Positions 1-64,000 of a stretch of 64,000 nt of DNA are shown one piece after another (the first letter of the stretch is position 1; every line of letters starts with the position of its first letter). Where the stretch lies: the NCBI RefSeq assembly GCF_000763375.1, contig NZ_JPSY01000002.1:371579-435578 (forward strand), written 5' to 3'. A program made the position numbers and the translations under genes. The stretch is from Microbacterium profundi (GTDB taxonomy: Bacteria; Actinomycetota; Actinomycetes; Actinomycetales; Microbacteriaceae). Below the pieces are notes generated by a model. The model ran no database searches. It saw nothing but the letters and a program-made list of their open reading frames with translations, and had not been told where the DNA came from.

Positions 1-168
1 GCTTCCCGGGTCGACGAGCAGTTCGATGCGCTCGCGGGCGGTCATCTTGCCTTTGGAGTGCTGCTTCTCCTTCGCCTTCGTCTCGGCGTCGACCACTGCT
101 TCGCTGTAGCGCGCGCGGAGGTCGGCGATCTTGCCGGCGGTCGTGGAGAGGTCAGGGGTGTCCGTCAC
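1..168 (-). CDS. Acyl-CoA carboxylase beta subunit, N-terminal part (cut by window edge)
   Basis: Only the first 56 codons are in the window; the gene runs off the left edge in frame. The visible peptide starts MTDTPDLSTTAGKIADLRAR and contains KGKMTARERIELLVDPGS, the typical opening of the carboxyltransferase beta subunit of acetyl-/propionyl-CoA carboxylases (AccD/PccB type). These enzymes move a carboxyl group from biotin to acyl-CoA, feeding fatty and mycolic acid synthesis or propionate use. The start is a GTG. Substrate cannot be told from this fragment, so no symbol is given. Confidence 0.8.
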   Translation of the reverse strand, partial: MTDTPDLSTTAGKIADLRARYSEAVVDAETKAKEKQHSKGKMTARERIELLVDPGS

Positions 169-341
169 GGATTCCACACTAGCGGCGGGGAGCGGGCGGA
201 CGTTGGATGCTCACCACAACGGGTCGGCTGATCCTTTGGTGGTGTGGGCCGATCACGATCAAATGAGGGGGAGCGGCTACAAGTGACCGGCAGACACTGA
301 TTCGTGTGCGAGATCCGCAGGAGAGTGCTACGCCGTGCTAC

Positions 342-614
342 ATGACAACGATCACGCACCGTGAGATGCGCAACAGCAGCGCCGAAGTGTTGCGTCGCGT
401 CGAGGCGGGCGAGACCATCACTGTCACCAACCACGGGCACCCCGTGGCGCGGCTGTCTCCGATGACGAGAACCGTGCTCGAAGAACTCGAACAGCTCGGC
501 CAGGTGAGGCTGGAGACTTTGCTGCTCGCTTCGCTGTCACGGCCGAGGTTGAAGTCTGACGTGACAACGGCGGAGCTCATCTCCGACGTCCGCGGATACG
601 ACCGCGGTTACTGA
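342..614 (+). CDS. Phd/YefM-type antitoxin
   Basis: A 90-residue protein beginning MTTITHREMRNSSAEVLRRV, followed by GETITVTNHGHPVARLSP. This is the classic N-terminal DNA-binding fold of the Phd/YefM (prevent-host-death) antitoxin family. The C-terminal half should wrap the toxin. An upstream in-frame ATG at 306 exists, but family alignment favours 342. The gene ends two bases before the PIN toxin, the usual antitoxin-toxin operon order. By family knowledge it represses its own promoter together with the toxin. Because the partner toxin looks damaged, the antitoxin may now work alone. Confidence 0.8.
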   Translation: MTTITHREMRNSSAEVLRRVEAGETITVTNHGHPVARLSPMTRTVLEELEQLGQVRLETLLLASLSRPRLKSDVTTAELISDVRGYDRGY

Positions 615-616
615 CG

Positions 617-856
617 GTGGCCGCTTACCTCGATACCTCGGCCGCGGCGAAGCTGGTGCTCAGTGAAGAGCATTCTGACGACCTGTTCGACGAGATCATG
701 ATCGATCAAGAACGGGTTCTCGTCGCGTCGTGGTTGCTGCATACCGAACTGCACGGCGCGGTCGCAAGACGACGCGGTGAGATCATCACCTATGACGCTG
801 AGCTGGCGGATGCTGCGCGTGGGGCGGGCCTGCGAGTGATGAATCCTGGGGTCTGA
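617..856 (+). pseudogene. PIN-domain toxin (VapC-like) with in-frame internal deletion
   Basis: The 79-residue frame starts at GTG 617 with YLDTSAAAKLVLSEE, the PIN motif carrying the first acidic residue (Asp6). It continues to TELHGAVARR (Glu44), then jumps directly to EIITYDAELADAARGAGLRV (Asp60), which is the C-terminal end of VapC proteins. Family members are about 130 residues, so roughly 50 residues between positions 52 and 55 are missing. That segment includes the helix that normally carries the conserved LDAxHLA acidic residue. The join keeps the frame. VapC toxins are Mg-dependent RNases; without the third acidic residue this copy is probably inactive. I infer a decayed or antitoxin-only module. 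Confidence 0.7.
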
Positions 857-960
857 TCGATCTCAACTCGGGTATCACAGGGCACGCTTATCCACTACGG
901 TATATAAGCCCATTCATGGAAACAACCGTGTCGGGAGTCGCTCGCCCTGATGCTTGAGGG

Positions 961-1266
961 ATGAATGCGCCCCGTTCCCGAGCATCCGAGCATGTCGGAA
1001 TGCTCGTGCGGGAGCTGCGGGCGAAGACGACGATGAGCCGATCGAAGCTCGCCGAGCGTGCAGACATGGACACCAGTCACCTCGCGCGCATCGAAGGCGG
1101 CAAGGGCAATCCGACCCTGTTCGTGCTGATCCAGCTCGCCACGGCGCTCGAGGTCAAACCGACGGTGTTCCTCGACGGTCTCAGCGCGGCGGATCTGCCC
1201 GACGACGTGAAGCCGTACTCGGAGGCAGACTTCCGTCGTGAACTGCGTCGGCGCGAAGGCGCCTGA
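961..1266 (+). CDS. XRE-family helix-turn-helix regulator
   Basis: A 101-residue protein with a Cro/C1-type HTH at about residues 14-70: VRELRAKTTMSRSKLAERADMDTSHLARIEGGKGNPTL and onward, with the recognition helix around MDTSHLARIE. There is no other domain. The ATG at 961 follows a GAGGG directly, too close to serve as a good ribosome site. The in-frame ATG at 1000 (MLVRELRA) is a possible alternative start. The gene lies alone between the toxin-antitoxin pair and a convergent hypothetical gene. Targets are unknown; autoregulation is common for such small repressors. Confidence 0.8.
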   Translation: MNAPRSRASEHVGMLVRELRAKTTMSRSKLAERADMDTSHLARIEGGKGNPTLFVLIQLATALEVKPTVFLDGLSAADLPDDVKPYSEADFRRELRRREGA

Positions 1267-1278
1267 CAGCCCGCAGCC

Positions 1279-1584
1279 TCACACCACGAACCGCCACACG
1301 TACTCGAGTCCGTCCGTCGGACGGAACCACGCGAGCGTGACCACAGCCTCATCCGGGTCGGCAGCACACAGGCAGAGCTCGATCTCCTCGGCCGGAAGCA
1401 CCTGACCCCACAACTGCGTGCGCTCGGAAGCAGCCCCGTCATCTCGGAAGACCCGCACGAAATCAGCCGCATCGCGCCCATCGTTGATGACGACCGGATG
1501 AGACGCATCCGACCGCACCACCCGCCACGGCACGCGGTACGCAGGAGGGGAGGGCAGCTCGTTCGGATCGATGGGTCTCAGCAT
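1279..1584 (-). CDS. Hypothetical protein
   Basis: About 101 residues, beginning MLRPIDPNELPSPPAYRVPW and ending YVWRFVV. I recognise no domain. It is soluble-looking, acidic and rich in Trp and Val, with an alternation that suggests beta structure. The start at ATG 1584 is preferred because a TACCGT -10 box lies seven bases upstream, the leaderless pattern seen elsewhere here. A GTG three codons earlier (1593) is the alternative. It converges on the XRE gene, leaving only 12 bases between the stops. Confidence 0.5.
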   Translation of the reverse strand: MLRPIDPNELPSPPAYRVPWRVVRSDASHPVVINDGRDAADFVRVFRDDGAASERTQLWGQVLPAEEIELCLCAADPDEAVVTLAWFRPTDGLEYVWRFVV

Positions 1585-1659
1585 GACCGTCACGGTAGGA
1601 GCGGCATCCGACGCCTCGAGCCTGCTCAGCAGGCGCCCTCCACGACCGGGGGAGAAGAC

Positions 1660-2598
1660 TCAGACAGTCGGGTCGGTGGAGGGCGAGTCGAGTTCCCCGC
1701 GCTTCCGATGCGTGAGATCTCCGACCTTGTGCCCGACCCAGCCCGCGCCCCGTGCCACGGTCCCCGCAGCGCCTGAGACGGCAGCGCCTGCGTAGCGCGC
1801 TCCGCGCAGCATCCGGGTCTCGATCTTCTCGGCGCCTGTCACAGGCTCGAGCTCGGCGGGGAGCACAGCGGGCGCCACGCCGAAAGCGCGACGCGATGTC
1901 GTGAGAACCCGCCTGCCGAGCAGATTGTTTCCCGCACCGCCGACCACCGCTCCGACCCCGAACGGCAGCGCCTTCCCGATGAACGACGCGCCCCCGGCCG
2001 CCGCGAAGTGCTTGATGAACATGGTCTTGAGTCGATCGACGACGGGGCCGACGGCCGCGCGGGGGAGCGACTTCGTCACGAGCTCGCCCCAGTACGACGA
2101 GCGGCTCGCGCCGCGACCGGTTACCTGCTTCGCGAGCTGACCGACCAGGTCGACGCCCTCTTTGCCGAGCATCAGCGTCATCACCAGCGCCCGAGCTCGA
2201 TCGGGATTGTCGATCGCGATTCCGTGCACCTCGGCGAGAGACTGCGCGAACAGCGCCGTCGACTCCACGAATCCGACAGTCTCCACACCCGAGAGAGCCA
2301 GCGTGATGCCGGTTCCGATCCCTGGGACGACGGCCGTCGCCCCGACCGCGGCGCCGCCGGTCGTCACAGCCGCGAGATAGCGGCGCTCGAGGATGCGCAC
2401 GAGCTGGTCGGGCGTGGCGTGCGGATTGCGCAGACGGATGCTGCGGATGTGAGCCAGCACGAGTGGGCGCTGAATCGCGAGCACGCGGTCAAGGCCGCGC
2501 ACCGCACCAGGATGCTCGTCCGAACCCACGGGTGGGACCCCCTTGTCCCAGGCGGAATCGTCTGGGAGGGAATGGATCTTGTGCACCTTCTTAGCCAC
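1660..2598 (-). CDS. Glycine-rich hydrophobic-core protein of unknown function
   Basis: A 312-residue protein that starts at GTG with a basic stretch (AKKVHKIHS). It has a hydrophobic glycine-rich central segment at about residues 78-110 (GGAAVGATAVVPGIGTGITL) and a second at about 205-225. The C-terminal region is Ala/Gly-rich and ends in a charged tail. The pattern resembles EcsC-like or membrane-inserting proteins, but I cannot assign a family. A TAGGAT -10 box six bases before the GTG suggests a leaderless transcript. The neighbours give no functional clue. Confidence 0.55.
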   Translation of the reverse strand: MAKKVHKIHSLPDDSAWDKGVPPVGSDEHPGAVRGLDRVLAIQRPLVLAHIRSIRLRNPHATPDQLVRILERRYLAAVTTGGAAVGATAVVPGIGTGITLALSGVETVGFVESTALFAQSLAEVHGIAIDNPDRARALVMTLMLGKEGVDLVGQLAKQVTGRGASRSSYWGELVTKSLPRAAVGPVVDRLKTMFIKHFAAAGGASFIGKALPFGVGAVVGGAGNNLLGRRVLTTSRRAFGVAPAVLPAELEPVTGAEKIETRMLRGARYAGAAVSGAAGTVARGAGWVGHKVGDLTHRKRGELDSPSTDPTV

Positions 2599-2678
2599 AG
2601 CACGATCCTAGGTTCGTCGGCAGGGAGAACGCAGAGAGCCGCGCCCTGCAACAGGACGCGGCTCTCTGAACGCGAAGA

Positions 2679-3371
2679 TCAGACGTACAGATTCGCCTGC
2701 TCGAGGTCTTCGGCGAAGTCGACCTCGACCGCGTACAGGTCTGAGACGTCCATCGGCTCGAGCAGCAGGCCGTCTTCGGCGATCGCCAGCTCGAGGCCGC
2801 CCTCGAAGTACTCCTGGTCGTCGACGCGCGACAGCTGGCGCATGAACGCCTTCTTGTACGTGGACGAGATGTAGTTGATGCCGATCGCCTCGCCGAGACC
2901 GCCCTTGACGCTCTTCGACAGCTTGTCGATGAAGCCCTCGGCGGTCACGGTGTACTTGACCTCTTCGTCGCTCACCTTCGAGGTGTTGACGGCCACGAAA
3001 GACTGGTCGCGTTCGATGAACTCGATCGCGCGGCCGAGGATGCGCGGGTCGAAGACGACATCGCCGTTCATCCAGAGCACCCCGCTCTTGCCCGTGGCGC
3101 CGAGGGCGCGCAGCAGGCTCTTGGAGGTGTTGGTCTCGTCGTAGCGCTCGTTGTGCACGTAGTTCACGTGCGGGAAGGCCTCGATGACCGTCTCTGCGCG
3201 GTACCCGACGACGGTGGTGATGCGGGCATCGCTGCCGAATGCGGCACGGATGTTCTCGTGCTGCTGCTGCATGATGGTGCGTCCGTCGCTGAGTTCGGTC
3301 AGCGGCTTCGGAAGGGCGCGGCCGAGGCGCGAGCCCATGCCCGCGGCAAGAATGACGGTCTGAAGAGTCAC
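2679..3371 (-). CDS. Sugar-phosphate/choline-phosphate-type nucleotidyltransferase
   Basis: A 230-residue NTP transferase. The N-terminal signature ILAAGMGSRLG followed by LPKPLTEL is the NTP-binding loop and Lys of the nucleotidyltransferase (GT-A-like) fold. WMNGDVVF at about residue 108 holds the metal-binding Asp. Size and single domain fit the LicC-like cytidylyltransferases that activate phosphocholine or sugar phosphates for cell-surface glycans. I chose GTG 3371 because AGGAG sits five bases upstream; an upstream in-frame ATG at 3401 would add ten residues. No glycan genes are adjacent, so the substrate is unknown. Confidence 0.75.
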   Translation of the reverse strand: MTLQTVILAAGMGSRLGRALPKPLTELSDGRTIMQQQHENIRAAFGSDARITTVVGYRAETVIEAFPHVNYVHNERYDETNTSKSLLRALGATGKSGVLWMNGDVVFDPRILGRAIEFIERDQSFVAVNTSKVSDEEVKYTVTAEGFIDKLSKSVKGGLGEAIGINYISSTYKKAFMRQLSRVDDQEYFEGGLELAIAEDGLLLEPMDVSDLYAVEVDFAEDLEQANLYV

Positions 3372-3604
3372 GATTACTCCTAACAAGAAATCTGTGTTCA
3401 CAGTCGGTTCACCGACCAGACACTTCTTCGTGCCGTGTTCATGTTAGCGATGCCCCCTGGGAACACCCGGACCAGGACATCGCCGTTGCCGTTTCGTGAT
3501 CGAGTACACACCTGACGCACAGGTCACGCGGCTCGCGATCAGGCGATGACTGAATTGTTTCGCCTGACCCTCGGAAAGTCCAGAGCCGTTGATACCTTAG
3601 GACG

Positions 3605-5269
3605 GTGACTGCTTCTCCAGATGACGGCTCCGATCGCCCGGACGATGTGACGGCAGCCCCCGTCGACGGCTCTGCCAAGAAGCCCCCGGCGAAGACAGCC
3701 GCTGCGAAGTCGAAGGCCGCGGCGGCTCGGCCGAGGACGTCGACTGCCAAGACGACCGCCGAAAAGGCCGCCGCCGTGAAATCGGGCGAAGCCAAAGCCG
3801 CGGCCGCGAAATCCGCCACCGCACGGACGGCAGCCGCCAAGACAGCCGCCGTGAAGAGCGCTGCCGCGCGCACGGCTGCGAGCAAAACCGCCGCGAAGAC
3901 CGCCGCAGCGAAGGCCACCACGGCCAGGACTGCCGCGGCCAAGGCCGCCGCAGCGAAGGCCGCCGCAGTGAAGGCCGCCGCTCTCGACGAGTCGACCGCG
4001 AGCACAGCATCCCGCACGCCGGCCGCGAAGCGCACGCCCGCCAAGCGCACACCGGCGAAGACCACGACGGCGAAGACCACGCCGGCGAAGAAGCCCACAC
4101 CGGCGACGTCGCGAACGACGAAGCCACGCGAAGCGAAACCCACGGCTCGTCCCAGACCGGCCGTCGCTGCCGACGACGCCGCGCCGACAGGCGAGGCCAT
4201 TGCGTCTCCGATCGGCGAGATCGAGATCCCGGCACAGGATGCCGTTGCCGACGACACTCTGTTCGCCGACCTCCTCGCCCTGGATCCGGCGGATGCTGAA
4301 TCGGGCACCGGAGCTGCGATCGTGGACCCCGTGACGGACGCCACGGTGGTGACACCCGTCGGGCCCGAGCCCGCGGAAGCCGAACCCGAAGAAGTCATGG
4401 GTGTCGAGCTCGCGCCGGAGCGAGACACCGAGACTGTGGCCGCTGCCGCTGCCACTGCCGCTGCTGCCGCCGCCGTGGCCGAAGAGACCACCTCGGTGCC
4501 GGCATCCGCACCACCCGCTGTCATCCTGCGCGATCTCATCAAGGACTTCGGCGACCAGCGAGCGGTCAACAGCATCGACCTGACCGTTCCCGCCGGTTCG
4601 TTCTACGGCATCGTCGGCCCCAACGGTGCGGGCAAGACCACCACGCTGTCGATCCTGGCAGGGCTCCTGCGCGCGACCTCGGGTCAGGTCGTCGTATGCG
4701 GCATCGATCAGGCTTCGGACGCGCTGAGCGCCAAGCGACTGATGGGAGTGCTTCCCGACCGGCTGCGGACATTCGACCGTCTGACCGGCCGGCAGCTGCT
4801 GCACTACTACGGGCTGCTGCGTGGCTTGGCGGCCGAGGTGATCGAGAAGCGCACGGCAGATCTCGCCCGTGCATTCGATCTCGCGGATGCGCTGAACCGG
4901 GTCGTCTCCGACTACTCCGCGGGCATGACCAAGAAGATCATGCTCGCAGGAGCCATGATCCATTCGCCTCGCGTGCTCGTGCTCGATGAACCGTTCGAAG
5001 CGGTCGACCCGGTCTCATCAGCCGTGATCCTCGACATCCTGCGCGCGTACGTCGCACACGGCGGCACCGTCATCCTCTCCAGCCACGGCATGGATCTTGT
5101 CGAACGCGTCTGCTCCCGCGTCGCGATCATCGTCGGCGGCGAAGTACTCGCCGAGGGGACGATCGACGAAGTGCGCGCAGGACAGACGCTCGAGTCCCGA
5201 TTCGTCGAGCTCTCCGGCGGCGTCAGCGAGGTGGAGGGCCTCGAATGGTTGCACACGTTCTCCGACTGA
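3605..5269 (+). CDS. ABC transporter ATP-binding protein with Lys/Ala-rich histone-like N-terminal tail
   Basis: This 554-residue protein has an unusual build. Residues 25-185 are a low-complexity tail of Ala, Lys, Thr and Pro (repeats such as AAAKTAAVKSAA and KRTPAKRTPAK). Residues 190-275 are acidic. The ABC domain spans about 305-554, with Walker A GPNGAGKT at 338-345, a signature variant YSAGMTKK and Walker B VLVLDEPFEAVD. It pairs with the permease at 5245, overlapping it by 25 bases, so the two form an exporter. The start GTG has a TACCTT -10 box six bases upstream. The tail resembles the AK-rich tails of actinobacterial histone-like proteins and could bind DNA, polyphosphate or membrane lipids; that is inference. 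Confidence 0.85.
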   Translation: MTASPDDGSDRPDDVTAAPVDGSAKKPPAKTAAAKSKAAAARPRTSTAKTTAEKAAAVKSGEAKAAAAKSATARTAAAKTAAVKSAAARTAASKTAAKTAAAKATTARTAAAKAAAAKAAAVKAAALDESTASTASRTPAAKRTPAKRTPAKTTTAKTTPAKKPTPATSRTTKPREAKPTARPRPAVAADDAAPTGEAIASPIGEIEIPAQDAVADDTLFADLLALDPADAESGTGAAIVDPVTDATVVTPVGPEPAEAEPEEVMGVELAPERDTETVAAAAATAAAAAAVAEETTSVPASAPPAVILRDLIKDFGDQRAVNSIDLTVPAGSFYGIVGPNGAGKTTTLSILAGLLRATSGQVVVCGIDQASDALSAKRLMGVLPDRLRTFDRLTGRQLLHYYGLLRGLAAEVIEKRTADLARAFDLADALNRVVSDYSAGMTKKIMLAGAMIHSPRVLVLDEPFEAVDPVSSAVILDILRAYVAHGGTVILSSHGMDLVERVCSRVAIIVGGEVLAEGTIDEVRAGQTLESRFVELSGGVSEVEGLEWLHTFSD

Positions 5270-6810
5270 GGCTGACGCTGATGCTCGGCTCCCTGCGTGG
5301 GGGACGAGCGCTGCGCACCGTATTCGGACTCGCCGCGGTGGTGATCGTCACTGTCGCGGTCTGCATCGCCGTGCTCAGCCTTGCGGATGCGCCCCTCGCG
5401 GTGGCACGCACTGTGGTCGTGCTCGGCGGCGCAGCCGTGCTGCTCGGCTTCCTGATCGGGCCGATCCTCACCGGCGCGTCCGACCAGCTCGACCCGCGCC
5501 GATTCGGCGTGTTCGGAGTCGACGAGCGGCAGATGCCGTGGATCCTCGCTCTCGCCTCGCTGCTCAGCGTGCCTTCGTTCGCCCTGCTCGCGGTCGGCGC
5601 ATGCATCGTCGTGCTCGCCGTACAGCTCGGCGCTCCGTGGATCACTGCGGTGCTCGTGTCGCTCATCGGCGTTCTCGCCTCCGCGCTGGCCGCTCGTATC
5701 GGGATGGCGCTGAGCGCACTTCTGCTGCCCGAGCGGCGTTCGAGGGAGCTGACCGCTCTCTTCGCCCTCGCTGTGGTCGTGGTGGCCTTCCCCGTCGCAG
5801 TGTTCCTCGCTTCGCTGGAATGGGACGGTGCGGTCCCGGGTCCGGTCGCCGTCGTGACGACGATCGTCGGCTTCACCCCCTTCGCAGCGATTCCGGCATT
5901 CCCGTTCGCGATCGCCACCGGCGACGTCGTGGGGGCGTGGGTCAGCGGAATCGTCGCGGCCGTGACCGTCGTCGCGGTGTGGCTGACCTGGTCGTGGGTC
6001 GTACGCCGACTGCTGACGACGACGGGGCGGCCGGCGGCATCGCGAGAACGCACCGGCCTCGGCTGGTTCGCGCTGCTGCCCAGCACCGCTTTCGGCGCGA
6101 TCGCGGCGCGAAGCCTGGTGTACTGGCTCCGCGATCGCCGGTACATCGTGAACATCGTCGTCGTGCCCATCGCCGGCATCCTCACGGTGTTCCCTCTGCT
6201 CGTCGCAGGCGTGCCGCTGTACATCGCCGCCCTCGTGCCCGTGCCCGTCATGGCGCTGTTCTTCGGCTGGCTCCCGCACAACGACGTCGCCTACGACTCG
6301 ACCGCGCTGTGGACGCACGTCGCCAGCGGCGTACGCGGGCTTCCGGATCGCCTCGGCCGACTGGTCCCGGTGGCACTCGTGGCGCTCCCGGTGCTCGCGA
6401 TCGCGATTCCGCTCACGCTCGCCATCATCGAGAGCTGGTATCTGCTGATGCCGATGGTCGGGCTCGCTGCAAGCCTGTTCCTCTCCGGCCTCGGCCTGTC
6501 CAGCATCTCGTCCGTCGTATCGCCGTACGCCGTCTCACGCCCCGGAGACAGCCCGTTCCAGCAGCCGCAGCGGTCGGCATCCCGCGGATCCTTCGGCCCG
6601 GCCGCTGCGTTCATCGGCACTCTGATCGTCAGCGCTCCCACTCTGTGGCTGTTCGTCATGACAGTCATCACTGATGGCATCTACAACCCCCTGACGTTCT
6701 GGATCGGTCTGAGCACCGGCGTGGTCATCCTCGCGCTGGGCGCATTCGCCGGCGGACGGATCTACGACCGCGGCGGAGCGCGTCTCATGGAATTCGTCGA
6801 GACCGCCTGA
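5245..6810 (+). CDS. ABC transporter permease
   Basis: A 521-residue polytopic membrane protein with roughly a dozen hydrophobic segments, starting just after MVAHVLRLRLTLMLGSLRGG. It begins inside the end of the ATPase gene (25-base overlap in another frame), so translation is likely coupled. It has no periplasmic binding domain and no lipobox partner nearby. This points to an ABC-2-like exporter rather than an importer. The substrate cannot be read from the sequence. Confidence 0.8.
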   Translation: MVAHVLRLRLTLMLGSLRGGRALRTVFGLAAVVIVTVAVCIAVLSLADAPLAVARTVVVLGGAAVLLGFLIGPILTGASDQLDPRRFGVFGVDERQMPWILALASLLSVPSFALLAVGACIVVLAVQLGAPWITAVLVSLIGVLASALAARIGMALSALLLPERRSRELTALFALAVVVVAFPVAVFLASLEWDGAVPGPVAVVTTIVGFTPFAAIPAFPFAIATGDVVGAWVSGIVAAVTVVAVWLTWSWVVRRLLTTTGRPAASRERTGLGWFALLPSTAFGAIAARSLVYWLRDRRYIVNIVVVPIAGILTVFPLLVAGVPLYIAALVPVPVMALFFGWLPHNDVAYDSTALWTHVASGVRGLPDRLGRLVPVALVALPVLAIAIPLTLAIIESWYLLMPMVGLAASLFLSGLGLSSISSVVSPYAVSRPGDSPFQQPQRSASRGSFGPAAAFIGTLIVSAPTLWLFVMTVITDGIYNPLTFWIGLSTGVVILALGAFAGGRIYDRGGARLMEFVETA

Positions 6811-6860
6811 GTGCACGATGCAGGCCCCGCAGCGGGCTCAGGGCGGTTAGACTCACCGCT

Positions 6861-7127
6861 ATGAGTACTCCGCTGGACAGCCCCGATCAGGGCGGCGTGG
6901 CAACGCTTGATCGCGAACTGGAAGAACTTCTCAATGAAGAGAACCTCGAGCCGGGCGACCACGAGCGCTTCTCGCACTATGTGAAGAAGGACAAGATCCT
7001 CGAGTCGGCGATCTCCGGAAAGCCGGTGCGCGCCCTGTGCGGCAAGAAGTGGACCCCGGGCCGCGACCCGGAGAAGTTCCCGATCTGCCCTACGTGCAAG
7101 GAGATCTACGAGTCGATGGTCAACTGA
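6861..7127 (+). CDS. DUF3039 family protein
   Basis: An 88-residue actinobacterial protein containing VRALCGKKWTPGRDPEKFPICPTCKEIYESM. Its CxK...CPxC arrangement suggests a small zinc site (Cys near 57, 72 and 75). It matches the DUF3039 family, which is conserved in Actinobacteria but functionally undescribed. A TAGACT -10 box ends seven bases before the ATG and there is no ribosome site, so the mRNA is probably leaderless. The stop codon is followed at once by a copy of the dispersed palindromic repeat at 7128. Confidence 0.85.
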   Translation: MSTPLDSPDQGGVATLDRELEELLNEENLEPGDHERFSHYVKKDKILESAISGKPVRALCGKKWTPGRDPEKFPICPTCKEIYESMVN

Positions 7128-7152
7128 CCCTTCGACAGGCTCAGGGATCGGG
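7128..7152 (+). repeat. Dispersed palindromic repeat, copy 1 (cccttcgacaggctcaggg)
   Basis: The element begins directly after the DUF3039 stop, between two convergent genes. CCCT and AGGG ends can pair, so it may act as a weak terminator. Related copies lie at 41018 inside pheT and at 48953 before argC. Confidence 0.65.
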
Positions 7153-7169
7153 CTCGGAGGCGCCTCGAT

Positions 7170-8495
7170 CTACTCCGCGTCGACGAAGACCGTCGGGATG
7201 GCCGGGTCGGACTTGCTGAGCGCAAGCGCTCGCACCGGCATCTCCTCGCGCACGCGCAGGTGGTGCTCGCGAGCGGATGCCGTGCCCTGCACTCCCTCGT
7301 GGGCGTCGTCGATCTCGCCGCCGTCGACGAGCATCACCTGCAGCGAGCGGGAGTCCGGATGCTCCGCGCCGGTGCTGATCGCTTCGAAACCGTCCGACAC
7401 CACCACGGTCTCCGCCACAGCGACGCCGTCTCGCAGTGTGCGGAAAGTGGCCTTGCGTCCGCCCTTGGACGCCTTGTCGGTCGACGCCTTCGCGACGCCG
7501 ACCCAGGATCCTGAGGGATCCTGACGGGCGACGAGCTTGTAGACCATGCCTGCCGTCGGGTAGCCGGACCCGGTCACCACCGATGTTCCGACGCCGTAGA
7601 AGTCGACCGGTGATGCGGCCAGAGCTGCGATCGCGTACTCGTCGAGATCGCTTGTCACGGTGATCTTCGTCCCGGTCGCGCCGAGTGCGTCGAGTTGAGT
7701 GCGTACGGCCGCGGCGACCGTCGGAAGGTCACCGGAGTCGAGCCGCACGCCGCCGAGCCCGGTGCCGGCGACCCGGATGGCGGTCTCGACGCCGGTGCGG
7801 ATGTCGTAGGTGTCCACGAGCAGGGTGGTGTCGGTGCCGAGGCTCTCGATCTGTGCGCGGAAGGCGTCTTCCTCTGTGTCGTGCAGCAACGTCCACGAAT
7901 GCGCTGCCGTGCCCATCGTCGGGATGCCCCACTGCCGCCCGGCCTCGAGGTTGCTCGTCGAGCCGAACCCGGCGATGAAGGCCGCACGGGCCGCGGCGAC
8001 GGCGGACATCTCCGCTGCTCTGCGCGAGCCCATCTCAGCCAACGGTCGCTCACCGGCGGCCATGCTCATGCGCGAGGCGGCGGTCGCGACGGCCGAGTCG
8101 TGGTTGAGCACGCTCAACGCGAGGGTCTCCAGCACCACGGCATCAGCGAACGTGCCCTCGACGGTGAGGATGGGGGAGCCGGGGAAGTACAGCTCCCCCT
8201 CGCGGTAGCCGTGAACGGAACCGGTGAACCGATAGTTCTCGAGGTACTTCAGCGTCTGGGCATCCACGACTCCGCCGTCGTGCAGGAATCGCAGCTCATC
8301 GTCGCCGAAGCGGAAATCGCGCAGCAGCGAGAGAAGGCGTCCTGTGCCGGCCACGACGCCGAATCGCCGCCCACCGGAGAGCCGCCGGGAGAAGAGCTCG
8401 AAGACGCTCGGCCGCGCTGCGGTGCCGTCACGCAGTGCTGCGCCCAGCATCGTGAGTTCGTATCGGTCTGTGAGCAGCGCCGTCGACGAGGTCAT
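7170..8495 (-). CDS. pncB: Nicotinate phosphoribosyltransferase
   Basis: A 441-residue enzyme that joins nicotinate to PRPP to give nicotinate mononucleotide, the entry step of NAD salvage. It opens with [18 protein letters not shown], the family N-terminus, and carries [18 protein letters not shown] and the phosphate-binding VRLDSGDL region. Length fits the family. On the minus strand a TAAACT -10 box lies six bases before the ATG, so it is likely leaderless. It is divergent from murI, which starts 63 bases away, and convergent with the DUF3039 gene. Confidence 0.9.
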
Positions 8496-8557
8496 GCGCT
8501 CAGTTTAGTGAGCGTGGCGAGTGCGACGTGGTGGTGGCGCAGGTAGGCTCGATAGTC

Positions 8558-9424
8558 ATGAATGACGCGCCGATCGGAATCTTCGACTCCGGTGTCGGCG
8601 GGCTCACGGTGGCTCGCGCGATCCGTGCCCAGTTGCCGAGAGAATCGTTCGTGTACATCGGCGACACCGCTCATTCGCCCTACGGTCCCAAGCCGATCGC
8701 CGACGTGCGACGCTACTCGCTCGAAGTGCTCGACACGCTCGTCGATCAGGGCGTGAAGATGCTCGTGATCGCCTGCAACACGGCATCCGCCGCCATGCTG
8801 CGCGACGCGCGCGAGCGCTACGACGTCCCCGTCATCGAAGTGATCGGTCCCGCAGTCCGCCGTGCGGTCTCGACCACGCGGAACAACCGCGTCGGCGTCA
8901 TCGGCACGGTCGGGACGATCGGCTCGCGCGCCTACCAGGACATGCTCGAGGTCAACGAGCGGCTTTCCGTGTTCACCGCCGCATGCCCCCGCTTCGTCGA
9001 GTTCGTGGAGTCGGGCATCACCGGCACTGAAGAGGTGCTCGCCGTGGCCGAGGAGTACCTCGCTCCGCTGCGTGATGCCGACGTCGACACACTCGTGCTC
9101 GGATGCACGCACTATCCGTTCCTTCGCGGAGCGATCGGCTACGTCATGGGCGACGGCGTCTCTCTCGTCTCCAGCGACGACGAGACGGCCGGCGACGTGT
9201 ACCGTCAACTCGTGCGCGGCGACCTTCTCGCGCCGCCGGATGCCGTCGCCACTGCCGTGTACGAGGCCACTGGTGAGTCCACCGAGGAGTTCACCGCGCT
9301 CGCAAACCGCCTCATGGGCCGCGAGGTGCGCGACGTGCAGCACGTGCAGACCGGTGTGATCACGCTTCCCGACCTCTCCGAACTGGCTGAGGCCGCTCTC
9401 TCCAACCCAGAAGGAACTTCATGA
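8558..9424 (+). CDS. murI: Glutamate racemase
   Basis: The 288-residue enzyme converts L- to D-glutamate for peptidoglycan. It starts [16 protein letters not shown] (Asp10). The two catalytic cysteines are visible: Cys73 in VIACNTASA and Cys183 in LGCTHYPFL, next to His185. The ATG at 8558 is preferred over an upstream in-frame start at 8528 because the protein then begins at the family N-terminus and a TAGGCT -10 box lies eight bases upstream. It overlaps rph by four bases (ATGA). Confidence 0.95.
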
Positions 9425-10170
9425 CCGACATCGTCCGCGCCGACGGCCGCGCAACCGACCAGCTCCGCGAGATCACGATCGAGCGCGGCTGGAGCGCGAA
9501 TGCCGAGGGCTCAGCGTTGATCAGCTTCGGCGGCACGAAAGTGCTGTGCACAGCATCCTTCACGAACGGCGTGCCGCGCTGGCTGACCGGCAAGGGGAAG
9601 GGATGGGTGACCGCCGAGTACGCGATGCTCCCGCGTGCGACGAACAGCCGCAACGACCGTGAGAGCGTCAAGGGCCGTATCGGCGGGCGCACGCATGAGA
9701 TCTCGCGGCTGATCGGCCGCGCTCTGCGCGCCGTCGTCGACACCAAGGCGCTCGGCGAGAACACGATCGTGATCGACTGCGACGTGCTGCAGGCCGACGG
9801 CGGCACCCGCACCGCAGCGATCACCGGCGCATACGTCGCGCTCGCCGACGCGATCGAATGGGGCCGCGAGAAGAAGTTCATCGGCAAGAACGCGAAGCCG
9901 CTGCTCGACTCGGTCTCGGCGATCTCGGTCGGGATCATCGACGGCACGCCCATGCTCGATCTGCCATATGTCGAGGACGTGCGTGCGGAGACCGACATGA
10001 ACATCGTCGTCACCGGTCGCGGTCTGTTCGTCGAGGTGCAGGGCACCGCAGAGGGAGCGCCATTCGACAAGCGCGAACTCGATGCGCTGCTCGAACTCGG
10101 CCTCGCCGGCTGCGAGACGCTGAAGGGCCATCAGTTGGAGGCGCTCGGTTCTTCGGAGTCGCAGGCGTGA
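9421..10170 (+). CDS. rph: Ribonuclease PH
   Basis: A 249-residue phosphorolytic 3'-exonuclease that trims tRNA 3' ends. Family signatures include [19 protein letters not shown] near the start, [12 protein letters not shown], and the phosphate-binding region [20 protein letters not shown]. It is the middle gene of murI-rph-rdgB, with four-base overlaps at both ends, implying translational coupling. The rph-rdgB pairing is common in actinobacteria. Length is normal. Confidence 0.95.
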
Positions 10171-10757
10171 AGGTCGTCCTCGCCACTCACAACCCGCACA
10201 AGATCGCGGAGTTCCAGCAGATCCTCGCGATGACCAGGCCCGACCTCGAGGTCGTCGGCTACGACGGCCCGGAACCGGTCGAAGACGGCGTGACCTTCGC
10301 CGAGAACGCCCTGCTCAAGGCCCGCGCCGCGGCTGCGCACACCGGACTGGCTGCGATGGCCGATGATTCGGGCATCTGCGTCGATGTGCTCGGTGGGTCG
10401 CCAGGAATCTTCTCGGCGTACTGGGCGGGGCAGAAGAAGGACGCGCAGGCGAATCTCGATCTGCTGCTCGACCAGCTCGCCGACATCGCTGACCCGCATC
10501 GTGCCGCGCAGTTCGTGTCGACGATCGCCCTGGTGACGCCGGAGGGCACCGAGCACACGGTCGCCGGTGTCTGGCCCGGTCGCCTGGCGCGCGAGGCTGC
10601 CGGTGGCGGCGGATTCGGGTACGACCCGATCTTCATCCCTGACGGCCAGGACGGGCCTGAGCGTTCGGTCGGGGAGTTCTCCGACGAGGAGAAGCAGTCC
10701 CAGTCCCACCGGGCGCGCGCCTTCCAGGCGTTGATCCCGCTGCTTCAGGTCCTGTAG
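10167..10757 (+). CDS. rdgB: XTP/dITP diphosphohydrolase (RdgB/HAM1)
   Basis: This 196-residue nucleotide-pool cleaner hydrolyses dITP, XTP and dUTP analogues to monophosphates. It starts [19 protein letters not shown], the family's NTP-binding segment. It also has [26 protein letters not shown] and the C-terminal [10 protein letters not shown]. The start is the GTG at 10167, overlapping the rph stop (GTGA). A longer frame extending upstream inside rph is not used. A large hairpin begins 17 bases after the stop. Confidence 0.93.
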
Positions 10758-10764
10758 CCGGCGC

Positions 10765-11229
10765 TTGAGGCCATCCCAGAAGGATTTCGCGGGTTTCGCC
10801 GGACGGAAACCGGGGAAACTCTTCTGGGAAACATGCCCGGACCGCCGCTACCGCCGCTACCGCCTCATCGTGCTCTCTGTGCTGATCGCCGTCATGATCA
10901 TCCCGCGGGCGATCTCGCTGCTGCGCGAGGTGTTCTCGGTGCTCGCCGAGTCGGCGCCGAAGAACACGCACGTCAGCGAGATCCGTGACCATCTGCTCCC
11001 GTTCGACGGTGTGCGCAGCGTGCACGATGTGCACGTCTGGCAACTCACCCGCGGTGCACCGGTGTTCACCGCGCATGTCAAGGTCGACCCAGCACTGCTC
11101 GCGACCGGACGCTCTGATCTGCTTCTCGAAGAGCTGCAGGACTGCCTCACCGACAACTTCGATGTCGCGCACTCGACATTCCAGATCGAATCCGCCGAGG
11201 CGGGGGAGTGCGAAGACGCACACGCCTGA
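10765..11229 (+). pseudogene. Cation diffusion facilitator (CzcD-like), C-terminal remnant
   Basis: The open frame of 154 codons matches only the end of CDF metal-efflux proteins. There is one last membrane segment (about RLIVLSVLIAVMIIPRAISL), then the cytoplasmic metal-binding domain with VRSVHDVHVWQLTRG, FTAHVKV and a conserved end DNFDVAHSTFQIE. The first five membrane helices, with the transport-site Asp and His residues, are missing. The first 25 or so codons lie inside the hairpin at 10774-10829 and look unrelated. A protein made from here could not transport, so I call it a truncated relic. Confidence 0.65.
10774..10829. terminator. 56-base imperfect palindrome after rdgB
   Basis: Two 24-base arms (10774-10797 and 10806-10829) are complementary at 20 of 24 positions around an eight-base loop. 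The outer nine bases (tcccagaag/cttctggga) and inner six (ggtttc/gaaacc) pair perfectly. It lies just after rdgB and could be a terminator, though no T-run follows, or a mobile palindromic repeat. It marks the broken edge of the CDF gene remnant. Confidence 0.6.
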
Positions 11230-11238
11230 GCGGACGCA

Positions 11239-13242
11239 TCAGGACTCCACGACGATCTCGTCGACGGACTTGTCTGGACGCAATCCTCGCCAGCGCGCGT
11301 GACGGAGTATTCCGTCGGGCGTCCAGTTCGCGAACTCGACTTCACCGACCAGTCTCGGATGCACCCAGAGTGCATCGCGTGCATCAGATGCCGGAACGCC
11401 GGTGATCTCGGCGCTCTTCGTGCGCAGCGGCTCCAACTGTGCCGCCAGATCGCCGAGCATCCGCTCCGTGAAACCGCTGCCGACGCGTCCGACATAGCGC
11501 AGCAGCTCGGTCTCAGCATCCGGAATCGCGAGCAGCAGGGAGCCGATCCGGCCCTCCCGGTCGCCCTTGCCAGGGCGGATGCCGGCGATCGCGACCTCCT
11601 GCGTGCGGGTGTGCTTGATCTTCAGCCAGGAACCGGAGCGGATGCCGGGGCGGTAGGTGGATCCCGATTCCTTCGCCACCACGCCCTCCAGGTTGAACGC
11701 ATCGCTGGTCTCCAGCGCAGCATCCAGATCGTCGAACACCGGCGGCACGACGATCGGCGCGTCGACACCGTCCACCAGAGTCTCCAGCAGCGCTCGTCGG
11801 TCGCGCAGCGGCATCCCGGTGAGGTCATGCCCGTCGAGTCGTAGAAGATCGAAGAGGTAGTAGGCGACCGGCGTGCGGATCACCTCGCGCTCGACCTCGC
11901 GGGCCTTCGTCAGATGCATCCGGCTCTGCAGCCGGCTGAAGCTCGGACGCCCCGAGGAATCGAGCGCGACGATCTCGCCGTCGATGATGGCGTCGTCGAC
12001 CGCGAGATGGGGAGCACCGTCGGCAGTGAGCTCGGGGTACCTCGCCGTGATCTCCGTGCCGCTGCGAGCGTGCAGCGTCATCCGGCCGTGCGCCCACGTG
12101 CCGACCGCTCGAATGCCGTCCCACTTGATCTCGATCCACGGATCGCGCAACGAACGGACCAGGCCCACTGTCCCTGAGTCGGCGAGCATCGGACGAGGGG
12201 GAGATCCAGCGGGAGCCTCAGGAACACCCTTCGGCATCGTCCAGCTGACCAGCGCCCCGCCGGCATCCGGTGCCGGGGGTGCCTGCGGCATGGGCTCCGG
12301 CGTCTTGGCGGCATCCCGTTTCTCACGGTACGGATCGAGCGGGTCGGAGTTCGAGGCGGCGATCAGGCCGACGAGGGGATCGACCCCGGCGTGGACGCGG
12401 TCCATGACCTCGTCGAAGCGCAGCTGGCGCAGGTCGGGGTCGTCGAGTTCGTCCCAGGTGCGGGGAGCCGCCACCGTCGGATGCGCACGTCCGCGCAAGG
12501 AGTACGGCGAGATCGTCGTCTTCTTGCCGTTGTTCTGGCTCCAATCGAGGAACACCTTCCCGCCGCGGACCGCCTTCGACATGGTGCTGGTGGCGATGTC
12601 GGGGTGATCTGCCTCGATGGCGCGGGCGAGCTCGCGGGCGATCGCCGAGGCCTGGTCGCTCGTCTGCGTGCCGTCCAGATGGCTGTACAGGTGGATGCCC
12701 TTGCTGCCGCTCGTGACGGGGACGGGATCCAGGCCTATGTCATGCAGGATGTCCCTGGCGAGTCCGGCGACGTGGGCGCACAGCGGAAGGTCCGCGCCGG
12801 GGCCAGGATCGAGGTCCAGCACGAGGCGGTCAGGGCCCTGTCGTTCGCCCGACGCGCTGAATCTCCACTGCGGAACATGCAGCTCGATGCTCGCGACCTG
12901 GGCCAGCCACACGAGCGTGGGCAGGTCGTCCGCGATCGGATACTCCTTCTGGCCGCCGGAGTGCTCGATCGGCATCCGGTGCACCCAGCTCGGCGCCCCG
13001 GCATCCAGCTGTTTCGCGAAGAACGCATCTGCTGGAGCATCCGCTGTCCCGACGCCCTCCACCCATCGCTTGCGGGTGATCGGCCGACCGGCCAGCAGCG
13101 GAAGCATCCGGGGAGCGGCCGCCGTGTAGTAGGCGATCACCTCGCCCTTGGTGGTCCCGGTCTCGGGGTAGAGGACCTTGTCGAGATTCGTGAGGCGCAC
13201 ACGGCGGCCGTCGACATCGACGACCTGCGCACTTGTGGCCAT
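11239..13242 (-). CDS. ligD: NHEJ DNA ligase LigD (polymerase plus ligase domains)
   Basis: A 667-residue double-strand break repair enzyme. Residues 5-300 are the primase-polymerase domain, with the metal-binding DLDP at 143-146 and TSGSKGIHLY at 177-186. After a Pro-rich linker (310-350) comes the ATP-dependent ligase domain, with catalytic Lys373 in EIKWDGIR and an OB-fold end. No phosphoesterase domain is visible between or outside these, unlike the 3-domain mycobacterial LigD. The ATG at 13242 has TACTCT six bases upstream, pointing to a leaderless mRNA; a frame extending to 13407 would run into ku and is rejected. It is divergent from ku. Confidence 0.9.
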   Translation of the reverse strand: MATSAQVVDVDGRRVRLTNLDKVLYPETGTTKGEVIAYYTAAAPRMLPLLAGRPITRKRWVEGVGTADAPADAFFAKQLDAGAPSWVHRMPIEHSGGQKEYPIADDLPTLVWLAQVASIELHVPQWRFSASGERQGPDRLVLDLDPGPGADLPLCAHVAGLARDILHDIGLDPVPVTSGSKGIHLYSHLDGTQTSDQASAIARELARAIEADHPDIATSTMSKAVRGGKVFLDWSQNNGKKTTISPYSLRGRAHPTVAAPRTWDELDDPDLRQLRFDEVMDRVHAGVDPLVGLIAASNSDPLDPYREKRDAAKTPEPMPQAPPAPDAGGALVSWTMPKGVPEAPAGSPPRPMLADSGTVGLVRSLRDPWIEIKWDGIRAVGTWAHGRMTLHARSGTEITARYPELTADGAPHLAVDDAIIDGEIVALDSSGRPSFSRLQSRMHLTKAREVEREVIRTPVAYYLFDLLRLDGHDLTGMPLRDRRALLETLVDGVDAPIVVPPVFDDLDAALETSDAFNLEGVVAKESGSTYRPGIRSGSWLKIKHTRTQEVAIAGIRPGKGDREGRIGSLLLAIPDAETELLRYVGRVGSGFTERMLGDLAAQLEPLRTKSAEITGVPASDARDALWVHPRLVGEVEFANWTPDGILRHARWRGLRPDKSVDEIVVES

Positions 13243-13302
13243 GACGAAAGAGTAACCGCAAGCCCCTGGCATTCGACTGCTTCCGCGGTGTGTACTGGTC
13301 AC

Positions 13303-14109
13303 ATGAGGTCGATCTGGAAAGGCGCCCTGACGTTCGGGCTCGTGAACGTCCCGGTGAAGGTGTACTCCGCCACCGAGGACCACGACGTCTCGCTGCATCA
13401 GGTGCACGATGAGGACGGCGGGCGCATCCGCTACAAGCGCACGTGCGAGGTCTGTGGCGAGGTCGTCGCCTATCAGAACATCGACAGGGCCTATGAGGAT
13501 GACGGTCAGATGGTCGTCCTCACGAAGGAAGACCTCGACGCGCTGCCCGCAGAGCGCAGCCGTGAGATCGACGTCGTCGAGTTCGTGCCGAGCGGGCAGG
13601 TCGATCTGCTCACGCTCGACAAGGCCTACTATCTCGAGCCGGATTCCAAGTCGGCAAAGGCGTACGTGCTGCTGCGCAAGACTCTGGAGCAGACCGACCG
13701 CACGGCCATCGTGCGCTTCACCCTCCGCCAGAAGACGCGGCTCGCCGCGCTGCGCGTGCGCGGTGATGTGCTCGTGCTGCAGACGCTGCTGTGGGCCGAC
13801 GAGGTGCGAGCGGCCGAGTTCGCGTCGCTCGATGAGGACGTGAAGATCTCCAAGAAGGAGCTCGAACTCTCATCGAGCCTCGTCGACAGCTACTCCAGCG
13901 ACTTCGATCCGGAATCGTTCGTCGACGAGTACCAGAAGGAACTCCGCACGCTGATCGACGCGAAGATCGAGGCGGGTGAGACCTTCGACGTCAAGGAGAC
14001 CTTCGCCGACGAGGGCGAGGACGAGAAGGGCGGCGAGGTCATCGACCTGATGGAGGCGCTCAAGGCGAGCGTCGAACGCTCACGGGCCAAGAAGAAGGAT
14101 GCCGGGTGA
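13303..14109 (+). CDS. ku: Ku protein
   Basis: The 268-residue bacterial Ku homodimer ring binds DNA ends and recruits LigD for non-homologous end joining. It begins MRSIWKGALTFGLVNVPVKVYSA, the diagnostic Ku start, with the central HQVHDEDGGRIRYKRTCE. The C-terminal segment (after about 250) is short and basic (ERSRAKKKDAG). It is divergent from ligD with 60 bases between starts, so the two repair genes share a control region. The upstream start codons in the same frame lie inside antisense ligD and are rejected. Confidence 0.95.
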   Translation: MRSIWKGALTFGLVNVPVKVYSATEDHDVSLHQVHDEDGGRIRYKRTCEVCGEVVAYQNIDRAYEDDGQMVVLTKEDLDALPAERSREIDVVEFVPSGQVDLLTLDKAYYLEPDSKSAKAYVLLRKTLEQTDRTAIVRFTLRQKTRLAALRVRGDVLVLQTLLWADEVRAAEFASLDEDVKISKKELELSSSLVDSYSSDFDPESFVDEYQKELRTLIDAKIEAGETFDVKETFADEGEDEKGGEVIDLMEALKASVERSRAKKKDAG

Positions 14110-14127
14110 GGCGCTGCCGCTGACCGG

Positions 14128-14886
14128 CTAGTGCTTGCCGTCGCCGTCCAGGTCGGGGGCACGGTCGAACACGTCCTTGTCGAGTGTGAGATGTTCGGCC
14201 TCTGCGGCGTCGACCGTCGCGTCGCCGCCGGCGGCGAGTTCCTTCTTGATCTTGTAGCGCTCTGAGAAGTAGTGCCACAGAGTGACGACCGCTGTGCCGC
14301 CCACGGCGATCAGGAGGATGACGTCGATGTACTCGGTGACCAGATCCCGGATCCAGGGGATGTATGCGATCACGTAGCCGAGCATGGTCAGACCGAAGCC
14401 CCACAGAACGGCGCCGATGAGGTTGTAGAGGCTGTAGCGCTTCCAAGGCATATGACCGACACCGGCAGCGACGGGGGTGAACGTGCGCACGATCGGCACG
14501 AACCGCGCGAGGATCACGGTCAGGCCGCCGTAGCGCTCGAAGAACGCGTTCGTGCGCTCGACGTTCCTTCTGCTGAACAGGCCCGATTCCTTACGTTCGA
14601 ACACGGCCGGGCCGCCCTTGTGTCCGATGAGATATCCGACCTCACCTCCGACGAATGCCGCGAGGGCGATGAGCAGCGCCACCAACCAGATGTTCATACC
14701 GAAGACGTTGCTGGTGTGGGTCAGCAGGCCCGCGATCACGAGCAGAGTGTCGCCGGGGAGAAGGAAGCCGACCAGAAGTCCGGTCTCGGCGAACACGATG
14801 AAGCAGACCACGAGCAGAGCCCATGGACCGGCTGCTCCGATGATGACGGCAGGATCGAGCCAAGGAATGAGTGAGATCTGATTCAT
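14128..14886 (-). CDS. DedA-family membrane protein
   Basis: A 252-residue polytopic membrane protein. It contains the DedA core ETGLLVGFLLPGDTLLVIAGLL, then GGEVGYLIGHKGG and FFERYGGLTVILARFVPIVRTFTPVAAGVGHM, which holds the conserved Arg and Gly of the re-entrant region. DedA proteins are linked to lipid-carrier flipping and proton-dependent membrane homeostasis. The start ATG at 14886 follows GGGACACC; an upstream extension would overlap the tRNA-Leu. The C-terminal tail (about 215-252) is charged and cytoplasmic. Confidence 0.85.
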   Translation of the reverse strand: MNQISLIPWLDPAVIIGAAGPWALLVVCFIVFAETGLLVGFLLPGDTLLVIAGLLTHTSNVFGMNIWLVALLIALAAFVGGEVGYLIGHKGGPAVFERKESGLFSRRNVERTNAFFERYGGLTVILARFVPIVRTFTPVAAGVGHMPWKRYSLYNLIGAVLWGFGLTMLGYVIAYIPWIRDLVTEYIDVILLIAVGGTAVVTLWHYFSERYKIKKELAAGGDATVDAAEAEHLTLDKDVFDRAPDLDGDGKH

Positions 14887-14931
14887 GGTGTCCCGTCGAG
14901 CGGTTCGTGCGGAGGTCAATCGAACGTGCTG

Positions 14932-15013
14932 TGCGGAAGGTGGGACTTGAACCCACACGCCCTGGGGCACAGGAACCTAAATCCTGCGTGTCTACCAATT
15001 CCACCACTCCCGC
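14932..15013 (-). tRNA. tRNA-Leu (anticodon UAG)
   Basis: The minus strand folds into a class II tRNA of 82 bases. The acceptor GCGGGAG pairs with CTTCCGC (one G-U), followed by discriminator A. The anticodon stem CAGGA/TCCTG encloses loop TTTAGGT, giving anticodon TAG. A short variable arm and the T-arm GTGGGTTCAAGTCCCAC are clear. CCA is not encoded. It lies between dedA and the Tad pilus operon. Confidence 0.95.
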
Positions 15014-15151
15014 GCGTGGTCAAGTCTAGCCAGTGCGTCGGCCGCGATCACCGGGGGATATCCGGAGTGAATGCCGAGGGTTCTTCGTCTGCGTGGCACC
15101 GCTTGTGGATAACTTTCGAGGTCGTCGGCGGATTCTTGCGAGGATGCCGGT

Positions 15152-16294
15152 GTGAGCCAGAGCACCCTCGTCGTCGCCGAGCGTGTGCGTCGGCGTCTGC
15201 GCGCGGAGAGGACTGATCCCTCGCTCTCGCCGGAGGAGGCCAGGCGCATCGCGCAGGCCGAGGTGCGACGGCACAACGACCTCGCGTTGTCGCGTGGCGA
15301 AGAGACGATCGACGACGAGATCGCCTGCGTGCGCGACGTGCTCGCCTCTGTCAGCGGTTTCGGGCCCCTTCAACCGCTCCTCGATGATCCCGAGATCGAG
15401 GAGATCTGGTTGAACGGGCCCGATCGTGTCTTCGTCGCGCGAGAGGGCGTCTCGGAGCGGATCAGCCTGCGGCTCACGGATGCGATGGTGCGGGATCTCG
15501 TCGAGCGGATGCTGCAGGCCACCGGCCGCCGCGTCGACATCAGCCAGCCCTTCGTCGACGCGTCGCTGCCCGACGGCTCGCGATTGCACGTCGCCATCGC
15601 CGATGTCGTCCGCGGCTCATGGGCGGTGAACATCAGGAAGTTCCTGCCCCGCTACCGCACCCTGGGGGCGCTGGTCGAGCTGGGGACGCTCCCTGCGGAA
15701 GTCGCGGAGATGCTGAACAGAGCGATGCGCGACGGCCTCAGCGTGATCGTGTCTGGTGCGACTCACGCAGGCAAGACCACCCTGCTCGGCGCGCTGCTCG
15801 CGGCCTGCGCCGACAACCAGCGCATCATCACGGTCGAGGAGACATTCGAACTCGCAGTGGACGGGCCGGACCTCGTCGCGCTGCAGGGCCGCCAGGCGAG
15901 CCTCGAGGGCACCGGCGAGATCACCCTGCGCCGCCTCGTGAAAGAAGCTCTGCGCATGCGGCCGGATCGTCTTGTCGTCGGTGAGGTCCGAGATGCGGAA
16001 GCGCTCGACCTGGTGCTCGCTCTCAACACGGGAGTACCGGGCGCGGGAACGGTCCATGCGAACTCCGCAGTGGAGGCGCTGGAGAAGCTCACGATCCTGC
16101 CACTGCTCGCCGGCCGCAACATCGATCGCTCGTTCATCGCCCCCGCCCTCGCCGCCTCGGTCTCGTTGGTCGTGCACTGCGCGCGGGATGCCGCGGGTGG
16201 ACGCCGCGTCACCGAGGTGATCGCTCCGACCGGCGAGGTCGTGGAGGGACGCATCATCACCCGCTCGCTCTACCGGGCGGAGCCTCCGGTATGA
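15152..16294 (+). CDS. tadA: Tad pilus secretion ATPase (TadA/CpaF)
   Basis: A 380-residue type II/IV secretion ATPase that powers Flp pilus assembly. It carries the N-terminal domain region (FGPLQPLLDDPEIEEIWLNGPDRVFV), Walker A SGATHAGKTT, an Asp box, Walker B region RMRPDRLVVGEVRDAEALD and a His box with GTVHANSA. The GTG start is the first gene of a seven-gene operon; tadB overlaps its stop by four bases. Length is normal for actinobacterial TadA, without the FHA domain of some CpaF proteins. Confidence 0.93.
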   Translation: MSQSTLVVAERVRRRLRAERTDPSLSPEEARRIAQAEVRRHNDLALSRGEETIDDEIACVRDVLASVSGFGPLQPLLDDPEIEEIWLNGPDRVFVAREGVSERISLRLTDAMVRDLVERMLQATGRRVDISQPFVDASLPDGSRLHVAIADVVRGSWAVNIRKFLPRYRTLGALVELGTLPAEVAEMLNRAMRDGLSVIVSGATHAGKTTLLGALLAACADNQRIITVEETFELAVDGPDLVALQGRQASLEGTGEITLRRLVKEALRMRPDRLVVGEVRDAEALDLVLALNTGVPGAGTVHANSAVEALEKLTILPLLAGRNIDRSFIAPALAASVSLVVHCARDAAGGRRVTEVIAPTGEVVEGRIITRSLYRAEPPV

Positions 16295-17151
16295 CGTTGC
16301 TGGTCGGAGCGATTCTCGCGGCGGGGCTGCTCCTGTCCGCGTCGCCGTGGCTCTGGCCGCAGCGTGAGAAGGATATGCGCCCGGCGACCAGGAGCGGATG
16401 GCTCGTTCGCCTGATCGACGAGGCAGGCTACGCCTCCGTGCAGCAGCGCACCGTCGTGGCCATCGTCATCGCGATCGCATTGGCGGCTGCTGCGACCGTC
16501 TGGTTGATCACCGGCATCCCGACACTGGCGGTCCTCGCCACGATCGGGGGAGCGTCTGCTCCGATCGCGTTCCTGCGCTCGCGCCGTCTCCGACTGCTGA
16601 AGGCCCGCAGACAGCTGTGGCCGGATGTCTGCGATCTCCTCATCGCATCGATCCGCGTCGGGCTGTCCCTACCCGATGCCGTGGCGTCGCTGGCCGAATC
16701 GGCACCTGCGATGGTGCGCCCGGCGTTCGTCGTGTTCGCGCGAGATCTCCACTCCACCGGTCGTTTCGAGAGCAGCATCGAGAGGCTGAAGACCTCGCTC
16801 GCCGATCCCATCGCCGACCGGATCGTCGAGACCCTGAAGATGGCGAGGCAGGTGGGCGGAACCGAACTCACCGGCGTGCTGCGGGCGTTGTCGTCCTCCG
16901 TGCGGGCGGATGCGGCCTTGCGCGGCGAGGTCGAAGCGCGACAGTCGTGGATTCGCGGGGCGGCCGTGCTGGGCGTCGTCGCGCCGTGGATCATTCTCGG
17001 GCTGCTGGCGCTGCGCCCGGAGGGAGCACAGGCGTACACGAGCCCTGAAGGTGTGCTCGTGATCTGCGGTGGCGCCGCCGTCTCGGTCGTGGCGTTCCGC
17101 ATCATGGTGCGTATCGGACGGCTGCCGGAACCCAGGCGGTGGTTCGCATGA
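16291..17151 (+). CDS. tadB: Tad pilus inner-membrane platform protein TadB
   Basis: A 286-residue protein with N- and C-terminal membrane helices and a T2SSF (GspF) cytoplasmic core, including RLLKARRQLWPDVCDLLIASIRVGLSLPDAVASLAE. With TadC it forms the membrane platform that TadA drives. It overlaps tadA and tadC by ATGA junctions at both ends, so the three are translationally coupled. Confidence 0.9.
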   Translation: MTLLVGAILAAGLLLSASPWLWPQREKDMRPATRSGWLVRLIDEAGYASVQQRTVVAIVIAIALAAAATVWLITGIPTLAVLATIGGASAPIAFLRSRRLRLLKARRQLWPDVCDLLIASIRVGLSLPDAVASLAESAPAMVRPAFVVFARDLHSTGRFESSIERLKTSLADPIADRIVETLKMARQVGGTELTGVLRALSSSVRADAALRGEVEARQSWIRGAAVLGVVAPWIILGLLALRPEGAQAYTSPEGVLVICGGAAVSVVAFRIMVRIGRLPEPRRWFA

Positions 17152-18086
17152 GCGGTGTCACCGATGCGGCGATGGCGATCCTGCTCGGCGGAATCCTGGC
17201 CGCAGGCATCCTCTGCATCCTGGCAGCCGCGCCGCGGTGGGGCGCCGCTTCACTGACCACGCGCATCGCACCGTATGTGCGGGATGCTGTCGACGATGCC
17301 GCGCTGCCGTCCGGGATTCTTCCGAAGGCGGGAGTGCTTCCCCTCCGCACCGGGAGCATGTGGGAGCGGCTGAAGGACATGTTCGCGCGCAGTCTCGGCG
17401 GCGGCAATGCGCTGGCTCTGCGGCTCGCCCAGGCGGGGACGGACGAGGCGCCGGCATCATTCCGTGCCCGCCAGCTCGGGTGGGCGGTCACGGGATTCGG
17501 CGTCGGCTGCATACTCGTCGTGATCCTCGCATTGACAGGGCGGATGACGCCACCGGCGGCCGTGCTGCCTCTTCTCGTCGCGGCGGCGGGAGCGATCGTC
17601 GTCGACGTGCTTCTCTCATCCCGCGTCAAGTCGCGGCTGGGCAGGCTCAGCGACGAGCTGCCGACCACTCTGGAGTTCGTCGCGCTGTGCCTGTCCGCAG
17701 GCGAGGGCTTCTTCGACGCGCTGCGCCGTGTCGCCGCGATCGGCTCCGGCGAGCTCACTCAAGAGCTGCGACAGGTCGTGCTCGCCGTCGGAACAGGATC
17801 ACCGCTGGCGGATGCTCTCGCGGAGATGGCCGCGCGGTTGCGACTGCCGGGCCTGTCGCGCGCGGTCGACCAGGTGATCGCTGCGCTCGAGCACGGCGCC
17901 CCGCTCGCCGGCGTGCTGCATTCGCAGGCCGCAGACGCGCGTGAGGACGCGAAACGCGTTCTCATCGAGCAGGCGGGTCGGCGCGAGATCTACATGATGC
18001 TGCCGCTGGTCTTCCTGATCCTGCCGCTGAGTGTGCTTTTCGCCGTGTTCCCTGGACTGTTCATCCTGCGACTCGGACTCGGTTGA
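17148..18086 (+). CDS. tadC: Tad pilus inner-membrane platform protein TadC
   Basis: A 312-residue second platform protein with a GspF domain. The signature is LSDELPTTLEFVALCLSAGEGFFDALRRVA, with a closing pair of membrane helices (MMLPLVFLILPLSVLFAVFPGLFIL). The ATG at 17148 overlaps the tadB stop; a GTG three codons earlier is less likely. The next gene is separated by 35 bases carrying its own ribosome site, so pilin-like genes may be made in different amounts. Confidence 0.9.
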   Translation: MSGVTDAAMAILLGGILAAGILCILAAAPRWGAASLTTRIAPYVRDAVDDAALPSGILPKAGVLPLRTGSMWERLKDMFARSLGGGNALALRLAQAGTDEAPASFRARQLGWAVTGFGVGCILVVILALTGRMTPPAAVLPLLVAAAGAIVVDVLLSSRVKSRLGRLSDELPTTLEFVALCLSAGEGFFDALRRVAAIGSGELTQELRQVVLAVGTGSPLADALAEMAARLRLPGLSRAVDQVIAALEHGAPLAGVLHSQAADAREDAKRVLIEQAGRREIYMMLPLVFLILPLSVLFAVFPGLFILRLGLG

Positions 18087-18121
18087 AACAGAACCCCGAA
18101 CGATCCACTACGAGAGGACTG

Positions 18122-18322
18122 ATGATGAGAGCAATCGAACGCTGGTGGGCGGCGCTCACCGCCGATGCCGGAGAGCTCGCCGAGGACGAGACCGGGGATG
18201 TGCCCGGCTGGGTGCTGGTCACGCTCATGACGGCCGGTCTGGTGGTCCTCATCTGGGCGGTGGCCGGCCCGGCCTTGACCGGGTTGTTCGAGCAGGCGAT
18301 CTCACGAGTGTCCGGACTCTGA
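18122..18322 (+). CDS. Flp-pilin-like small membrane protein (DUF4244-like)
   Basis: A 66-residue protein with an acidic N-terminal segment (ELAEDETGDVPGW) and one hydrophobic helix (VLVTLMTAGLVVLIWAVAGPALT). Size, single helix and position right after tadC match the DUF4244 proteins that occupy the Flp pilin slot in actinobacterial Tad loci, so it probably forms the pilus shaft. GAGAGG lies four bases before ATG 18122 and seven before a second ATG at 18125; either could be used. It has a distinct ribosome site, whereas its neighbours rely on overlaps, consistent with high expression of a structural subunit. Confidence 0.75.
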   Translation: MMRAIERWWAALTADAGELAEDETGDVPGWVLVTLMTAGLVVLIWAVAGPALTGLFEQAISRVSGL

Positions 18323-18323
18323 C

Positions 18324-18725
18324 ATGCACTGGCGAGAGGCGGCGGCGGACGAGCGCGGGTCGAGCCCGGTCGAGTTCGTTCTCGTCGGCTCGCTGCTCAC
18401 CGTCCTCACCCTTGCCGTGCTGCAGCTGGGGTTCGCGGTGTACGTGCGCAATGTCGTGCACGATGCCGCCGTCGAAGGCGCGCAGTACGCGGCTCTCGCC
18501 GACACCGCGCTCGAGGAGGGGGCGCAGCGCACGCGGCAGTCGATCACCCGCGCTGTCGGTGCGACCTATGCGGAGGACATCGCCGTCGCCGAGAGCGACC
18601 GGCTCGGGCATGCGACGGCCGTCGTGACAGTGCGCACCACCCTGCCCATCATCGGCCTGCTCGGCATTCCGTACGCGATGGAGGTGAACGCGGATGCGCC
18701 GTTGGAGACACTTGGCGAAGAGTGA
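18324..18725 (+). CDS. TadE-like minor pilin
   Basis: A 133-residue protein with a TadE-type N-terminus: DERGSSPVEFVLVGSLLTVLTLAVLQLGFAVYVRN. The Gly-Ser-x-x-Glu-Phe pattern heads a hydrophobic helix, as in prepilin-peptidase substrates. The remainder is a soluble domain exposed outside the membrane. It begins two bases after the preceding stop and overlaps the next gene by 32 bases in a different frame. TadE pseudopilins are needed for Flp pilus assembly. Confidence 0.85.
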   Translation: MHWREAAADERGSSPVEFVLVGSLLTVLTLAVLQLGFAVYVRNVVHDAAVEGAQYAALADTALEEGAQRTRQSITRAVGATYAEDIAVAESDRLGHATAVVTVRTTLPIIGLLGIPYAMEVNADAPLETLGEE

Positions 18726-19149
18726 CGACGGCTCGGCAGCCCTGGAGTTCATCACGGTCGGCGTCATCCTCCTCGTCCCGCTCGCATACCTCGTGATCAC
18801 TCTCGGCGCGGTGCAGGAGAGCCTTCTCGGTGTCGAGGCCGCGGCGAGACACACCGCCAGGGTGATCGGCCAGGCCGACGACGTCGAGTCAGCGGCGGTC
18901 AACGGCGACGCCGTGCTCGCGAGCGTCGTGGACCAATACGGGATGGATGCCGAGAACGTCGAGGTGTCCATGTCGTGCTCCCCGGCAGGAGCCGCGTGCC
19001 CCTCGGCCGGCGCGACGGTCATCGTCACGGTGACCACGCGCGTCTCGCTGCCGTTCGTGCCGCCGATCTTCGGCCTCGACAAGGCTGCGAGCATTCCGCT
19101 TGAAGCCGCCGCTGCGCAGAAGGTGTCGCGTCTGTGGGGCACCGGATGA
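18694..19149 (+). CDS. TadE/TadF-like minor pilin
   Basis: A 151-residue protein with a second TadE-type signature, KSDDGSAALEFITVGVILLVPLAYLVITLGAV. A secreted domain with a Cys pair in SMSCSPAGAAC could form a disulfide. It overlaps the previous gene by 32 bases and the next by ATGA. By analogy with TadE/TadF it is a minor pilin of the Flp system. Confidence 0.8.
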   Translation: MRRWRHLAKSDDGSAALEFITVGVILLVPLAYLVITLGAVQESLLGVEAAARHTARVIGQADDVESAAVNGDAVLASVVDQYGMDAENVEVSMSCSPAGAACPSAGATVIVTVTTRVSLPFVPPIFGLDKAASIPLEAAAAQKVSRLWGTG

Positions 19150-19571
19150 CGCGGTCTTCGATCTTCGCGGATGACCAGGACGGCAGCATCCTCCCGCTCC
19201 TGCTCGGATACGTCGCGCTCGCGATCGCCGTGATCTTCGTCTGCACCTGCGCGACCGATCTGTACATCGCGCAGAAGCGGCTCGATTCCCTCGCGGATGC
19301 CGCGGCGCTCGCCGGAGCCGACGGATTCACCCTCGTCGTCGACGGCGACGCGGTGCGTGCCGAGCTGACGGATGCCGGAGTGCAGGAGCAGGCGCTCGCG
19401 ATCGTCGACGCAGTGGCGGCCGACGCGACTCTCGTCTCGGCATCCGCTCCCGACGGCGTCACCGCACGTGTGACTGTCGCCACCGCCTGGCGCCCGCCCT
19501 TGTTCTCACCGTTCGTGCCGGAAGGCGTACCGCTGGAAGCCACGGCGACGAGCCGCACGGCGCTGCGGTAG
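19146..19571 (+). CDS. TadG-like pilus assembly protein (short actinobacterial form)
   Basis: A 141-residue protein with DDQDGSILPLLLGYVALAIAVIFVC, a Gly-Ser-headed hydrophobic helix. It continues with CATDLYIAQKRLDSLADAAALAGADGF, the motif found at the start of TadG/Rv3660c-neighbour proteins. The ATG at 19146 overlaps the preceding stop. It is the last gene of the Tad operon. The large von Willebrand domain of proteobacterial TadG is absent, which is usual in actinobacteria. Confidence 0.75.
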   Translation: MTRSSIFADDQDGSILPLLLGYVALAIAVIFVCTCATDLYIAQKRLDSLADAAALAGADGFTLVVDGDAVRAELTDAGVQEQALAIVDAVAADATLVSASAPDGVTARVTVATAWRPPLFSPFVPEGVPLEATATSRTALR

Positions 19572-19586
19572 GCCAGCCGATGGACG

Positions 19587-20840
19587 TCAGCGATCCGGCC
19601 GAGGGCTGAACCGGGGGATCCAGCGGATGAAACCGAGCGCCCCGATCAGTCCCACGACGCCGATCACGCCCGATGCCACGGACAGCGAGGCGATCGCGGT
19701 CACCGCGGACACGATCAGCGGGGTGACAGCGCCACCGGCGTCCGTGAGCGTCCGCCACGAGCCGAGGAAAGCCGCCGGTTCCTGCTTCGGTGCGGTGTCG
19801 GCGCCGAGCGTCAGCAGAATGCCGCTGGAGAGGCCGTTTCCGACGCCCAGCACGGCCGCCAGCATCCCGAACCACAGCACTGCGGAATCGCCGTCGTGCG
19901 TGAACGAGAGCACGAGGAACCCGATGCCCATCAGCACCATCGCCGGCATCGCCGCCCACAGCCTCCCGAAGCGGTCCATGACCTGGCCGCTCGCGTAGAA
20001 GAGGGCGAAGTCGATCGCTCCGGAGACACCGACGACCAGCGCGATGGTCTGCGCGTCGAGCCCCAGCGACACGCCCCACAGTGGCAGCACGACCTGCCGT
20101 GCCGATCGCACCCCGGACAGGCAAGCGGCAGCCAGCCCCAGTCGCCCGAGCACGCCACGGTACTCCCACATGGTGCGGAAGATCCCGAGACGTTCGGCCG
20201 TCGGGATCGAGCCGGTCACCGCCTCTCCGGTGTCCTCCGCGAGAGTGGAGTTCGACCCGATCGACGGCGTCGTCTTCTCCGGATCGGGTCCGAACAGCAC
20301 CAGCACCACCATGACGATCAGGCAGCCGAGGAAGAACCAGATCGCGGCATGCTCGTTGAACACCTGCAGCAGAGCGGCGGTGACGAACGGGCCGACGAAC
20401 ACGCCGAGGCGGAAGCTGCCGCCTAGCAGCGACAGTGCCCTGGCCCGGAACGCGACCGGCACCCTGGTCGTCATGAACGCGTGCCTGGCGAGTCCGAAGG
20501 CCGCAGCGCAGAACCCCAGCAGGAACACGGATGCTGCGAAGATCGCAAGCACCGGAGCGAGCACCATCCCGATGACGGCGCCGATGGAGATCACGCCGGC
20601 GATCACCATCGTGAAGCGCTCGCCGATTCGGGCGACCGCCCATCCGGCGGGGAGGTTGCCGCACAGCTGCCCGATCACGAGCGCCGATGCGACCAGCGCG
20701 GCCGAGGCGACGTCGGCACCCATGTTCGCGGCGATCACCGGGATCAGCGGGATGACGGCGCCCTCTCCGAGGGCGAACAGGATCGTGGGGAGGTACACCA
20801 TCGGTCCGAACTGCCTCAGGACCGCTGACGCGCTGCTCAC
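19587..20840 (-). CDS. MFS transporter
   Basis: A 417-residue major facilitator protein with about twelve hydrophobic segments. The first half carries GWAVARIGERFTMVIAGVISIGAV, where the loop 2-3 region corresponds to the GxxxDRxGRR motif; FGRLWAAMPAMVLM is the second-half counterpart. A drug or metabolite efflux role is usual, but no substrate can be assigned. The GTG start has TAGCGT six bases upstream (leaderless pattern). It converges on the Tad operon and is divergent from prfB. Confidence 0.85.
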   Translation of the reverse strand: MSSASAVLRQFGPMVYLPTILFALGEGAVIPLIPVIAANMGADVASAALVASALVIGQLCGNLPAGWAVARIGERFTMVIAGVISIGAVIGMVLAPVLAIFAASVFLLGFCAAAFGLARHAFMTTRVPVAFRARALSLLGGSFRLGVFVGPFVTAALLQVFNEHAAIWFFLGCLIVMVVLVLFGPDPEKTTPSIGSNSTLAEDTGEAVTGSIPTAERLGIFRTMWEYRGVLGRLGLAAACLSGVRSARQVVLPLWGVSLGLDAQTIALVVGVSGAIDFALFYASGQVMDRFGRLWAAMPAMVLMGIGFLVLSFTHDGDSAVLWFGMLAAVLGVGNGLSSGILLTLGADTAPKQEPAAFLGSWRTLTDAGGAVTPLIVSAVTAIASLSVASGVIGVVGLIGALGFIRWIPRFSPRPDR

Positions 20841-20906
20841 ACGGCCACGCTACTCCGCGAAGGCGCCCCCTCAGATCACCGACGATCCACGGTAGGCTGG
20901 GGTGTC

Positions 20907-22016
20907 ATGCTCGAACTAGATCTCTCCGCCGAAATTCAGGCGCTCAGGCACACCTTCGGCGATATCAGCGAGGTCGTGGATGTTTCCAGGCTGCGCGAGG
21001 ACATCGCCCGGCTCAGTGAGGAAGCGGGCGCACCCGACCTCTGGGACGACACCGAGCGCGCCCAGAAGGTGACCAGTGCCCTCAGCCATCGCCAGTCCGA
21101 GCTCGCCCGCATCACCGGCATCGCACAGCGCCTCGACGATCTCGAGGTGCTCGTCGAACTCGCCAACGAGATGGGCGATGAGGAATCCGGCCAGGAGGCG
21201 CGGGGCGAACTCGCCGCGCTGACCGATGTGATGAACCAACTCGAGGTGCAGACGCTCCTCGATGGCGAGTACGACGACCGCTCGGCGATCATCACGATCC
21301 GCTCGGGCGCCGGCGGCGACGACGCCACCGACTTCGCCGAGATGCTCATGCGCATGTATCTGCGCTGGGCGGAGAAGCACAAGTATCCGGCCAAGGTCAT
21401 GGACACCTCATATGCGGAGGGCGCCGGCATCAAGTCCGCCACCTTCGAGATCACGGCGCCCTATGCCTTCGGCACGCTGTCGGTCGAAGCCGGCACGCAC
21501 CGCCTCGCGCGCATCAGCCCATTCGGCTCTGCGGACAAGCGCCAGACCAGCTTCGCCGCAGTCGAGGTCATCCCTCTCATGGAGGAGGCCACTGCGGTCG
21601 AGATCCCTGAGGGCGACATCCGCGTCGACGTCTTCCGCTCGTCCGGCCCCGGCGGTCAGTCTGTCAACACGACCGACTCGGCCGTGCGCCTGACGCACCT
21701 TCCGACCGGCATCGTCGTCTCGATGCAGAACGAGAAGTCGCAGATCCAGAACCGCGCCGCCGCCATGCGCGTGCTGCAGACCCGACTCCTGCTGCTGCAG
21801 AAGGAGGAGGAAGCCGCGAAGAAGAAGGAGCTCGCCGGAAACATCACGGCGAGCTGGGGCGATCAGATGCGCTCGTACTTCCTCTATGGCCAGCAGCTGG
21901 TCAAGGACCTGCGCACAGGTCAGGAGTCGGGCAACCCCGCCGCCGTGTTCGACGGCGATCTCGACGACTTCATCTCGGCCGGCATCCGCTGGCGCAAGCG
22001 CAGAGACGAAGACTGA
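20907..22016 (+). CDS. prfB: Peptide chain release factor 2
   Basis: The 369-residue factor reads UAA and UGA stops. The SPF tripeptide that recognises UGA is at 204-206 (ARISPFGS), and the catalytic GGQ is at 249-251 ([19 protein letters not shown]). The frame is continuous from [15 protein letters not shown], so there is no programmed +1 frameshift as in E. coli. This agrees with other actinobacteria. TAGGCT lies eight bases before the ATG with no ribosome site, suggesting a leaderless mRNA. A strong hairpin follows. Confidence 0.95.
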
Positions 22017-22035
22017 CAGTCAGACGACAGAGCGA

Positions 22036-22066
22036 GAGACCCACGATGCACGATGTCGTGGGTCTC
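22036..22066 (+). terminator. Terminator hairpin after prfB
   Basis: An 11-base perfect stem (gagacccacga / tcgtgggtctc) with a nine-base loop lies 20 bases after the prfB stop. The sequence gttgcttc follows. It also faces the end of the convergent DUF2510 gene, so it may serve both directions. Confidence 0.75.
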
Positions 22067-22081
22067 GTTGCTTCACATCCG

Positions 22082-22873
22082 TTACTGAAGGTCTGGGGCG
22101 CAGACAACGACCGCTTCGGACAGCCCGGTGGCGAACTCCAATGCCCCCGTCGAATCGCCGAAGTCGCCTTCACCAAGCGCGATCGCGGACAGTGTCTCGT
22201 CCGACACATCAGGATTGTCGACCAACTCCTGGGCGAGACACGGGATCGTGTCGTTCTCGTAGCCGGTGGCGCCCTGCGCGCCGACGATCACCCGCAGGCC
22301 CTCGGCGACCTCGTCCGTGCTCGGGCGATCGCCGGTGGCTCCGGCATCGGCGTCTGACTCGTCATCGGCGTCCGCCGAGATCGACGGCAACGGCGTGGGT
22401 GGCGAATATTCGTCGACGGCGGTCACGAACGCGGCGGTGAGGATCACGAAGGCGATGATGGCGCCGACGATCGCGCCGACGACGGAAAGGCAGATGGCGA
22501 CGATCGGAGCCCACTTCTTCCCGCGGAGGAAGAACGCGATGATCGAGAGGACGAAGGCGGTCGCCAGCAGGAACCAGCCGACGCCGAGGATCGGTGGAAT
22601 GCACACCGTGATGAAACCGAGCACGGCTGCGCCGAGCGCGATCCAGCCCACGATGGACGGGCCGGATGCCGGGGGAGACGCCGGTGCGGACGAGTAATTC
22701 CCCGCGGCGGCCGGATACCCGCCGCCGGTCGGCGCAGGGTATGCGCCCGGAGCAGCGTACGGCGGGGCGGGTACTGCCGGCGTCTCGGGCGCGAAGTTTT
22801 CGGTCCACTGCTGACCGTCCCACCAGCGCTGGCGTCCGGATCCGTCGTCGTACCAGCCTGCAGGCGTGCTCAT
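22082..22873 (-). CDS. DUF2510 membrane protein
   Basis: A 263-residue protein. Residues 4-26 (PAGWYDDGSGRQRWWDGQQW) are a DUF2510 domain, a WW-like motif common in actinobacterial membrane proteins. A Pro/Ala/Gly/Tyr-rich linker follows (about 35-80). Two or three membrane helices come next (GWIALGAAVLGFITVCIPPILG and on to about 175), then an acidic Asp/Ala-rich spacer and a small C-terminal domain with two Cys residues. GAGGAGAG just before the ATG supports the start at 22873. The C-terminal part resembles secreted domains near DUF4190-type proteins; function unknown. Confidence 0.75.
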   Translation of the reverse strand: MSTPAGWYDDGSGRQRWWDGQQWTENFAPETPAVPAPPYAAPGAYPAPTGGGYPAAAGNYSSAPASPPASGPSIVGWIALGAAVLGFITVCIPPILGVGWFLLATAFVLSIIAFFLRGKKWAPIVAICLSVVGAIVGAIIAFVILTAAFVTAVDEYSPPTPLPSISADADDESDADAGATGDRPSTDEVAEGLRVIVGAQGATGYENDTIPCLAQELVDNPDVSDETLSAIALGEGDFGDSTGALEFATGLSEAVVVCAPDLQ

Positions 22874-23043
22874 GTCTCTCCTCGATACCGGTGTTCGGCG
22901 ATGTCCCCGGGTACGCACTGACGCGAACCACTACTGGGACATGCTTATCAGGGATTCCGCTCGCGTTCACATGGGGAGCGCTCTCCGTCTCAGGGGGTGT
23001 CGCTCGCGGTGAGCGCGGAACCCGCGCTTAGGCTCGTAAAGCC

Positions 23044-24051
23044 ATGATTCGGTTCGAGAACGTCACCAAGCGCTACCGCGGGACGAAGCGACCGGCCCTC
23101 GCCGGGGTCGACTTCGAGATCCAGCGGGGCGAATTCGTCTTCCTCGTCGGTGCGTCGGGGTCGGGGAAGTCCACCTGCCTCCAGCTCATCCTCCGTGAGG
23201 AGGTGCCCTCCACGGGACGCGTCGCCGTTCTCGGCCGCGATCTTCGTGCACTGGCGAACCGTAAAGTGCCGTATTTCCGCCGTCACATCGGCTCGGTCTT
23301 CCAGGACTTCCGCCTGCTCTCGACCAAGACCGTGTTCCAGAACGTCGCGTTCACCCTGCAGGTGACCGGATCCTCTCGAGGATTCGTCCAGCAGGCCGTG
23401 CCGGAGGCGCTCGCACTCGTCGGCCTTGCCGGCAAGGAGAAGCGGATGCCGCACGAGCTGTCCGGTGGTGAGCAGCAGCGCGTCGCCATCGCCCGCGCGC
23501 TGGTCAACCGCCCGCAGGTGCTGCTCGCCGACGAGCCGACCGGAAACCTCGACCCCGCGACCTCGGTCGACATCATGCAGCTTCTGGCGCGCATCAACGC
23601 CGGCGGCACGACTGTGCTGATGGCCACGCACGAGGCCGCCTTCGTGGATCAGATGCAGCGCCGTGTGATCGAGCTGCGTGACGGCGAGATGGTGCGAGAC
23701 GAGGTGCACGGCGGTTACGGCGATCGGTCGATGATCCCGCAGCTCGTCCCGGAGCAGGAGCGCGGCGCAGCCGCGACAGCTGCCCTCACCGCTGTGCAGG
23801 AGGTGCAGCGCCAGACCGAGTCGCTCGAGCCGCTCACCGCCGAGATGATCGCGTCGATGCGCGCAGCGCGCATCGCTGACGCGGCTCCGGCCGATGCGGC
23901 GCCGGCCGATGCGGCGCCGGCGACCGAGGCCAGGCCTGCCGACACGTCTGCGATCGTCCTTCCGGATGTGAACGTGGCGGAGCTCGGAGTGGCCGATCGC
24001 CTCGGACTCTCCGACAGCGGCGACGACGAGGAAGTGGGACCGACATCGTGA
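23044..24051 (+). CDS. ftsE: Cell division ATP-binding protein FtsE with C-terminal extension
   Basis: A 335-residue ABC protein that, with FtsX, controls peptidoglycan hydrolases at the septum. The first 225 residues are classic Fts[14 protein letters not shown], Walker [11 protein letters not shown]-loop FQDFRLL, signature LSGGEQQR and Walker [13 protein letters not shown]. The last 110 residues are an added tail with an Ala/Pro/Asp repeat ([16 protein letters not shown]) and an acidic end; standard FtsE stops near 225-230. TAGGCT lies nine bases before the ATG. It overlaps ftsX by GTGA. Confidence 0.93.
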
Positions 24052-24962
24052 GAGTGGGTCTGATCCTCACCGAGGCACTCGGGGGCCTGAGGCGCAACAT
24101 CTCGATGGTGATCTCGGTCGTGCTCGTGACGTTCGTCTCGCTGACGTTCGTCGGCGCGGCGATCCTCATGCAGGGCCAGATCAGCACCATGCGCGCCTAC
24201 TGGACCGAGCGCGCCCAGGTGTCCGTCTCGATGTGCTCGACGGTCTCGACCGGTGAGAGCTGCCTCGACGGCGCCGCGACACCCGAGCAGGTCGAGCAGG
24301 TGCGCGCGGAGCTCGAGGGCGATCCTCTCGCCTCACTCATCGGCGACCTCCGCTTCGAGAACAAGGCCGAGGCCTACGCCAACGTCACCGAGCTGCTCGG
24401 TGAGGAGCAGGCGAGCGTTCTCACCGAGGAGCAGATGTCGGAGACGTTCTACGTCACCCTCAAGGACCCAGGTCAATCGCAGGTGATCGTCGAGGCGTTC
24501 GCCGGCATCAACGGCGTCGAAGAGGTGCGCGACCAGTTGCAGTACCTCGACCCGCTGTTCTCCGCGCTCACGGTCGCGACCTACATCGCCGTCGGTATCG
24601 CCGTCCTCATGCTCATCGCAGCCATTCTGCTGATCGCCACGACGATCCGGCTGTCCGCTTACGCCAGACGCAAGGAGATCGGCATCATGCGCCTGGTCGG
24701 CGCGTCGAACCGGTTCATCCAGACCCCGTTCATCCTCGAGGGCGTGTTCGCCGCCTTCATCGGCTCGGTGCTCGCCAGCGCGGCCGTGGTCGCCGGAGTG
24801 CACTTCGGTGTCAACGGCTATCTGAAGGGCCGGGTGCCGTTCATCACCACGTGGGTGACGATGCAGGATGCTGCGCTCGTCGTGCCGGTGCTCATCGGCA
24901 TCGGCGTGATCTTGGCCGCCCTCTCGGCTGGCTTCGCGATACGTCGCTGGCTGCGCACGTAG
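24048..24962 (+). CDS. ftsX: Cell division permease-like protein FtsX
   Basis: A 304-residue membrane protein. There is one N-terminal helix (MVISVVLVTFVSLTFVGAAIL), then a large extracellular domain from about 55 to 165 containing WTERAQVSVSMCSTVSTGESC, whose Cys pair may be disulfide-linked. Three C-terminal helices complete the FtsX fold, with KEIGIMRLVGASNRFIQTPFILEG between them. The GTG start overlaps the ftsE stop. The ftsE-ftsX-smpB order is standard for actinobacteria. Confidence 0.93.
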   Translation: MRVGLILTEALGGLRRNISMVISVVLVTFVSLTFVGAAILMQGQISTMRAYWTERAQVSVSMCSTVSTGESCLDGAATPEQVEQVRAELEGDPLASLIGDLRFENKAEAYANVTELLGEEQASVLTEEQMSETFYVTLKDPGQSQVIVEAFAGINGVEEVRDQLQYLDPLFSALTVATYIAVGIAVLMLIAAILLIATTIRLSAYARRKEIGIMRLVGASNRFIQTPFILEGVFAAFIGSVLASAAVVAGVHFGVNGYLKGRVPFITTWVTMQDAALVVPVLIGIGVILAALSAGFAIRRWLRT

Positions 24963-25071
24963 CATCCGGATGCGCAGGCAGCATCCGCCCGCGACGTCTC
25001 GGCATCCGCAGCCGTCGTTGTAGACTGATGGGCTGTCGTGCGTTCGGCGCGGCACGGATCAGGAGAGCATC

Positions 25072-25548
25072 ATGCCCAGGGAACGCGGGGAGAAGGTCGT
25101 CGCGACCAATCGTCGCGCACGTCACGACTACACCATCGAGAAGTCGTACGAGGCGGGGATGGTGCTCACCGGCACCGAAGTGAAGTCACTGCGGCAGGGC
25201 CGCGCGAACCTCAGCGACGGGTATGCGTTCGTCAAGGGCAACGAGGTGTTCCTCGACTCGGTGCACATCCCCGAGTACTCGCAGGGGCACTGGACGAACC
25301 ACTCGGCCAAGCGCATCCGCAAGCTGCTGCTGCACCGCGAGGAGATCGAGAAGCTGCAGCACGCGGTGTCCGCCGGCGGCTACACGCTGATCCCGCTCAA
25401 GCTCTACTTCTCCGACGGCAGGGCGAAGGTCGAGATCGCCCTCGCGAAGGGCAAGCGCGAGTTCGACAAGCGTCAGACGCTGCGCGAACGCCAGGACACC
25501 CGCGAGGCGCAGCGCGCCATGCGCATGCGCAACCGCGTGGGGGAGTAG
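25072..25548 (+). CDS. smpB: SsrA-binding protein SmpB
   Basis: A 158-residue tmRNA partner for trans-translation rescue of stalled ribosomes. It has the signature ARHDYTIEKSYEAGMVLTGTEVKSLRQGRANLSDGYAFV and a basic C-terminal tail (KRQTLRERQDTREAQRAMRMR) that enters the decoding channel. Unlike most genes here it has a real leader: TAGACT at about 25020 and AGGAGAG five bases before the ATG. The tmRNA gene is not adjacent; the next gene is a convergent peptidase two bases away. Confidence 0.95.
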   Translation: MPRERGEKVVATNRRARHDYTIEKSYEAGMVLTGTEVKSLRQGRANLSDGYAFVKGNEVFLDSVHIPEYSQGHWTNHSAKRIRKLLLHREEIEKLQHAVSAGGYTLIPLKLYFSDGRAKVEIALAKGKREFDKRQTLRERQDTREAQRAMRMRNRVGE

Positions 25549-25550
25549 CC

Positions 25551-27410
25551 CTACACCTCAGGGGCGAATCCGAACACCGCTCCGAGAAAGCGCAGTTCGC
25601 GCTCGAGCGCGTCGATGATCGTCTCCGCGCGCCGGAAACCGTGCCCCTCGCCCGGATACACGACGAATTCGTGCGGGATGCCGCGTGCGGCCAGAGCATC
25701 GCGGATCGACTCCGACTGCGCCAGCGGCACGACACGGTCGTCTTCGCCCTGCAGCAGCAGAACAGGCACATCGATCTGTTCCGCGTGCGTGAGCGGAGAG
25801 CGATCGATGTAGATATGCTCGGCCGCGGGCAGCGGGCCGACGAGTCCGTCGAGGTAGTACTTCTCGAAGTCGTGCGTGTCCTGGGCGAGAGCGCGCAGAT
25901 CGGTGACGCCGTAGCGGCTGATGCCTGCGGCGAACACGCCGCCGCGTACGAGTGCGGCGAGCACGGTCCATCCACCTGCCGAGCCGCCCCGGATCGCGAT
26001 GCGCTTCGGGTCCGCACGCCCTGAGTCCGCGAGTCCGCGCGCCGCGGCGAGCACATCATCGACCTCTGCGATGCCCCACTGGCCGTCGAGACGCTCACGA
26101 TAGGCGCGGCCGTATCCGGTCGAGCCGCCGTAGTTGACGTCGAGCACGCCGATGCCGCGGCTCGTGTAGAACGCGATGGCTGCGGATGCCGCTCCCGCGA
26201 CGTGCGCGGTCGGTCCTCCGTGCACGAAGACGATGTACGGCGGGAGTTCGCCCTCGGGCGTCGTGGCATCGGGGTTCGCCGGTGCGTAAGCGAAGGCATG
26301 CACCGGGCCGTTCGCGCCGTCGAGGGTGATGCGGGTGGCCGGCGGCATCCAGCGCTCGTCCACTGGCAGGCCGCCGCGTACGCGTTCGACCTCGCCGGAA
26401 TCCACGTCCACGCACCAGAGGCCTGCGCTCACGCGTGCCCCGCCGCCGGAGAGCAGCACGCGAGTGCCTGACACGTCGTCGATGCTCACGTGCGCGGTGG
26501 CGGGAACATCGAGGCGCCTCTCGGAGCCGTCGCGTTCGATCAGCGCGACCTCGTCCGCACCGTTCGTGCGCACGATGACGATACGGCCGTCTGCGAGCGG
26601 CTGATACCAGCGGTTTCCGAGCACCCAGAGTCCGTAGCCGGTGTCGGAGTCGGCCGGGGCGATCGGCTCCGGTGCGCCCGCGTCGAGGCCGTGCATCTCC
26701 CGGCGATAGAGATTCCAGCGCCCGGTGGGGTCGTCCGCGTATACGAGTTCTGTGTCGCTGATCCACTCCGGCTGCAGCGCCGCGCGTGCGGGTGTGTCGG
26801 CGAAGACATCGTCGCCGACCTCCGTGACGCACAGCCTGGCCTCCTGCCACGGCATCCGTCGACCGCTCCACTCGACCCACGCGATGCGGGTCCCGTCGGG
26901 GGAGAGCGCGGGGTGTGCGAAGAAGGCGCTGCCCTGGATATGCACACGGATCGCGGCCTCGTCCGAGGTGGCGGATGCGTCGGTCGGGACCTCGACGATC
27001 GCCCGCCGGTGCGGCTCCACCGAGAGATTTTCGCGCACGGCCAGCAGGCGCCCGTCCTGTAGGCGGAGCCCGCCGTGGTTCGGTCCGGCGGGCGTCAACG
27101 GTTCGGGCTCCTCGCCTGGCAGCATCCGATACACCCGTTGATCGCCGGCATCGACGAAGTACAGGGTGCCGCCTGCGTCCGCTGTCCACGCTCCGCCGCC
27201 GTACTCGTGCACCCGCGATCGGGCGCTCCACGGCGCGGGGAGGACCACCTTCCCTGTCGAGCTGCGCACCGAGACACGGCCGCCCTCGGCCGGCACCGAT
27301 TCGCCCCACCAGATTTCGTCGCCCACGAAGCGGGCGCCATCGATTCGCGGCGCTGATGATGCGATATCGGCGGCGTGGAAGGGAGAGGTCCAGGTTCCGT
27401 ACGGCTGCAT
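25551..27410 (-). CDS. S9-family (prolyl oligopeptidase-type) serine peptidase
   Basis: A 619-residue protein. Residues 1 to about 360 form a repeat-rich propeller-like region with many WxxP and SPDGTRIAWVEW-type blades. The alpha/beta-hydrolase domain follows (about 375-619) with nucleophile motif GGSAGGWT, YIVFVHGGPTAHV, and near the end a catalytic His in GEGHGF. This is the acylaminoacyl-peptidase/dipeptidyl-peptidase layout. No signal peptide, so cytoplasmic. TAGGCT six bases before the ATG suggests a leaderless mRNA. It abuts smpB tail to tail. Confidence 0.88.
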   Translation of the reverse strand: MQPYGTWTSPFHAADIASSAPRIDGARFVGDEIWWGESVPAEGGRVSVRSSTGKVVLPAPWSARSRVHEYGGGAWTADAGGTLYFVDAGDQRVYRMLPGEEPEPLTPAGPNHGGLRLQDGRLLAVRENLSVEPHRRAIVEVPTDASATSDEAAIRVHIQGSAFFAHPALSPDGTRIAWVEWSGRRMPWQEARLCVTEVGDDVFADTPARAALQPEWISDTELVYADDPTGRWNLYRREMHGLDAGAPEPIAPADSDTGYGLWVLGNRWYQPLADGRIVIVRTNGADEVALIERDGSERRLDVPATAHVSIDDVSGTRVLLSGGGARVSAGLWCVDVDSGEVERVRGGLPVDERWMPPATRITLDGANGPVHAFAYAPANPDATTPEGELPPYIVFVHGGPTAHVAGAASAAIAFYTSRGIGVLDVNYGGSTGYGRAYRERLDGQWGIAEVDDVLAAARGLADSGRADPKRIAIRGGSAGGWTVLAALVRGGVFAAGISRYGVTDLRALAQDTHDFEKYYLDGLVGPLPAAEHIYIDRSPLTHAEQIDVPVLLLQGEDDRVVPLAQSESIRDALAARGIPHEFVVYPGEGHGFRRAETIIDALERELRFLGAVFGFAPEV

Positions 27411-27473
27411 GCTTCGAGCCTATGCGGCTCCGATCGACCGTCGTCGTTCGGAGCCGGCAGCGCTTGCTGTCTG

Positions 27474-28160
27474 TCAGACCGCGCGGAGCACCGCGACGAT
27501 CTTGCCGAGCACTACTGCGTCGTCACCGAGGATGGGCTCGAAGGACGAGTTGCGGGGGAGGAGCCACGTGTGTCCGTCGCGCTGGCGGAACGTCTTCACC
27601 GTCGCCTCGCCGTCGAGCATGGCCGCGACGATCTCGCCGTTCTCCGCGGTGTTCTGCGTGCGCACGACGACCCAGTCGCCGTCGCAGATGGCGGCGTCGA
27701 TCATGGACTCGCCTGACACCTTGAGCATGAACAGGTCGCCCTTGCCCACGAGCTGGCGGGGAAGCGGGAAGATCTCCTCGACCTGCTGCTCGGCAGTGAT
27801 CGGCACGCCGGCGGCGATCTGACCGACGAGCGGCACCATCGCCGCGTCGCCGACGGGAGTGCTGGAGTCCGCCGGGTTCTCACTACTCGTGCCTGGCAGG
27901 TCGATGAGCACCTCCATCGCGCGCGTCTTGCCCGGATCGCGGCGCAGGTAGCCGCTCAGCTCGAGCTGACCGAGCTGGTGAGTGACGCTCGAGAGCGACT
28001 TGAGCCCGACGGCGTCGCCGATCTCGCGCATGCTCGGCGGATAGCCGTGCCTGGCGATCGAAGTCTGGATGACCTCGAGGATCGCCAGCTGCTTGGGGCT
28101 GAGGTTCTTGCGCCGACGGGTGCGCGGAACCTCAGGGCCGGGTGCGGAGATGTCGCTCAT
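27474..28160 (-). CDS. lexA: SOS repressor LexA
   Basis: A 228-residue repressor and self-cleaving protease. The winged HTH is at about 18-80 ([20 protein letters not shown] and [21 protein letters not shown]). The cleavage site is Ala117-Gly118 in QIAAGVPI, with catalytic Ser152 in SGESM and Lys189 in ATVK. RecA filaments trigger cleavage after DNA damage. The ATG at 28160 follows AGGAGCACCC; a longer frame upstream crosses the promoter and is rejected. It is divergent from the LysM gene across a region with several TTCGAA palindromes, fitting autoregulation. Confidence 0.95.
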
Positions 28161-28336
28161 GGGTGCTCCTTCGTGCGCGTTCACGGTGCCGATGTTCGCC
28201 TGCACGGACCCTCGTCTTCGAATGTCTGTGGTCCGTGATGTGGTGTGGATATCGAAACCGTATCCGAGAAACGCCTCGAAACGGAAGATCTGTTCGAGCG
28301 TGTCGGGTGATTCGAAGGACGGGTTTCGAATAAGTC

Positions 28337-28368
28337 TTGACAGATGTTCGAATTCGAATATACATTCG
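28337..28368 (+). promoter_or_regulatory. Promoter of the LysM gene overlapped by a LexA/SOS-box-like palindrome
   Basis: TTGACA (28337-28342) and TATACA (28359-28364) are spaced 16 bases, a strong sigma-A promoter. The palindrome CGAAT-ATAC-ATTCG (28355-28368) covers the -10 and matches the actinobacterial SOS-box layout (CGAAC-N4-GTTCG) with one symmetric change per arm. A perfect TTCGAATTCGAA lies at 28347-28358. Two more TTCGAA copies sit at about 28312 and 28325, towards lexA. Confidence 0.7.
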
Positions 28369-28380
28369 GTACGTAGCTTC

Positions 28381-28412
28381 GCATTCCCCGCTCCCGGCCG
28401 AGCGGCGAATGC
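28381..28412 (+). promoter_or_regulatory. Stem-loop in the LysM gene leader
   Basis: Arms of 13 bases (28381-28393 and 28400-28412) pair at 12 positions around loop ccggcc. It begins about ten bases after the expected transcription start and ends 58 bases before the LysM ATG. No riboswitch class is recognised. It could stabilise the mRNA 5' end or attenuate transcription. Confidence 0.5.
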
Positions 28413-28470
28413 GAACGCTACGCCAAACGGCTCAAAGCCCAGAGGCAACCAGAGGCAGAGGAGAGATCAC

Positions 28471-28845
28471 ATGAGCACCATCAGCATCACCGCACCCGCA
28501 GTCGTTCCCGTGCGCACCGCGACCGGCGCCGCGACGCGGCTGCGACTGACGACGCGCGGGCGTCGACTGCTGGTCGCTCTCGCGGCGCTCCCACTCGCGG
28601 TCGGCATCGGCTTCGCAGCCATCAGCGGTGGCTCGGCACTTGCATCGGGTGACTCGTCCACCCCGGTCAGCTTCGACACCGTGACGGTCATGCCCGGCGA
28701 CACGCTCTGGGCGATCGCCGAAGATGTCGCCCCCGCCGAAGACCCTCGCACGGTCATCAGTGAGATCCAGAAGCTCAATGCTCTGAACGGTGGCTCCCTG
28801 CAGGTCGGGCAGCAGCTCGCGATCCCCGCGGAGTACGCCGACTGA
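28471..28845 (+). CDS. LysM-domain SOS cell-division inhibitor-like protein (divergent from lexA)
   Basis: A 124-residue protein: a basic N-terminus, one membrane helix at about 31-57 (LLVALAALPLAVGIGFAAI), then a LysM domain at 69-119 (DTVTVMPGDTLWAIAEDV to QVGQQLAIP). A single-pass LysM protein divergent from lexA is the layout of YneA (Bacillus), DivS (Corynebacterium) and Rv2719c/ChiZ (Mycobacterium). These are SOS-induced proteins that delay division during DNA damage. The promoter carries an SOS-box-like palindrome over its -10. GGAGAG precedes the ATG by six bases. Function is inferred from architecture and context. Confidence 0.8.
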   Translation: MSTISITAPAVVPVRTATGAATRLRLTTRGRRLLVALAALPLAVGIGFAAISGGSALASGDSSTPVSFDTVTVMPGDTLWAIAEDVAPAEDPRTVISEIQKLNALNGGSLQVGQQLAIPAEYAD

Positions 28846-28867
28846 TCTCACCGTTAACATGGGGAGG

Positions 28868-29941
28868 GTGACTGCTTCACTCAGCGACTTACCCCTCCGC
28901 GACGATCTTCGCGGTCTCACCCCTTACGGCGCACCGCAGGCCCCGCTGGCCGTGGCGCTGAACGTGAACGAGAACACCCATCCCGTGCCGGATGAAGTCG
29001 CGAGCGACATCCTCGACGACATCGCCGTCGCGCTGCGCGACGTGAACCGCTACCCCGATCGCGAGTTCACGACGTTGCGGGAAGGGTTCGCCGACTACCT
29101 CGGCCATGGCGTCGACGCCTCGCAGATCTGGGCAGGCAACGGATCGAACGAGGTGCTGCAGCACATCCTGCAGGCCTTCGCAGGGCCGGGTCGCACGGTC
29201 TTCGGGTTCGCGCCCACCTACTCGATGTACCCGCTGCTGTCGCAGGGCACCGGTGCGCGCTGGGTGGCCGGCGAACGTCAGCCCGACTACACGCTCACCG
29301 CCGAGGACGCGGTGGCTCAGGTCATTGCGTCCGATCCCGACGTGATCATGCTGTGCACGCCGAACAACCCCACCGGAACGCCGCTCGGCCTCGACGTGAT
29401 CGAGGCCGTCTACGACGCGGCACGTGGTGTCGTGGTCGTCGATGAGGCCTATCAGGAGTTCGCGCCTCGTGACGCGGCATCCGCTCTCACGCTTCTCGAA
29501 GGTCGCCCCCGTCTTGCCGTCTCGCGCACGATGAGCAAGGCGTTCGCGTTCGCCGGCGCACGGGTCGGGTATCTCGCCGCCGACCCGGCGTTCATCGACG
29601 CTCTTCGACTCGTCAGGCTTCCGTACCACCTCAGCGCCCTCACCCAGGCGGCGGCCGTGGCTGCGCTGCGCAATGCGCCGGCGATGCTCGGCATGGTCGA
29701 CGAGATCGTCGAGCAGCGCGACCGGATCACCGCGACCCTGGAGGCGCTCGGCTACGAGCCGCACGAATCGTGGTCGAACTTCGTGCTGTTCGGGGGAGTG
29801 GCAGATCCGCAGGCGACGTTCCAGGCGCTGTACGAGCGCGGCGTGCTGGTGCGCGACGTGGGCATCGCGAACCACCTGCGGGTCACCGCCGGCACCGAGG
29901 CCGAGACCACGGCGTTCCTGGACGCGCTGGCCTCGATATGA
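28868..29941 (+). CDS. hisC: Histidinol-phosphate aminotransferase
   Basis: A 357-residue PLP enzyme that transaminates imidazole-acetol phosphate in histidine synthesis. It shows [11 protein letters not shown] near the N-terminus, [12 protein letters not shown], the [11 protein letters not shown]sp pair and the PLP Lys in [18 protein letters not shown] chose GTG 28868 because TAACAT ends seven bases upstream (leaderless pattern) and [23 protein letters not shown] is the family start; ATG 28859 is an alternative. It heads hisC-hisB-hisH with four-base overlaps. Confidence 0.92.
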
Positions 29942-30555
29942 TCGGCGTCATGAGCGTTTCCCGCACCGCGACCCGAACCCGCAGCACGTCCGAGTCGACG
30001 GTCGAGCTCGAGCTGAACCTCGACGGCACGGGCGAGAGCCACATCGACACTTCGGTTCCGTTCTTCGACCACATGCTCACGGCGTTCGCGAAGCACTCGC
30101 TCACCGATCTGACCGTGCGTGCCTCCGGCGACACGAACATCGACGCGCACCACACCGTGGAAGACATCTCGATCGTGCTCGGACAGGCGATCCGTGAAGC
30201 CCTGGGTGACAAGTCCGGCATCTCCCGCTACGGCGACGCGCTCGTCCCGCTCGATGAGGCGCTCGCGCAGGCGGTCGTCGACATCAGCGGCCGACCGTAC
30301 CTCGTGCACTCGGGCGAGCCGGCCGGATTCGAACACCACCTCATCGGCGGCCACTTCACCGGCTCACTCGTGCGGCACGTCTTCGAGGCGATCACGTTCG
30401 GTGCGGGGCTGACCGTGCACATGCGGGTGCTGGGCGGCCGAGACCCGCACCACATCGCAGAAGCCGAGTTCAAGGCGTTCGCGCGTGCCTTCCGTCAGGC
30501 CAAGGCGCTCGACCCCGACGTGGTCGGCATCCCGTCCACCAAGGGAGCACTGTGA
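29938..30555 (+). CDS. hisB: Imidazoleglycerol-phosphate dehydratase
   Basis: A 205-residue enzyme for the sixth step of histidine synthesis. The metal-binding motifs [46 protein letters not shown] and [17 protein letters not shown] are all present, holding the His-rich Mn sites. ATG 29938 overlaps the hisC stop; ATG 29950 (MSVSRTA) is the alternative. It is monofunctional, without the phosphatase domain of enteric HisB. Confidence 0.95.
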
Positions 30556-31187
30556 CGCGCAGGCCCACCGTCGCGGTCTACGACTACGGATCAGGTAACG
30601 TCCACTCCGCGGTCAAGGCGTTGATCGCGGCGGGCGCGGATGCGACCCTCACCGGCGACCGCACCGCGGCGCTGGAGGCCGACGGCCTGTTCGTGCCCGG
30701 CGTGGGTGCGTTCGCGGCGGTGCGCGAGGCGCTGCACGCCAAGGGCGGCGATGAGATCATCGAACGGCGTCTCGCCGGTGGTCGGCCGGTGCTCGGAGTG
30801 TGCGTCGGCATGCAGGTGCTGTTCTCGCACGGTGTCGAGCGCGGACGCGACGTCGAGGGACTCGGCGAATGGCCGGGAACCGTGACGCAACTCGAGGCAC
30901 CGGTGCTGCCGCACATGGGCTGGAACACCGTCACGCCCGATGAGGGCAGCGTGCTGTTCCGCGGCATCGAGGACGAGCGGTTCTACTTCGTGCACTCCTA
31001 TGCCGCGCAGAGCTGGGAGCTCGACGTGATCCCACCGTTCCCGCAGCCCGCGCTCACATGGACGACGTACGGCACGCCGTTCCTCGCCGCGGTCGAGAAC
31101 GGCCCACTCTCGGCGACGCAGTTCCACCCTGAGAAGTCGGGCGACGCCGGTATCCAGTTGCTGCGCAACTGGGTGCAGAGCCTCTGA
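30552..31187 (+). CDS. hisH: Imidazole glycerol phosphate synthase, glutaminase subunit
   Basis: A 211-residue class I glutamine amidotransferase that feeds ammonia to HisF. It has [15 protein letters not shown] at the N-terminus, nucleophile Cys in [11 protein letters not shown], and the C-terminal His-Glu pair in TQFHPEKSG. The GTG overlaps the hisB stop. Its partner hisF is not in the window. Confidence 0.93.
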
Positions 31188-31222
31188 TCCGCGATGCCGC
31201 CGCGCAAAGCAACGACATCGTT

Positions 31223-31251
31223 TTGAACCCTGCGCCGACCCGGGCTACTCT
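31223..31251 (+). promoter_or_regulatory. Promoter of hisA
   Basis: TTGAAC (31223-31228) and TACTCT (31246-31251) are separated by 17 bases in the gap between hisH and hisA. A leader of about 40 bases with GAGG before the ATG follows. This suggests hisA has its own transcript besides read-through from hisCBH. Confidence 0.55.
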
Positions 31252-31298
31252 CGGTTGTCGTGCCGCTCACGGCCCATCGATCTCCACCCGAGGATGAC

Positions 31299-32045
31299 AT
31301 GAACGACTTCGCGTCAATGCCCAAGCTCACCCTTCTCCCGGCTGTCGACGTCGCCGGGGGCAAGGCGGTCCGACTGACACAGGGCGAGGCGGGCAGTGAG
31401 ACGAACTACGGCGACCCGCTGGATGCCGCAGCGGAATGGGTCGACCAGGGCGCCGAGTGGATTCACCTCGTCGACCTCGATGCCGCCTTCGGACGCGGAT
31501 CCAACGCTGCCATCCTCCGCAAGGTCATCAAGCAGTTCCGTGGCGTGAACGTGGAACTCTCCGGCGGCATTCGTGACGACGCGAGCCTCGAAGCCGCGCT
31601 CGAGACCGGCGCGTCCCGACTCAACCTCGGTACCGCCGCACTCGAGAACCCCGAGTGGGCCGCTGACGTGATCGGTCGCTACGGCGAGGCCGTGGCCGTC
31701 GGACTAGACGTGCGAGGAACGACCCTGGCCGCCCGCGGCTGGACGAAGGAGGGCGGCGATCTCTGGGAGGTCCTCGAACGCCTTGAGGACGCCGGATGCA
31801 GTCGTTACGTCGTGACCGACGTCACGAAGGACGGCACGCTGCGCGGCCCGAACCTCGACCTGCTGCGTGAAGTCACCGCGCGCACGCCGAAGCCGGTCGT
31901 CGCGTCCGGCGGCATCTCGAGCCTGGACGACATCGCCGCACTGCGCGATCTCGTGCACCTCGGTGTCGAGGGCGCGATCGTCGGCAAGGCGCTCTACGCC
32001 GGCGCATTCACGCTGGCAGAGGCCCTGGATGTCGCAGGGGACTGA
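31299..32045 (+). CDS. hisA: Phosphoribosyl isomerase (HisA, possibly bifunctional PriA)
   Basis: A 248-residue TIM barrel that isomerises ProFAR in histidine synthesis. The catalytic Asp residues are visible in [15 protein letters not shown] and [20 protein letters not shown]. In many actinobacteria this enzyme (PriA) also does the TrpF step; whether trpF exists elsewhere in this genome cannot be seen. The ATG at 31299 with GAGGATG upstream fits; an earlier in-frame start at 31260 is unlikely. The SseB-like gene starts 17 bases before its stop. Confidence 0.92.
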
Positions 32046-32832
32046 CGACGCCTGCGAACACGGGGCTGGTCCAGCCTCTGCAGGAGGTGACTCGGCCGGC
32101 GTCCCGTGGGAGGGCCGCAGCTTCGAGTCGAACCCGCATGCGGGCGATGACGGTGCTGCCGATCCTGCGCTGCTCGCCGCTCTGCTGCGCTTCCGCGCGG
32201 GGGAGGGCAGTCAGGCCGAGGTCGTGGACGCGTTCCGCTCCGCGCGCGTTCTGATTCCCCTCGTCGCCGAGAAGGGCGAGGAGGGCGTGGCGCCCAGCGG
32301 CCTCGCCGTCGACAAGACGCAGGAGCTTTCGATCGTGACGGTCGCGGCTCCCGATGGCCGCACCGTGCAGCCGGTGTTCTCCTCGGTCACCGCGATGCAG
32401 AAGTGGGACGGCACCGCGCGACCGATCCCGGTGGAAGCAGTGCGCGCCGCGCTGGCCGCATCGTCCGAGCAGACCGACCTGATCGTGCTGGATCCGACGT
32501 CCGACACCGAGTTCGTCATCCGTCGCCCGGCCGTCTGGGCGGTCGCGCAGGGGCAGCGGTGGGAGCCGAGCTTCCTCTCGCCCGAGGTGTTCACGGCCCT
32601 TCAGGAGAGCGTCGCGCGCGAGCTCGCCGTGATCGATGTCGCAGTCGACGCGGGCGATCCCGATGCGCGGCTGAGCGGCCCGGAGCTGATCGTCATCCTC
32701 GAACTCGTCGACGGTCTCGAGCGCGATGTGCTGGATGCCGTGCTCGAGCGTCTTGCGCAGCGTTGGGCCGCCGACGACCGTATCGCGGTGCTGGCTGACT
32801 CCCTGACGGTGAAGCTCCGCCGCTCCGCCTGA
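32029..32832 (+). CDS. SseB-family protein
   Basis: A 267-residue soluble protein. The central part (about 55-170) contains [31 protein letters not shown] and [26 protein letters not shown], the SseB N-terminal domain pattern seen in actinobacterial homologues next to hisA. Its function is unknown. It overlaps hisA by 17 bases in a different frame and is probably cotranscribed. A large inverted repeat follows the stop. Confidence 0.75.
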
Positions 32833-32841
32833 GCTCATCCC

Positions 32842-32916
32842 GCCGCGAGACCGACCTGGCGGCGCGAGACCGACGTGCACAGACTCGGTCTCGTGCGGCA
32901 GGCTCGGTCTCGCGGC
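32842..32916. terminator. Nested double inverted repeat between convergent genes
   Basis: The outer arms gccgcgagaccga (32842-32854) and tcggtctcgcggc (32904-32916) are perfectly complementary. Inside them sits a second pair, cgagaccga (32865-32873) and tcggtctcg (32885-32893). The core motif GCGAGACCGA is thus present four times, twice in each orientation. It separates convergent genes and probably terminates both. Confidence 0.65.
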
Positions 32917-32948
32917 AATATGCTCGCCTCGTGCGCAGGATGCTGGGG

Positions 32949-33341
32949 CTAGTTGACCGGTCCGGTCCACTTCTCGCCAGGCCCCTTGCCGATCGGGTCG
33001 GGGATGGCGGATGCTTCGCGGAAGGCGAGCTGGAGCGAGCGCAGCCCGTCGCGCAGCGAGCGCGCGTGCATGTCGCTGATCTCGGGTGCGCCGGCCGTGA
33101 TGAGTCCGGCGAGGGCGTTGATGAGCTTGCGGGCCTCATCGAGGTCGAGCTCTGCCTCTGGGTCGTCTGCGAGGCCAGTCTTCACCGCGGCCGCGCTCAT
33201 GAGGTGCACGGCGGCCGTGGTGATCACCTCGATGGCGGGCACGTCCGCGATGTCGCGGGTGGCTGCGGATGCCGCATCCTCCTGTTGCTGCCAGCGCTCG
33301 TGGCGCTCGTCGTGGCTGTCATCCTGCACCGGAATCGTCAC
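32949..33341 (-). CDS. DUF1844 family protein
   Basis: A 130-residue protein. The core IEVITTAAVHLMSAAAVKTGLADDPEAELDLDEARKLINALAGLI matches DUF1844, a small helical family found next to infC in many actinobacteria. The function is unknown; the steady linkage to infC-rpmI-rplT suggests a role near translation. The start is GTG with an AAGGCAAGG ribosome site. It is divergent from infC. Confidence 0.85.
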   Translation of the reverse strand: MTIPVQDDSHDERHERWQQQEDAASAATRDIADVPAIEVITTAAVHLMSAAAVKTGLADDPEAELDLDEARKLINALAGLITAGAPEISDMHARSLRDGLRSLQLAFREASAIPDPIGKGPGEKWTGPVN

Positions 33342-33358
33342 TATGCCTTGCCTTCTGT

Positions 33359-33605
33359 TAGACTTTGTCGGGCTTCGGAGCGTAACTGCTCCGGAACGAA
33401 AGAGGATTCACTTCCCACCCGCGCTTGCCGTTCAAGGCTACCGGGTCTTGCACTCCACCGGCTCACGTCGGCAGATCGGACGAAGTCCGATGTTCAGGGT
33501 GCGAAGCCGGCATCTGAACGCCGGTGGGTGGGGGACGATTCCGATTTCGCCCGTGTCGCAGTCAGCGTCGCGGTGGCTTAATCCATCGTCTAAAAGGAGT
33601 TCCGC
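33359..33605 (+). promoter_or_regulatory. infC promoter and long structured leader
   Basis: A TAGACT -10 box (33359-33364) is followed by about 235 bases of untranslated leader. It contains several stems: cggagc/gctccg at about 33376, atcggac-gaa-gtccgat at about 33476, and a long-range cccaccc/gggtggg pair enclosing much of the leader. It ends with AAGGAG six bases before the infC start. Leaders of infC-rpmI-rplT operons are known targets of L20 or IF3 feedback; this one matches no class I can name. Confidence 0.6.
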
Positions 33606-34229
33606 ATCAGCGATCCCCGCACCAATGAGCGCATCCGCGTCCCCGAGGTCCGCCTCGTCGGTCCCGCGGGTGAGCAGATCGGCGTCGTCCGCATCGAGGC
33701 AGCGTTGCGCCTTGCGCAGGAAGCCGACCTAGACCTCGTCGAGGTCGCCCCAAACTCGAAGCCGCCCGTGGTCAAGATCATGGATTACGGCAAGTTCAAG
33801 TACGAGGCCGCGCAGAAGGCGAAGGAAGCTCGTCGCAACCAGGCGAACACGATTCTCAAAGAGGTGCGCTTCCGTCTGAAGATCGAAGCACACGACTACA
33901 CGACGAAGCTCAAGCGCGCCGAGGGCTTCCTCAAGGCCGGCGACAAGGTCAAGGCCATGATCCTGTTCCGCGGTCGTGAGCAGTCGCGCCCCGAGCAGGG
34001 CGTGCGTCTGCTGCGCAAGTTCGCCGAGGACGTCGCCGAGCTCGGCACCGTCGAGTCGAACCCGACGATCGATGGTCGCAACATGGTGATGGTCGTGGCG
34101 CCGCTGAAGAACAAGTCGGACGCGAAGGCCGAGCAGAACGCCCAGCGCGACGCACAGCGTGCGGCCAACAAGCAGGCGTCGCATGCGACGCGTGAGACAG
34201 CGGATTCGACCGAAGCCGCCGCGGAGTAA
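33606..34229 (+). CDS. infC: Translation initiation factor IF-3 (ATC start)
   Basis: A 207-residue factor: [19 protein letters not shown] at the N-terminus, [23 protein letters not shown] in the linker, and [16 protein letters not shown] in the C-domain. The only start that gives the full N-domain is ATC at 33606: AAGGAG lies six bases upstream and an in-frame TAA at 33591 excludes any earlier start. The next in-frame standard start is a TTG at 33705, which would delete 33 conserved residues. infC with AUU or AUC starts is known elsewhere and allows IF3 to repress its own synthesis. Confidence 0.93.
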
Positions 34230-34300
34230 CACCCGCCCCCAGACTCCCGCAACGCGGGTTGAACCGTCGCCTGAGAAGGCGCCATACGAAGGAAGAGAAG

Positions 34301-34495
34301 ATGCCGAAGCAGAAGACCCACTCGGGTGCTAAGAAGCGCTTCAAGATCACCGGCAGCGGCAAGCTGAAGAAGCAGCAGGCCGGGATGCGCCACAACCTCG
34401 AGCACAAGTCGAGTCGTCGCACCCGCCGTCTGAATCAGGACCAGGTGCTCTCGAAGGCTGACACCAAGGTCGCGAAGAAGCTTCTCGGTCGCTGA
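34301..34495 (+). CDS. rpmI: Ribosomal protein L35
   Basis: A 64-residue basic protein, [20 protein letters not shown], with the L35 signature. AAGGAAG precedes the ATG. It is the middle gene of infC-rpmI-rplT. Earlier in-frame codons (from 34259) do not match the family and are rejected. Confidence 0.97.
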
Positions 34496-34528
34496 CGCGT
34501 CCGATCGCAGGAATAGGAACTCAGGAAA

Positions 34529-34915
34529 ATGGCAAGAGTAAAGCGGGCGGTAAACGCCCACAAGAAGCGTCGCGTCATCCTCGAGCGCGCCTCCGGCTAC
34601 CGGGGCCAGCGTTCGCGCCTCTACCGCAAGGCCAAGGAGCAGGTCACCCACTCCCTCGTCTACGCGTACCGTGACCGTCGCAAGCGCAAGGGCGACTTCC
34701 GCCGCCTCTGGATCCAGCGCATCAACGCCGCTGCACGCCAGAACGGCATCACGTACAACCGCTTCATCCAGGGTCTCGGCCTTGCCGGCGTCCAGGTGGA
34801 CCGTCGCATGCTCGCCGAGCTCGCGGTGAACGAGCCCGCGACGTTCGTCTCGCTCGTCGAGACGGCCAAGAAGGCACTGCCTTCCGACGTCAACGCTCCG
34901 AAGTCGGCTGCGTAA
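34529..34915 (+). CDS. rplT: Ribosomal protein L20
   Basis: A 128-residue basic protein starting [19 protein letters not shown], with [18 protein letters not shown] and [22 protein letters not shown]20 nucleates 50S assembly and in many bacteria represses its own operon by binding the leader. AGGAAA precedes the ATG. A very strong terminator follows ten bases after the stop. Confidence 0.97.
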
Positions 34916-34925
34916 GCACCTTTCA

Positions 34926-34963
34926 GAAGACGGGCGCCTCCCTTCGGGGAGGCGCCCGTCTTC
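34926..34963 (+). terminator. Strong terminator after rplT
   Basis: A 17-base perfect GC-rich stem (gaagacgggcgcctccc and its complement) closes on a TTCG tetraloop, followed by gtcgttcg. It ends the infC-rpmI-rplT operon and stops 20 bases before the end of the convergent DUF2809 gene, so it may act on both strands. Confidence 0.9.
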
Positions 34964-34983
34964 GTCGTTCGGTGCCGGGCTTG

Positions 34984-35406
34984 TCAGCGCCCTCGCGATG
35001 ACCTCCGGCGTCGGGCGCCCCGTGAGACAGCGACGTCGACGATCAATGCGAGCAGAACGGATGCCGGATACACGAGCAGATCGCGCTGTGCGAAGGCCGA
35101 CCCGAGAACGAGAACGGACGGCGGGAACGCGAGCGCCAAGGTGCGCGGCAGATCGGTGAGCTGCAGGAACTCGATGATCGTGCAGAAGATGATCGCGAGG
35201 GCCGCGGGAAGCGTGCGAGAACTCCGCGCCAGCAGGATCGCGAACAGCAGGTACGCGAACACGGCGTACAGGGCGTCGCCTGCGATGTCGCCTGTATCGC
35301 CAGAACCGAATCGATGGACCAGCAGACCGGCGACGAGTACGATCACCGCCGCTGCCGTGAGCGCAACCCTGCGTCCGGCGGAGGAGGCTCTGGTGCGATC
35401 GGTCAC
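34984..35406 (-). CDS. DUF2809 membrane protein
   Basis: A 140-residue protein with four hydrophobic helices. AGDALYAVFAYLLFAILLAR, and the EFLQLTDLPRTLALAFPPSVLVLGSAF segment are typical of DUF2809. The C-terminus is Arg-rich (RGARRRRSSRGR). Function is unknown. A TACTGT -10 box lies six bases before the GTG start, so it may be leaderless. It is divergent from the rRNA methyltransferase. Confidence 0.8.
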   Translation of the reverse strand: MTDRTRASSAGRRVALTAAAVIVLVAGLLVHRFGSGDTGDIAGDALYAVFAYLLFAILLARSSRTLPAALAIIFCTIIEFLQLTDLPRTLALAFPPSVLVLGSAFAQRDLLVYPASVLLALIVDVAVSRGARRRRSSRGR

Positions 35407-35492
35407 ATGAGCACAGTACGAAGCGAACCTGCGCGCAGGCTCGACGCCGGGATGTGTGCGCGGGCCGCGCTGGTGTCTCTAGACTGGGGATC

Positions 35493-36305
35493 GTGCTGGA
35501 GAATCCCCGGTCCCCGCGTGTCCGAGCCGTCGCGAAGCTGACGAAGCGCAGCGCGCGTACCGAGACGGGGCTCTTTCTGCTCGAGGGGCCTCAGGCCGTT
35601 CGAGAGGCCCTCGCGTACCGTCCCGAGGCGATCGTCGAATTGTTCGCGACGCCGAACGGGTGGGAGAAGCATCCCGATCTGCGTGCCGCGAGTGCCGCGA
35701 ACGCCGTCAAGGTCGAGCATGTCACCGAGTACGTGCTCAACGCCATGGCCGACACGGTCACGCCGCAGGGGCTCGTCGCCGTGGTGCGACAGACCCCGAC
35801 GTCGCTGCGCGACATCTTCGCAGCATCCCCTCGCCTGATCGCGATCTGCGAGGAGGTGCGTGATCCGGGCAATCTCGGCACGATCATCCGTGCCGCGGAT
35901 GCGGCCGGCGCCGACGCAGTGATCCTCACAGGTCGAACGGTCGATCCTCATAACCCCAAGGTCGTTCGAGCGACGACCGGCTCGCTGTTCCACCTGCCCA
36001 TATCTGTCGGCGGAGACCTTGAGGACGTGGTCGAACGCGCCCACGCTGCGGGCATCACCGTGCTCGCCGCGGACGTGAAGGGCGATGATCTGCTGCAGGC
36101 GCGAGCGGACGGCATTCTTGCGCAACCCACGGCCTGGTTGTTCGGCAATGAGGCCTGGGGGCTCGAGGACTCAGCTCTCGCACTGGCCGATCACGTGCTC
36201 AAGCTGCCGATCTTCGGTCGCGCCGAGTCGCTCAATCTCGCCACGGCTGCGAGCGTATGTCTCTACGAAAGTGCCTTCACGCAGCGAGCAGCAGACGGCC
36301 GCTGA
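35493..36305 (+). CDS. TrmH/SpoU-family rRNA methyltransferase
   Basis: A 270-residue SPOUT methyltransferase. The N-terminal substrate-binding domain (FLLEGPQAVREALAY) is followed by the knotted SAM domain with CEEVRDPGNLGTIIRAADAAGA, WLFGNEAWGLED and LPIFGRAESLNLATAASVCLYE, the three SpoU motifs. It probably 2'-O-methylates rRNA or tRNA. The exact target is not readable. GTG 35493 is chosen because TAGACT ends seven bases upstream (leaderless pattern). Confidence 0.88.
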   Translation: MLENPRSPRVRAVAKLTKRSARTETGLFLLEGPQAVREALAYRPEAIVELFATPNGWEKHPDLRAASAANAVKVEHVTEYVLNAMADTVTPQGLVAVVRQTPTSLRDIFAASPRLIAICEEVRDPGNLGTIIRAADAAGADAVILTGRTVDPHNPKVVRATTGSLFHLPISVGGDLEDVVERAHAAGITVLAADVKGDDLLQARADGILAQPTAWLFGNEAWGLEDSALALADHVLKLPIFGRAESLNLATAASVCLYESAFTQRAADGR

Positions 36306-36408
36306 CCGTCGGATCCTGTCTTCCGCCCTGTTACCGGTCGGTTACAACTCGATAACCCGCCGACGCGGATGCTGGTTCCCGTCCGCATGCACTCACTAGT
36401 GTGGGGTC

Positions 36409-37158
36409 ATGACCGAGACTGGTACACCCCTCGTCGTGGTGGAGAACGTTCAGAAACACTACGGCGATTTCCAGGCGCTGACCGATATCGACCTCACCGT
36501 GAACAAGGGCGAGGTGGTCGTGGTGATCGGGCCGTCCGGGTCCGGCAAGTCGACACTGTGCCGCACGATCAATCGTCTGGAGACGATCACGAGCGGCAGG
36601 ATCTCGATCGATGGCGAGCCGCTTCCCGCCGAGGGCAAGGGACTGGCCAAGCTCCGTGCCGACGTCGGCATGGTGTTCCAATCCTTCAACCTGTTCGCCC
36701 ATCTGACGATCCTCGAGAACGTGACCCTCGGGCCGATCAAGGTGCGCGGCCTCAAGAAGGCGGATGCCGACAAGGAGGGCATGGCCCTTCTCGAACGCGT
36801 CGGGGTCGCCCAGCAGGCATCCAAGCTTCCTGCCCAGCTCTCCGGAGGTCAGCAGCAGCGTGTCGCGATCGCTCGTGCTCTCGCGATGCGTCCGAAGGTG
36901 ATGCTCTTCGACGAGCCCACCAGCGCCCTGGACCCCGAGATGATCAACGAAGTGCTCGATGTCATGGTCGGACTCGCGAAGGACGGCATGACGATGATCG
37001 TCGTCACCCATGAGATGGGCTTCGCGCGCAAGGCCGCGAACCGCGTCGTCTTCATGGCGGACGGGAAGATCGTCGAAGAGGCGACGCCGGAGGAGTTCTT
37101 CACGAAGCCGAAGAGCGATCGCGCCAAGGATTTCCTCTCGAAGCTCCTCACACACTGA
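36409..37158 (+). CDS. gluA: Glutamate/amino-acid ABC importer ATPase
   Basis: A 249-residue polar amino-acid ABC ATPase. It has Walker [11 protein letters not shown]-loop FQSFNLF, signature LSGGQQQR and Walker [16 protein letters not shown]. With gluBCD downstream it matches the GluABCD glutamate uptake system of Corynebacterium. TAGTGT ends six bases before the ATG, the leaderless pattern. There is no control site I can name. Confidence 0.9.
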
Positions 37159-37193
37159 CCTTTTTTGTACACACAGCACACAAGGAGACGAAA

Positions 37194-38096
37194 ATGCGAC
37201 GCACACGGACACTGGCAGGGATCGGGATCGCGGCGGTTGCGCTGCTCGCCCTGACCGCCTGCAACAGCGGCAGCCCGGCGACACCCGGTGACGACACCGG
37301 TGGCGAAGCGGAAGAGCCCTCGACCTGGTTCGAGGTCGCCTCCGACGTCTCGCTCGAGGGCAGCCCGACGTTCGACGCCATGACCGAACGTGACGGCGTG
37401 GTCGTCGGAGTCAAGGAAGACCAGCCGGGCCTCGGCTACCTCGACGTCACGACGGGGGAGCGCACCGGCTTCGACATCGACATCGCACGGTGGATCGCGG
37501 CATCCCTCGGCTTCGACGAGGACAAGATCGAGTTCAAGCCGATCGCGTCCGCGAACCGTGAGCAGGCGATCACCAACGGTGACATCGACTACTACGTCGG
37601 CACCTACTCGATCACCGACAAGCGCAAGGAGCAGATCAGCTTCGCAGGCCCGTATTTCATCACCGGGCAGGGGCTGCTCGTCACAAGCGACAGCGACATC
37701 ACCAGCGAAGCAGATCTCACTGCTGACACCACGGTGTGCTCCGCGACCGGGTCCACCCCGATTCAGAACATCCGCGACAACTACCCGGACGTTCCGACTC
37801 GCGAGTTCGACCTGTACTCCGCGTGCGTCGAGGCTCTCCTGAACGGTGAGGTCCAGGCCGTCACCACCGACCAGGCGATCCTGATCGGCTATGCCGCGGC
37901 AGACCCCGACAATCTCAAGGTCGTCGGAGAGCCCTTCACCGAGGAGCGCTACGGCGTCGGTCTCACCAAGGGAGACGAAGCTCTGCAGGAGCACATCAAC
38001 ACCCTCTTCACCGATGGCGGCGACATCTGGCAGGCGATCTTCGACGCGAACCTCGGTTCGTCCGGGATCACCGTCGAACAGCCCGCAGTCGACTGA
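37194..38096 (+). CDS. gluB: Glutamate-binding lipoprotein
   Basis: A 300-residue solute-binding lipoprotein. The signal peptide ends in the lipobox LTAC (Cys23), followed by a Gly/Glu-rich linker. The binding domain starts around residue 60 (DGVVVGVKEDQPGLGYLDV) and contains GFDIDIARWIAASLGF and YYVGTYSITDKRKEQISFAGPYF, the SBP family 3 signature. AAGGAG lies before the ATG. It captures glutamate or a similar amino acid and delivers it to GluC and GluD. Confidence 0.9.
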   Translation: MRRTRTLAGIGIAAVALLALTACNSGSPATPGDDTGGEAEEPSTWFEVASDVSLEGSPTFDAMTERDGVVVGVKEDQPGLGYLDVTTGERTGFDIDIARWIAASLGFDEDKIEFKPIASANREQAITNGDIDYYVGTYSITDKRKEQISFAGPYFITGQGLLVTSDSDITSEADLTADTTVCSATGSTPIQNIRDNYPDVPTREFDLYSACVEALLNGEVQAVTTDQAILIGYAAADPDNLKVVGEPFTEERYGVGLTKGDEALQEHINTLFTDGGDIWQAIFDANLGSSGITVEQPAVD

Positions 38097-38155
38097 CTGA
38101 CTCGGGGGCGGTCCAGTAGGGCCGCCCCCTCTCAATCTTCAGAAGGGGAGGCGGC

Positions 38156-38803
38156 GTGGACGTCATCTTCGGGAACCTCGACCTATGGGGAGAGGCGATC
38201 AGCAACACGCTGCTGATTTTCTTTGGCGGAGGCGTACTCGCCCTCGTGATCGGTGTGATCATCGGGGCTGCGCGTGTATCTCCGGTCCCGATCGCACGCG
38301 GAGTGGGGACGCTCTACGTCAACCTCGTCAGGAACACCCCGCTTACGCTGGTCTTCTTCTTCTTCATCTTCGGATACCCGCAACTCGGCCTTCCACGACT
38401 CAGCCCCGTCATCCTCGGGATCCTGGCCATCGGCATCTACACGGCCACCTACGTCGCCGAGGTCCTGCGGGCCGGCATCAACACGGTCCCGGTCGGTCAA
38501 GCCGAAGCCGCGCGCGCGATCGGCCTCCCATTCGGACAGGTGATGACGCTCGTCGTCCTGCCGCAGGCGTTCCGTTCGGTGGTCCCGCCCATGGTGAGCG
38601 TGTTCATCGCACTGCTCAAGAACACGACGGTCGCTGCCGGATTCTCGGTTCTCGAGCTCGGCGCGATCCGCTCCTATCTCAGCGAGCGCGGTGAGAACGC
38701 CCTCGTGGTCCTTCTCTGGGTCGCCGTGATCTTCGTCGCCCTCGTCATGCTGCTCAGCTGGCTGCAGCGATATCTCGAGAACAAATGGAGGATCGCGCGA
38801 TGA
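38156..38803 (+). CDS. gluC: Glutamate ABC importer permease GluC
   Basis: A 215-residue HisM-type permease with about five membrane helices. The EAA loop reads EAARAIGLPFGQVMTLVVLPQAFRSVVPP. The GTG start follows GGGGAGG. It overlaps gluD by four bases. Confidence 0.88.
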   Translation: MDVIFGNLDLWGEAISNTLLIFFGGGVLALVIGVIIGAARVSPVPIARGVGTLYVNLVRNTPLTLVFFFFIFGYPQLGLPRLSPVILGILAIGIYTATYVAEVLRAGINTVPVGQAEAARAIGLPFGQVMTLVVLPQAFRSVVPPMVSVFIALLKNTTVAAGFSVLELGAIRSYLSERGENALVVLLWVAVIFVALVMLLSWLQRYLENKWRIAR

Positions 38804-39720
38804 CTTCCGTCCTTTTTGACGTCCCCGGGCCCAAGGCCGTTCTCCGCAATCGCCTGATCGGAGTCCTCACGGTCGCCGTGGTTCTCGCCGTCATCGCGTT
38901 CATCGGCTACCGGTTCTGGGAGTCCGGCCAGTTCGACGCATCGCGCTGGTACATCTTCACCTTCTCCGCGGTATGGGGCCAGATTCTCGAGGCGCTCGGC
39001 AACACGCTCGCCGCGTTCGCGCTGGCCGCGGTGCTGAGTCTCGTGCTCGGCTTCGTGCTGGCGATCGGCCGCATGTCCGAACATGCCTGGGTGCGGATCC
39101 CTGTGACCGTGATCACCGAGTTCTTCCGTGCCGTCCCTGTCCTCGTCTTCATGATGCTGCTGTACTACGGCCTCCCCACCCTCGGGGTGAAGATGGATCC
39201 CTACTGGGCGGTCGTTCTCGCGCTCATGATGTACAACGGCTCCGTGCTCGCCGAGGTGTTGCGTGCCGGTGTCGAGTCACTGCCTCGAGGGCAGAAAGAG
39301 GCCGGCTACGCCATCGGGCTGCGCAAGGCAGGGGTCATGCAACTGATTCTGCTGCCGCAGGCGATCAGAGCCATGCTCCCCGTGATCGTCGCTCAGCTCG
39401 TGGTGACGATGAAGGACACCGCGCTCGGATTCATCATCACCTACCCCGAGCTGCTGTACTACGCGAAACTGCTCAGCTCGCAGCAGGGACGACCGATCCT
39501 GCAGTCGGCGTTCATCATCGGCGGCATCTACATCGTGATGTGTCTCATCCTGTCCGGCATCGCGAAGTACCTCGAGATCCGCACCCGCCACTCGCCGAAG
39601 CTGCAGGCGCTCGCCGCTGACAATGCGGCGGTGATGCACGAGGGCACTGACACCGAGATCATCGTGGCGCAGAAGGGCGCCGGAAAGTTCGACGGGACGA
39701 GCACGGGGCCCGGAGCCTGA
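38800..39720 (+). CDS. gluD: Glutamate ABC importer permease GluD
   Basis: A 306-residue HisM-type permease. The EAA loop is KEAGYAIGLRKAGVMQLILLPQAIRAMLP. It is longer than GluC at both ends, with an extra N-terminal helix and a cytoplasmic C-tail, as in Corynebacterium GluD. The ATG at 38800 overlaps the gluC stop; an earlier in-frame ATG at 38785 is possible. Confidence 0.88.
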   Translation: MTSVLFDVPGPKAVLRNRLIGVLTVAVVLAVIAFIGYRFWESGQFDASRWYIFTFSAVWGQILEALGNTLAAFALAAVLSLVLGFVLAIGRMSEHAWVRIPVTVITEFFRAVPVLVFMMLLYYGLPTLGVKMDPYWAVVLALMMYNGSVLAEVLRAGVESLPRGQKEAGYAIGLRKAGVMQLILLPQAIRAMLPVIVAQLVVTMKDTALGFIITYPELLYYAKLLSSQQGRPILQSAFIIGGIYIVMCLILSGIAKYLEIRTRHSPKLQALAADNAAVMHEGTDTEIIVAQKGAGKFDGTSTGPGA

Positions 39721-39757
39721 CGGGAGAGGGAGCCGCGCGCCGGTAGACTCGTGTCTC

Positions 39758-40798
39758 GTGTCAGACGCTCCAGAAATCACGCCCGAGGCGGTGGAATCCG
39801 CCGTCGCCGCCGCGCTCGAGGCGATCGGTGCCGCTGCCGATACCGCAGAGCTGAAAGCCGCGCGAACCGCGCACGTCGCCGAAGGATCGCCGCTGGCAGT
39901 CCTGAACGCGTCGATGCGCCAGGTCGCGCCCGAGCACAAGGCCGCATTCGGCAAGCTCGTCGGACAGGGCCGCGGCCAGGTCACCAAGGCACTCGCCGCG
40001 CGTGAGGCCGAGCTCGCCGAGGCCGAGACCGCAGCGCGACTCGAGGCTGAGCGTGTCGACATCACGGCCGTGTCCTCTCGTACGCGCGTCGGTGCTCGGC
40101 ATCCGCTCTCGCAGCTCCAGGACGACGTCTCCGACATCTTCGTCGGCATGGGGTGGGAGATCGCCGAAGGCCCTGAACTCGAGCACGAATGGTTCAACTT
40201 CGACGCGCTGAACTTCGACGTCGATCACCCCGCGCGTCAGATGCAGGACACATTCTTCGTCGATCCCGTCGATCGCCACCTGGTCATGCGCACGCACACG
40301 AGTCCCGTGCAGGTGCGCTCGATGCTCGACCGCGACGTGCCGATCTATGTGCTGTGCCCAGGGCGCGTGTACCGAACTGACGAGTTCGACGCCACGCACC
40401 TGCCGGTGTTCACCCAGTTCGAGGGCCTCGTCGTCGACAAGGGCATCACGATGGCGCACCTCAAAGGCACCCTCGACCACTTCGCGAAGCTCCTCTTCGG
40501 CCCCGAGGCCAAGACGCGCTTCCGTACCAACTACTTCCCATTCACCGAGCCTTCAGCCGAACTCGACCTGTGGCACCCGACCTTCAAGGGCGGCGCGCGT
40601 TGGATCGAGTGGGGCGGATGCGGCATGATCAACCCGAACGTGCTGCGCGCGGCGGGCATCGATCCCGACGTGTACAGCGGCTTCGCCTTCGGGATGGGAA
40701 TCGAGCGCGGGCTGATGTTCCGCAGCGACGTGCAGGACATGCGCGACATGGCAGAGGGCGATGTGCGCTTCAGTGAGCAGTTCGGGATGGTGGTGTGA
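39758..40798 (+). CDS. pheS: Phenylalanyl-tRNA synthetase alpha subunit
   Basis: A 346-residue class II aaRS subunit. The N-terminal coiled coil (about 1-90) is followed by the catalytic core with HPLSQLQDDVSDIFVGMGWEI (motif 1 area), HTSPVQVRSM and DATHLPVFTQFEGLVVDKG (motif 2), and GFAFGMGIERGLMFR (motif 3). The GTG has TAGACT eight bases upstream and no ribosome site. There is no T-box leader. It overlaps pheT by one base. Confidence 0.95.
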   Translation: MSDAPEITPEAVESAVAAALEAIGAAADTAELKAARTAHVAEGSPLAVLNASMRQVAPEHKAAFGKLVGQGRGQVTKALAAREAELAEAETAARLEAERVDITAVSSRTRVGARHPLSQLQDDVSDIFVGMGWEIAEGPELEHEWFNFDALNFDVDHPARQMQDTFFVDPVDRHLVMRTHTSPVQVRSMLDRDVPIYVLCPGRVYRTDEFDATHLPVFTQFEGLVVDKGITMAHLKGTLDHFAKLLFGPEAKTRFRTNYFPFTEPSAELDLWHPTFKGGARWIEWGGCGMINPNVLRAAGIDPDVYSGFAFGMGIERGLMFRSDVQDMRDMAEGDVRFSEQFGMVV

Positions 40799-43332
40799 TG
40801 CGCGTCCCGCTTTCGTGGTTGCGTGAGTACGTCGATGTGGCGCCGGATGCCACGGCAGAGGACATCCTCGAGTCGTTGGTGACCGTCGGTTTCGAAGAAG
40901 AGGAGATCCACCGCTTCGAGATCTCCGGTCCTGTCGTCGTCGGGCAGGTGCTGTCCTTCGAGGCCGAACCGCAGTCCAACGGCAAGACGATCCGCTGGTG
41001 CCAGGTCGATGTCGGCACTTCGACAGGGTCAGGGACCGAGATCGCCGCCAGCGGCGATCGAGACATTCGAGGCATCGTCTGCGGCGCGAGCAACTTCGCC
41101 GTCGGAGACAAGGTCGTGGTGACGCTGCCGGGTGCTGTGCTGCCAGGCCCGTTCCCGATCGCCGCGCGCAAGACCTATGGTCATGTGTCCGACGGCATGA
41201 TCGCGTCGGCGCGTGAGCTCGGCCTGGGCGATGAGCACGACGGCATCCTGATCCTGTCCTCGCTCGGCATCGACGCGCCGGTCGGTGCGGATGCGATCGC
41301 CCTGCTGGGCCTTGATGACGTCGCCGTCGAGATCAACGTCACCCCCGACCGCGGGTATGCCTTCTCGATCCGCGGCGTGGCCCGCGAGTACGCGCACGCT
41401 ACCGGCGCAGACTTCCGCGACCCTGCGGAGCACGAGTGGTCGGAGGTGGAACCCGGTACCGGATTCCCGATCACCGTCGATGCGGAGCCGTTGCGCGAGA
41501 ATCCTGCCGTGCAGGAATTCGTCGTGCGCGTCGTGCGCGATGTCGACCCCTCCCGTCCGACGCCGCCGTGGATGGTCGCGCGGCTTTCGCTCGCCGGCAT
41601 CCGCTCGCTGGGCGTGCTCATCGACATCACCAACTACGTGATGCTCGAGTTGGGCAACCCGATCCACGGGTACGACCTCGACAAGCTCTCCGGCGGCATC
41701 ACGGTTCGTCGCGCACAGCACGGCGAGAAGATGAAGACGCTCGACGGTCAGGAGCGCACGCTCCACGTCGAAGATCTGCTCATCACCGATGACTCCGGTC
41801 CGATCGGCCTCGCCGGCGTCATGGGTGGCGGCACGACAGAGATGGGCGATGAGACGCGCAACGTGCTCATCGAGGCCGCGATCTTCGATCCGATCTCGAT
41901 CGCCCGCAGCGCGCGTCGGCACAAGCTGCCCAGCGAGGCATCCAAGCGTTTCGAGCGCGGGGTCGACCCGCTGGTGCCGTTCGCCGCAGCGCGACGTGTG
42001 GCAGACCTCATGGTCGAGCTCGCAGGCGGCCTTATCGACGAGGTGGGCGGAGCACTGTTCTCCGACGTCGAGATCGCAGGCATCGCGCTGTCCGCCGAGT
42101 TCGTCCCCGGTCTCATCGGTGTCGACTACACGGATCAGGAGATCGTCGACGCGCTCGAGACGATCGGCGCGGAGGTCACCGAGACCTCGAACGGCTGGCA
42201 GGTCATCCCGCCGAGCTGGCGTCCCGATCTCACCGACAAGTGGACGCTGGCGGAGGAGGTCGCCCGTATCCACGGGCTGGACCGCATCCCTTCCGTGCTG
42301 CCGACGCCGCCATCCGGGCGCGGGCTCACCGCGCTGCAGCAGGGGCGCCGTCGCGTCGCGAACGCGCTGGCCGCTGCCGGGCTCGTCGAGACGCCCGCCT
42401 TCCCGTTCACCACCGAGGCGCATAACGATCTGCACGGTTCGGCGTCGGGGGAGCACCTTCCGAGCATCAAGCTCGCGAATCCGCTCGACGGGCAGGCGCC
42501 GTTCCTGCGCCGCTCGCTGATCCCCGGTCTGCTGCAGATCGCGCACCGCAACATCGCGCGCGGACTCACCGACCTCGCGATCTTCGAGACCGGAGCCGTG
42601 TTCCTGCCGGAACCGGGCGTCGTGTACGGCACGGATGAGGTGCCGCCGCTGGGTCAGCGACCCTCGGACGAGACTCTCGCCGAGCTCAACGCCTCGATCC
42701 CGCCGCAGCACCGCCATGTCGCCGCGCTCTTCACCGGCAACGCGACGGTCCGCCAGCCCGGACGCGCAGCGGAGGCCGTAGGGCTGACGGATGCTCTGGA
42801 TGCTGTGCGCGTCATCGCGGTCGCATCCGGAGTCGAGATCGTCGTGGCGCAGGGACAGCGCGCGGCGCTGCACCCTGGACGCACCGGAGTGCTGAGCGTC
42901 GATGGCGTCGAGGTCGGCTACGTCGGCGAACTGCACCCGGATGTCGCAGCCGACGCTGATCTGCCCGGTCGCGCTGTGGTGCTGGAGCTCGATCTGGACG
43001 GCGTCCTGTCGCTGGCGGGAAACCGCGTCGTCGCCGCGTCGCTGTCGACGTACCCGGCCGCGACGCAGGATGTGTCGTTGGTCGTTCCAGACTCGGTGAC
43101 GGCGGACGAGCTGCGCGCTGCTCTCGTCGAAGGTGCCGGCGAACTGCTGGAGTCGCTGCGACTGGTCGACGACTACCGCGGTGAGGGCATCACTGAGGGC
43201 GAGAAGAGCCTGACGTTCGCGCTGCGTTTTCGCGCCGAGGATCGTACGCTGACTGCGGCCGAGGCGACCGAGGCGAAGCTCGCCGGCGTGGCTGTCGCGG
43301 CTGAGCGCTTCGGGGCGACCTTGCGCGAGTAG
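40798..43332 (+). CDS. pheT: Phenylalanyl-tRNA synthetase beta subunit
   Basis: An 844-residue subunit. It has an N-terminal tRNA-binding (EMAP-like) domain at about 40-150, with NGKTIRWCQVDVG and GIVCGASNFAVGDKVVV. The B3/B4 editing and B5 regions follow, then a catalytic-like core and the C-terminal anticodon-binding FDX-ACB domain (about 750-844, LSTYPAATQDVSLVV). Residues 74-90, between VDVG and RGIVCGA, form an insertion that begins with a copy of the dispersed repeat (see 41018). ATG 40798 is chosen; GTG 40795 is one codon earlier. Confidence 0.95.
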   Translation: MRVPLSWLREYVDVAPDATAEDILESLVTVGFEEEEIHRFEISGPVVVGQVLSFEAEPQSNGKTIRWCQVDVGTSTGSGTEIAASGDRDIRGIVCGASNFAVGDKVVVTLPGAVLPGPFPIAARKTYGHVSDGMIASARELGLGDEHDGILILSSLGIDAPVGADAIALLGLDDVAVEINVTPDRGYAFSIRGVAREYAHATGADFRDPAEHEWSEVEPGTGFPITVDAEPLRENPAVQEFVVRVVRDVDPSRPTPPWMVARLSLAGIRSLGVLIDITNYVMLELGNPIHGYDLDKLSGGITVRRAQHGEKMKTLDGQERTLHVEDLLITDDSGPIGLAGVMGGGTTEMGDETRNVLIEAAIFDPISIARSARRHKLPSEASKRFERGVDPLVPFAAARRVADLMVELAGGLIDEVGGALFSDVEIAGIALSAEFVPGLIGVDYTDQEIVDALETIGAEVTETSNGWQVIPPSWRPDLTDKWTLAEEVARIHGLDRIPSVLPTPPSGRGLTALQQGRRRVANALAAAGLVETPAFPFTTEAHNDLHGSASGEHLPSIKLANPLDGQAPFLRRSLIPGLLQIAHRNIARGLTDLAIFETGAVFLPEPGVVYGTDEVPPLGQRPSDETLAELNASIPPQHRHVAALFTGNATVRQPGRAAEAVGLTDALDAVRVIAVASGVEIVVAQGQRAALHPGRTGVLSVDGVEVGYVGELHPDVAADADLPGRAVVLELDLDGVLSLAGNRVVAASLSTYPAATQDVSLVVPDSVTADELRAALVEGAGELLESLRLVDDYRGEGITEGEKSLTFALRFRAEDRTLTAAEATEAKLAGVAVAAERFGATLRE
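41018..41040 (+). repeat. Dispersed palindromic repeat, copy 2 (inside pheT)
   Basis: The bases cttcgacagggtcagggacc match the intergenic copies at 7128 and 48953 (22 of 25 positions against the latter). Here they encode residues 74-81 (TSTGSGTE) of PheT, in a surface loop where homologues are shorter. Confidence 0.65.
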
Positions 43333-43349
43333 CGTCCGAGTATCGTTCG

Positions 43350-43383
43350 GAACGCCGGTGTCTCTTTCGGGATGCCGGCGTTC
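43350..43383 (+). terminator. Terminator after pheT
   Basis: A nine-base perfect stem, gaacgccgg / ccggcgttc, with a 16-base loop lies 17 bases past the pheT stop. It is followed by a T-rich stretch (tgtatctggttctgg). Confidence 0.75.
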
Positions 43384-43430
43384 TGTATCTGGTTCTGGAT
43401 CATATCTTCGATAAAACTACGAGAAAGCTC

Positions 43431-43459
43431 TTGTAAGGATCGAATGTATCAACTAAACT
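43431..43459 (+). promoter_or_regulatory. Promoter of the HNH/DUF222 gene
   Basis: TTGTAA (43431-43436) and TAAACT (43454-43459) are spaced 17 bases. The -10 ends six bases before the ATG, so the mRNA should be leaderless. The surrounding 100 bases are clearly more AT-rich than their neighbours. Confidence 0.65.
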
Positions 43460-43465
43460 GAACAC

Positions 43466-44722
43466 ATGGAACCTTGGTTCGACGATGTGGATGACCGGCC
43501 TCGTGATGCCGCGTTCTTCGTGGAGTCTGCGTTGGATGATCTGCAGTGTGCGGATGTCGATCTGAATCGGTATGAGGCGCGGCGGTCGGTGAGGATTGCG
43601 GATGCTGTCGCGTTGGCGCGTCGCAATCCCGAGGTGTATGTGCACCACACGACGGATAAGGATGCCGTGGATCAGGCGGTGCGTGCGGCGGTGTTCGATA
43701 TCGCGTTGCGGCTGCGGTGCTCGGAGGAGTACGTGCGTGGTGTGCTGTTCACGGCAGAGCAGGCGATGGCGCATCTTCCGTTGCTGTGGCAGCAGGCCAG
43801 GGACGGGTTCGTGTCGATGTATCTCGTCGGTCGCACCGTCGGCGCTCTGGCACGGGTGCGGGCCGATTTCGGTGCATCGGAGGAAGAGCTCGATCTCGAG
43901 CGTGAGGCGATGCGGTTGATCGATCAGGCGGCGTCGGAGTGGGCGCTGTCGTGTCCGCCGGCGGCCTTCGCTCGCCGGTTGCGCACTCTGGTCGATCGGC
44001 TCGACCCGGTCGGCGCGGCCGAGCGTCACGGCCGGAAGGTGCGCGAGCGTCGTGTGGTCGTCCACGAGGATGAGGACGGCATGAGCTGGTTCATGGCGTA
44101 CATCCCGACGATCGAGGCGATCGCCGCGAAACGCCGGTTGACGTCCGCGGCCAAGCATCTGCAGAAGCATCCGGACGAGTGCCGTACGCGTGATCAGATC
44201 CGCGCCGACCTGTGCTCCGAGTGGTTGCGCGGTATCGGTACCGACAAGGCAGTCAAGACGAAGATCTTCGTCACCATCCCCATCGAACTCCTTGCGGCCG
44301 ATCTCGTCGGTCACGGCCCGATCGACCCGCTCACCGCGAAGCAACTGTTCCTCGACGCGAAGGCCTTCCGCCGGGTGATCATCGACCCCATCCGCAGCGT
44401 CGTCATCGACATGGACCGCCGCTCCCGCCGCGCCACTCAAGCCCAGCGCGAATGGCTCATCCTCCAACACGGCACCTGCGCCAGAGACGGCTGCAACCGC
44501 CTCGCCCAAGACGCCGACATCGACCACAAGACCCCATGGGCGAGCGGCGGCAAGACCGACATCAACGAGCTCCGGCCGCTGTGTCCCCGCGACCACGTGC
44601 ATCGACATCTCACGCGAGCGATCTACCGCAGCCGGCCGGACAATTCAGTCCAGGTCATCACACCGACCGGGCATGAAAGCAAGCCGACACCTCACGCACC
44701 CGTCACCGCACCACCGTTCTGA
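43466..44722 (+). CDS. HNH endonuclease-domain protein (DUF222 / 13E12 type)
   Basis: A 418-residue protein. The first 300 residues are the helical DUF222 region. The C-terminal HNH motif is CARDGCNRLAQDADIDHKTPWASGG followed by LRPLCPRDHVHRH (about 335-380), with two Cys pairs for zinc and the central DH. Such proteins occur in many copies in actinobacteria (13E12 repeat family in mycobacteria), and their biological role is unclear. Codon use here is richer in T-ending codons near the start than in neighbouring genes. It sits at the edge of a gene graveyard, which fits a mobile past. Confidence 0.85.
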   Translation: MEPWFDDVDDRPRDAAFFVESALDDLQCADVDLNRYEARRSVRIADAVALARRNPEVYVHHTTDKDAVDQAVRAAVFDIALRLRCSEEYVRGVLFTAEQAMAHLPLLWQQARDGFVSMYLVGRTVGALARVRADFGASEEELDLEREAMRLIDQAASEWALSCPPAAFARRLRTLVDRLDPVGAAERHGRKVRERRVVVHEDEDGMSWFMAYIPTIEAIAAKRRLTSAAKHLQKHPDECRTRDQIRADLCSEWLRGIGTDKAVKTKIFVTIPIELLAADLVGHGPIDPLTAKQLFLDAKAFRRVIIDPIRSVVIDMDRRSRRATQAQREWLILQHGTCARDGCNRLAQDADIDHKTPWASGGKTDINELRPLCPRDHVHRHLTRAIYRSRPDNSVQVITPTGHESKPTPHAPVTAPPF

Positions 44723-44797
44723 ACCCCGCTGAGCGCGCTGGCCGGTTCACTCGCGTGTCCGTCGACGTCGCTCTTCATGGCCAGACAGGATGAGAGC

Positions 44798-45017
44798 ATG
44801 GCCTCCGAATCGGTATCCACCTGGCTGCACGCTCGGCCTCTGCTCGCGAGGGCATCGCACCGGGGGACTGGGTGTTGTGGCGCCTCATCCCGACGAGGGT
44901 CGAATTCTGGTGCGGGGCGGTCGATCGTCGGCACACCCGGATCGTGACTTTCGCGAGGGCGAGAACTGGTCGCACACGGTGACCGACGGCGAAGCGGACG
45001 GAGCGAGTACGGCATGA
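44798..45017 (+). pseudogene. Pyridoxamine-phosphate-oxidase-family remnant
   Basis: From ATG 44798 one frame reads MASESVSTWLHARPLLAR, like the start of PNPOx-family FMN proteins. A second frame then gives GIAPGDWVLWRLIPTRVEFW followed by CGAVDRRHTRIVTF, the conserved C-terminal PNPOx motif (VEFWxG..xRxH.R). A third frame supplies the ending GENWSHTVTDGEADG. So the two ends of the gene survive, about 130 central residues are gone, and at least two frameshifts have occurred. Not functional. Confidence 0.55.
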
Positions 45018-45087
45018 GCGACTACCAGGTGACACAGATCGGTGCACCGGGCTCGGTGGTCCGCGTCGGTCAGAACGTCTGGCGCAC

Positions 45088-45439
45088 GTGGCGTGCTCGT
45101 CCGGACAGCGCCGAGCAACTGCGCTGGCTGTGCATCAGGGCGGGCGGCGAGCAGCCAGAGACCTCGGCATCGGACCGTTCCTGCGTCCCGGAAGCCAGAT
45201 CGATTGGCGTTGCCGCAAGCCGAACTGGCAGACGGGGGGATGCGTCGAACATCGCGCCGATGCGCGTCGTGCGCGACGATGAGCGGGGACTGGTGGCATG
45301 GTTGGCGGCCGGCACGCCCTGGTCGGTCTGGCTGTTCTGGAGTGAGGCTTCCGGTGCGGACTGGGCGTTCGCAGGCTGGTGCGTGAACCTCGAGAACGCG
45401 GAGTGGTCGATCCCGCAACTCTCCGACCTGCCGCGCTGA
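45088..45439 (+). pseudogene. DUF402-like gene with frameshift at a G6 run
   Basis: Frame 1 encodes IGPFLRPGSQIDWRCRKPNW and then QTGG. After the six-G run at 45234-45239 the homology continues in frame 2: ASNIAPMRVVRDDERGLVAW, then LAAGTPW, and AFAGWCVNLENAEWS. Removing one G joins these into a DUF402-type domain (FxPG..I.WR, RVVxDD, GTP, W..NLE). A genuine mutation or a homopolymer sequencing error would both explain it. The true 5' end is unclear. DUF402 proteins act as nucleotide or phosphonate phosphohydrolases. Confidence 0.5.
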
Positions 45440-45470
45440 CTCTCTCGCACCATCGCTAGACTTCGAGCAG

Positions 45471-45547
45471 TGACACGGGGTGCCGCGCCGAGCGGCTGAG
45501 AACACACCCGTCGAACCTGATCTAGTTCGTACTAGCGAAGGGATGTC
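45471..45547 (+). promoter_or_regulatory. TPP riboswitch (THI element)
   Basis: The conserved THI-box blocks are present: ACACGGGGTGC, the core GGCTGAGA with ACACCCGTCGAACCTGATC, and GTACTAGCGAAGGGATG. The promoter -10 TAGACT at 45457-45462 places the transcript start just before the aptamer. The aptamer ends four bases before the thiM ATG, so thiamine pyrophosphate probably blocks translation start. It controls thiM and thiED-tenA. Confidence 0.95.
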
Positions 45548-45551
45548 GCCC

Positions 45552-46421
45552 ATGAGCGATCTTCTGTGCCCACCGTCCGCCCTCCCCGTAGTCGCCGACG
45601 CGATGCGACTGCTCGAGCTGGTGCGTGAGGCACCACCGCTCACCCATTGCATCACCAACGCCGTCGTCACCGGCTTCACCGCCAACGTTCTGCTCGCCGT
45701 CGGCGCGGCACCGGCGATGGTCGACATCGTCGGCGAATCCGAGCTCTTCGCCGGCATCGCGACCGGTGTGCTCATCAACCTCGGCACCCCCACACCTGAG
45801 CAGCGTGCTGCCGGCCTCGAGGCAGCCGCAGGCGCGACTGCCGCGGGAACACCGTGGGTGCTCGATCCGGTGGCGATCGGCGCACTGCCGGTGCGCACCG
45901 CGCACGCGCAGAGCCTGGTCGAGCAGCGCCCGACGGCGATCAGGGGGAACGCGTCAGAGATCCTGGCACTCGCGGGCCTGAGCGCGGGCGGTCGCGGAGT
46001 GGACGCGACGGATTCGCCGGATGCCGCGGCAGAAGCTGCCCTTCTGCTCGCGACCCGCTACGGCAGCGTCGTCGCTGTGTCGGGTCCGGTCGACCTCATC
46101 ACCGACGGGGAGCGCACATACCGCGTCGCGAACGGCGACGAGCTGCTCACCCGCGTCACCGGCGGCGGCTGTGCGCTCGGCGCGGTCATGGCCGCGTTCC
46201 TGGGCGCAGCGCACGGGAGTCGGATCTCGCCGCTCACCGCCGTCACAGCGGCGACCCTGTTTTACACGGTCGCCGCAGAGCGCGCCGCTGCGCGATCCAC
46301 AGGGCCCGGCAGTTTCGCGGTCGCGTTCCTCGATGAACTCGCAGCCACGACACCCGCAGACCTCTCAGGTGCCGCGCGCGTCGCAGATGCCGGTGCGCAC
46401 GTGACCGAGGTCGCCTCATGA
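45552..46421 (+). CDS. thiM: Hydroxyethylthiazole kinase
   Basis: A 289-residue ribokinase-like enzyme that phosphorylates the thiazole alcohol for thiamine salvage. It has [28 protein letters not shown] at the N-terminus and the anion-hole/catalytic Cys motif [18 protein letters not shown] 45552 is chosen over ATG 45543; both lie at the riboswitch end. It overlaps the fusion gene by four bases. Confidence 0.95.
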
Positions 46422-48631
46422 TCGATCTGTCGCTGTACCTCGTCACGGACCCCGTGCTGTGCGGCGAGCGAGGAGTCGTCGAGGTCGTTCGCGAAGCAGT
46501 CGCCGGGGGCGTGAGCATCGTCCAGCTGCGCGACAAGACCGCGACCGACGCGCAGATCGTCGAACAGCTCATCGAGCTGTCCGATGTCATCGCCGGGCGA
46601 GCAGCGCTCGTCGTGAACGACCGGTTGGATGCGGCACTCGACGCACGTGCTCGAGGCGCCCGCGTCGACGGCGTCCACCTGGGTCAGTCCGACGTCTCGG
46701 TCCAACGCGCGAGGGAACTGCTCGGACCCGCTGCGATCATCGGCCTGACCGCGAACACCGCAGCGCACCTCGACGCCGTGCGCGCACTTCCTGCAGGAAC
46801 GATCGACCATCTCGGCGTGGGAGTGATCCGGCCGACCAGCACCAAGCCCGATCACCCGGAGACTCTGGGGATCGAGGGGTTCCGCGCATTCGCAGAGCGC
46901 AGCGAGTTCCCCTGCGTCGCCATCGGCGGTGTCGGGATCGATGACGTCGACGCACTCCGCGACGCCGGAGCAGCAGGGCTCGCTGTGGTCTCCGCCCTCT
47001 GCGCTGCGGATGATCCGAGAGCGGCGGCGCGTGCGTTCCGCCGCCGCTGGAGGGGTGCGGCATCCATTCCCCGTGTCCTCAGCATCGCGGGAAGCGACCC
47101 GTCCGGCGGTGCGGGCATCCAGGCCGACCTGAAGTCCATCGGCGCGAACGGCGGCTACGGGATGGCCGCGATCACGGCGCTCACTGTGCAGAACACGCAA
47201 GAGGTCCTGGCGGTGCATGTGCCTCCCGCCGACTTCCTGCGTGAACAGCTCGACGCACTGGCCGACGACATCGACATCGATGCCGTGAAGATCGGGATGC
47301 TCGCGGATGCGGAAGTAATCCGCACCGTCATCGCCTGGCTCGACGACGTACACCCGCCGATCGTCGTCGTCGATCCGGTGATGGTCGCGACGAGCGGAGA
47401 CCGCCTGCTCGAGGCGGACGCCGAGGAAGCCTTGCGCGATCTGCTCATGCGCGCCGACCTGGTCACTCCCAACCTCCTCGAACTCGCCGTGCTGGCGGGC
47501 GCGACGGTCGCAGCCGACTGGTCGGCAGCGATCGTGGACGCGGAGCGTCTGTCCGCCGACCTCGGCGCGGCCGTGCTCGTCAAGGGAGGCCATCTCGGCG
47601 GCGATCAATCGCCCGATGCGTTCGTGGACGCGGCGACGGCCACCGTTCAGGAGTTCGCCGGCATGCGGATAGACACGGATGCGACGCACGGCACAGGCTG
47701 CTCGCTGTCGTCCGCCCTCGCCACTCAGCGCGCGTTGGGGAAGGAGTGGCCCGAGGCTGTGACCGCGGCACGGGAGTGGCTGCGGGAGTCCTTGCGCGCC
47801 GGTACGGCGCTGCAGGTCGGCCTCGGCCACGGTCCGATCGATCATTTCGCCGGGCTCCGCGCACGCGGCGGCCTCGACACCTCTCCCACGAGCGACGAGG
47901 TCGTGACGCAGTGGTGGGAGCACATCGCATCGACCCGCGCGGGTATCGACGAACTGCCGTTCATCCGCGCGCTTGCCGACGGAACGCTCGACCGGGGTGC
48001 GTTCATCCACTACCTCGCGCAGGATGCCCTCTACCTCAGCGGGTACGCACGTGTGCTCGCTGACGCGGCACGGCTCGCTCCGACAGCGGCGGAGCAGGCG
48101 TTCTGGGCGAACTCCGCGCACGGCTCGATCGTCGGGGAACTGGAGCTGCACGCGCAGTGGCTCACACCGGGTGGCGGCGTCAGCGATGAAACCTTCTCGG
48201 CGGCGCCGTCCACCACGACGACCGCGTACCTGGACCACCTCCGATCCACGGCGTACGCCGGCGACTACGCGCAGCTGATCGCCGCGCTGCTGCCGTGCTT
48301 CTGGCTGTACACCGATCTCGGAACGCGGCTGGGTGACGGCCGTTTCGGCGAGTACGCTCGGTCGCCGGCGCATCCGTATGCGTCGTGGTTGCACACGTAT
48401 GCGGACGAGTCGTTCGCCGAGGCCACGCGGCAGGCGATCGAGTACGTCGCGTCAGCGGCGGCGGCATCCGATGCTGCCGGCCGAGGGCGGATGCTGCGTG
48501 CGTTCGAAGCCTCCGCACAGCACGAGCTCGCCTTCTTCGCGGAACCGCTCGAGCATGACCGATCGAGCATCATCCGACGCGCATCCGCTTTGAGCAGATC
48601 ATCGTCCGCACGGGAGCCGAAGATGGCGTGA
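46418..48631 (+). CDS. thiED: ThiE-ThiD-TenA trifunctional thiamine enzyme
   Basis: A 737-residue fusion of three enzymes. Residues 1-212 are ThiE thiamine-phosphate synthase ([32 protein letters not shown]). Residues 216-478 are ThiD HMP(-P) kinase ([31 protein letters not shown] at 424-433). Residues 495-720 are a TenA-like domain ([29 protein letters not shown], Cys627 in [14 protein letters not shown]). TenA hydrolyses salvaged aminopyrimidine to HMP, so this single chain takes salvaged pyrimidine to thiamine phosphate using thiazole phosphate from ThiM. It is coupled to thiM by ATGA and sits under the TPP riboswitch. Confidence 0.93.
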
Positions 48632-48638
48632 TGGGCAC

Positions 48639-48730
48639 ATGACTGACGTGCTCATTCTCGGCGGGACGGCGTGGGTGTCCGGCCTGCACGGCGAGAGCAC
48701 CCAGTCTCGTTCCTGATCGAGGCGCTGTAG
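48639..48730 (+). pseudogene. NAD-dependent epimerase/dehydratase remnant
   Basis: MTDVLILGGTAWVSG is the nucleotide-binding N-terminus of an extended SDR. After 15 codons the homology stops. In another frame, HPVSFLIEAL then a TAG looks like the natural C-terminus. The whole middle, about 300 codons, is gone. It starts eight bases after the thiED-tenA stop. Confidence 0.45.
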
Positions 48731-48778
48731 CGACCGGTCGATTTGCGCATCGCACCGCCACGACGCTACTGTCACCAC

Positions 48779-48886
48779 ATGCCTTCGGCTGCATCCGCCT
48801 CTTCGACGCTCGCCCCGAGCGTCACCGTGGTGCGCCGACGCCGTAGCCGCCGGTCTCTGAACCTGACGAGCGGCCGCCGACTCTAG
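48779..48886 (+). CDS. Arg-rich leader-peptide-like small ORF upstream of argC
   Basis: A 35-codon frame whose second half reads VVRRRRSRRSLNLTSGRRL: eight Arg codons, six of them within seven positions (19-25), using four different CGN codons. A TACTGT -10 box (48767-48772) ends six bases before the ATG, the same leaderless layout as proven genes in this window. The ORF ends 116 bases before argC. Downstream are gtgctc/gagcac (48895-48935) and ggacc-gaga-ggtcc (48970-48983) hairpins. Leader peptides rich in the end-product amino acid are the hallmark of ribosome-mediated attenuation. This is inference; no homologue is known to me. Confidence 0.5.
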   Translation: MPSAASASSTLAPSVTVVRRRRSRRSLNLTSGRRL

Positions 48887-48952
48887 GCGACCCCGTGCTC
48901 CCCGAACGTCGAATGCCGACGAGAGGGTCGAGCACCGGTGTCGCCGCCTCTG

Positions 48953-48982
48953 CCCTTCGACAAGCTCAGGGACCGAGAGGTC
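48953..48982 (+). repeat. Dispersed palindromic repeat, copy 3 (before argC)
   Basis: It reads cccttcgacaagctcaggga then ccgagag, matching 7128 and 41018. It lies between the Arg-rich ORF and argC and partly overlaps the ggacc/ggtcc hairpin, so it may contribute a terminator-like fold. Confidence 0.65.
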
Positions 48983-49002
48983 CAGACCGTTAAGGTAGAA
49001 AC

Positions 49003-50046
49003 ATGACGTATTCCGTCGCCGTCTCCGGCGCATCCGGCTATGCGGGAGGCGAGATCCTGCGCCTGCTCGCCGGCCACCCGGACATCGAGATCCGCACCGT
49101 CACCGCGCATTCCAATGCAGGCCAGCCGCTGATCCAGCACCAACCGCACCTGCGCTCGCTCGCGCACCTCACTCTGCAGGACACCACCCCCGAGATCCTC
49201 GCGGGTCACGACATCGTCTTCCTCGCGCTGCCGCACGGCCAGTCCGGTCAGTACACGGATGCTCTGGGCGAAGTCCCGCTCGTGATCGACGCGGGCGCCG
49301 ACCACCGCCTTACCTCCCGCGAATCGTGGGATGCGTTCTACGGCGGCGACTTCCATGAGCCATGGGCGTACGGCGTGCCGGAACTCCCGGTCGACGACGG
49401 CAAGCAGCGCGAAGTTCTTCGCCGCGCGACGCGCATCGCCGCCCCTGGATGCAACGCCTCGACCGTGAACCTCAGCCTCGCACCCGGCGTCGCCGCGGGA
49501 GTGATCGACCCGAGCGACATCGTCGCTGTGCTGGCGGTCGGTCCGTCCGGGGCGGGCAAGAGCCTCAAGACGAATCTTCTCGCGAGCGAGATCCTCGGCA
49601 GCGCCAACCCCTACGCCGTCGGCGGCACGCATCGGCACATCCCGGAGATCCGGCAGGCGCTGCTCGCGGCGGGCGCGGACGACGTGCGCATCTCGTTCAC
49701 CCCCGTCCTCGTGCCGATGGCGCGCGGCATCCTCGCCACCTCGACGGCGCCGATCGTCGACGGCGTCACAGATGCCGAGATCCGCGCGGCGTGGGAGAAC
49801 GCGTACGGTGACGAGACCTTCGTGCAGCTCCTGCCAGAGGGGCAGTTCCCTCGCACCGCAGACGTCATCGGCGCGAACACCGCTCTGATCGGACTCGCCA
49901 TCGATCGTGCCGCCGGTCGCGTCACGGTCGTCACCGCCGTTGACAACCTCGTCAAAGGCACGGCGGGAGCCGCCATCCAGTCCATGAACCTCGCGCTCGG
50001 ACTCCCTGAGGACCGGGCGCTGTCACTGAACGGAGTCGCGCCATGA
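49003..50046 (+). CDS. argC: N-acetyl-gamma-glutamyl-phosphate reductase
   Basis: A 347-residue NADPH enzyme, third step of arginine synthesis. It has the Rossmann start [18 protein letters not shown] and catalytic Cys150 in [17 protein letters not shown] at 48991-48996 ends six bases before the ATG; it can be read as a -10 box of a leaderless promoter, or AAGGTAG as a ribosome site for a longer transcript from the upstream small ORF. It begins a chain of five arg genes with four-base overlaps. Confidence 0.95.
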
Positions 50047-51200
50047 GCGTCACCGCACCGCAGGGATTCGAAGCGGCAGGCGTCGCAGCCGGCCTCAAGT
50101 CCACCGGCAAGCCCGATGTCGCCGTCGTCGTCAACCGCGGCCCGCGCAAGATCGGCGCGGCCGTCTTCACCAGCAACCGCGCGAAGGCGAACCCCATCAT
50201 CTGGTCGCAACAGGTCATCCTCGACCGCACCGTCGAGGCAGTGGTCCTCAACTCGGGTGGAGCGAACTGCTTCACCGGGTCGTTCGGATTCCAGACCACG
50301 CACCAGACTGCCGAGAAGGCCGCCGAGCTGCTCGACGTCAGCGCCGGAGACATCCTGGTGTGCTCGACCGGACTGATCGGCACGGGAGACGAGGCGTTCC
50401 GCGCCAAGGTGCTCGCCGGAACGGAGCAGGCGATCAGTGAACTCGCCGCCGACGGCGGAGACGCCGCAGCGCAGGCCATCATGACCACCGACACCGTCAT
50501 GAAGACCGCAGTCGTCTCACGCGACGGTTGGACGATCGGCGGCATGGCCAAAGGCGCCGGGATGCTGGCACCGGGGCTCGCGACCATGCTCGTCGTGATC
50601 ACGACCGACGCCGACCTCGACGCGCTCGACGCCGACACCGCGCTGCGCCGCGCGACGGGGCAGACATTCGACCGGCTCGACTCCGACGGCTGCATGTCGA
50701 CCAACGACCAGGTGACGCTCCTCGCCAACGGCGCCAGCGGCATCCGGCCCGACATCGACGACTTCGCGGCCGCGCTGACCGAGCTCAGCGATGAACTCGC
50801 GCTCAAACTGCAGGGCGACGCCGAGGGCGCGAGCCACGACATCACGATCCGCGTCACGAACGCCGCGTCCGAGCAGGAGGCTGTGGAGGTCGGCCGCTCG
50901 GTCGCCCGCAACAACCTCTTCAAGGCCGCGATCTTCGGCAACGACGCGAACTGGGGCCGCGTGCTGGCGGCGATCGGGACCACGAGCGCGCAGTTCGACC
51001 CGTACAACGTCGACGTCTGGATGAACGGCGTCCGGGTGTGCTCCGAGGGTGGCCCCGACCGGCCGAGGGAAGAGGTCGATCTCACTCCGCGCGCAACAGA
51101 TCTGCTCATCGATCTGCAGGTGGGCGAGGCCGAGGCGACCATCCGCACGAACGACCTCACGCACGACTACGTGCACGAGAACAGCGCGTACGCCTCATGA
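50043..51200 (+). CDS. argJ: Glutamate N-acetyltransferase/amino-acid acetyltransferase
   Basis: A 385-residue self-cleaving enzyme that recycles the acetyl group between ornithine and glutamate. The autoproteolysis site is Ala180-Thr181 in [16 protein letters not shown], so the beta chain begins at Thr181. Its presence means the acetyl cycle is used and argE is not needed. It overlaps argC and argB by ATGA. Confidence 0.95.
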
Positions 51201-52114
51201 CCGACATCCAGGACACGCCCGCCGAGATCGCAGCGGTCAAGGCGACGACGCTGATCGAGTCGCTGCCGTGGCTGAAGAAGTTCCGTGATCAGATCGTCGT
51301 CGTCAAATACGGCGGCAACGCCATGGTGTCGGACGAACTGCAGGAGGCGTTCGCGCAGGACATCGCCTACCTCCGCTACGTCGGCGTGCAGCCGGTCGTC
51401 GTGCATGGCGGAGGGCCGCAGATCTCGAACATGCTCGATCGTCTCGCGATCCCCAGCGAGTTCAAGGGCGGCTACCGCGTCACCAACACCGAGGCGATCA
51501 GCGTGGTGCGCATGGTGCTCACCGGCCAGGTGAACCCGCAGCTCGTCGCGAAGATCAACTCGCACGGACCCATCGCGACCGGGCTGAGTGGTGAGGACGC
51601 CGGGCTGTTCGGCGGCCGACGCCGCGGCGTCGTGATCGATGGGGAGAACATCGACCTCGGACGCGTCGGCGACGTCGTCGAGGTCGACCCCACGGCCGTG
51701 CTCGATCACCTGGCAGCCGGACGCATCCCGGTGATCTCCAGCATCGCGCCCGACCTGGATCACCCGGGTCAGTCGCTCAACGTGAACGCGGATGCCGCGG
51801 CATCCGCCCTCGCGGTCGCGTTGAACGCTCGCAAACTCGTCGTCCTCACCGACGTGCCAGGGCTCTACGCCGACTGGCCCAACCGCGAGTCGCTCGTCTC
51901 GCACCTCACGTCCGCACAGCTCACCGAGATGCTGCCGTCGCTGGAATCGGGGATGATCCCGAAGATGCGCGCGTGCCTCGACGCCGTAGAGGGCGGAGTG
52001 GACGCGGCAGCCATCATCGACGGACGCGTGCCGCACTCGGTGCTCGTCGAACTGTTCACCAGCAAGGGAATCGGAACTGAAGTGGTACTCGGAGAATCAG
52101 GGGTGACGGCATGA
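51197..52114 (+). CDS. argB: Acetylglutamate kinase
   Basis: A 305-residue amino-acid kinase. It has [16 protein letters not shown], the substrate loop [12 protein letters not shown] and the nucleotide segment [16 protein letters not shown]. This is usually the arginine-feedback-inhibited step; the N-terminal helix typical of arginine-sensitive forms (about residues 8-24) is present. It overlaps argJ and argD. Confidence 0.95.
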
Positions 52115-53328
52115 CCGTCTGGCAGGAAGACGCAGCACGGGATCTGGTGCTCAACGCCGGCGAGCGGTTCGCGCTGCTCACACGCGGCGAGGGCTCCTAC
52201 TTCTGGGACGACCAGGGCAAGCGCCACCTCGACTTCCTCGGCGGCATCGCCGTGACCTCACTGGGGCATGCGCATCCCGTGTTCGTCGACGCGATCTCGA
52301 AGCAGGCCGCGACCCTCGCGCATGTCTCGAACTACTTCGCCACGCCTCCGCAGCTCGAGCTCGCCGCTCGACTGAAGCGTTTGGCCGGCGCCGGCATCGA
52401 TGGCCGCGTGTACTTCTCGAACTCCGGAGCCGAGGCCAACGAAGCCGCCTTCAAGCTCGCCCGCCTGCACGGCGGTGCAGAGCGGCCGCGCATCATCGCG
52501 CTGGAGAACGCGTTCCACGGTCGTACCATGGGCTCCCTTGCCATGACGGCGAAGGCCGCGATGCGCGCACCGTTCGAGCCGATGCCCGGCGGCGTCGAGC
52601 ACATCCCCGCCACGATCGAGGCGCTGGAAGCAGCTCTCGACGACCGCGTGGCCGCGGTCTTCGTCGAGCCCATCCAGGGTGAGGCCGGCGTCGTCGAGCT
52701 TCCGGAGGGATATCTCGCGGCTGCGCGCTCGCTCACACTGAGGCACGGCGCGCTGCTCATCGTCGATGAGATCCAGACCGGGGCAGGCCGCACCGGCTCG
52801 TGGTTCGGCTTCAACCACGAGGGCATCACTCCCGACGCGATCACTCTCGCGAAGGGCATCGGCGGGGGCTTCCCGATCGGCGCCCTCGTCACGTTCGGCG
52901 CGGCGAGCTCACTGTTCACGCCCGGATCGCACGGATCGACCTTCGGCGGCAACCCGTTGGGCACCGCCGTCGCGAACGCCGTGCTCGGCGAGATCGAGAG
53001 CGCAGGTCTGGTGGAGAACGCAGCCGCTCGCGGGGCGCAGTTGCGCACCGTGATCGAAGGCATCGGGTCACCGCTCGTCAGCGGCGTCCGCGGACGCGGA
53101 CTGCTCATCGGCGTCGTTCTGACAGCTCCGGTCGCCGGCAAGGTCGTCACCGCCGCGCAGAAGCGCGGACTCATCGTGAATGCCGCGAACCCCGACACGG
53201 TGCGCATCGCGCCCGCCCTGAACATCGGCGACGCCGAGATCGAAGAATTCCAGACGCTGTTCGCCACCGCCCTCGCCGACGTGCGGGTGGAGCTGGCAGC
53301 ATCCGAAACAGAAAAGGCCAACGTATGA
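52111..53328 (+). CDS. argD: Acetylornithine aminotransferase
   Basis: A 405-residue class III PLP aminotransferase. It has [33 protein letters not shown] and the PLP-binding Lys in [16 protein letters not shown]. It makes N-acetylornithine. It overlaps argB and argF by ATGA. Confidence 0.95.
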
Positions 53329-54248
53329 CCCGCCACCTGCTGCGCGACGACGACCTCTCTCCAGCCGAACAGGCCGAGATCCTCGATCTCGCCGTCGAGC
53401 TGAAGAAGGATCGCTGGGCCGACAAGTCGCTCGCCGGTCCGCAGACCGTCGCGGTGATATTCGACAAGTCCTCCACCCGCACGCGGGTCTCGTTCGCTGT
53501 GGGCATCGCAGACCTCGGCGGCTCGCCGCTGATCATCTCGACCGCGAACAGCCAGCTCGGCGGCAAGGAGACCCCCTCCGACACCGCGCGTGTGCTGGAG
53601 CGTCAGGTCGCGGCGATCGTCTGGCGCACGTATGCCCAGTCCGGGCTCGAAGAGATGGCGAGGGACACCCGCGTGCCGGTCATCAACGCGCTGTCCGATG
53701 ACTTCCACCCCTGCCAGCTGCTCGCCGACCTGCTCACGATCCGTGAGCACAAGGGAGATCTGAAGGGGCTCACGCTGACGTTCCTCGGCGACGCGCAGAG
53801 CAACATGGCGCACTCCTACGCGCTCGCCGGTGTCACCGCGGGCATGCACGTGCGCATGGCCTCGCCGGAGTCCTACGCACCTCGCGCCGATGTCATCGAG
53901 GCAGCAGACCGCCGTGCCGCAGAGACCGGCGGATCGATCACCCTCTACACCGACCCTGTCGAGGCTGCGGCAGGTGCCGACGTCGTCGTCACCGACACCT
54001 GGGTGTCGATGGGCAAGGAGGAGGAGAAGATCGCGCGCATCCGCGACCTCGGCGGGTACAAGGTCACCGGCGAGACCATGAGTCTCGCCGACCCAGAGGC
54101 GATCTTCATCCACTGCCTGCCAGCCGACCGTGGGTACGAGGTGGACCCCGAGGTCATCGACGGCCCCCAGAGCGTCGTCTGGGATGAGGCGGAGAACCGC
54201 CTGCACGCCCAGAAGGCGCTCCTGGTCTGGCTGCTCCGCCAGAGCTGA
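53325..54248 (+). CDS. argF: Ornithine carbamoyltransferase
   Basis: A 307-residue enzyme that makes citrulline. It shows the carbamoyl-phosphate site [27 protein letters not shown], the ornithine loop [12 protein letters not shown] and [10 protein letters not shown]. It is the last gene of the overlapping chain; a membrane protein follows three bases after its stop. Confidence 0.95.
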
Positions 54249-54251
54249 GTC

Positions 54252-55373
54252 ATGTCGAGTCTGCGCACGCGTTCCCCGATCCGTTGGAAGGAACGCGTGC
54301 GCGCCAACTGGCGCCGGCTGAACGGGCCGTCACGCATCGCGGGCGTCGACCTCGCCCGGGGTCTCGCGGTGGTCGGCATGTTCGCCGCGCACCTGCTGCT
54401 GACAGCCGACCGCTTCGTCTGGACCGAGCCCGCCACGTGGACGGCCGTCGTCGACGGACGATCGTCGATCCTGTTCGCCACGCTGGCCGGCGTCTCCATC
54501 GGTCTCGTCACCGGCGGAACCATGCCGTTTCCGGACGCGCGAATGACGTGGACCCGGTGGAAGCTGGTGCTGCGCGCGTTGCTGCTGCTGATTCTCGGCA
54601 TCCTGCTGATCTTCACCGGGGTTCCGGTATACGTCATCCTGCCCGCCTACGCGATCCTGTTCCTGCTGGCGCTGCCGTTCACACGGCTGCGCGCGAGCAC
54701 CGTGCTGTGGACAGCAGCGGGCCTCGCTGTCGTCATGCCGTTCCTGCAGCCTGTTTTCGAGGCGCTCCCGGTCTGGGAGGCTCCGTTCCGCGACGAGCTG
54801 AACGCCATGATCGGATGGCAATACCCGTTCACCGTGTGGATCGCGTTCGTGCTCGCGGGTCTCGGCGTCGCTCGAGCCGGGGTGACGCGGCTCGTGGTCC
54901 AATGGCGGATGCTGGTGGTCGGAGTCGTGCTCGCGACCGTCGGCTACCAGCTCGCCGAGCTGCCGGCACCGGCTGAGGGCACCTATTGGGAAGAGGTGTG
55001 GACCGCGGATCCGCATTCGTCCGGCGCGCTCGAGGCCGTCGGCTCCGGTGGATTCGCGATCGCCGTGCTGGCGGCCTGTCTGCTGCTGACGCGCATGGGC
55101 GTGCTGCGGATGCTGACGCTGCCGTTGCGCGCGACCGGGGCGCTGCCGCTGACGGCCTATGCCGTACAGCTGCTCGTGTGGGCTGTCGTCGCGCTGATCA
55201 CGGTCGGCGACACCACGGACTACTTGGGGTTCATCGCGCTCGAACCGTTCTGGCCGATGACGATCGGCATGCTCATCGGATGCACGGCCTGGGCGCTGCT
55301 CATCGGCCGCGGCCCACTGGAATGGCTCCTCGAACGGGCGACGCGTGCGGTCGGCCCTGGTACGACGCGCTGA
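54252..55373 (+). CDS. DUF418/HGSNAT-like membrane acyltransferase-type protein
   Basis: A 373-residue polytopic protein of about ten helices. RIAGVDLARGLAVVGMFAAHLLL near residue 32 is the signature of the DUF418/heparan-alpha-glucosaminide acetyltransferase-like group. It sits between argF and argH, where argR and argG are found in many actinobacteria, only three bases after argF. A role in arginine metabolism is not implied by its family. The substrate is unknown; cell-envelope modification is plausible. Confidence 0.75.
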   Translation: MSSLRTRSPIRWKERVRANWRRLNGPSRIAGVDLARGLAVVGMFAAHLLLTADRFVWTEPATWTAVVDGRSSILFATLAGVSIGLVTGGTMPFPDARMTWTRWKLVLRALLLLILGILLIFTGVPVYVILPAYAILFLLALPFTRLRASTVLWTAAGLAVVMPFLQPVFEALPVWEAPFRDELNAMIGWQYPFTVWIAFVLAGLGVARAGVTRLVVQWRMLVVGVVLATVGYQLAELPAPAEGTYWEEVWTADPHSSGALEAVGSGGFAIAVLAACLLLTRMGVLRMLTLPLRATGALPLTAYAVQLLVWAVVALITVGDTTDYLGFIALEPFWPMTIGMLIGCTAWALLIGRGPLEWLLERATRAVGPGTTR

Positions 55374-55398
55374 TGGGGCCACTGTCCTGCGCCAGTAG

Positions 55399-56838
<1,440 letters not shown>

Positions 56839-56847
56839 GGCGGACGC

Positions 56848-57420
56848 TCAGTGCAATGCGGCGTCAGCGGCGCTGCGTTCCCAGCGTGTGAACCTCACGA
56901 CGAGGTTCGCACTCGTCGGCGCCGCGAGGAACGGGCCGGCTGAGGCGAGGGCATCTCCGCCGAACGGCGCGACGCGCACCAGGCGCCACTCGCCGTCGTC
57001 CGCGCGCGCCCGCACGATCAGTGCGTCAGCCCAGCGGCTCACGCGTACCGTGATCTCCGAACCGTGCCAGTCATCGACATTGCCGACCGACCAGTCGGAG
57101 CGGATGTCGGTGACCACCGCGCCGAGCCCGAGGTGCCCATCGGCGAACTCCAGGCCCGCCTTCATCCAGTGCTCCTCGTCCGCCTGGACATACAGTCCCG
57201 CCTGATCGAACTGCCCATCCCACGGTGCGCGGAACGAGATCTCCATCGCCTCGCCGACGGCGAGGGGTGCCAGCAGGGCGTGGGCGTTCTCGTGGACGAA
57301 GCCGTACGCGGTGTGGCGCCAGGCGTCGCTTCCCTCCTGCGCGGTCACGTCGAGGTGGCTCCCGGACTCGCTGCTCTCGGCGGGGGGAGTGGTCCATGTT
57401 CCGTCGGTCCAGGCGATCAT
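56848..57420 (-). CDS. DUF1349 family protein
   Basis: About 190 residues, starting MIAWTDGTWTTPPAE. WRHTAYGFVHENAHALLAPL, YVQADEEHWMKAGLEFADG and VSRWADALIVRAR are typical of DUF1349, a concanavalin-like beta-sandwich. ATG 57420 is preferred because GGTGG precedes it; ATG 57432 and ATG 57450 are also in frame. It converges on argH and is divergent from the AAA ATPase, sharing the repeat-rich control region. Confidence 0.75.
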   Translation of the reverse strand: MIAWTDGTWTTPPAESSESGSHLDVTAQEGSDAWRHTAYGFVHENAHALLAPLAVGEAMEISFRAPWDGQFDQAGLYVQADEEHWMKAGLEFADGHLGLGAVVTDIRSDWSVGNVDDWHGSEITVRVSRWADALIVRARADDGEWRLVRVAPFGGDALASAGPFLAAPTSANLVVRFTRWERSAADAALH

Positions 57421-57440
57421 GGTCGCCACCATATCGGGCG

Positions 57441-57500
57441 TTGACGCCATCCGGATACTTCGAGATACTTGGCCCGAAGTATCTCTAGGTATCTCGAGAT
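57441..57500 (+). promoter_or_regulatory. Promoter and operator-like repeat array before the AAA ATPase gene
   Basis: TTGACG (57441-57446) and GATACT (57464-57469), 17 bases apart, form a promoter. The -10 lies inside a perfect inverted repeat, gagatactt (57462-57470) and aagtatctc (57477-57485). A further GATACTT copy precedes it (57454) and GTATC plus the palindrome atctcgagat (57491-57500) follows. In total the GATAC core appears four times, two in each orientation. Confidence 0.7.
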
Positions 57501-57512
57501 GATGGAGCACCG

Positions 57513-58676
57513 ATGCAGCCGAGTCCGTACACCCCGGGCGAGATCGCCCGCGCCGTTCCCGGCCGAGGCGAGCTGATCGACGAGTTCACCGAGCGGCTGT
57601 CGCTGCTGGTCGACCTGCAACGGCTGATCGGTCGCATCCATGTCGCGTTCGGAGAGCGCGGGATCGGCAAGACCTCGCTGCTTCGCGCCTATCAGCGCCT
57701 CGCCGAGGAACGCGATGTGCTCTGCATCTGGGTCACGGCAGGCGAGCAGAGCGGACTGATCGCGCAGATCGTCGACGGCATCCGCGAGGCGACCAACTCG
57801 TGGCCGCAGGCGACGGCTGCCTCGATCCGCGAGAACCTCGATGCGCTCACCGTCACCGTCGGGGTACCGGGGATCGCATCGGTGAGCGCGAAGACGAAGG
57901 CACCGGCTCCCGAGGCCGTCGGTGCCAGGGCGCTGGAGAAGCTCATACGCGCGACCACCGATGATCGGAAGCGCGTGAAGGCTTTGATCCTGTTCATCGA
58001 CGAGGTGCAATCGGCAGATGCTGACGGCATCCGTACCCTCGCGTATGCATGGCAGCATCTGCAGGCGGAGGCCTCAGACATCCCCGCCGCCGTCTATGCT
58101 GCCGGTCTCCCCAACGCGCCGGAGCAGATCGCGGATGCCGTCACCTTCAGCGAGCGTTTCGCGTACCGCCCGCTCGAGATGCTGTCGGTCGGCGCACAGG
58201 TCGCTGCCCTGCGCGATCCGGCGTTCGAGTTGGACGTGACGTGGGAGCCTGACGCACTCGAGCTCGCCGCTGATCTCGCCGCCGGCTACCCGTATGCGGT
58301 TCAGCTGTACGGCGATGCATCGTGGGTCGCGGCCGGGCGACCTGATGCCGGTGGCACGATCACCCCGCGTCATGTGAAGAGCGCACGCTCCAGCGTCGAT
58401 CGTGATCTCCGGAATCTTTTCGCCGCGCGCTGGGCGAACACCACAGCGAACCAGCGCCGCTTCCTCGTCGCGGTGGCCTGGTTGCAGGAGCACGGCGACG
58501 CCGCGGACCGTGGCGATCTGGCCGACGTGCTCGACGTGTCATCTCGCAGCCTGTCCTCGGTGCGCGCCCGGCTGATCGCGAAGGGGCTCATCCGCTCTGA
58601 AGGGCATGGGCGCGTCACGATCCCGGTCCCCGGTTTCGCCGGCTACATCCGCGAACTCGAGGACGATCCACGCTGA
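57513..58676 (+). CDS. AAA ATPase with C-terminal winged-helix region
   Basis: A 387-residue P-loop protein. Walker A GERGIGKT is at 47-54 and Walker B ALILFIDE at 157-164. After the ATPase core (about 15-290), the C-terminal part (about 310-380) reads FLVAVAWLQEHGDAADRGDLADVLDVSSRSLSSVRARLIAKGLI, a winged-helix DNA-binding pattern. The whole resembles Orc1/Cdc6-like or STAND-type bacterial ATPases of unknown role. GGAG lies five bases before the ATG. The operator-like array in its promoter suggests autoregulation. No partner nuclease or effector is adjacent. Confidence 0.75.
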   Translation: MQPSPYTPGEIARAVPGRGELIDEFTERLSLLVDLQRLIGRIHVAFGERGIGKTSLLRAYQRLAEERDVLCIWVTAGEQSGLIAQIVDGIREATNSWPQATAASIRENLDALTVTVGVPGIASVSAKTKAPAPEAVGARALEKLIRATTDDRKRVKALILFIDEVQSADADGIRTLAYAWQHLQAEASDIPAAVYAAGLPNAPEQIADAVTFSERFAYRPLEMLSVGAQVAALRDPAFELDVTWEPDALELAADLAAGYPYAVQLYGDASWVAAGRPDAGGTITPRHVKSARSSVDRDLRNLFAARWANTTANQRRFLVAVAWLQEHGDAADRGDLADVLDVSSRSLSSVRARLIAKGLIRSEGHGRVTIPVPGFAGYIRELEDDPR

Positions 58677-58742
58677 TCGGTCAGCCGGCGATTCGAACAG
58701 CAGGACTTCTTCGACCGTCGATTCGACCGGCCGAGATCTCTA

Positions 58743-59099
58743 TCAGAGGGTCGATCGGTACCAGTCGATCTTCTCCGCGAGTCGTGTCTGCTTCGCGAGC
58801 ACATCGTCCAGTTGACGCTGCACGCTCGCGGCGTGCTCCTCGAGCAGGGCGATGCGCTCCGGGATCGTCTCCTCTTCGCGGCATAACTCGCCATAGCGAC
58901 GAAGTCGCTCCACCGGCATGCCGGTGTCGCGCAGGCACTTGAGAAAATCGAGTGTGCCCAGCTCGGAGTCCGAGTAGACCCGGTGCCCGCCAGGGGTGCG
59001 TCGCACCGGAGCGAGGATGCCCTCGCGCTCGTAGTAACGCAGGGTGTCGATGCTGAATCCACTGCGCTCTGACGCCTCGGCGGGTGTGTACATCGTCAT
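58743..59099 (-). CDS. MerR-family transcriptional regulator
   Basis: A 118-residue regulator: the winged HTH YTPAEASERSGFSIDTLRYYEREGILAPVRRTPGGHRVYSDSEL at residues 4-48, then a dimerisation coiled coil to the end. It has no metal-binding Cys pattern at the C-terminus, only one internal Cys pair around 55-73, so it is not a clear metal sensor. It is divergent from the aldo/keto reductase across a classic MerR operator, which makes that gene its probable target. Confidence 0.9.
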   Translation of the reverse strand: MTMYTPAEASERSGFSIDTLRYYEREGILAPVRRTPGGHRVYSDSELGTLDFLKCLRDTGMPVERLRRYGELCREEETIPERIALLEEHAASVQRQLDDVLAKQTRLAEKIDWYRSTL

Positions 59100-59115
59100 G
59101 TCCCGAGCATAGAGC

Positions 59116-59146
59116 TTGACCTGGAGTGCGCTCCAGGTTGCACAGT
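59116..59146 (+). promoter_or_regulatory. MerR-type promoter/operator of the aldo/keto reductase gene
   Basis: TTGACC (59116-59121) and CACAGT (59141-59146) are separated by 19 bases, the overlong spacer typical of MerR targets. The palindrome acctggag-tgcg-ctccaggt (59119-59138, perfect eight-base arms) lies in that spacer. This is exactly where MerR regulators bind and twist DNA to activate transcription. Confidence 0.85.
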
Positions 59147-59152
59147 GGGCAC

Positions 59153-60106
59153 ATGACTCATCAGATGCTCCCCGCCTCGCCGCTCGTTCTCGGTGCGATG
59201 TCCTTCGGCACCCGGATCGACGAGGACACCTCGTTCGCTCTGCTCGACCGCTTCGTCGAACGCGGCGGTGTCTGGATCGACACTGCCGACTGCTACAGCT
59301 TCTGGGACAGCCCTACCGGTCACGGCGGGGCATCCGAAGCTGTTCTCGGTCGCTGGTTCGCCGCCCGTCCTGAGGTGCGCGAGCAGGTGCGCCTGTCGAC
59401 GAAGCTCGGTGCCGAACCGCTCTGGCCCGGATCCTGGCCGGATCGTCGGGCCGGGCTGTCGACTCGTGCGATCCGCGACGCGGTGGCGGGCAGTCTCGAT
59501 CGGCTCGGGATCGACCACATCGATCTGCTCTGGTTGCATCAGGAGGATCGGTCGGTGCCGATCGAGGAGACGGTGGAAGCACTGGCCGAGCTGACCTCGG
59601 AGAACACCGTGCGTCGCGTTGGCGCATCCAACCACCCCGCTTGGCGGGTCGAACGCGCTCGTGCGCACGCGAAGAAGATCGGAAGCCTCCCGATCGACGC
59701 GTTCCAGCTCAACAGCACCTATCTGCGAGCCCGGCCCGGCACACAATTGCCCGGAGTCGTCCACCGGTTCGGGGCGCTCCACGATGAACAGCGCGACTAC
59801 GCCACGGAACACGGCATCGAGGTGTGGGCGTATACTCCGCTTCTCTCGGGTGCCTACGACAACCCGGACAAGACGATCGCGGAGGTCTACGACCATCCCG
59901 GCAACACGCAGCGCCTCGCCGTGCTCGATGAGATCGCCGGTGAGCGCGGTGTCCAGCGCGGTCAGATCGTGCTCGCGTGGCTGCTCGCTCACGGCATCCG
60001 TCCGATTCTGGGTGGAAGCAAGCTCCACCAACTGGAAACGGCGATGGATGCGGCAGCCCTTACTCTCGCACCGGAGGAGGTCGCCGCGATGGACGCGCCG
60101 GCGTGA
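59153..60106 (+). CDS. Aldo/keto reductase
   Basis: A 317-residue NADPH-dependent TIM-barrel reductase. It has GGVWIDTADCYSFW (catalytic Asp/Tyr area), DRLGIDHIDLLWLHQEDR with the active-site His, and RRVGASNHPAWRVERA. It is driven by the MerR-type promoter directly upstream, with the start ATG seven bases after the -10. The inducer is probably a reactive carbonyl or redox signal, by analogy with other MerR-AKR pairs. An earlier in-frame start at 59126 lies inside the operator and is rejected. Confidence 0.88.
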   Translation: MTHQMLPASPLVLGAMSFGTRIDEDTSFALLDRFVERGGVWIDTADCYSFWDSPTGHGGASEAVLGRWFAARPEVREQVRLSTKLGAEPLWPGSWPDRRAGLSTRAIRDAVAGSLDRLGIDHIDLLWLHQEDRSVPIEETVEALAELTSENTVRRVGASNHPAWRVERARAHAKKIGSLPIDAFQLNSTYLRARPGTQLPGVVHRFGALHDEQRDYATEHGIEVWAYTPLLSGAYDNPDKTIAEVYDHPGNTQRLAVLDEIAGERGVQRGQIVLAWLLAHGIRPILGGSKLHQLETAMDAAALTLAPEEVAAMDAPA

Positions 60107-60138
60107 GGGGGCGGCGCCGCGCTGATAGCCTGGAGCGC

Positions 60139-61440
60139 GTGTCGAATCCTGCTCTGACGACTGCTGAACCCGCGATCGATCACACGTTCGAGAACGTGTG
60201 GGACGAACTCGTGTGGCGCGGCCTCGTCCACGTGTCCACCGACCAGGAGGCGCTGCGCGCCCTTCTCGCCGGAGACCCGATCACGTATTACTGCGGATTC
60301 GACCCCACGGCTCCGAGCCTGCACCTCGGCCACCTCGTTCAGCTGCTGGTGCTGCGGCGACTTCAGCTCGCAGGGCACAAGCCACTCGGCCTCGTCGGCG
60401 GTTCGACCGGTCTCATCGGCGACCCGCGGCCCACGGCAGAGCGCACGCTGAACACTCCGGAGACGGTCGCGGAGTGGGTGGGTCGCCTGCGCGCCCAGGT
60501 CGAGCGCTACCTGAGCTTCGAGGGCGAGAACGCCGCGCGCATGGTCAACAACCTCGAATGGACGGCGCCGATGTCGGCGATCGACTTCCTGCGGGAGATC
60601 GGCAAGCACTACCGCGTCGGCACCATGCTCAAGAAGGACGCCGTCGCCGCGCGCCTCAACTCCGATGCCGGAATCAGCTACACCGAGTTCAGCTACCAGA
60701 TCCTGCAGGGCATCGATTTCCTCGAGCTCTACCGTCAATACGGCTGCGTGCTGCAGACCGGCGGAAGCGATCAGTGGGGCAACCTCACCAGCGGCACCGA
60801 CCTCATCCACCGCGTCGAGGGCGTGTCGGTCCACGCGATCGGCACGCCGCTCATCACCAACAGCGACGGCACCAAGTTCGGCAAGAGCGAGGGCAACGCG
60901 ATCTGGATCGATGCGGCGCTCACCAGCCCGTACGCGTTCTACCAGTTCTGGCTCAGCACGGCGGATGCCGACGTGATCGAGCGCTTGAAGATCTTCACGT
61001 TCCTCACGCGCGCCGAGATCGACGAATACGCGCAGCTGGTGGAGAGCGAGCCGTTCCGTCGCGCCGCGCAGAAGCGCCTGGCGCTCGAAGTCGTCGCGAC
61101 CGTGCACGGGATCGAGGCGACGGCAGCGGTCATCGCGGCATCCGAAGCGCTCTTCGGCCAGGGTGACTTGACCGCGCTGGACGCGGCGACGCTGCGCTCT
61201 GCGCTCGAGGAGCTTCCGAACGCGACGGTCGCGGCCGGTGCGCCGGTGGTCGACGCGCTCGTGGCGACCGGACTCGTCGCGAGCCTCTCCGAGGCGCGCC
61301 GGGCGATCGCCCAGGGCGGCGTGACGCTCGACGGTGCACGCATAGAGGACGACACCGCCGTCGTGGAGGGCACTCTGCCCGGAGGGGTGTCGGTGCTGCG
61401 TCGCGGCAAGAAGACACTCGCCGGCGTCTTCATCGGCTGA
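60139..61440 (+). CDS. tyrS: Tyrosyl-tRNA synthetase
   Basis: A 433-residue class I aaRS. It has the HIGH-type motif HLGHL at 62-66, YTEFSYQILQGIDFL, GGSDQWGN, the KMSKS counterpart KFGKS and a C-terminal S4 RNA-binding domain (LVASLSEARRAIAQGGVTLDGARI). The start is GTG 60139; TAGCCT ends seven bases upstream, the leaderless pattern, and there is no T-box leader. An extension upstream into the reductase gene is rejected. Confidence 0.95.
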   Translation: MSNPALTTAEPAIDHTFENVWDELVWRGLVHVSTDQEALRALLAGDPITYYCGFDPTAPSLHLGHLVQLLVLRRLQLAGHKPLGLVGGSTGLIGDPRPTAERTLNTPETVAEWVGRLRAQVERYLSFEGENAARMVNNLEWTAPMSAIDFLREIGKHYRVGTMLKKDAVAARLNSDAGISYTEFSYQILQGIDFLELYRQYGCVLQTGGSDQWGNLTSGTDLIHRVEGVSVHAIGTPLITNSDGTKFGKSEGNAIWIDAALTSPYAFYQFWLSTADADVIERLKIFTFLTRAEIDEYAQLVESEPFRRAAQKRLALEVVATVHGIEATAAVIAASEALFGQGDLTALDAATLRSALEELPNATVAAGAPVVDALVATGLVASLSEARRAIAQGGVTLDGARIEDDTAVVEGTLPGGVSVLRRGKKTLAGVFIG

Positions 61441-61484
61441 TCACCCGTCGCTCCTGAGACAGGGGACGACCGCGAAGGAGGACG

Positions 61485-62294
61485 ATGCCGTTCACGGCCA
61501 GTCATGCGGTGCTCGCCCTGCCGTTCATCCGCACACCGCTGGTCCCGGCGGCGATCGCGATCGGCGCCATGTCGCCTGATCTGCCGCTGTTCCTCCGAGG
61601 GTTCGGCCTCACGTACGCGTTCACGCACACCTACGCGAACCTGCTCTGGACGATGGTGCTCGCCTTCGGGCTGTTCTTGATCTGGCGTGTGGTGCTGCGG
61701 CCGGCGGCATCCGAGTTGTCACCGTCGTGGTTGGCGCGTCGACTCCCGAGCGAGTGGGAGGAGCCGGCGGCGGATGCCGCGACCGAGGCTGTCGGATTCG
61801 GGCAGCGGCGGTCGTACATTCCGCTGCTCATCGTGTCGTTGCTGCTCGGCGTCATCTCGCACATCCTGTGGGACGCCTTCACGCATGAAGGCCGTGACGG
61901 GCTCGATGTGTTCCCTGCGCTGGCTGAGCAGTGGGGCCCGCTGCGGGGTTTCAAGTGGCTGCAGCACGGTTCGAGCATCGTCGGACTGGTCGTCATCGGC
62001 ATCTGGGCGGCGCTGTGGCTGCGTCGAAGCGCTGTGCATTCCGATCGCGATCGCGTGCTGCCGGGCTGGGTGCGTGTGGTGTGGTCGATGTCGCTTCCGG
62101 TGCTCCTCGTCGCCGCGTGGGTGATCGGCTACCTGACGTACGGTCCGTTCACCGCGCAGTTCACGCTGCAGCATCTGGCGTATCGCACTCTGCCCTCAGC
62201 GTGCGGGATCTGGGCGATGCTCACTCTCGCGCTGTGCGTGGTGACCGCCATCGTGGGCGGTCGCCGCCCCATGCATGCGGCGCCTCGAAGCTGA
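61485..62294 (+). CDS. DUF4184 membrane protein
   Basis: A 269-residue integral membrane protein. MPFTASHAVLALPFIRTPLVPAAIAIGAMSPDLPLF is the DUF4184 signature with its conserved His and Asp. It has further helices and GVISHILWDAFTHEGRDGL, a second His/Asp cluster that suggests a metal-dependent membrane hydrolase. AAGGAGG lies before the ATG. It overlaps the convergent CoA-transferase gene by 74 bases at their 3' ends. Confidence 0.85.
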   Translation: MPFTASHAVLALPFIRTPLVPAAIAIGAMSPDLPLFLRGFGLTYAFTHTYANLLWTMVLAFGLFLIWRVVLRPAASELSPSWLARRLPSEWEEPAADAATEAVGFGQRRSYIPLLIVSLLLGVISHILWDAFTHEGRDGLDVFPALAEQWGPLRGFKWLQHGSSIVGLVVIGIWAALWLRRSAVHSDRDRVLPGWVRVVWSMSLPVLLVAAWVIGYLTYGPFTAQFTLQHLAYRTLPSACGIWAMLTLALCVVTAIVGGRRPMHAAPRS

Positions 62295-63468
62295 ATCCGG
62301 GCAGGGCCGGCGCTGCCGTGGCGACCGAGCGTCCGCTGATCGTGAACTGCTGGCTGTGAATGGCGGGATCGATCTCGCGTTCCGGTTGCGGCTCATCGCG
62401 GCGCGGCATCCCGAGCAGCTCCGCGGCCACCCGCCGCAGCGAGGTGGAGATGTGCCACGTGCCGCCCTCGCGCTCTCGTCGCGCCAGTGTCTCGCAGATC
62501 GCCGCGGCCAGCAGGTAGCCGGCGCTGTGATCGAGGGCCTGTGCGGGAAGCGCTCCAGGCCGCTCGCCGTCCGGGGATTCGATCATCGCGATCCCGGACT
62601 CCGCCTGCACCAATGAGTCGAATCCGGCGCGGTCGGGGTGGTCAAGGCCCCAGGCACTCAGCTGCGCGATGATCAGGCCGGGATGCAGTTTGGCGAGAAC
62701 CGCGGGAGAGAGGCCGAGGCGTTCGAGCGCGGCAGGGCGGTAGCCGAGCACGACGACATCGGCTTTCGAGAGCAGCGCGGGCATCTGCGGCGATCGAGCA
62801 TCCAGCAGAGTGCTGCGCTTGCCGTGCCCGGTGTCGAAGTGCTGCCACTCCGGTTCGGGAAGATTCGGAGGATCGATACGCAGCACGTCGGCGCCGAGGA
62901 GAGCGAGTGTGCGGGTGCAGACCGGGCCGGCGATCACGCGTGTCAGGTCGAGCACGCGGATGCCGCGCAACGGCGCAGCCCTGTCGCGTGATGCCTGAGG
63001 CTTCGAAGGCTCACCGCCGCCGATGCGCGTGACCTCGACGAGCGGGCGCTCGCGCAGCACCGCATCGTGGTCGGGATTCTCACGACGGACTGCGACGGCC
63101 AGACCTCCCGCAGCGACGATGCGATCGACGGAATCTTGAACGGCTGCTGCGGCGAACAGCGAGTGGAGCTCATCCGCCCCCGTCTCCGCCGACATACCGA
63201 GCCCGCGGCACAGCGCTCTCGCGTGATGGGGATAGTTGCCGTGTGTGCGCAGCCATCCGTCACCGGCTCGCCAGAACCCGGAGAACGGCGACCACACCGA
63301 CGGGGCCTCGCCGTCGACACGCAGCAGTCGGTCGCTGCGGAATGCCATCGCGATCCGGACGGGGTCGACCTTCCCAGACGTGTCGACCGCCCTCATCACC
63401 GACCTCACACTCGCCAGGGCGAGGTCTGCCGTGGCGAGTCGAGAGGGGAGGGGCGAGGAAGCGTTCAT
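62221..63468 (-). CDS. CaiB/BaiF-type (class III) CoA transferase
   Basis: A 415-residue protein. The core LRGIRVLDLTRVIAGPVCTRTLALLGADVLRIDPP and LSKADVVVLGYRPAALERLGLSPAVL, plus GIAMIESPDGERPGALPAQALDHSAGYLLAAAICE, match class III CoA transferases, which move CoA between carboxylic acids. The usual catalytic Asp falls in the D-H-S-A-G area only loosely. The first 160 residues are an unusual extra domain (WAGDGW, GNYPHH) seen in actinobacterial homologues. It overlaps DUF4184 tail to tail by 74 bases. No pathway neighbours identify the substrate. Confidence 0.8.
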   Translation of the reverse strand: MNASSPLPSRLATADLALASVRSVMRAVDTSGKVDPVRIAMAFRSDRLLRVDGEAPSVWSPFSGFWRAGDGWLRTHGNYPHHARALCRGLGMSAETGADELHSLFAAAAVQDSVDRIVAAGGLAVAVRRENPDHDAVLRERPLVEVTRIGGGEPSKPQASRDRAAPLRGIRVLDLTRVIAGPVCTRTLALLGADVLRIDPPNLPEPEWQHFDTGHGKRSTLLDARSPQMPALLSKADVVVLGYRPAALERLGLSPAVLAKLHPGLIIAQLSAWGLDHPDRAGFDSLVQAESGIAMIESPDGERPGALPAQALDHSAGYLLAAAICETLARREREGGTWHISTSLRRVAAELLGMPRRDEPQPEREIDPAIHSQQFTISGRSVATAAPALPGFSFEAPHAWGGDRPRWRSPRTARE

Positions 63469-63762
63469 CTGGTCGCGATCGTACGCCAGGCAGGCGCCCT
63501 CCGAGCAGAAAGCCGATTTGATCAGGCATGATGCTTCCGCGGCGAGTCAGCGACACGCCCGGGGTGGCCCAGTGATTTGCCCGACCCTCGCATCCCACGT
63601 AAGTTATTACTTGTTCGCCCCACAGGGTTGAGAAAGGGCCAAGGCTCAGCTCCCCTCAAGTGGCGGACCACCTCCCAACAAAGAAGATCACTTCGGTGAG
63701 AATCTGAGTCGGGATTCTCTGTGGTTCCGCAGATCGTGACCGAGTTCGCTCGGATCGCCGAT
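63469..63762. other. Intergenic stretch upstream of the rRNA promoter
   Basis: About 290 bases without a convincing gene. It contains small inverted repeats (agaatc-tgagtcgg-gattct at about 63702) and AT-richer patches (gtaagttattac at about 63599). It may hold upstream rRNA promoters or activator sites; none is clear enough to annotate. Confidence 0.4.
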
Positions 63763-63790
63763 TTGACAAACGGATGCCACGGGGTAAGAT
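63763..63790 (+). promoter_or_regulatory. rRNA operon promoter
   Basis: TTGACA (63763-63768) and TAAGAT (63785-63790) spaced 16 bases, a near-consensus sigma-A promoter. A GC-rich segment follows the expected start, as in actinobacterial rrn promoters. Confidence 0.8.
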
Positions 63791-64000
63791 TGAGAAGTTG
63801 CCCTTCGGGCCTGACTGTGATGGTTGGGTCGGGGGAGCGTCCGATCCTTGAGAACTCAACAGCGTGCACTTGTCAAATGCCAAATTATCCTCGTCGGTCT
63901 TCGGACTGGTGAGAATTCCTTTGGATCAAAGACCAGCCCTTCCGGGGGTTGGCATTTTAAATGAAGTCAGTTTGATTCATTTCTTTGGTCAGTTCAAACT
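63791..64000 (+). other. rRNA operon leader (16S gene expected just past the window)
   Basis: The transcribed leader contains cttgagaactcaacagcgtg at about 63847, the conserved antitermination (boxA-like) block of actinobacterial rrn leaders. Near the end a perfect seven-base inverted repeat, aaatgaa (63959-63965) and ttcattt (63976-63982), may be an RNase III processing stem. The 16S start is not reached. Confidence 0.75.

Follow-up and report, generated by a model that had tools for sequence, protein, structure and literature searches.

What controls the argCJBDF operon of Microbacterium profundi, and does the short arginine-rich ORF in front of it take part? The window, that is, the whole 64,000-nucleotide stretch of DNA analysed, contains argC (the closest named ArgC is that of M. 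murale, 95% identical), followed by genes that we take from their sequences to be argJ, argB, argD and argF. A sequence-only reading had described the ORF as a leaderless frame of 35 codons with its own TACTGT element, eight Arg codons and a gap of 116 bases to argC, and had proposed that it is an arginine attenuator. Re-reading the sequence bore out these details. The ORF encodes MPSAASASSTLAPSVTVVRRRRSRRSLNLTSGRRL*, with its ATG six bases behind the end of TACTGT and its stop 116 bases ahead of the argC ATG (49003). The Arg residues are R19-R22, R24, R25, R33 and R34, and six of them fall within seven positions. The features are listed in Table 1. We consider it quite probable that this leaderless leader peptide forms the basis of a ribosome-mediated arginine attenuator, including the switch predicted between segments 2 and 3 of its RNA.

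Table 1 Features of the argC leader region, in window coordinates.
Feature	Coordinates	Strand	Basis
Promoter P1: GATTTGC (48740-48746), 20 bases, TACTGT -10 (48767-48772)	48740..48772	+	Conservation
Leaderless Arg-rich leader ORF, 35 codons	48779..48886	+	Strict detector in Microbacterium and other-genus loci
Hairpin 0 within the leader ORF, GACGCTCG-CCC-CGAGCGTC, 5' of the Arg codons	48805..48823	+	Perfect-hairpin count
Arg codon cluster R19-R22, R24, R25 (CGC CGA CGC CGT AGC CGC CGG), proposed stall site	48833..48853	+	Arg runs in relatives
Segment 1: CGCCGA (Arg33-Arg34)	48875..48880	+	CGC CGA in 101/101 ORFs ending RRx*
Segment 2: GGCGAC over the TAG stop; can pair with segment 1 or 3	48886..48891	+	Folding, covariation
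Segment 3: GTCGCCG, partner of segment 2	48940..48946	+	Position, covariation, stalled/finished folding
REP-like repeat CCCTTCGACAAGCTCAGGG, lying after segment 3 and before argC	48953..48971	+	Three window copies
TAAGGT: SD-like AAGG (48992-48995) serving argC on the long transcript; may double as a -10	48991..48996	+	SD versus leader association
argC, which opens the argCJBDF run; proposed target of the regulation	49003..50046	+	Pfam Semialdhyde_dh families

We searched for comparable leaders with a strict detector, which required a TANNNT element, an ATG or GTG 6-7 nt on, a frame of 15-60 aa with at least three Arg in nine residues, and a position 100-345 nt before argC. The search covered 110 Microbacterium loci, drawn from 146 genomes of the genus with an argC match, and 60 loci from other Microbacteriaceae genera, covering 58 genera (argC was found in 237 of 249 genomes). 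The detector was positive at 142 of the 170 family loci. One of these (L114) was then set aside, as its frame resembles the 3' end of the upstream gene, which we take to be pheT. This left the leader before argC at 108 of the 110 Microbacterium loci and 33 of the 60 other-genus loci. Two further other-genus loci (L125 and L158) have a leader under relaxed criteria only, which gives the 35 of 60 used for the Shine-Dalgarno (SD) count and the argC tree below, and L168 was positive only at the lowest Arg threshold (three in nine). Locus L014 begins 52 bases before argC, at a contig edge, and L052 has unrelated sequence there. The latter seemingly lies on the same contig as L217, the sole miss among 80 named loci, a set that overlaps the 110 and 60 loci and carries the leader in 79 cases. 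The sequence-only reading had staked itself beforehand on relatives having a conserved Arg-run ORF, and this is what we found; the conservation of a leaderless-type, Arg-rich leader before argC supports the attenuator reading.

The same reading had cautioned that Arg-rich runs turn up more readily in GC-rich DNA. CGN codons are common in such sequence, and the run might be a product of chance. At random anchors in the window, the strict detector gave 13 matches in 3000 and 21 in 5000; because 14 of the 21 are this leader itself, the independent matches come to 7 in 5000, against 108 of 110 Microbacterium loci. Other families of the order contributed 33 loci, none of them positive and one too short to test. 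On these counts chance is a negligible explanation. Across the 64 kb, counting both strands, no other ORF of 15-60 aa preceded by TANNNT-N6 has six Arg within seven positions; one other has five. No comparable leader precedes argG in any of 13 Microbacterium genomes.

The promoter is conserved together with the frame. In the 108 Microbacterium leaders, the layout is GATTTGC, 20 bases, TANNNT and an ATG 6-7 nt on; the positions of GATTTGC are 85-96% conserved, while TANNNT was required by the detector. The upstream block is weaker in the 33 other-genus leaders, where a G (0.73) and T (0.67-0.79) stand out. The distance of 6-7 nt from the -10 element to the ATG fits a start codon placed at the predicted transcription start. 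A promoter scan found no match to the sigma-70 consensus, which counts against the attenuator reading. At the 5' end of the leader, 11 bases (48779-48789, ATGCCTTCGGC) are strongly conserved in Microbacterium, at 65-96% per position from the fourth base.

A short conserved frame with an Arg-rich end could instead encode a working small protein that acts in trans. This is very improbable. The leaders vary from 20 to 41 aa and tolerate in-frame inserts and altered ends; in many Microbacterium leaders, the middle part TL.PSV falls on a hairpin; and the final Arg pair is fixed at the nucleotide level, being CGC CGA in each of the 101 Microbacterium ORFs (of 108) that end in RRx*. The peptide matched no Pfam family, DUF2618 included, at E 0.001, which is a weak test for a peptide so short. 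The pattern CGNCGANTCTAGGCGRC had 67 matches in 63 of 99 genomes, and 58 of the 67 lie no more than 180 nt before argC (compared by eye).

At the place of Hairpin 0, 70 of the 108 Microbacterium leaders have a perfect hairpin of at least 6 bp, as do 2 of the 33 from other genera; codon shuffling would give 9.3 in all 141. It is possibly an RNA polymerase pacing hairpin. Among the 99 Microbacterium loci with a run of three Arg codons, the run mostly starts CGC CGA (CGC first in 85, CGA second in 90). CGA accounts for 270 of 924 Arg codons in the leaders, 34 of 1289 in argC (80 loci) and 17 of 225 in nine genes of the window. Much of the enrichment is the fixed CGC-CGA pair; once such pairs in the last 14 leader codons are set aside, the share of CGA is 60 of 504. 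We rejected CGA as a slow-codon signal, as RNA structure accounts for the enrichment equally well.

The bases GGCGAC at the stop codon can pair either with CGCC upstream or with GTCGCC downstream, before argC. Where the stop codon falls further downstream, as it does in some loci, the GGCGAC-like bases are coding (by eye), which suggests that they are kept as RNA. The distance from the CGCCG of segment 3 to argC is 38-50 nt for 31 of the 32 other-genus loci and for 50 of the 106 Microbacterium loci; the remaining loci have extra sequence in between and a longer distance, 61 nt in this window. The MFE fold pairs 48886-48900 with 48930-48945 and encloses a first hairpin (48895-48935). The fold of 48779-49062 has a z score of -2.64, and 3 of 200 shuffles were at least as stable. 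Two hairpins had been singled out from the sequence earlier. The first is part of this longer stem. The second, GGACC-GAGA-GGTCC (48970-48983), exists and overlaps the end of the REP-like copy, but by eye it is not conserved. The likely switching fold is predicted to be the GGCGAC/GTCGCC stem (48886-48945) and not the second hairpin.

We analyzed covariation in this 2:3 stem at the 131 of 140 loci with both anchors, using positions 1-4 as anchors and scoring positions 5-10. Watson-Crick pairs numbered 517, against 482.3 when shuffled, and none of 2000 shuffles reached this value; all standard pairs numbered 573, against 550.8, a value reached by 1 of 2000. In two subsets, 41 and 65 of 2000 shuffles attained the standard-pair count and 5 and 50 the Watson-Crick count, and since shuffles ignore relatedness we take the covariation as moderate support for the stem. 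A mean of 8.36 of its 10 positions are paired, against at most 6.66 when the strands are slid, and position 7 pairs in 35 of the 131 loci.

We then folded the RNA up to argC +3 with ribosome footprints in place, keeping 138 of 140 loci (L114 and L121 were left out of the footprint-folding and covariation sets). When a ribosome occupied the Arg run, the predicted mean probability that segment 3 pairs upstream was 0.79 in Microbacterium (n=106) and 0.82 in the other genera (n=32). With the ribosome at the stop, the values were 0.15 and 0.06, a drop that arises partly by construction because segment 2 is then excluded. A further 3:4 hairpin (GCCG and CGGC with 3-6 nt between them, within the final 110 nt) was rejected as a general part of the element, being present in 65 of 108 Microbacterium leaders but only 8 of 33 others. 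Pairing of the first leader bases (CCTT) with the SD was dropped because leaders in other genera start differently (by eye). Rfam covariance models, including the T-box, gave no match at E up to 1 across 48000-50000.

Promoter, ORF, Arg run and segments are conserved at this locus, and they point to the following course of events. RNA polymerase would start from P1 at the leader AUG, and, judging from this anatomy, a 70S ribosome would initiate on that AUG and translate the Arg-rich frame. If Arg-tRNA is scarce, the ribosome would stall in the Arg run and cover segment 1; segment 2 would then be free to pair with segment 3, and argCJBDF would be expressed. Since seven residues separate R25 from R33 here, an early stall in the run would leave segment 1 uncovered. 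If arginine is plentiful, a ribosome at the stop would cover segment 2 and release segment 3. This release would presumably lower operon expression, most likely through Rho and less likely through a change in argC translation.

The output step was examined for both. TTTT occurs in only 3 of 141 leader regions, and a scan of the window returned no terminator-like site; no intrinsic terminator was found in these searches. The stretch from -42 to -14 before argC is C-rich and G-poor (C minus G above 0.1) at all 33 other-genus and at 82 of 108 Microbacterium leader loci. Where no strict leader was present, the same measure holds at 5 of 26 loci, a group that includes L132 and the relaxed-criteria leader loci L125 and L158, and the background is 28%. 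This window has lost the bias (C minus G -0.03); here the stretch contains the repeat-like copy, and the second hairpin (48970-48983) belongs to the same local sequence. Opening of the C-rich stretch as a whole in the finished state gave p 0.35 and 0.18 with RNA to argC +3, and 0.015 and 0.11 with RNA to +40; of these four comparisons, the one for Microbacterium at +40 was significant. The genome encodes Rho, with an RNA-binding match at G000:C1:183696-183920. We tentatively propose, with a chance that we put slightly below even, that Rho acts on the C-rich, G-poor stretch in the released state and lowers operon expression. Rho is preferred because the C-rich stretch marks leader loci, because neither a U-tract nor consistent masking of argC was found, and because Rho is encoded. 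The Rho RNA-binding match sits in an open frame of 745 aa, which is long for Rho.

Alternatively, the same leader could sense arginine in the same way and act on translation, with the ribosome's position altering access to the argC ribosome-binding site or coupling to it. That no terminator was found agrees with this, and so does the SD-type tetramer before argC, which is present at 34 of 35 other-genus loci with a leader versus 8 of 25 without (Fisher p 4e-8). We still consider a translational output unlikely, as footprint folding of 140 loci was inconsistent at the SD and start: between the stalled and finished states (stalled minus finished), the argC start went up in 30 and down in 21. SD masking was accordingly rejected as the output.

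The tetramer also bears on the sequence TAAGGT, which the sequence-only reading had offered as a possible promoter for argC itself. If argC were expressed mainly from this leaderless promoter (TAAGGT-N6-ATG), the leader would be a minor uORF. TAAGGT does fit TANNNT at leaderless spacing, and two loci, L087 (TAAGAT) and L160 (TAAGTT), have kept TANNNT and lost AAGG. Many argC loci without the leader have TAGATT-type sites and argG has TAGACT-type sites; among the 25 other-genus loci without the leader ORF, 17 lack an SD-type tetramer and 16 of these have a TANNNT such as TAGATT. Against this, seven other-genus leader loci retain an SD-type tetramer and have lost TANNNT, and the leader and RNA segments are retained across many genera. 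There is also no conserved block at -35 distance from TAAGGT, unlike P1, though the no-leader set shows none either. A minor uORF is in our judgement distinctly improbable. In leader-bearing genomes, TAAGGT is more likely to be a weak Shine-Dalgarno sequence, or an element with both functions, than a promoter in its own right. Its very strict conservation leaves room for a dual role, and TAAGGT may serve as a second promoter.

Elsewhere argC is controlled by ArgR at the ARG box, that is, the same operon and signal are served by a protein repressor. The sequence-only reading had noted that argR is absent from the local cluster, and the absence extends much further. ArgR (PF01316) had no match in 148 Microbacterium genomes or in 248 Microbacteriaceae genomes from 85 genera; the control search was positive in 9 of 14 genomes. 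Across the order, PF01316 was present in 145 of 158 genomes, the 13 negatives being 11 Microbacteriaceae and two others, so that 145 of 147 genomes outside the family carry it. Outside the family, argC is preceded at 31 of 33 loci by sites that resemble TGTATAGTTATGCA at 10 or more of 14 positions and that we take to be the ArgR operator; the figure is partly circular because the consensus was drawn by eye from those loci. This does not apply to the 170 Microbacteriaceae loci, none of which exceeds 9 of 14.

This looks like a swap of regulators in Microbacteriaceae, in which the attenuator probably took over from ArgR. Counting against the attenuator reading, 25 of the 60 other-genus loci have no leader, yet these Microbacteriaceae have no ArgR match either. 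On the argC tree (58 rows), the leader label changes 10 times, at least four of them forced by well-supported branches, in a single gene that does not separate gains from losses. A single origin could not be demonstrated from this patchy tree. We infer an early gain of the leader and several later losses. In a fuller scenario, which we regard as evenly poised between right and wrong, ArgR was lost in the ancestor of Microbacteriaceae and argCJBDF came under a leaderless Arg-codon attenuator that has no intrinsic terminator and probably uses Rho; where the attenuator was lost in turn, argC returned to a plain leaderless promoter. If true, a bacterial family has swapped a widespread repressor for a ribosome-read RNA switch.

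Attenuators of the trp/his type follow a 1-2-3-4 segment scheme. The argC leader resembles the classical attenuators, among which Seliverstov et al. 2005 (PMC1262725) place actinobacterial trp leaders, in its control codons, in having segment 2 at the stop codon and in its predicted rival 1:2 and 2:3 pairings; as far as the available part of that source goes, it differs in its predicted leaderless start and in that no U-tract terminator was found. For the arginine operons of Actinobacteria, the same part of the paper reports that no conserved RNA structure lies upstream. Our sequences point to a conserved leaderless arginine leader with the classical 1-2-3 geometry and a putative output step.

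The closest parallel is with the leaderless Cys attenuators of mycobacteria (Shell et al. 2015, PMC4633059), whose poly-Cys short ORFs also appear in the title of Canestrari et al. 2020, as cited in PMC9031893, PMC13236596 and PMC9094748. Going by these excerpts and titles, the shared traits are a short ORF, here predicted to be leaderless, a cognate codon run, downstream genes for the same amino acid and an actinobacterial host. Here, the cognate codon run lies near the stop and before the cognate biosynthesis operon. The differences are the Arg codons, the argCJBDF target, the arrangement of segments 1, 2 and 3, and a family whose searched genomes gave no ArgR match. The Arg leader would thus work like the poly-Cys type but is not a member of it, because Arg replaces the Cys codons.

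Arg codons sense arginine in two other leaders. According to the available text on Salmonella speF orf34 (PMC6386406), consecutive Arg codons within the leader ORF do so, and Rho and alternative mRNA folds are involved. That leader, unlike the one before argC, is an SD-led member of the DUF2618 family in an enterobacterium and precedes an ornithine decarboxylase gene, not an arginine biosynthesis operon. The uORF rbfL of S. aureus, in the accessible part of PMC13009471, likewise senses arginine limitation through Arg codons; it differs in having two of them, in a paused ribosome that blocks the downstream RBS and in its target, a biofilm regulator. A paper on sensory uORFs (PMC12121999) adds nothing on arginine operons in its available portion. 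Among the literature matches listed, at most 15 of up to 5,147 per search and with most subscription papers outside the collection, there was no arginine-operon attenuator of the leaderless type. If true, this arginine biosynthesis operon would be governed by a leaderless attenuator, a combination undescribed among those matches, and would offer a clean system for how a ribosome on leaderless mRNA controls expression without a U-tract terminator.

The repeat CCCTTCGACAAGCTCAGGG has copies at 48953-48971, 7128-7146 and 41016-41034 (0, 1 and 3 mismatches). By eye, most relatives have no copy at the first position, and the copy before argC looks like a local insertion outside the conserved element. 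Related repeats in relatives lie in frame inside the leader ORF (L005, L007, L018 and L028, where frame and Arg end stay intact) or after it (L004 and L048), again by eye. At two loci (L114 and L132), argC directly follows the apparent end of a gene that we presume to be pheT; a segment-3-like GTCGCCG is present, no separate leader was found, and the end of the upstream gene may stand in for the leader. Upstream of the leader in this window, a frame of 737 codons (46418-48631) fuses TMP-TENI, Phos_pyr_kin and TENA_THI-4 domains.
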